The translations under genes were made by a program, and so were the position numbers. This document shows positions 1-14,121 of a DNA stretch of 14,121 bases, one piece after another (position 1 is the stretch's first letter; every line of letters begins with the position of its first letter). The DNA lies in the NCBI GenBank assembly GCA_028818995.1, contig JAPPMR010000652.1, positions 1 to 14,121 on the forward strand, in the 5' to 3' direction. Source of the DNA: Candidatus Poribacteria bacterium. GTDB taxonomy: Bacteria > Poribacteria > WGA-4E > WGA-3G. Under the pieces are notes generated by a model. It ran no database searches. It was not told where the DNA came from and was given only the letters and a program-made list of their open reading frames with translations.

Positions 1-1980
1 TTCCAATCGTAGTCCCGTCATCACCTGCCATTTTGTGGTAAGAGGAATATCAAGCATCAGGTATCCTGAGTAGATATTATGGTCCGCGAGGTAGTTATCA
101 GTTGCAAGAGTTGATTCGCGTAATTCAAAGACGCGTGGGGCAATATTTTCAGTTTGGAAAAGCGTTTCTGGTGGTGAGGACAGATCAACAGCTGTGTCAA
201 CATTATCTGAAGGCAAGAATCTGAATCTACGCACATCAAACGAGCGCGCCCTATCCCGCAGGAGACCGCCAAATTTCAAGAAACCTGTTTCCCTTATCGG
301 TAATTTCCAGTCAACACGAGCGTTGTATTCATCATCTTCAAGGTCAAAGAAAAACCGGCTACCGCTATGTGTGACATCGCGGAATGTGTACGTGCCGTCG
401 CCTCTATCTTCATAAATTGCTTCGCGTGTGTCGGGTTCATCGCGCGCCGCTCGTGAGTAGGTAAGTCTCCATTCCATAGAAAGGTCGGATTGGTCTGATG
501 CTATTTCCCTGGAATCAGAATTTTCTTCTGCAGCAACGTTTTGCAATTCCGGTTCTCCAAAATTGAAACCGTGTGTGCCTGCTAATTGTCCTGAAAAGAG
601 CTGGCGTTCGACATATCTCAAGCGTGCACTTCGCAAGTCTGTATTTCTATCTGCGTTAAAACCTTCCCATGTTCGGGTTTGATCTTCTGCGGCATGTGTT
701 GTAAGTGTCCGCAAACTAAGCAGATGATATGGTGAAAACCGAAGGCTGGCATTGACGACACTACCCCAGTCTACTTCATGCCCACTTTGTTCTATGGCAT
801 AATTGGTTACGGGTGAAAGTGTTTTGTTTAATCCTATGCGGAATGCTTTGCGCACCTGCGTACTATAACTATGGCTATTGCCATAGGAGATTACACCGAG
901 ATAACCGAATTGTTTGCCAAAAATTGTATTGCTGTTACCGATACTGAATTTATAGCCTTGATTTACGGGGATCGCATGTCGTTCAGGGGACCAAACGTTA
1001 GAAAAAGCACGTCCGAATTCTTGGATCTCTTCACGGGTAAATCCTGTTGTAGTAAAACGACCACGTTCGCGGATAGGAATTCCATCCGCTTTTTCTTGAA
1101 TAATTTCTGGTAATCTACGCGAACCGTCATCAAACCCCAAAAAGTCAAGACTTCCACCAGGATATGTCAATCCGTCTGTGCCGGTTGCCTGTGTGTTGAA
1201 ACTTGTTGATAGTGATAGCGACATCATCAATGCTTCGGGAAAATCTTTAGTAAATACTTGCACAGAACCGCCAGCAAACCCACCTGGTTGGTCAGGGGAA
1301 AATGTCTTCACGGTTTGAAGACTCGCAAGCAAACTTGCCGGGAAGATGTCCATTGGGACGACTCGCCGATTCGGTTCCGGACTCGGAATTTCCACATTAT
1401 TGAGAAGTGTGTTACTATAACGTTCACCTAACCCACGTACAAATACGTATTTGCCGCCTACAATACTCACACCTGTTACACGCTTAATTGCTTGTGCCGC
1501 TGAAGAGTCTGGCAACCGACTAATTTCTTCAGTACTGATGCTGTCTTCAATTCGAGAACTCCGCATCCGTTTTTCAAGCAAACCGCGTTCCCCAGATTGG
1601 CTTAAGCGAACCTTCATATTAATCGCATTTAACTTTACAACTTGAGATTCCAATGTAACATGTAACGGTTCCGATAAACCTTGGGCGTTGACTTCAATAT
1701 CAGAAAGTACAGCAGCGTTGTAGAAAGGTGCGGATATTTGAAAAGCATAAGTACCAGGTGGCAATTCTAAAGAAAATGCCCCTGTTTCATCAGTTTTTAC
1801 CTTGATGTTTGTGTCTACAATCTTTATTGTCACATCAACTAACGGTGTATCGGTATCGCTATCTACGACGATACCTGTAATTTTTACGGTCTGTTGTGTT
1901 TCTTGGGCAATAGTCTCTTCCGAAAAGATAAATCCAATAACGAGTATTAAGAACAACAATCCGATGCAAACGCCTCTCAT
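1..1980 (-). CDS. TonB-dependent outer-membrane receptor, N-terminal part (cut by window edge)
   Basis: The minus-strand frame is open for 660 codons and runs off the window at base 1, so the C-terminal barrel is missing. Residues 1-26 form a signal peptide with a hydrophobic core (GLLFLILVIGFIF) and a likely cleavage after TIA. Residues about 33-112 are a CarboxypepD_reg-like beta domain (TGIVVDSDTDTPL, PPGTYAFQIS). Residues about 140-245 are the plug: ISRLPDSSAAQAIKRVTGVS, then VRGLGERYSNTLLN, VPMDIFPASLL and a GGFAGGSVQV end. Barrel-type strands follow. The family imports ligands (siderophores, vitamins, glycans) across the outer membrane using TonB/ExbBD energy; the ligand cannot be told here. 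Start chosen at 1980 because a ribosome-binding site lies just before it; an in-frame ATG at 1992 lacks one. It is divergent from the polyprenol kinase gene. I see no frame break in the visible part. Confidence 0.92.
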   Translation of the reverse strand, partial: MRGVCIGLLFLILVIGFIFSEETIAQETQQTVKITGIVVDSDTDTPLVDVTIKIVDTNIKVKTDETGAFSLELPPGTYAFQISAPFYNAAVLSDIEVNAQGLSEPLHVTLESQVVKLNAINMKVRLSQSGERGLLEKRMRSSRIEDSISTEEISRLPDSSAAQAIKRVTGVSIVGGKYVFVRGLGERYSNTLLNNVEIPSPEPNRRVVPMDIFPASLLASLQTVKTFSPDQPGGFAGGSVQVFTKDFPEALMMSLSLSTSFNTQATGTDGLTYPGGSLDFLGFDDGSRRLPEIIQEKADGIPIRERGRFTTTGFTREEIQEFGRAFSNVWSPERHAIPVNQGYKFSIGNSNTIFGKQFGYLGVISYGNSHSYSTQVRKAFRIGLNKTLSPVTNYAIEQSGHEVDWGSVVNASLRFSPYHLLSLRTLTTHAAEDQTRTWEGFNADRNTDLRSARLRYVERQLFSGQLAGTHGFNFGEPELQNVAAEENSDSREIASDQSDLSMEWRLTYSRAARDEPDTREAIYEDRGDGTYTFRDVTHSGSRFFFDLEDDEYNARVDWKLPIRETGFLKFGGLLRDRARSFDVRRFRFLPSDNVDTAVDLSSPPETLFQTENIAPRVFELRESTLATDNYLADHNIYSGYLMLDIPLTTKWQVMTGLRLE

Positions 1981-1992
1981 TTTTCCTCTCAT
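1981..1992 (-). promoter_or_regulatory. Ribosome-binding site deciding the receptor start
   Basis: On the minus strand this 12-base stretch reads ATG, then AGAGGAAAA, then the chosen ATG at 1980. GAGG lies four bases before the 1980 start. The same purine run is the second to fourth codons of an alternative start at 1992, which has no Shine-Dalgarno-like sequence of its own. The downstream start is therefore preferred. Confidence 0.6.
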
Positions 1993-2194
1993 TTTTTAGT
2001 TCGTTGATTTATGATCATACTATTCATCCTCAAAGCAATTTCCAATGACAAAAGAATTTTAACCCGAAATTGAAACAAAATTGTGTAATTTTTTTGGCAA
2101 ATACAAGAAATTATTTTTCTTGTATCAATTTGTATAAATCTGCAATAATAAACCTACACAAGCCTTAACTCTATTGAGCGGAGACTCCAAATTC
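1993..2194. other. Divergent intergenic region
   Basis: AT-rich spacer between the minus-strand receptor and the plus-strand polyprenol kinase gene. It must carry the promoters of both genes. On the minus strand a TAAAAT hexamer occurs about 80 bases upstream of the receptor start, but no convincing -35 box is at the right distance. On the plus strand TATAAA at 2133-2138 and AATAAT at 2144-2149 are -10 candidates, also without a clear -35. The clearest element is the inverted repeat at 2101-2125, listed separately. Confidence 0.5.
2101..2125. repeat. Perfect 10-bp inverted repeat (operator or hairpin candidate)
   Basis: Left arm ATACAAGAAA (2101-2110), spacer TTATT (2111-2115), right arm TTTCTTGTAT (2116-2125); the arms match at all ten positions. 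It sits between two divergent genes, about 70 bases upstream of the polyprenol kinase start and about 120 bases upstream of the receptor start. No gene ends here, so a transcription terminator is unlikely. An operator for a dimeric regulator acting on one or both genes is the simplest inference. It does not resemble a canonical Fur box. Confidence 0.55.
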
Positions 2195-2770
2195 ATGATT
2201 GCGGAATTGCTCAGAAAAACGACCCATCTGGCAGGATTCTTCTTACCATTAATATATATTGTCTTGGAAAAATCCACTATGTTGCTCATTGTCGGGTGTT
2301 TGGCAGGTATTGCGGTGATAGTGGAATTCTTGAAATGGGTATCTGTGCGTTTTAGGGATCTCTTTTTTCGTATTTTCGGATCCATCCTTCGAACCCATGA
2401 ACAGAAGGGAGCAATTACAGGCGCGACTTACTATATCGTCAGTATCTTGCTATGCATTTTCTTTTTTGAGAAGTCTATTGCTATCGTTTGTATTTTTTTT
2501 ATTGTTTTAGGAGATACGGCTGCCGCCTTAGTTGGGAAAAGGTGGGGGCGAACAAAACTTATCGGCAATAAGAGTTTGGAAGGGAGCGCAGCTTGTTTTG
2601 CCATCTGTGCTGTAATCACGCTTTTCTGGCTAAATCCGATTATCGGTCTTGCTGGTGCATTTGTAGCAACTCTTGTAGAACTTTTGCCGCTTCGAATAGA
2701 TGACAACTTGACAATGCCACTCATCTCTGGTGCTGTGATGCAGCTTATGGTTAATTACCTACCGCTATAA
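2195..2770 (+). CDS. Diacylglycerol/polyprenol kinase family membrane protein
   Basis: A 191-residue protein with about seven hydrophobic segments. It begins with the family-like ELLRKTTHLAGFFLPLIY. Its hallmark is GDTAAALVGKRWG followed by KSLEG: Asp107 lies in the GDT motif at the end of a membrane segment and the KSLEG motif is at 126-130. This pattern belongs to the dolichol kinase/phytol kinase/bacterial polyprenol kinase family, usually CTP-dependent enzymes that phosphorylate a lipid alcohol in the inner membrane. The substrate is not decided by sequence alone. ATG at 2195 is preferred: GGAG lies 11 bases upstream, and the open frame extends back only to a TTG at 2174 that adds seven residues without family similarity. 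The upstream spacer separates it from the divergent receptor; trmJ follows 77 bp downstream but has its own promoter-like box. Confidence 0.85.
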   Translation: MIAELLRKTTHLAGFFLPLIYIVLEKSTMLLIVGCLAGIAVIVEFLKWVSVRFRDLFFRIFGSILRTHEQKGAITGATYYIVSILLCIFFFEKSIAIVCIFFIVLGDTAAALVGKRWGRTKLIGNKSLEGSAACFAICAVITLFWLNPIIGLAGAFVATLVELLPLRIDDNLTMPLISGAVMQLMVNYLPL

Positions 2771-2811
2771 TGAGCATCTACGAAAAGTAACCTCGCCTCA
2801 GACAATTCCAC

Positions 2812-2838
2812 TTGACAATTTGTCCGATTTCATATACC
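2812..2838 (+). promoter_or_regulatory. Candidate sigma70-type promoter of trmJ
   Basis: A perfect TTGACA -35 box (2812-2817) is followed by TATACC (2833-2838) at a spacing of 15, shorter than the usual 17. A start about seven bases after the -10 box would fall at about 2845, practically at the trmJ ATG (2848). No Shine-Dalgarno-like sequence precedes that ATG, so the transcript could be leaderless. Confidence 0.45.
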
Positions 2839-2847
2839 TTTATTAGT

Positions 2848-3672
2848 ATGTCAACTGAGACCTACAGAAAACCGATTCAACCGACAGAAAGTTTCCGTGC
2901 AATTCCCGTAGCAGTACCCGATAATCTTGTGAACATCCGAATAATCCTTTTTGAACCGCGTGAGCCGGGAAATATCGGTTCTGTCGCAAGGGTTGTGAAA
3001 GGGATGGGACTGTCGCAGCTTTACCTTGTAAATCCAGTTCCATTTCAGAATGTAGACGCGGCATGGTATATGGCACATGGAGCAAAAGATGTTTTGGAAA
3101 ACTGCAAAGTTGTTCCCGAACTAAAAGATGCACTTGAAGGTGTCCAGTACCTTGTGGGAACAACGCATCGTCGCCGTGATATGCGTTTACCGTCTCCTGT
3201 AACTGCTCGCGAAGCTGCGGACACAATCGCATCTGTTTCACAGGATAAATCAGTCGCCCTACTTTTTGGTCGTGAAGACTTCGGGTTATCAACGGATCAG
3301 ATGAGTCTCTGTCAATTGACGGCAAGCGTGCCGATGGCGACCAAAAACCCATCTCTAAATTTAGCGCAGGCTGTACAAATCTTTGCGTATGAGGTATTTA
3401 TAGCGAGTTTGGGAGAGCATGCACCTGCTGAGATTGACTATGCCGAAGTCAACGCTTTGGAAGAGTTTTATGGACGGGTTACCCGTTTATTAGATAAAGT
3501 CGGCATGTCTCCGTATAATCAGGAATGGGAGACGTATCTGAAGTCGTTACGGCGCGTATTTTCACGCGCTCCGTTAGAAGCACGAGACATTGCTACGCTT
3601 GACATGATATTCTCTACAACCTATCGGCATATTGTGCGGTTAGAAGAGAGATTAGAAAAGACAGAAAAATAA
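2848..3672 (+). CDS. trmJ: tRNA (cytidine/uridine-2'-O-)-methyltransferase TrmJ
   Basis: A 274-residue SPOUT-class methyltransferase. The three motifs of the SpoU/TrmH superfamily are visible: motif 1 EPGNIGSVAR with Asn42 and Arg48, motif 2 LLFGREDFGLS around residues 138-148, and motif 3 NPSLNLAQAVQI from residue 167, which build the trefoil knot that binds S-adenosylmethionine. The C-terminal part (LEEFYGRVTRLLDKVGM, then LRRVFSRAPLEARDIATLD) is the TrmJ-specific extension. TrmJ methylates the ribose 2'-OH at position 32 of the tRNA anticodon loop. It has about 26 more residues at the N-terminus than the E. coli enzyme. The ATG at 2848 is used; the TTG at 2812 would place the -35 box inside the gene. 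Its last codons (RHIVRLE) recur downstream at 5331-5365. Confidence 0.92.
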   Translation: MSTETYRKPIQPTESFRAIPVAVPDNLVNIRIILFEPREPGNIGSVARVVKGMGLSQLYLVNPVPFQNVDAAWYMAHGAKDVLENCKVVPELKDALEGVQYLVGTTHRRRDMRLPSPVTAREAADTIASVSQDKSVALLFGREDFGLSTDQMSLCQLTASVPMATKNPSLNLAQAVQIFAYEVFIASLGEHAPAEIDYAEVNALEEFYGRVTRLLDKVGMSPYNQEWETYLKSLRRVFSRAPLEARDIATLDMIFSTTYRHIVRLEERLEKTEK

Positions 3673-3718
3673 CAGACACACGCAGCGGGTCTTTGTCTGA
3701 TTCGTTATAGAGGAAAAC

Positions 3719-5182
3719 ATGAAAACATTTGGTACTCACGGCCCTGTGAATCCTGAAGATCATTACGTTGTCTCACGCAGTGCGGAACTCGCTGACTTCA
3801 TCAACCGCGTTAAGCTGGGACGATATATCGTTATATTCGCCCCTCGGCAGACAGGCAAAACAACATTCTTTCAATGGGCTCTTAGTGCACTCACAAGCGA
3901 ATCTACAGAAACATATTTCCCGATTGAATTAAATTTTCAGGTTTTTGAAGGCAATAGCGTATCCGATTTTTACACCACACTTTATAAAAGGATTTACGAG
4001 CAGATTGGGAGCGTCTTTCAAAAACGCAGTACCATCCCTTCTGAAGCTTTGACCCAATTCTTAGAGAACACAAAGATAACTGATCACATTGCAATGCTGG
4101 AATTCTTCCAACAGTTCGAAGCTTTTCTTGGAGATGAAAAACTTGTCCTTATCATTGACGAATTTGATGGCATTCCCCGTGATGCTGTAAGTGGTTTCTT
4201 AAATGCGCTCCGCACTATCTATGTTCAACGTTCTATGCGTGAATGTCCCTACAGCATCGGTATTGTAGGGGTTAAGAGCATTACACAACTCAATCTAAAC
4301 CGCTCTATTTCGCCGTTCAATATCCAAGACGAGTTCACTTTGCCGAACTTCACCTTTGAACAAGTGCATGAGCTACTTACACAATATACTGATGAAGTCG
4401 GTCAAACTTTCGCGCCTGAGGTCATTGAGAACATTCACAGACAGACTGCTGGACAACCTTTCCTTGTCAACCGATTCGCGCAGATACTCACAGAGGAGAT
4501 GAACATTCCGAAAACCGAAACAATTACGATGACGCACTTTTCACAAGCACACATAGAAGTCCGAGAAGAAGATAACGCGAACCTTACACATCTGATGACC
4601 AATATCCGTAGAGACCCAAACTATAAAAATATCCTAATGCGGATCGTTTCTTATGAGAGGGGGGTACGCTTCAATCCACGCAGAGAGATCATCAGTGAAC
4701 TTGTTACACTCGGTGTTATCGGAAAAGCACCGGATGGGATGTGTCAAATTGTTAATCCGATTTACCACTATTGCATTCTGCAGGCGTTCAAACCTGAAAT
4801 GAATGGACTTGAACAGGACTACCTCCCTGAAGATACCGATTTTCTGGACTACCTCACGCCGACAGGGCAAATTAATATGGAATTGCTTCTTGATAACTTC
4901 CAAAACTTCATTGCACGCGTAGGGTTTCGGATACTCCAAGTCCCTGAAACGCCAAAGGAATATGTTGGGCAAGACCTCCTCTACGCTTATCTTGACCAGT
5001 TTGTTAGTCTGATTCGTGGTGCAATGTTCCTTGAAGCACAAACGGGACGCGGCAGGATGGATATGATTATCGTTCACAACGGTCACAAATATATCGTTGA
5101 AACAAAGATTTGGGAGGGAGAACGGTGCTATGATGCAGGTAAGAAACAACTGTCCGCATATCTCAAATTAGAACGTGTGTGA
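3719..5182 (+). CDS. AAA-like ATPase with C-terminal PD-(D/E)xK nuclease-like domain (3' end frameshifted)
   Basis: 487 residues to the stop. Residues about 1-290 are an AAA-like NTPase: HYVVSR near the start, Walker A APRQTGKTT (Lys47) and Walker B LVLIIDEFDG (Asp147-Glu148). The linker contains PFLVNRFAQIL, common in this ATPase group (AAA-like, Pfam AAA_35 type). The C-terminal domain has the nuclease signature GRGRMD (Asp448), then IVETK with Glu461 and Lys463, as in PDDEXK_9/DUF1703 proteins. The biological role of such ATPase-nuclease proteins is not settled; defence or mobile-element functions are only possibilities. AGAGGA lies four bases before the ATG. The stop at 5180-5182 is probably not the original one: the adjacent frame continues the family sequence for 43 codons (separate entry). 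The catalytic residues precede the break, so activity may survive. Confidence 0.82.
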   Translation: MKTFGTHGPVNPEDHYVVSRSAELADFINRVKLGRYIVIFAPRQTGKTTFFQWALSALTSESTETYFPIELNFQVFEGNSVSDFYTTLYKRIYEQIGSVFQKRSTIPSEALTQFLENTKITDHIAMLEFFQQFEAFLGDEKLVLIIDEFDGIPRDAVSGFLNALRTIYVQRSMRECPYSIGIVGVKSITQLNLNRSISPFNIQDEFTLPNFTFEQVHELLTQYTDEVGQTFAPEVIENIHRQTAGQPFLVNRFAQILTEEMNIPKTETITMTHFSQAHIEVREEDNANLTHLMTNIRRDPNYKNILMRIVSYERGVRFNPRREIISELVTLGVIGKAPDGMCQIVNPIYHYCILQAFKPEMNGLEQDYLPEDTDFLDYLTPTGQINMELLLDNFQNFIARVGFRILQVPETPKEYVGQDLLYAYLDQFVSLIRGAMFLEAQTGRGRMDMIIVHNGHKYIVETKIWEGERCYDAGKKQLSAYLKLERV

Positions 5183-5312
5183 AGGATATTACGTCGTTTT
5201 TGATCATCGTGCAGAACCGGAACCACTTGTAGAAACAGAAACGATAGATGGTGTGACTATCCGATGTTACGTCATTCCAGTGGTACAGGAAATCCCTTCA
5301 GACCAGGTATAG
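5181..5312 (+). pseudogene. Out-of-frame C-terminal tail of the ATPase/nuclease gene
   Basis: Right after the in-frame TGA, the +1 frame reads EGYYVVFDHRAEPEPLVE, then a stretch ending YVIPVVQEIPSDQV and TAG at 5310-5312. The YYVVFDHR strand and the closing VIPV strand are what I expect at the end of this nuclease family. One extra base within GTGTGTG (5174-5181) explains the break: removing one T gives ERVEGYYVVFDH without interruption. It could be a real recent mutation or a sequencing or assembly error. Confidence 0.75.
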
Positions 5313-5330
5313 GGTTTATGCAAACATGGG

Positions 5331-5376
5331 TCGGCATATCGTGCGGTTGGAGAAGCAGGTAAAGATGTTAAGGTGA
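5331..5376 (+). repeat. Fragment resembling the 3' end of trmJ
   Basis: TCGGCATATCGTGCGGTTGG at 5331-5350 matches the trmJ end at about 3624-3643 with two differences in 20 bases. In frame it reads RHIVRLEKQVKMLR and stops at 5374-5376; the trmJ terminus reads RHIVRLEERLEKTEK. Seven residues in a row agree and the frame is kept, so this looks like the remnant end of a second TrmJ-type reading frame. It lies directly after the ATPase/nuclease gene, so that gene is bracketed by two trmJ ends. Chance similarity cannot be excluded for so short a match. Confidence 0.55.
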
Positions 5377-5383
5377 ATATTGC

Positions 5384-5410
5384 TTGAAAATGTCATCAAT
5401 TTTTGATAAT
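5384..5410 (+). promoter_or_regulatory. Weak promoter candidate for the PEGA/transglutaminase unit
   Basis: TTGAAA (5384-5389) is followed by GATAAT (5405-5410) with a 15-base spacing, or TAATCT (5407-5412) with 17. Either would start transcription about 60 bases before the ATG at 5476. The match is ordinary for AT-rich DNA, so support is weak. Confidence 0.3.
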
Positions 5411-5475
5411 CTTAATAGGCAAAGTTTAAAGCGATTTTGTGAATTTTAGGTAAATTTAGAAAAGGAGAATCATAT

Positions 5476-6060
5476 ATGAATAAATCTATTGGTGTTCTTC
5501 TGTCCGTTGTAATTGGAGGGATTCTGATAGCAGCAATTGTTTTCTTTATAATTCAAAATTCTGGATCTAACCGGGTTGAAATTAAAGCTACTCCAGGAAC
5601 AAAAGTTTTTGCAAAATTACCTGGGGGCGAGGAACAGTTCCTCAACAGTGTTTTGACAAATGCAAATGGTAAAATAAAGGTGGATGTCCCGATTGGTGCG
5701 GACCTCATTTTGAGATATAATAATGAAGAAGAAGTCTTCACTAACGAGATATGGAAGGAAAAGAAGTCGATTTCATATGATTTCAACGCTTTTGTATCTG
5801 TTCAGATTAATGCAGTTCCATGGGCGGAGGTCCTCATAAAGTTGCCTGAAAATGATGATTTTATAACACCGCGGACACAAGATTTCATAATTCCTCCAGA
5901 ACCTAATGAGCAAAATACTAATGTTACGCCTATACGCGGAGGGCTGAAAGTTCCGATTGGCGCAACGATCAAATTGGTGTATCAAGATAAAGAGAAGGTT
6001 TTTTCCTATGAAGAATGGAAAAAAGAATCGCGAATCTCACATAATTTTTCTAATCCATGA
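5476..6060 (+). CDS. Membrane-anchored protein with two PEGA-like repeats
   Basis: 194 residues. Residues about 5-28 are one hydrophobic segment (GVLLSVVIGGILIAAIVFFI), an uncleaved anchor that would place the rest in the periplasm. The remainder is two copies of one beta module: residues about 33-102 (VEIKATPGTKVFAKLPGG, VPIGADLILRY, EEVFTNEIWKEKKSISYDF) and about 107-191 (VQINAVPWAEVLIKLPEN, VPIGATIKLVY, KVFSYEEWKKESRISHNF). The pattern V-x-I-x-A-x-P-x-x-x-V resembles PEGA domains, which are usually extracytoplasmic. The enzymatic role is unknown; a structural or binding role is inferred. AAAGGAG eight bases before the ATG is a strong ribosome-binding site. The next gene starts 36 bp downstream and carries another PEGA-like module, so joint function is likely. 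I do not recognise a named gene. Confidence 0.8.
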   Translation: MNKSIGVLLSVVIGGILIAAIVFFIIQNSGSNRVEIKATPGTKVFAKLPGGEEQFLNSVLTNANGKIKVDVPIGADLILRYNNEEEVFTNEIWKEKKSISYDFNAFVSVQINAVPWAEVLIKLPENDDFITPRTQDFIIPPEPNEQNTNVTPIRGGLKVPIGATIKLVYQDKEKVFSYEEWKKESRISHNFSNP

Positions 6061-6096
6061 TGGTGTTTAAAGGTTTTGAAAATAGGAGATATGTTA

Positions 6097-8934
6097 ATGA
6101 ACAAGTTTTGGATCGTGATCTTGATATTACTCTCAGTGAATTTGGTGACTCCAAGCCCTATAAACGCTGATAGCCTTTTAATAGACGTTGAAATCCTTTC
6201 GGGAATCCACCTTAAAAGACGACTAGTAGAATATGGGATTCCTCGCAGTTACTCTTGGACATTTGAGAACGAAGATTACACGGTTATATTGGCGGTAGAC
6301 CAACAAGAATACAATACGATTCGCAATGATCAAAGGAAACGACAGTATAATTTCAAGCATTTTGCACCAATGGTCTATAAAGGAGTCGATTCATTAGAGG
6401 AGTTAATCAATGAGTTTAAGCAAGTAATACCCAAAACTTGGAGTGAGGAAAGGAGAGCGAATTTTGCCCTTTCCTTCGTTCAATCCATTCCTTATAAAAA
6501 GGACGAAACGACTGGATACGATAGAGAATATTACAAACATCCAATTGAAACACTCACCGAAGGTGGAGGGGACTGCGAAGATACCAGCATGCTTTTTGCC
6601 TCCATTCTTAGCGGATTAGGCTTTAAATCGGCATTGTTAGATTTACCAGGCCATCTTGCTGTTGGTGTCAAAGGCAACTTTCAAGGGTATTTCGTGCCAT
6701 ACGGAATCGATAAGTATTATTATTGTGAAACCACCAACCCAGGCTGGAAATTGGGCAATATGCCGAAAGAATACGTAGCCAAAAGGGTAAGGGTAATTCC
6801 AATTACCCCAAATCCAGTTCCACCGAAACAGGTCACTCCACAAATTGTCACACCAAGGCCACAATTTCCCTCATCTCCTTCCCCTCAAAGAACTTTGCAA
6901 AATGGCATCAACCTATATAAAGACGCGCGATATAATGAGGCAATTAAATCCTTACAGTTAGCCTTATCCGGGCTAAGCAAATCGGAACAGCGAGGTCAAG
7001 TTTATATCTACTTAGGGGCAGCAGAATTGGGATTTGGGAAAAGTATTCCTGAAGTAAAAGATCGATTTCAAGAGGCACTTCGCCAAAACCCCAATCAAGA
7101 ATTACCATGGCCTAATCATCAAAAGTTTAAGCCTTTGTTTGAAGAAGCACGTAGAGAATCAATAGGTAAATTGACTATCTCTGTCTCACTCCCCCCAACA
7201 GAAATCTGGATTGACGGAAACGAGATTAATAGAAAAAAATTAGGTACTGGAACAAGTCGCGTCAATCTTAAACTATTTAAAGGCACTTACACAATAGAAG
7301 CGGTTTATGAAGGAGTATCTAAAAAGCAGAAAATCGTAATTGTACCTAATACCCATAAGGAACTTGAGATAGAGATACCGCCTATCGCCAAACATACGCC
7401 TGTATCAGAAGTCTCCATCGGAGAAATAATTCCACTTACCTTAAGCTTAACCAGCCGCAAAAGACCTAATCAAGTTAAGATTCATTATAACACCTACGAT
7501 AAAAATAACAAAGAATTAGGACGAAACAATAAGAAAATGCTTTTATCGCGCCGGGATCCTGCGTCTTTGACATGGACATACGAGGTGGACTTACCTTCAC
7601 AAAAGCGCGCTGGTTCTATTAGGTATTATATCCAGGTTGAATATGAAGATCGCATGGTGATAAGGCACCCGAAAAGCCGATATCGTTACCATCAAATCTC
7701 CATTACTGATGATGCATCTCCAATTGATAATAAGTTCCCAACAATTGTTTTACGAAATCCACCTAAAATTGTCAACGTTGATCAAGAAACTACTATTAGG
7801 GTGGAGGTAACAGATGACACCGCTGTTAAATCGGTTTATCTTTTTTACGCTTTTTCACGGTCCAGAAACTTAAGGCCTTCACAATATTATAGAAGGGTTC
7901 TCACAAAAACCTATTCAGATATATACACTGGACGGATTTCACCTCATAGTGATCCCGGATACGTCTGGTATTACGTGACTGCAACTGATAGAGAAGGAAA
8001 CGAAGGCAAGACGGAAAAGAAAGTATTGGAAATTAAACCCAGTCGTAAGCCTACTCCACCCCCATCTGATAACCAACCTCCAAAAATTGCCTTACAAGAT
8101 ACAATTCGAACCACTAACGTCAATCAGCAAATTCCCGTCAAAGCAAAGGTGACAGATAACACCGTTGTCAAATCGGTTTACCTTTTTTATGGTTTTTCAC
8201 GGTCCAGATTTTCAGAACCTTCAAAATATTATATGAAGGCCCTCACGAAAAACACTTTAGATACTTACACCGGTCATATTTCACCTCAGCGCGAGATTGG
8301 ATATGTCTGGTATTATCTCACCGCTATTGATAGAGCAGGAAACCAAAGCAAGTCAGAAAAGAGATTACTGCAAATTAAATCCAGTCGCCCGGATCCTCCA
8401 CCAAAGAAATCAGACGAACCATCAATTACTGTTGTAAATAAACCAATAATCCGTCAAGAAATATGGGCAAATTATGCATGGTCGAACAATGTTTTGGAAG
8501 GTGATGCGATCAGTTTAACTTACCTATGTGAGAGTAAAAATTATCAAACGTTCGGAGGCCAATTGGACTATTTCTATCAAAACCCTTCGAATATGAGTGC
8601 GACTTTTCATTGGGGATCCGATTTAGGAAAAGTCCCTATTACATTTACGTTTCTTGGTGGTGTTGCAAGATACAGCAACGTTAATGAGTCAATTTACATT
8701 ACACCTATCCTTGGGGCAGGTTTGAAATATTATCCACGTGATGAGGTTGCGATTGATGTCACTGGTTTGGTCAAACTTCCGTCAACTTTTGACACTACAT
8801 TTTTCTACAACTGCGAATTGGGTGCCCGTTTTTACATAAATGATTCATTGAATCTGAAGATCGGATTTAGCCAATGGTACTTAGGCAGTAGGAATATTAC
8901 AAGAATGCAGTTAGGGTTTGGTTTTATCTTCTAA
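6097..8934 (+). CDS. Transglutaminase-like / helical repeat / PEGA / Ig-like / outer-membrane beta-barrel protein
   Basis: 945 residues. Residues 1-25 are a signal peptide (FWIVILILLSVNLV, cleavage probably after INA). Residues about 75-225 are transglutaminase-like: Cys160 in GGGDCEDTSMLFASIL, His186 in LPGHLAVGV and Glu211 in YYYCETT form a plausible catalytic triad. A Pro-rich linker follows, then a TPR-like stretch (about 265-350, NGINLYKDARYNEAIKSLQ) and a PEGA module (about 357-428, ISVSLPPTEIWIDG). Residues about 435-540 are a beta domain, about 547-645 and 660-759 two related Ig-like repeats, and about 788-945 an antiparallel beta region ending LGFGFIF, as outer-membrane barrels do. 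The ATG at 6097 is chosen: AGGAG lies eight bases before it, while the ATG at 6091 is too close and the TTG at 6076 lies before that site. Likely a periplasm-facing enzyme or scaffold held in the outer membrane; substrate unknown. Confidence 0.82.
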   Translation: MNKFWIVILILLSVNLVTPSPINADSLLIDVEILSGIHLKRRLVEYGIPRSYSWTFENEDYTVILAVDQQEYNTIRNDQRKRQYNFKHFAPMVYKGVDSLEELINEFKQVIPKTWSEERRANFALSFVQSIPYKKDETTGYDREYYKHPIETLTEGGGDCEDTSMLFASILSGLGFKSALLDLPGHLAVGVKGNFQGYFVPYGIDKYYYCETTNPGWKLGNMPKEYVAKRVRVIPITPNPVPPKQVTPQIVTPRPQFPSSPSPQRTLQNGINLYKDARYNEAIKSLQLALSGLSKSEQRGQVYIYLGAAELGFGKSIPEVKDRFQEALRQNPNQELPWPNHQKFKPLFEEARRESIGKLTISVSLPPTEIWIDGNEINRKKLGTGTSRVNLKLFKGTYTIEAVYEGVSKKQKIVIVPNTHKELEIEIPPIAKHTPVSEVSIGEIIPLTLSLTSRKRPNQVKIHYNTYDKNNKELGRNNKKMLLSRRDPASLTWTYEVDLPSQKRAGSIRYYIQVEYEDRMVIRHPKSRYRYHQISITDDASPIDNKFPTIVLRNPPKIVNVDQETTIRVEVTDDTAVKSVYLFYAFSRSRNLRPSQYYRRVLTKTYSDIYTGRISPHSDPGYVWYYVTATDREGNEGKTEKKVLEIKPSRKPTPPPSDNQPPKIALQDTIRTTNVNQQIPVKAKVTDNTVVKSVYLFYGFSRSRFSEPSKYYMKALTKNTLDTYTGHISPQREIGYVWYYLTAIDRAGNQSKSEKRLLQIKSSRPDPPPKKSDEPSITVVNKPIIRQEIWANYAWSNNVLEGDAISLTYLCESKNYQTFGGQLDYFYQNPSNMSATFHWGSDLGKVPITFTFLGGVARYSNVNESIYITPILGAGLKYYPRDEVAIDVTGLVKLPSTFDTTFFYNCELGARFYINDSLNLKIGFSQWYLGSRNITRMQLGFGFIF
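7735..8379 (+). repeat. Two Ig-like coding repeats with a 342-base period
   Basis: Two units of about 100 residues, offset by 114 codons, share VKSVYLFY, FSRSR, DTYTG or DIYTG, ISP, GYVWYY and REGN or RAGN. At base level the stretch 7804-7866 and its partner 8146-8208 differ at about eight of 63 positions, much closer than the rest of the two units. This points to a tandem duplication, perhaps with later gene conversion in the core. The units probably act as stacked spacers between the enzyme part and the barrel. Confidence 0.8.
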
Positions 8935-9174
8935 GTCTCTATGTATAATCGTTCAGTTCTCGATTTTTCACATCTTCTGTAGAAGGTGTAGAATCACAAT
9001 TTTCAAAGTCTAAAACGTATTCTAAGCCGTTTAGTTTCTGTTCCCGATGTCATAATGAGTGTATCAGTAATTGGGTTACGGAGAACTGAGTGGTATTGGG
9101 ATAGAGAATTCTGCTTGAAATTTAGGGTATACTGACGTATCATATATACATAATCTTTGTTAGACATAGACGAA
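8935..9174 (+). other. Intergenic region with weak hairpin and promoter
   Basis: 240 bases without a gene. Bases 8970-8989 can fold into a short stem (ACATCTT with AAGGTGT, one G-T pair), but no T-run follows, so a terminator call would be weak. The 3' half holds the promoter candidate at 9115-9143. I see no tRNA, riboswitch or small ORF worth reporting. Confidence 0.5.
9115..9143 (+). promoter_or_regulatory. Sigma70-type promoter candidate of the MFS/spermidine-synthase fusion gene
   Basis: TTGAAA (9115-9120) and TATCAT (9138-9143) are separated by exactly 17 bases. A start near 9150 would give a leader of about 25 bases before the ATG at 9175. A second possible -10 box, TATACT, lies at 9128-9133 but has no matching -35. 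Confidence 0.5.
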
Positions 9175-12100
9175 ATGCGACAAATAAAACTCCTCGTATG
9201 GCTCATCTTTATCCTATCCGGCGCAAGTGCCCTCATCTATGAAGTAATATGGATGCGGCAACTGACGCTTGTCTTCGGCAGCACCGTCTTTGCAACAAGC
9301 ACTGTGCTAACAGCATTTATGGCAGGACTCGCACTTGGCAGCTTCTACTTCGGCAGAAAGATTGATGAAAGCAAAATGTCACCGCTGAAACTTTATGCAT
9401 TCCTCGAAGTGGGTATCGGTGGATTCTGTATTATTTGGCCACTCCTGTTAACCGTCCTCACAGGTCTCTATGTCCTTATCTACCACAACATTACATCCGA
9501 ATTCTATACCCTTTCACTTATCCGTTTTGTCCTGACATTTGGCATACTATTAATTCCCTCTACATTGATGGGTGGTACATTACCGGTATTGACACGATTT
9601 TTTGTGAAAAGATTGGAACAACTCGGCACGAATATCGGCATCTTATATGCGCTGAATACGTTTGGCGCTGTCATCGGAACTGTGGCAGCAGGATTCTTCC
9701 TGATTGAAGCAATGGGTATTACGTGGTCACTCCGAGTGGCAATTGCTATAAATCTTGGTGTTGCGTTGGTTGCGTTGGTATTAGCGCGGCATGCACATAA
9801 GATAGAAAAAGGAGATGAAGAAGAGAAGTTAATAGGGCAGGCGGAATCCGAGACGGATGAACAGGCAGCACAACCCCCGCAGGTTGCAATACCCGGAATA
9901 GGCAAGCAGGAACGGCAATTGGTGCTGTGTGCCATAGGCATATCCGGTTTTTGCGCTTTAGCCTATGAGGTGCTATGGACTCGTATTCTCGTATTCTTTC
10001 TTGGAAGTACCACTTACGCGTTTGCTACGATGCTCGCTGCATTCCTTTTCGGTATAGCATTAGGAAGTATGATTTTAGCGAGATGGGTGGACCGGATAAA
10101 GCAGCCAGTTACTACCTTCGGCATTGTCCAACTCGGTATCGGCCTCTTTGCGCTTGCACTGATGCCGGCATTTGAGCGGTTATATGGAATGACCTACGCG
10201 CTGCAATCAACATTCGGTGGTAGTAGATTCTGGACATTCTTTTCCTGCTTTGTTGTAATGAGTCTCCCTACATTTTTGATGGGAGCGAGTTTTCCACTGG
10301 TTACCAAAATCTATACCGGCAATGCGCGCCAACTCGGTAGAAGCATCGGTAATGTCTATGCTATCAACACAGTCGGAAGTATTTTGGGTGCGTTTTGTGC
10401 GGGGTTTGTGCTAATTCCACTGTTAGGTATTCGTCCAAGCATTGTGTTGACGGTCGCATTGAACACAGGTATCGGGTGTCTGCTTGTTCTGAAAGGATTA
10501 CGTGCGTCTGAAGGTGCTGAAATAGGTGAAACAGAGACAAGAAGTGGAGCTAAATCTGTTTTTCAAGGAATAGGCATCGCCGTGCCGATACTCAATATTG
10601 GGTTAGCAGTCATTTTATTACTGACTTTGAGTCAACCGCTCTTCTTGAAAAGCACAATTTACAAAACGCAACGTCCGGGTGATGAGGTTGTTGATTACAA
10701 GGAGGAGATAGATGCAACGGTAACAACACTGAAGGATGATGAAGGTGTCTTTCGCCTCTATGTAGATGCAAACCAAGCCGCTGATGCTTCTCGCTGGGAC
10801 TCCCCTTCACATCGCGTCATAGCACATCTGCCGTTACTATTACATCCCAATCCGAAACGCGCGCTCGTTGTGGGATTCGGTATGGGTTTGACCTCACATT
10901 CAATCACACAACACGGTGTGCAAGTCGATGCAATAGAATTGTCAGAAGGTGTGATTTCTGCAGCACATAAACATTTCAAACATGTTAATGGTAACATTTT
11001 TGAAAACCGACTATTTAACTATAAGGTTAATGATGGACGCAACCATATCCTCATGACGCAAACTAAATATGATATGATTTCTACTGGAATCATCCATCCG
11101 CTTGTGAGTGCTGGAAGTTCCAATATCTACACCGAAGATTTTTACAAACTGTGCAAAAGAATTCTTACTGAGGATGGCGTGATGTGTCAGTGGGTGCCGT
11201 TGCATCGATTACCAGAGGCACACTATAAGATGATCATCCGCACCTTTATCAATGTCTTTCGTGAAACGACCCTCTGGTACAAATATACCCCTGATTTTGT
11301 GATTCTTATCGGCACTCTTAAACCGCTTTCTATAGATTATAAAAACTTTATGGCACGCAGCCGGATACCGAGTATTCGTGAAGGGCTCGCCGCTGATGAT
11401 TTAGACGGTATGTCGTTACTGGACTCATTTATGATGGGACCGGAGGCAGTCCGAGAGTATGCTGGTGATGGGCCTATCCATACAGATGACCGCCCCAGAT
11501 TGGAATTCTTTAAAGGTAAAGATTTGGTAAGTTCCACAGCACAAAATATTATTGGAATGAAAGAATTTCGACAACCTGTCACGCCATTTCTGAGAAATTA
11601 CGGTTCAACGCTTGAGGAGCAAAAAACAGTGCGAGAAAAGATAGCTACCTACTTTAATGCGACACAGAAATTGATTCTTGGGCAAATCGCTTATGCCAAA
11701 GCACAAATTGCCAATCCCACAGCACAACTTGAAAGTGCAAGTGCCCTAATGAACGAGGCAGTGAGAATTAACCCACAAGACGAAACAATTCGCTATAATT
11801 TTGGCGTTGTTTCAGGTTATATTAACGAAGGTTTCCAAGAAGAACTCCGTCAACTTGAAAAAGAAGCACAACGAAACATAAAACAAAATCCAGACGATAT
11901 TCAGGGATACTTAAATTTGGCGATAGCGTATCAGATGCAGGGAAAACTCAAGGAAGCTACAGCTGAACTTGAAAAAATACTCAAGCGCGATCCCAGCAGA
12001 CCTGAAATATATTTTCTCTTGGGACCGCTATATGAAGAACAAGAACGTTACAAAGATGCACTTCGCACCTACAAACGATTAGAACAGCTTGATGCTGACT

Positions 12101-12390
12101 TACCCGCCCCAATTTTCGCTGCGATGGCAGGAGTCCATCTGCAATTACAGAATGTGGATGAGGCAAAGAAATACGCACAAAAAGGCATAGACGCAAATGC
12201 TTATTCATGGCGTTCACATTACATACTCGGCAGAGTATATCACGCTATGAATCAACCCGAAAAACGACATGAACACTACACAAACGCCCTAAAATACATT
12301 GATCAAGCCATACCTTTTACCCAAAATCCAACAGACTTACAATTTGCTAAAGAAGCTATTCAAAATGAACTTGAACAGATAAAAAAATAG
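9175..12390 (+). CDS. MFS-like / spermidine-synthase-like / TPR fusion protein
   Basis: 1071 residues. The first about 470 residues are two related halves of transmembrane helices; both start alike (SGASALIYEVIWMRQL near 15, SGFCALAYEVLWTRIL near 258), continue with LGSxxF or LGSMIL and end in a basic loop. A further hydrophobic segment is near 470-490. Residues about 495-785 form a spermidine-synthase-like Rossmann domain: ALVVGFGMGLT (563-573), VDAIELSEGV, VNDGRNHIL, HPLVSAGSSNIYTEDFY and TDDRPRLEFF. Residues about 860-1045 are TPR repeats (LNLAIAYQMQGKLKEA, IYFLLGPLYEEQERYKDAL). Where true aminopropyltransferases have a catalytic Asp before the HP motif, this protein reads STGIIHP (Thr637-Gly638), so polyamine synthesis is doubtful. 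Such fusions occur in many bacteria with unknown substrates. ATG 9175 is used; the TTG at 9157 has no better ribosome-binding site. Stop lies 20 bp before aspS, probably cotranscribed. Confidence 0.85.
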   Translation: MRQIKLLVWLIFILSGASALIYEVIWMRQLTLVFGSTVFATSTVLTAFMAGLALGSFYFGRKIDESKMSPLKLYAFLEVGIGGFCIIWPLLLTVLTGLYVLIYHNITSEFYTLSLIRFVLTFGILLIPSTLMGGTLPVLTRFFVKRLEQLGTNIGILYALNTFGAVIGTVAAGFFLIEAMGITWSLRVAIAINLGVALVALVLARHAHKIEKGDEEEKLIGQAESETDEQAAQPPQVAIPGIGKQERQLVLCAIGISGFCALAYEVLWTRILVFFLGSTTYAFATMLAAFLFGIALGSMILARWVDRIKQPVTTFGIVQLGIGLFALALMPAFERLYGMTYALQSTFGGSRFWTFFSCFVVMSLPTFLMGASFPLVTKIYTGNARQLGRSIGNVYAINTVGSILGAFCAGFVLIPLLGIRPSIVLTVALNTGIGCLLVLKGLRASEGAEIGETETRSGAKSVFQGIGIAVPILNIGLAVILLLTLSQPLFLKSTIYKTQRPGDEVVDYKEEIDATVTTLKDDEGVFRLYVDANQAADASRWDSPSHRVIAHLPLLLHPNPKRALVVGFGMGLTSHSITQHGVQVDAIELSEGVISAAHKHFKHVNGNIFENRLFNYKVNDGRNHILMTQTKYDMISTGIIHPLVSAGSSNIYTEDFYKLCKRILTEDGVMCQWVPLHRLPEAHYKMIIRTFINVFRETTLWYKYTPDFVILIGTLKPLSIDYKNFMARSRIPSIREGLAADDLDGMSLLDSFMMGPEAVREYAGDGPIHTDDRPRLEFFKGKDLVSSTAQNIIGMKEFRQPVTPFLRNYGSTLEEQKTVREKIATYFNATQKLILGQIAYAKAQIANPTAQLESASALMNEAVRINPQDETIRYNFGVVSGYINEGFQEELRQLEKEAQRNIKQNPDDIQGYLNLAIAYQMQGKLKEATAELEKILKRDPSRPEIYFLLGPLYEEQERYKDALRTYKRLEQLDADLPAPIFAAMAGVHLQLQNVDEAKKYAQKGIDANAYSWRSHYILGRVYHAMNQPEKRHEHYTNALKYIDQAIPFTQNPTDLQFAKEAIQNELEQIKK

Positions 12391-12410
12391 GAGGAAAATA
12401 CAGACCTATT

Positions 12411-13661
12411 ATGTCCCAAGAATCTTCTCTAAAACGGACACACTATTGTGGTGACCTGCGTTTGAGTGATGCAGGTACAACTGCACAACTCAACGGTTGG
12501 GTGAGACGGCGCCGCGACCATGGCGGTGTGATTTTCGTAGATTTACGCGATAGGACGGGGATCACGCAGGTAGTTTTCGACCCGCAGATTGACGAAAAAG
12601 CGCATGCACTTGCTGATGCTGTCAGAAGTGAGTTTGTCCTAAACGTTAGCGGAACAGTCCGCGAACGAGCTCCTGGCGAACTGCTTTTCCAAGCAGATGC
12701 AGCATTCCAGGCGGAACTCTCTAATGGAACGCCTTTGTCATCTGAATTCCGAGCCTTATTTTCGGATTTGGATACTAAATATACACTGTCTGGTGACATT
12801 CATGTTGATATTCGCGAGAATGATAAACGTTGGCTTCTCACGGATGTAGAAAACAATAGAACTTATGACATAACGCGTGAAGCGGACAGTCTCAGTGTCT
12901 ATCAGGGAACCGTTAATCCAGAACTTGCTACAGGTGAAATTGAAGTTGCTGTCGATTCGCTGAACATCCTCAATACAGCCAAAACACCACCGTTTCCAGT
13001 AGAAGACGATATTGAGGTGGCAGAAGATATTCGGATGCGTTATCGGTTTGTTGATTTGCGCCGACCAGAGATGCAGAAAACGCTTGAGATGCGGCATAAA
13101 GCTGCCCTTGCAGCCCGAAACTATATGAACGAACAGGGATTCCTTGAAATTGAGACACCTATTCTGATGAATAGCACGCCAGAAGGCGCCCGTGATGTTC
13201 TTGTGCCAAGTCGACATTATCCAGGTAAATTCTATGCCTTGCCACAATCGCCGCAACAGTTCAAACAAATTCTGATGATGAGCGGGATTGACCGCTATTT
13301 TCAGATTGCACGCTGTTTTCGCGATGAAGATACTCGCGCAGATAGACAACTTGAGTTTACGCAACTGGATATTGAGATGTCTTTTGCGGGAGTTGACGAT
13401 GTACTTGAGGTAACCGAAGGTTTAATGAAACGGATATTTGAAGATGCGGGTGAAATCCCGGTCCAAACGCCTTTCCTACGGCTACCATACCATGAATCGA
13501 TGGCACGGTTCGGTAATGATAAACCGGATACGCGATTCGATATGGAACTTACAGACCTCTCTGATGTGATGGCAGACTGTGATTTTCAGGTGTTCACTCG
13601 CGCGCTTGCTACTGGTGGGCAGGTAAAAGGTATTTTTCAAGGAAAGACATTGATGATTTGA
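12411..13661 (+). CDS. aspS: Aspartyl-tRNA synthetase, 5' part up to a frame break
   Basis: Charges tRNA-Asp with aspartate in the cytoplasm. Residues 1-89 are the OB-fold anticodon-binding domain (RTHYCGDL, NGWVRRRRDHGGVIFVDLRDR). Residues 90-165 are an insertion (separate entry). The class II core follows: YRFVDLRRPEM, motif 1 around FLEIETPILMNSTPEGARD, ALPQSPQQFKQILMMSG and motif 2 CFRDEDTRADRQLEFTQLDI. The GAD domain starts near residue 355. After VKGIF, at about residue 409, the frame goes wrong and ends FQGKTLMI with a stop at 13661, while the correct sequence resumes in the -1 frame. Read as it stands, the product lacks half of GAD and motif 3 and would be inactive. The nearest Shine-Dalgarno-like GGAGG (12390-12394) is 16 bases before the ATG, unusually far. 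Confidence 0.9.
   Translation: MSQESSLKRTHYCGDLRLSDAGTTAQLNGWVRRRRDHGGVIFVDLRDRTGITQVVFDPQIDEKAHALADAVRSEFVLNVSGTVRERAPGELLFQADAAFQAELSNGTPLSSEFRALFSDLDTKYTLSGDIHVDIRENDKRWLLTDVENNRTYDITREADSLSVYQGTVNPELATGEIEVAVDSLNILNTAKTPPFPVEDDIEVAEDIRMRYRFVDLRRPEMQKTLEMRHKAALAARNYMNEQGFLEIETPILMNSTPEGARDVLVPSRHYPGKFYALPQSPQQFKQILMMSGIDRYFQIARCFRDEDTRADRQLEFTQLDIEMSFAGVDDVLEVTEGLMKRIFEDAGEIPVQTPFLRLPYHESMARFGNDKPDTRFDMELTDLSDVMADCDFQVFTRALATGGQVKGIFQGKTLMI
12678..12905 (+). other. 76-codon in-frame insertion within the aspS anticodon-binding domain
   Basis: In ordinary bacterial AspRS the strand GTVRxR runs within a few residues into a VNPxxxTGEIEV-type segment. Here GTVRERAPG is followed by 76 extra residues before GTVNPELATGEIEV. 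The insert starts ELLFQADAAFQAELSNG, has a helix-like LSSEFRALFSDLDTKYTLSG, then two strand-like pieces (IHVDIRENDKRWLLTDVENN and RTYDITREADSLSVYQ). It is acidic, keeps the frame and contains no stop. The layout, a short helix followed by a beta hairpin, looks like a small module of its own. I do not recognise it as a named domain. Confidence 0.75.
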
Positions 13662-14121
13662 CTGAGTTTGTTGCGACTTATCGCGCAAAAGGATTAGCTT
13701 GGGTTAAGGTTATGGAAGACGAGTTTTCATCTGGTATTGTCAAATTTTTCAAAACCGAGCAGCTTGAGACAGCACAAGAGAGGATGGGTGCAAAATCCGG
13801 TGACATCATGTTCTTTGTTGCTGACCGACCAAAAGTTGTCGCAGACGCACTCGGCAATCTTCGCTTACATCTTGGTCGTAAACTTAACATGATTAACGAA
13901 AATCGTTATAACTTCTTGTGGATCGTAGATTACCCTCTGTTTGAGTGGAATGAAGAAGCGAACAGGTACGAACCGTTTCATCACTTGTTCACCGGTGCAA
14001 CAGAAGAGACACTACCTTTATTAGATACAGACCCTGGTAAGGTTCAGAGCCAACACTACGATCTGGTGTGTAACGGGTACGAAATCTGTAGTGGGAGTGT
14101 CAGAATACACCAGTGGGATAT
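13637..14121 (+). CDS. aspS: Aspartyl-tRNA synthetase continuation in the -1 frame (runs off the window)
   Basis: From TCA at 13637 this frame reads SRKDIDDLTEFVATYRAKGL, then AWVKVMEDEFSSGIVKFF, SGDIMFFVADRPKVVADALG, FLWIVDYPLFEW, FHHLFTG and CSGSVRIHQWD at the window edge. This is the rest of the GAD domain and the beginning of the C-terminal catalytic part of bacterial AspRS, in correct order and with no stop for 161 codons. It has no start of its own and clearly belongs to the gene beginning at 12411. One missing T in the run at 13633-13637 would join the two frames as VKGIFSRKDIDDL. Confidence 0.88.

What the first reader, a model, noticed from the sequence alone, without database searches (positions are those of the whole stretch)
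12678..12905. 76-residue in-frame module inserted in the OB fold of aspartyl-tRNA synthetase
Seen: between GTVRERAPG and GTVNPELATGEIEV, which are nearly adjacent in ordinary bacterial AspRS, there are 76 extra residues with a helix-plus-beta-hairpin look (LSSEFRALF, KRWLLTDVENNRTYDI, SLSVYQ). Known: the OB fold reads the tRNA-Asp anticodon and this loop is normally short; in-frame peptide-coding repeats such as Rickettsia palindromic elements invade essential genes in other bacteria. Inference: this is either a lineage-specific AspRS domain or a copy of a mobile peptide-coding element scattered among proteins of this organism.
Basis: partly seen in the sequence, partly recalled or inferred. 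Interest (0 to 1): 0.75.

Follow-up and report, generated by a model that had tools for sequence, protein, structure and literature searches.

The report
Transposed protein domain invading Poribacteria genes
The extra piece in this bacterium's aspartyl-tRNA synthetase is one copy of a small, probably self-folding protein domain that appears to have jumped as DNA into the reading frames of dozens of unrelated genes in a phylum of uncultured, often sponge-dwelling bacteria, apparently without breaking them.

Summary
In detail: residues 90-165 of this Poribacteria AspRS are an in-frame insert in the anticodon-binding OB fold, present in 53 of 56 informative Poribacteria AspRS loci.

It is not AspRS-specific. 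A profile finds the same ~72-residue module in unrelated proteins of 77 of 84 genomes of the phylum, 1-41 matches each; hosts include LolD-, CtpA-, BamA-, NuoJ-, sigma-54- and heme A synthase-like proteins.

Evidence for DNA insertion: a 7-8-nt target-site-duplication signal (8-mer identity 0.44-0.48 against 0.28-0.30 permuted, one copy for each of 40 host groups; outer control windows null); empty sites in CtpA relatives; nested copies; unsaturated synonymous sites between hosts. It is predicted to fold alone (pLDDT 90), is constrained in AspRS (omega 0.135) and matches no Pfam, NCBIfam or PDB sequence family.

The mobilising enzyme is unknown. It works like Rickettsia palindromic elements but lacks the palindrome, is longer, and was seen only in long open frames in three genomes examined. 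The window's AspRS is also frameshifted by a 22-nt gap.

The parts
12411..13661 (+). aspS (AspRS) open frame, host gene; it ends early because of a 22-nt gap near 13630
12678..12902 (+). the module: 75 residues, full-length match (1-72) to the profile of the dispersed family
   Evidence: 79 bits, E 2.5e-24; the only clear match in the six frames of the window (next best E 0.9)
12672..12679 (+). left target-site-duplication position (inferred remnant, cctggcga)
   Evidence: position defined on other copies; here only 3 of 8 bases match the right side (read by eye), about the chance level; inferred only
12903..12910 (+). right target-site-duplication position (inferred remnant, cagggaac)
   Evidence: as above
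12680..12902 (+). inferred mobile DNA unit (223 nt here; modal length 214 nt in the copies measured)
   Evidence: 29 of 64 copies are 214 nt, range 208-247; lengths step by 3 by construction, because the frame is open
13629..13631 (+). junction of the 22-nt gap relative to L051 and L049 (placement ambiguous by a base); frameshift

Best explanation
The insert is one copy of a dispersed, non-autonomous mobile DNA element of about 214 bp that carries no gene of its own but is open in one frame and encodes a small alpha/beta domain. Supported here: copies sit in many unrelated genes across Poribacteria and carry the footprint of a staggered cut, a 7-8-bp target-site duplication, so that the repeat period in modal copies is 222 nt (74 codons) and the host frame is kept. 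Inferred: because the encoded peptide folds by itself, copies that land in phase in a surface loop are tolerated even in important enzymes, whereas copies in other phases, strands or places are lost or decay; the element therefore persists as a folded passenger inside host proteins. In AspRS the insertion is old, sits in an OB-fold loop that by position faces the anticodon (recalled geometry), and has been held by purifying selection. Movement itself is probably by a transposase supplied in trans, not identified here.
For: Dispersal: matches in other frames of 15 of 15 and 77 of 84 genomes. Hosts: 17 of 20 scanned gave a Pfam hit at 1e-5, of many different families; 99 usable copies fall into 40 host groups by flank BLAST. 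LolD: module at residues 71-141, while query 13-80 aligns to chain 5-72 and query 142-301 to chain 60-220 of one LolD structure, so nothing of LolD is missing. TSD: the 25 best of 3610 window combinations all share one register, top z 10.3; excess at 7 consecutive positions, z 2.1-4.8; 64 copies 0.441 vs 0.290, p=5e-5, the floor of 20,000 permutations; G028 28 copies p=5e-5, G012 16 copies p=0.002, rest 20 copies p=0.0007; outer windows p=0.66; one copy per host group, 10 draws of 40, 0.444-0.478 vs 0.283-0.297, each at the floor. At 9-mer level 21 of 64 copies have 5 or more matches, against 8.9% of mismatched pairs, and 4 of 64 have 7 or more, against 0.3%. CtpA: filled SI-NER-[module]-NEK-GVTP in G028; 25 of the 29 other loci fetched read as empty, 4 not read by the pattern. 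Nested copies: P0076, L153. Synonymous codons shared among 33 G028 copies 0.494 vs 0.373 (sd 0.005) permuted. AF2 of the module alone pLDDT 90, pTM 0.75. Omega in AspRS 0.135 (52 usable pairs of 11 sequences) vs 0.024 in flanks.
Against: No mobilising enzyme found; IS66 transposase, suggested by the end sequence, was found in 1 of 6 genomes and not in G028, the richest; other transposase families were not searched. Terminal inverted repeats rest on consensus only: within-copy end matching 5.13 vs 4.95 of 12 across copies, and in G028 5.36 vs 5.43. The TSD signal is decayed: 6 of 64 copies match at 0 or 1 of 9, and window combinations outside the bins holding the main register reach z 4.5. The first position of an 8-nt duplication has no excess (z 0.6), so the length is 7 or 8. 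No very young copies: apart from two pairs with near-identical hosts, the best nucleotide identity among the pairs printed is 0.75. No copy outside a long open frame among 85 matches in three genomes, which a randomly inserting element should show unless selection or decay removes them. The AspRS copy keeps only 3 of 8 duplication bases. The outer pieces of the nested copies are short and weak (i-E 0.12 in P0076, 0.24 in L153). The protein search with the AspRS insert found only AspRS (74 of 74), and one with a G028 copy found 3 proteins. What the module does for its hosts is unknown.
Confidence: 0.83

Rival explanations
1. A lineage-specific AspRS domain that tunes recognition of tRNA-Asp and tRNA-Asn anticodons, not mobile.
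For: Kept in 53 of 56 informative Poribacteria AspRS loci; omega about 0.14; lies in the OB-fold domain that binds the anticodon. No AsnRS above the family cut-off in 84 genomes, so this AspRS probably charges tRNA-Asn too.
Against: The same module is in many unrelated proteins with a target-site-duplication signal. The 3 Poribacteria whose AspRS lacks the module (G013-G015) also have no AsnRS above the cut-off (their sub-threshold scores, 124-136 bits, are among the highest), so the module does not look needed for that job. A later co-opted role is not excluded.
Confidence: 0.07
2. An ordinary small protein domain spread by domain shuffling (recombination, gene fusion) and kept for a function, such as binding a common partner.
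For: The module is predicted to fold, is conserved at W, D, L and Y positions across hosts, is under purifying selection, occurs at low copy in other phyla (14 of 883 genomes) and sits in open frames.
Against: 7-8-nt duplications, a modal length, nested copies and insertion inside compact or membrane domains (LolD, NuoJ-like, CtaA-like) are signs of DNA insertion, not of fusion at domain borders.
Confidence: 0.08
3. A self-removing element (intein or translational-bypass type) so that mature hosts lack the module.
For: It is found in important proteins with little visible harm to the frame.
Against: No intein or Hint family match (37 members scanned, best E 0.013 to unrelated families); no invariant Cys, Ser or Asn at the ends. 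The reading frame continues through, so bypass is not needed.
Confidence: 0.02

Closest known systems
Rickettsia palindromic elements (RPE)
   Same: Short repeat inserted in frame in unrelated, often conserved genes; the one product described there (guanylate kinase) stays active with changed substrate affinity (PMC2229807, passages read).
   Different: RPEs are 105-146 bp with long stem-loops, also intergenic, TSD marked '?' in that paper's table. This unit is about 214 bp, the longest exact inverted repeat in its G028 consensus is 7 nt, it has a 7-8-nt TSD signal, encodes a predicted globular domain and was seen only in long open frames in three genomes.
Other small mobile sequences with open frames (ERIC/RU-1, YPAL/RU-2, 107-bp Correia/NEMIS; archaeal repeats cited there)
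   Same: Small, no transposase, several with TSDs, some copies fused in frame to genes (PMC2229807, passages).
   Different: Those are found in intergenic as well as intragenic DNA and form stem-loops (same passages). Here the examined copies are in frame and share one conserved, predicted fold; a parent transposon is not known.
Inteins
   Same: In-frame passengers in conserved proteins.
   Different: No Hint family match, no fixed splice residues, smaller than a mini-intein (recalled); predicted to stay in the protein.
Lineage-specific insertion domains of aminoacyl-tRNA synthetases
   Same: Extra domain in a loop of the AspRS anticodon-binding fold.
   Different: The same unit is in dozens of other proteins, so its origin is not AspRS-specific.

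Membership tests
Rickettsia palindromic element | In-frame peptide-coding insertion in unrelated genes | tested here: met
Rickettsia palindromic element | Palindromic, long stem-loop, 105-146 bp | tested here: not met
   longest exact inverted repeat in the G028 consensus is 7 nt; modal length 214 nt
Rickettsia palindromic element | Copies also in intergenic DNA and RNA genes | tested here: inconclusive
   85 matches in three genomes, all in open frames of 162 aa or more, one with a stop; one search lists two weak partial matches in short frames (63 and 111 aa). Detection is by protein profile, so decayed copies would be missed
MITE / non-autonomous transposable element | Target-site duplication of fixed length | tested here: met
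   (7-8 nt, statistical); one host with empty sites
MITE / non-autonomous transposable element | Terminal inverted repeats | tested here: inconclusive
   consensus ends GTTrCTGTTTAG and GTAAATGTTnAG; within-copy matching not above across-copy
MITE / non-autonomous transposable element | Related autonomous transposon in the genome | tested here: inconclusive
   IS66 transposase in 1 of 6 genomes, not in G028; other families not searched
MITE / non-autonomous transposable element | Multiple dispersed copies sharing DNA sequence | tested here: met
Intein | Hint fold and splice-junction residues | tested here: not met
   no Hint or intein family in 37 members; no invariant Cys, Ser or Asn at the ends
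AspRS-specific domain | Present only in AspRS | tested here: not met
Known protein domain family | Match to Pfam, NCBIfam, PADLOC, PHROGs or PDB sequence | tested here: not met
   best single-member E 0.013 (Pfam), 0.036 (NCBIfam), 0.0053 (PHROGs, one member of 37), none (PADLOC at 0.01), 0.18 (PDB)
Known protein fold | Structural match in PDB | tested here: inconclusive

The most novel reading that the evidence does not exclude
A class of transposable element whose whole payload is a self-folding domain read through by the host gene: it survives by being a harmless folded passenger in host proteins, so its selective arena is the proteome rather than intergenic DNA, and it supplies a phylum with a steady flow of ready-made domain insertions, some later kept, as in the anticodon-binding domain of AspRS.
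Probability: 0.45. Interest if true: 0.9.

Novelty: new variant of a known kind. Interest (0 to 1): 0.8.

Why it matters
It would give a natural, phylum-wide set of domain insertions in unrelated proteins, with empty-site controls, for asking how proteins tolerate and later exploit a new domain. It suggests that a mobile element can reduce its cost by encoding a foldable unit. It also means that annotations, alignments and structure models of Poribacteria proteins contain a repeated foreign module that the libraries searched here do not name, and that an AspRS which probably serves two tRNAs works with a 76-residue domain in its anticodon-binding fold.

Tried and rejected
Searching the window's own genome: none is held. 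Protein search with the AspRS insert: 74 of 74 hits carried AspRS domains, which alone would have supported the wrong reading; that tool needs shared 5-residue words and a matching protein length. A second search with a G028 copy gave 3 proteins: a flagellar rod protein, an M50 protease and a short protein with nested copies.

Mobile carriers: no relative in viral contigs (6 pattern matches, none confirmed), none in phages, 2 plasmid records with partial or weak matches, Xenorhabdus and Nostoc; the Nostoc match lies in a 77-aa frame with no listed gene. Other phyla: 7 of 299, 1 of 188, 1 of 198 and 5 of 198 genomes had a match at E 0.001 or better, 1-3 matches each, several partial and inside very large proteins, four of them strong (E 4e-12 to 2e-17). 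The first of these groups was centred on G091, already known to match (1 of 7). Not pursued.

Literature: nothing describing this module among the papers listed (0 papers); these lists are capped (5-20 rows shown), one search's rows were off topic, and the library lacks most subscription journals.

Rows dropped: the 64-copy TSD set takes copies from loci L096-L174 with near-full profile coverage and at least 45 nt of frame on both sides, after dropping 6 with plainly orthologous or paralogous hosts; AspRS copies and the rest of L066-L095 were left out. That set still holds several groups of orthologous hosts and tandem copies, so repeats the test on 99 copies (AspRS included) reduced to one per host group (40 groups, 10 random draws). 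In one search, 2 near-identical copies were dropped from 35. In one search the pattern could not read 4 of 30 CtpA loci, and only the 30 best loci of 83 matching genomes were fetched.

Full report
What is in the window. The window is from a Candidatus Poribacteria genome: the AspRS gene is closest to Poribacteria MAGs (L051 96%, L049 and L001 94% identity). The open frame 12411-13661 is AspRS. Residues 90-165 (12678-12905) are extra relative to solved bacterial AspRS: in 6hhv, residues 79 and 82 flank the gap that holds query residues 87-167 of the near-identical relative P0002. Of 58 Poribacteria loci found with AspRS, 2 cover only the far part; of the other 56, 53 carry the insert and 3 (L053-L055) have the short loop RGEGA-NPNL. 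One of the six search patterns lies inside the insert, so this ratio leans towards carriers.

Not an AspRS domain. A profile made from AspRS inserts only (A1) has matches in frames other than aspS in each of the 15 Poribacteria genomes searched (4 to 19 matches each at E up to 1), including the three whose AspRS lacks it. A broader profile (A2, 37 copies) matched 77 of 84 genomes of the phylum at E 0.001 or better, with 1 to 41 matches each; 7 genomes had none. The window itself has one clear match. The hosts are diverse. Twenty were scanned with Pfam and 17 gave a hit: an ABC ATPase (LolD-like), S41 protease (CtpA-like), O-antigen ligase (two), sigma-54, heme A synthase (COX15-CtaA), a PolyA_pol head-domain protein, a nucleotide cyclase, a flagellar hook/rod protein, an M50 protease (RseP-like), an M23 peptidase, an ABC exporter, a DUF748/AsmA protein, an Omp85 protein with POTRA repeats (BamA-like), NADH dehydrogenase chain 6 (NuoJ-like), a histidine kinase and a Na/Ca exchanger. 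The names in brackets are my reading of the families. In LolD the module (71-141) splits the nucleotide-binding domain shortly after Walker A, and both flanks align to one LolD structure with nothing missing between them (query 13-80 to chain 5-72, query 142-301 to chain 60-220).

Evidence of DNA-level insertion. First, I compared the DNA left and right of the module in 64 copies. One register stands out: the 25 best of 3610 window combinations all belong to it, top z 10.3; outside the bins that contain it the highest z is 4.5. The excess covers seven consecutive positions (z 2.1 to 4.8), with the eighth at z 0.6 and no comparable excess beyond, so the duplication is 7 or 8 nt; I use 8. The 8-mer identity is 0.441 against 0.290 for permuted pairing (p=5e-5, the floor of 20,000 permutations); it repeats in G028 (28 copies, p=5e-5), G012 (16, p=0.002) and the remaining 20 (p=0.0007), while windows further out show nothing (p=0.66). 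Because some hosts in that set are orthologous, I repeated the test with one copy for each of 40 host groups (from 99 copies, AspRS included): ten random draws gave 0.444-0.478 against 0.283-0.297, each at the permutation floor. Some copies keep nearly perfect duplications (GATCGTGCG/GATCATGCG, AACGAAAGA/AACGAAAAG); 6 of 64 show 0 or 1 match in 9. Second, the modal unit is 214 nt (29 of 64), so the repeat period is 222 nt, 74 codons; that it is a multiple of three follows from the open frame and is not independent evidence. Third, in CtpA the filled gene of G028 reads SI-NER-[module]-NEK-GVTP, and 25 of the 29 other loci fetched read as empty with the triplet once, such as SINEKGIEP (4 not read by the pattern). 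Fourth, modules are nested: P0076 has outer positions 4-55, then a complete inner copy 2-72, then outer 58-72 (the last piece weak, i-E 0.12); L153 shows 3-29 (weak, 0.24), 2-72, 27-72. Fifth, copies in different hosts of G028 share synonymous codons (0.494 against 0.373, sd 0.005, when codons are permuted within copies; 33 copies), so they share DNA ancestry that is not saturated.

What the module is. The family consensus is ELLFSVDLELQSDLDNGKLSEELRQEFEDNGISLSQNVTVSVKEKGKRWLITDKENERTYTIRKEEDKLNVY; one Trp is invariant in 91 copies. AlphaFold2 gives a confident small alpha/beta domain (strand, two helices, four strands; pLDDT 90, pTM 0.75), and the same region is confident (block means 81-91) inside an otherwise poor AspRS model (mean 63.9). 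No Pfam, NCBIfam, PADLOC, PHROGs or PDB sequence match of weight and no credible fold match. In AspRS the module evolves faster than its host but under constraint (median omega 0.135 over 52 usable pairs of 11 sequences, against 0.024 in the flanks).

Where copies sit. In three genomes with 85 matches, all lie in open frames of 162 aa or more and one has a stop, although the search reads through stops and would report copies in short frames. In the capped list two weak partial matches lie in short frames (63 and 111 aa). I infer that out-of-phase and intergenic copies are lost or decay beyond recognition. Outside Poribacteria, 14 of 883 genomes sampled from four phyla have 1-3 matches each, often in very large proteins, so the domain is older than the phylum or has moved between phyla.

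AspRS in particular. None of 84 genomes has an AsnRS above the family cut-off (7 of 14 control genomes do); 38 have sub-threshold matches of roughly 107-136 bits that I take to be other class II synthetases, so a divergent AsnRS is not excluded. The AspRS therefore probably serves tRNA-Asn as well. From recall, not from a paper read here, the inserted loop is where residues that separate discriminating from non-discriminating bacterial AspRS lie. So the insertion sits at a sensitive place, yet relatives without it appear to share the same tRNA situation, so the simplest view is tolerance, with later co-option possible. GatCAB was not tested.

Mechanism and limits. The ends read GTTrCTGTTTAG and, reverse-complemented, GTAAATGTTnAG, an imperfect inverted repeat at consensus level only. 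From recall, GTAA ends and 8-bp duplications are typical of IS66, but IS66 transposase was found in only 1 of 6 genomes searched and not in G028. I therefore claim transposition by an unknown enzyme, not a family. Apart from two pairs with near-identical hosts, no printed pair of copies exceeds 0.75 nucleotide identity, so current activity is not shown.

Comparison. The closest described kind is the Rickettsia palindromic element and other small mobile sequences with open frames (PMC2229807, passages read). This family shares the in-frame invasion of conserved genes, but not the palindrome or the size, and it adds a foldable domain and a measured target-site duplication. The papers listed showed no title or abstract start describing it; PMC3909097 on Poribacteria genomes does not mention it in the passages I read.

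Noticed in passing
window 13629-13661: The AspRS frame is broken by a 22-nt gap relative to L051 and L049 (GGQVKGI, then frameshift to a stop at 13661); not seen in those two relatives, so either an assembly error or a broken allele.
   Followed up: yes
84 genomes of the phylum: No asparaginyl-tRNA synthetase above the family cut-off, suggesting phylum-wide use of the indirect Asn-tRNA pathway with a non-discriminating AspRS.
   Followed up: partly
L096, L116, L125, L130, L139, L174: Some host proteins hold two or three modules in a row or close together, beside the nested cases.
   Followed up: partly
L175 2009-4480 (Xenorhabdus bovienii plasmid), L190-L193 and others: Relatives of the module outside Poribacteria, in a pentapeptide-repeat protein and in other large proteins, at low copy.
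   Followed up: partly
L041 3241-3510, L042 3244-3582: AspRS modules with roughly 11-34 extra residues, so the module keeps growing in some lineages.
   Followed up: no
window 9157-12390: Large protein joining MFS-like membrane segments, a spermidine-synthase domain and TPRs.
   Followed up: no
window 1-1992 (-): Open-ended frame that reads like a TonB-dependent outer-membrane receptor with a carboxypeptidase-like N-terminal domain (my reading; not searched).
   Followed up: no
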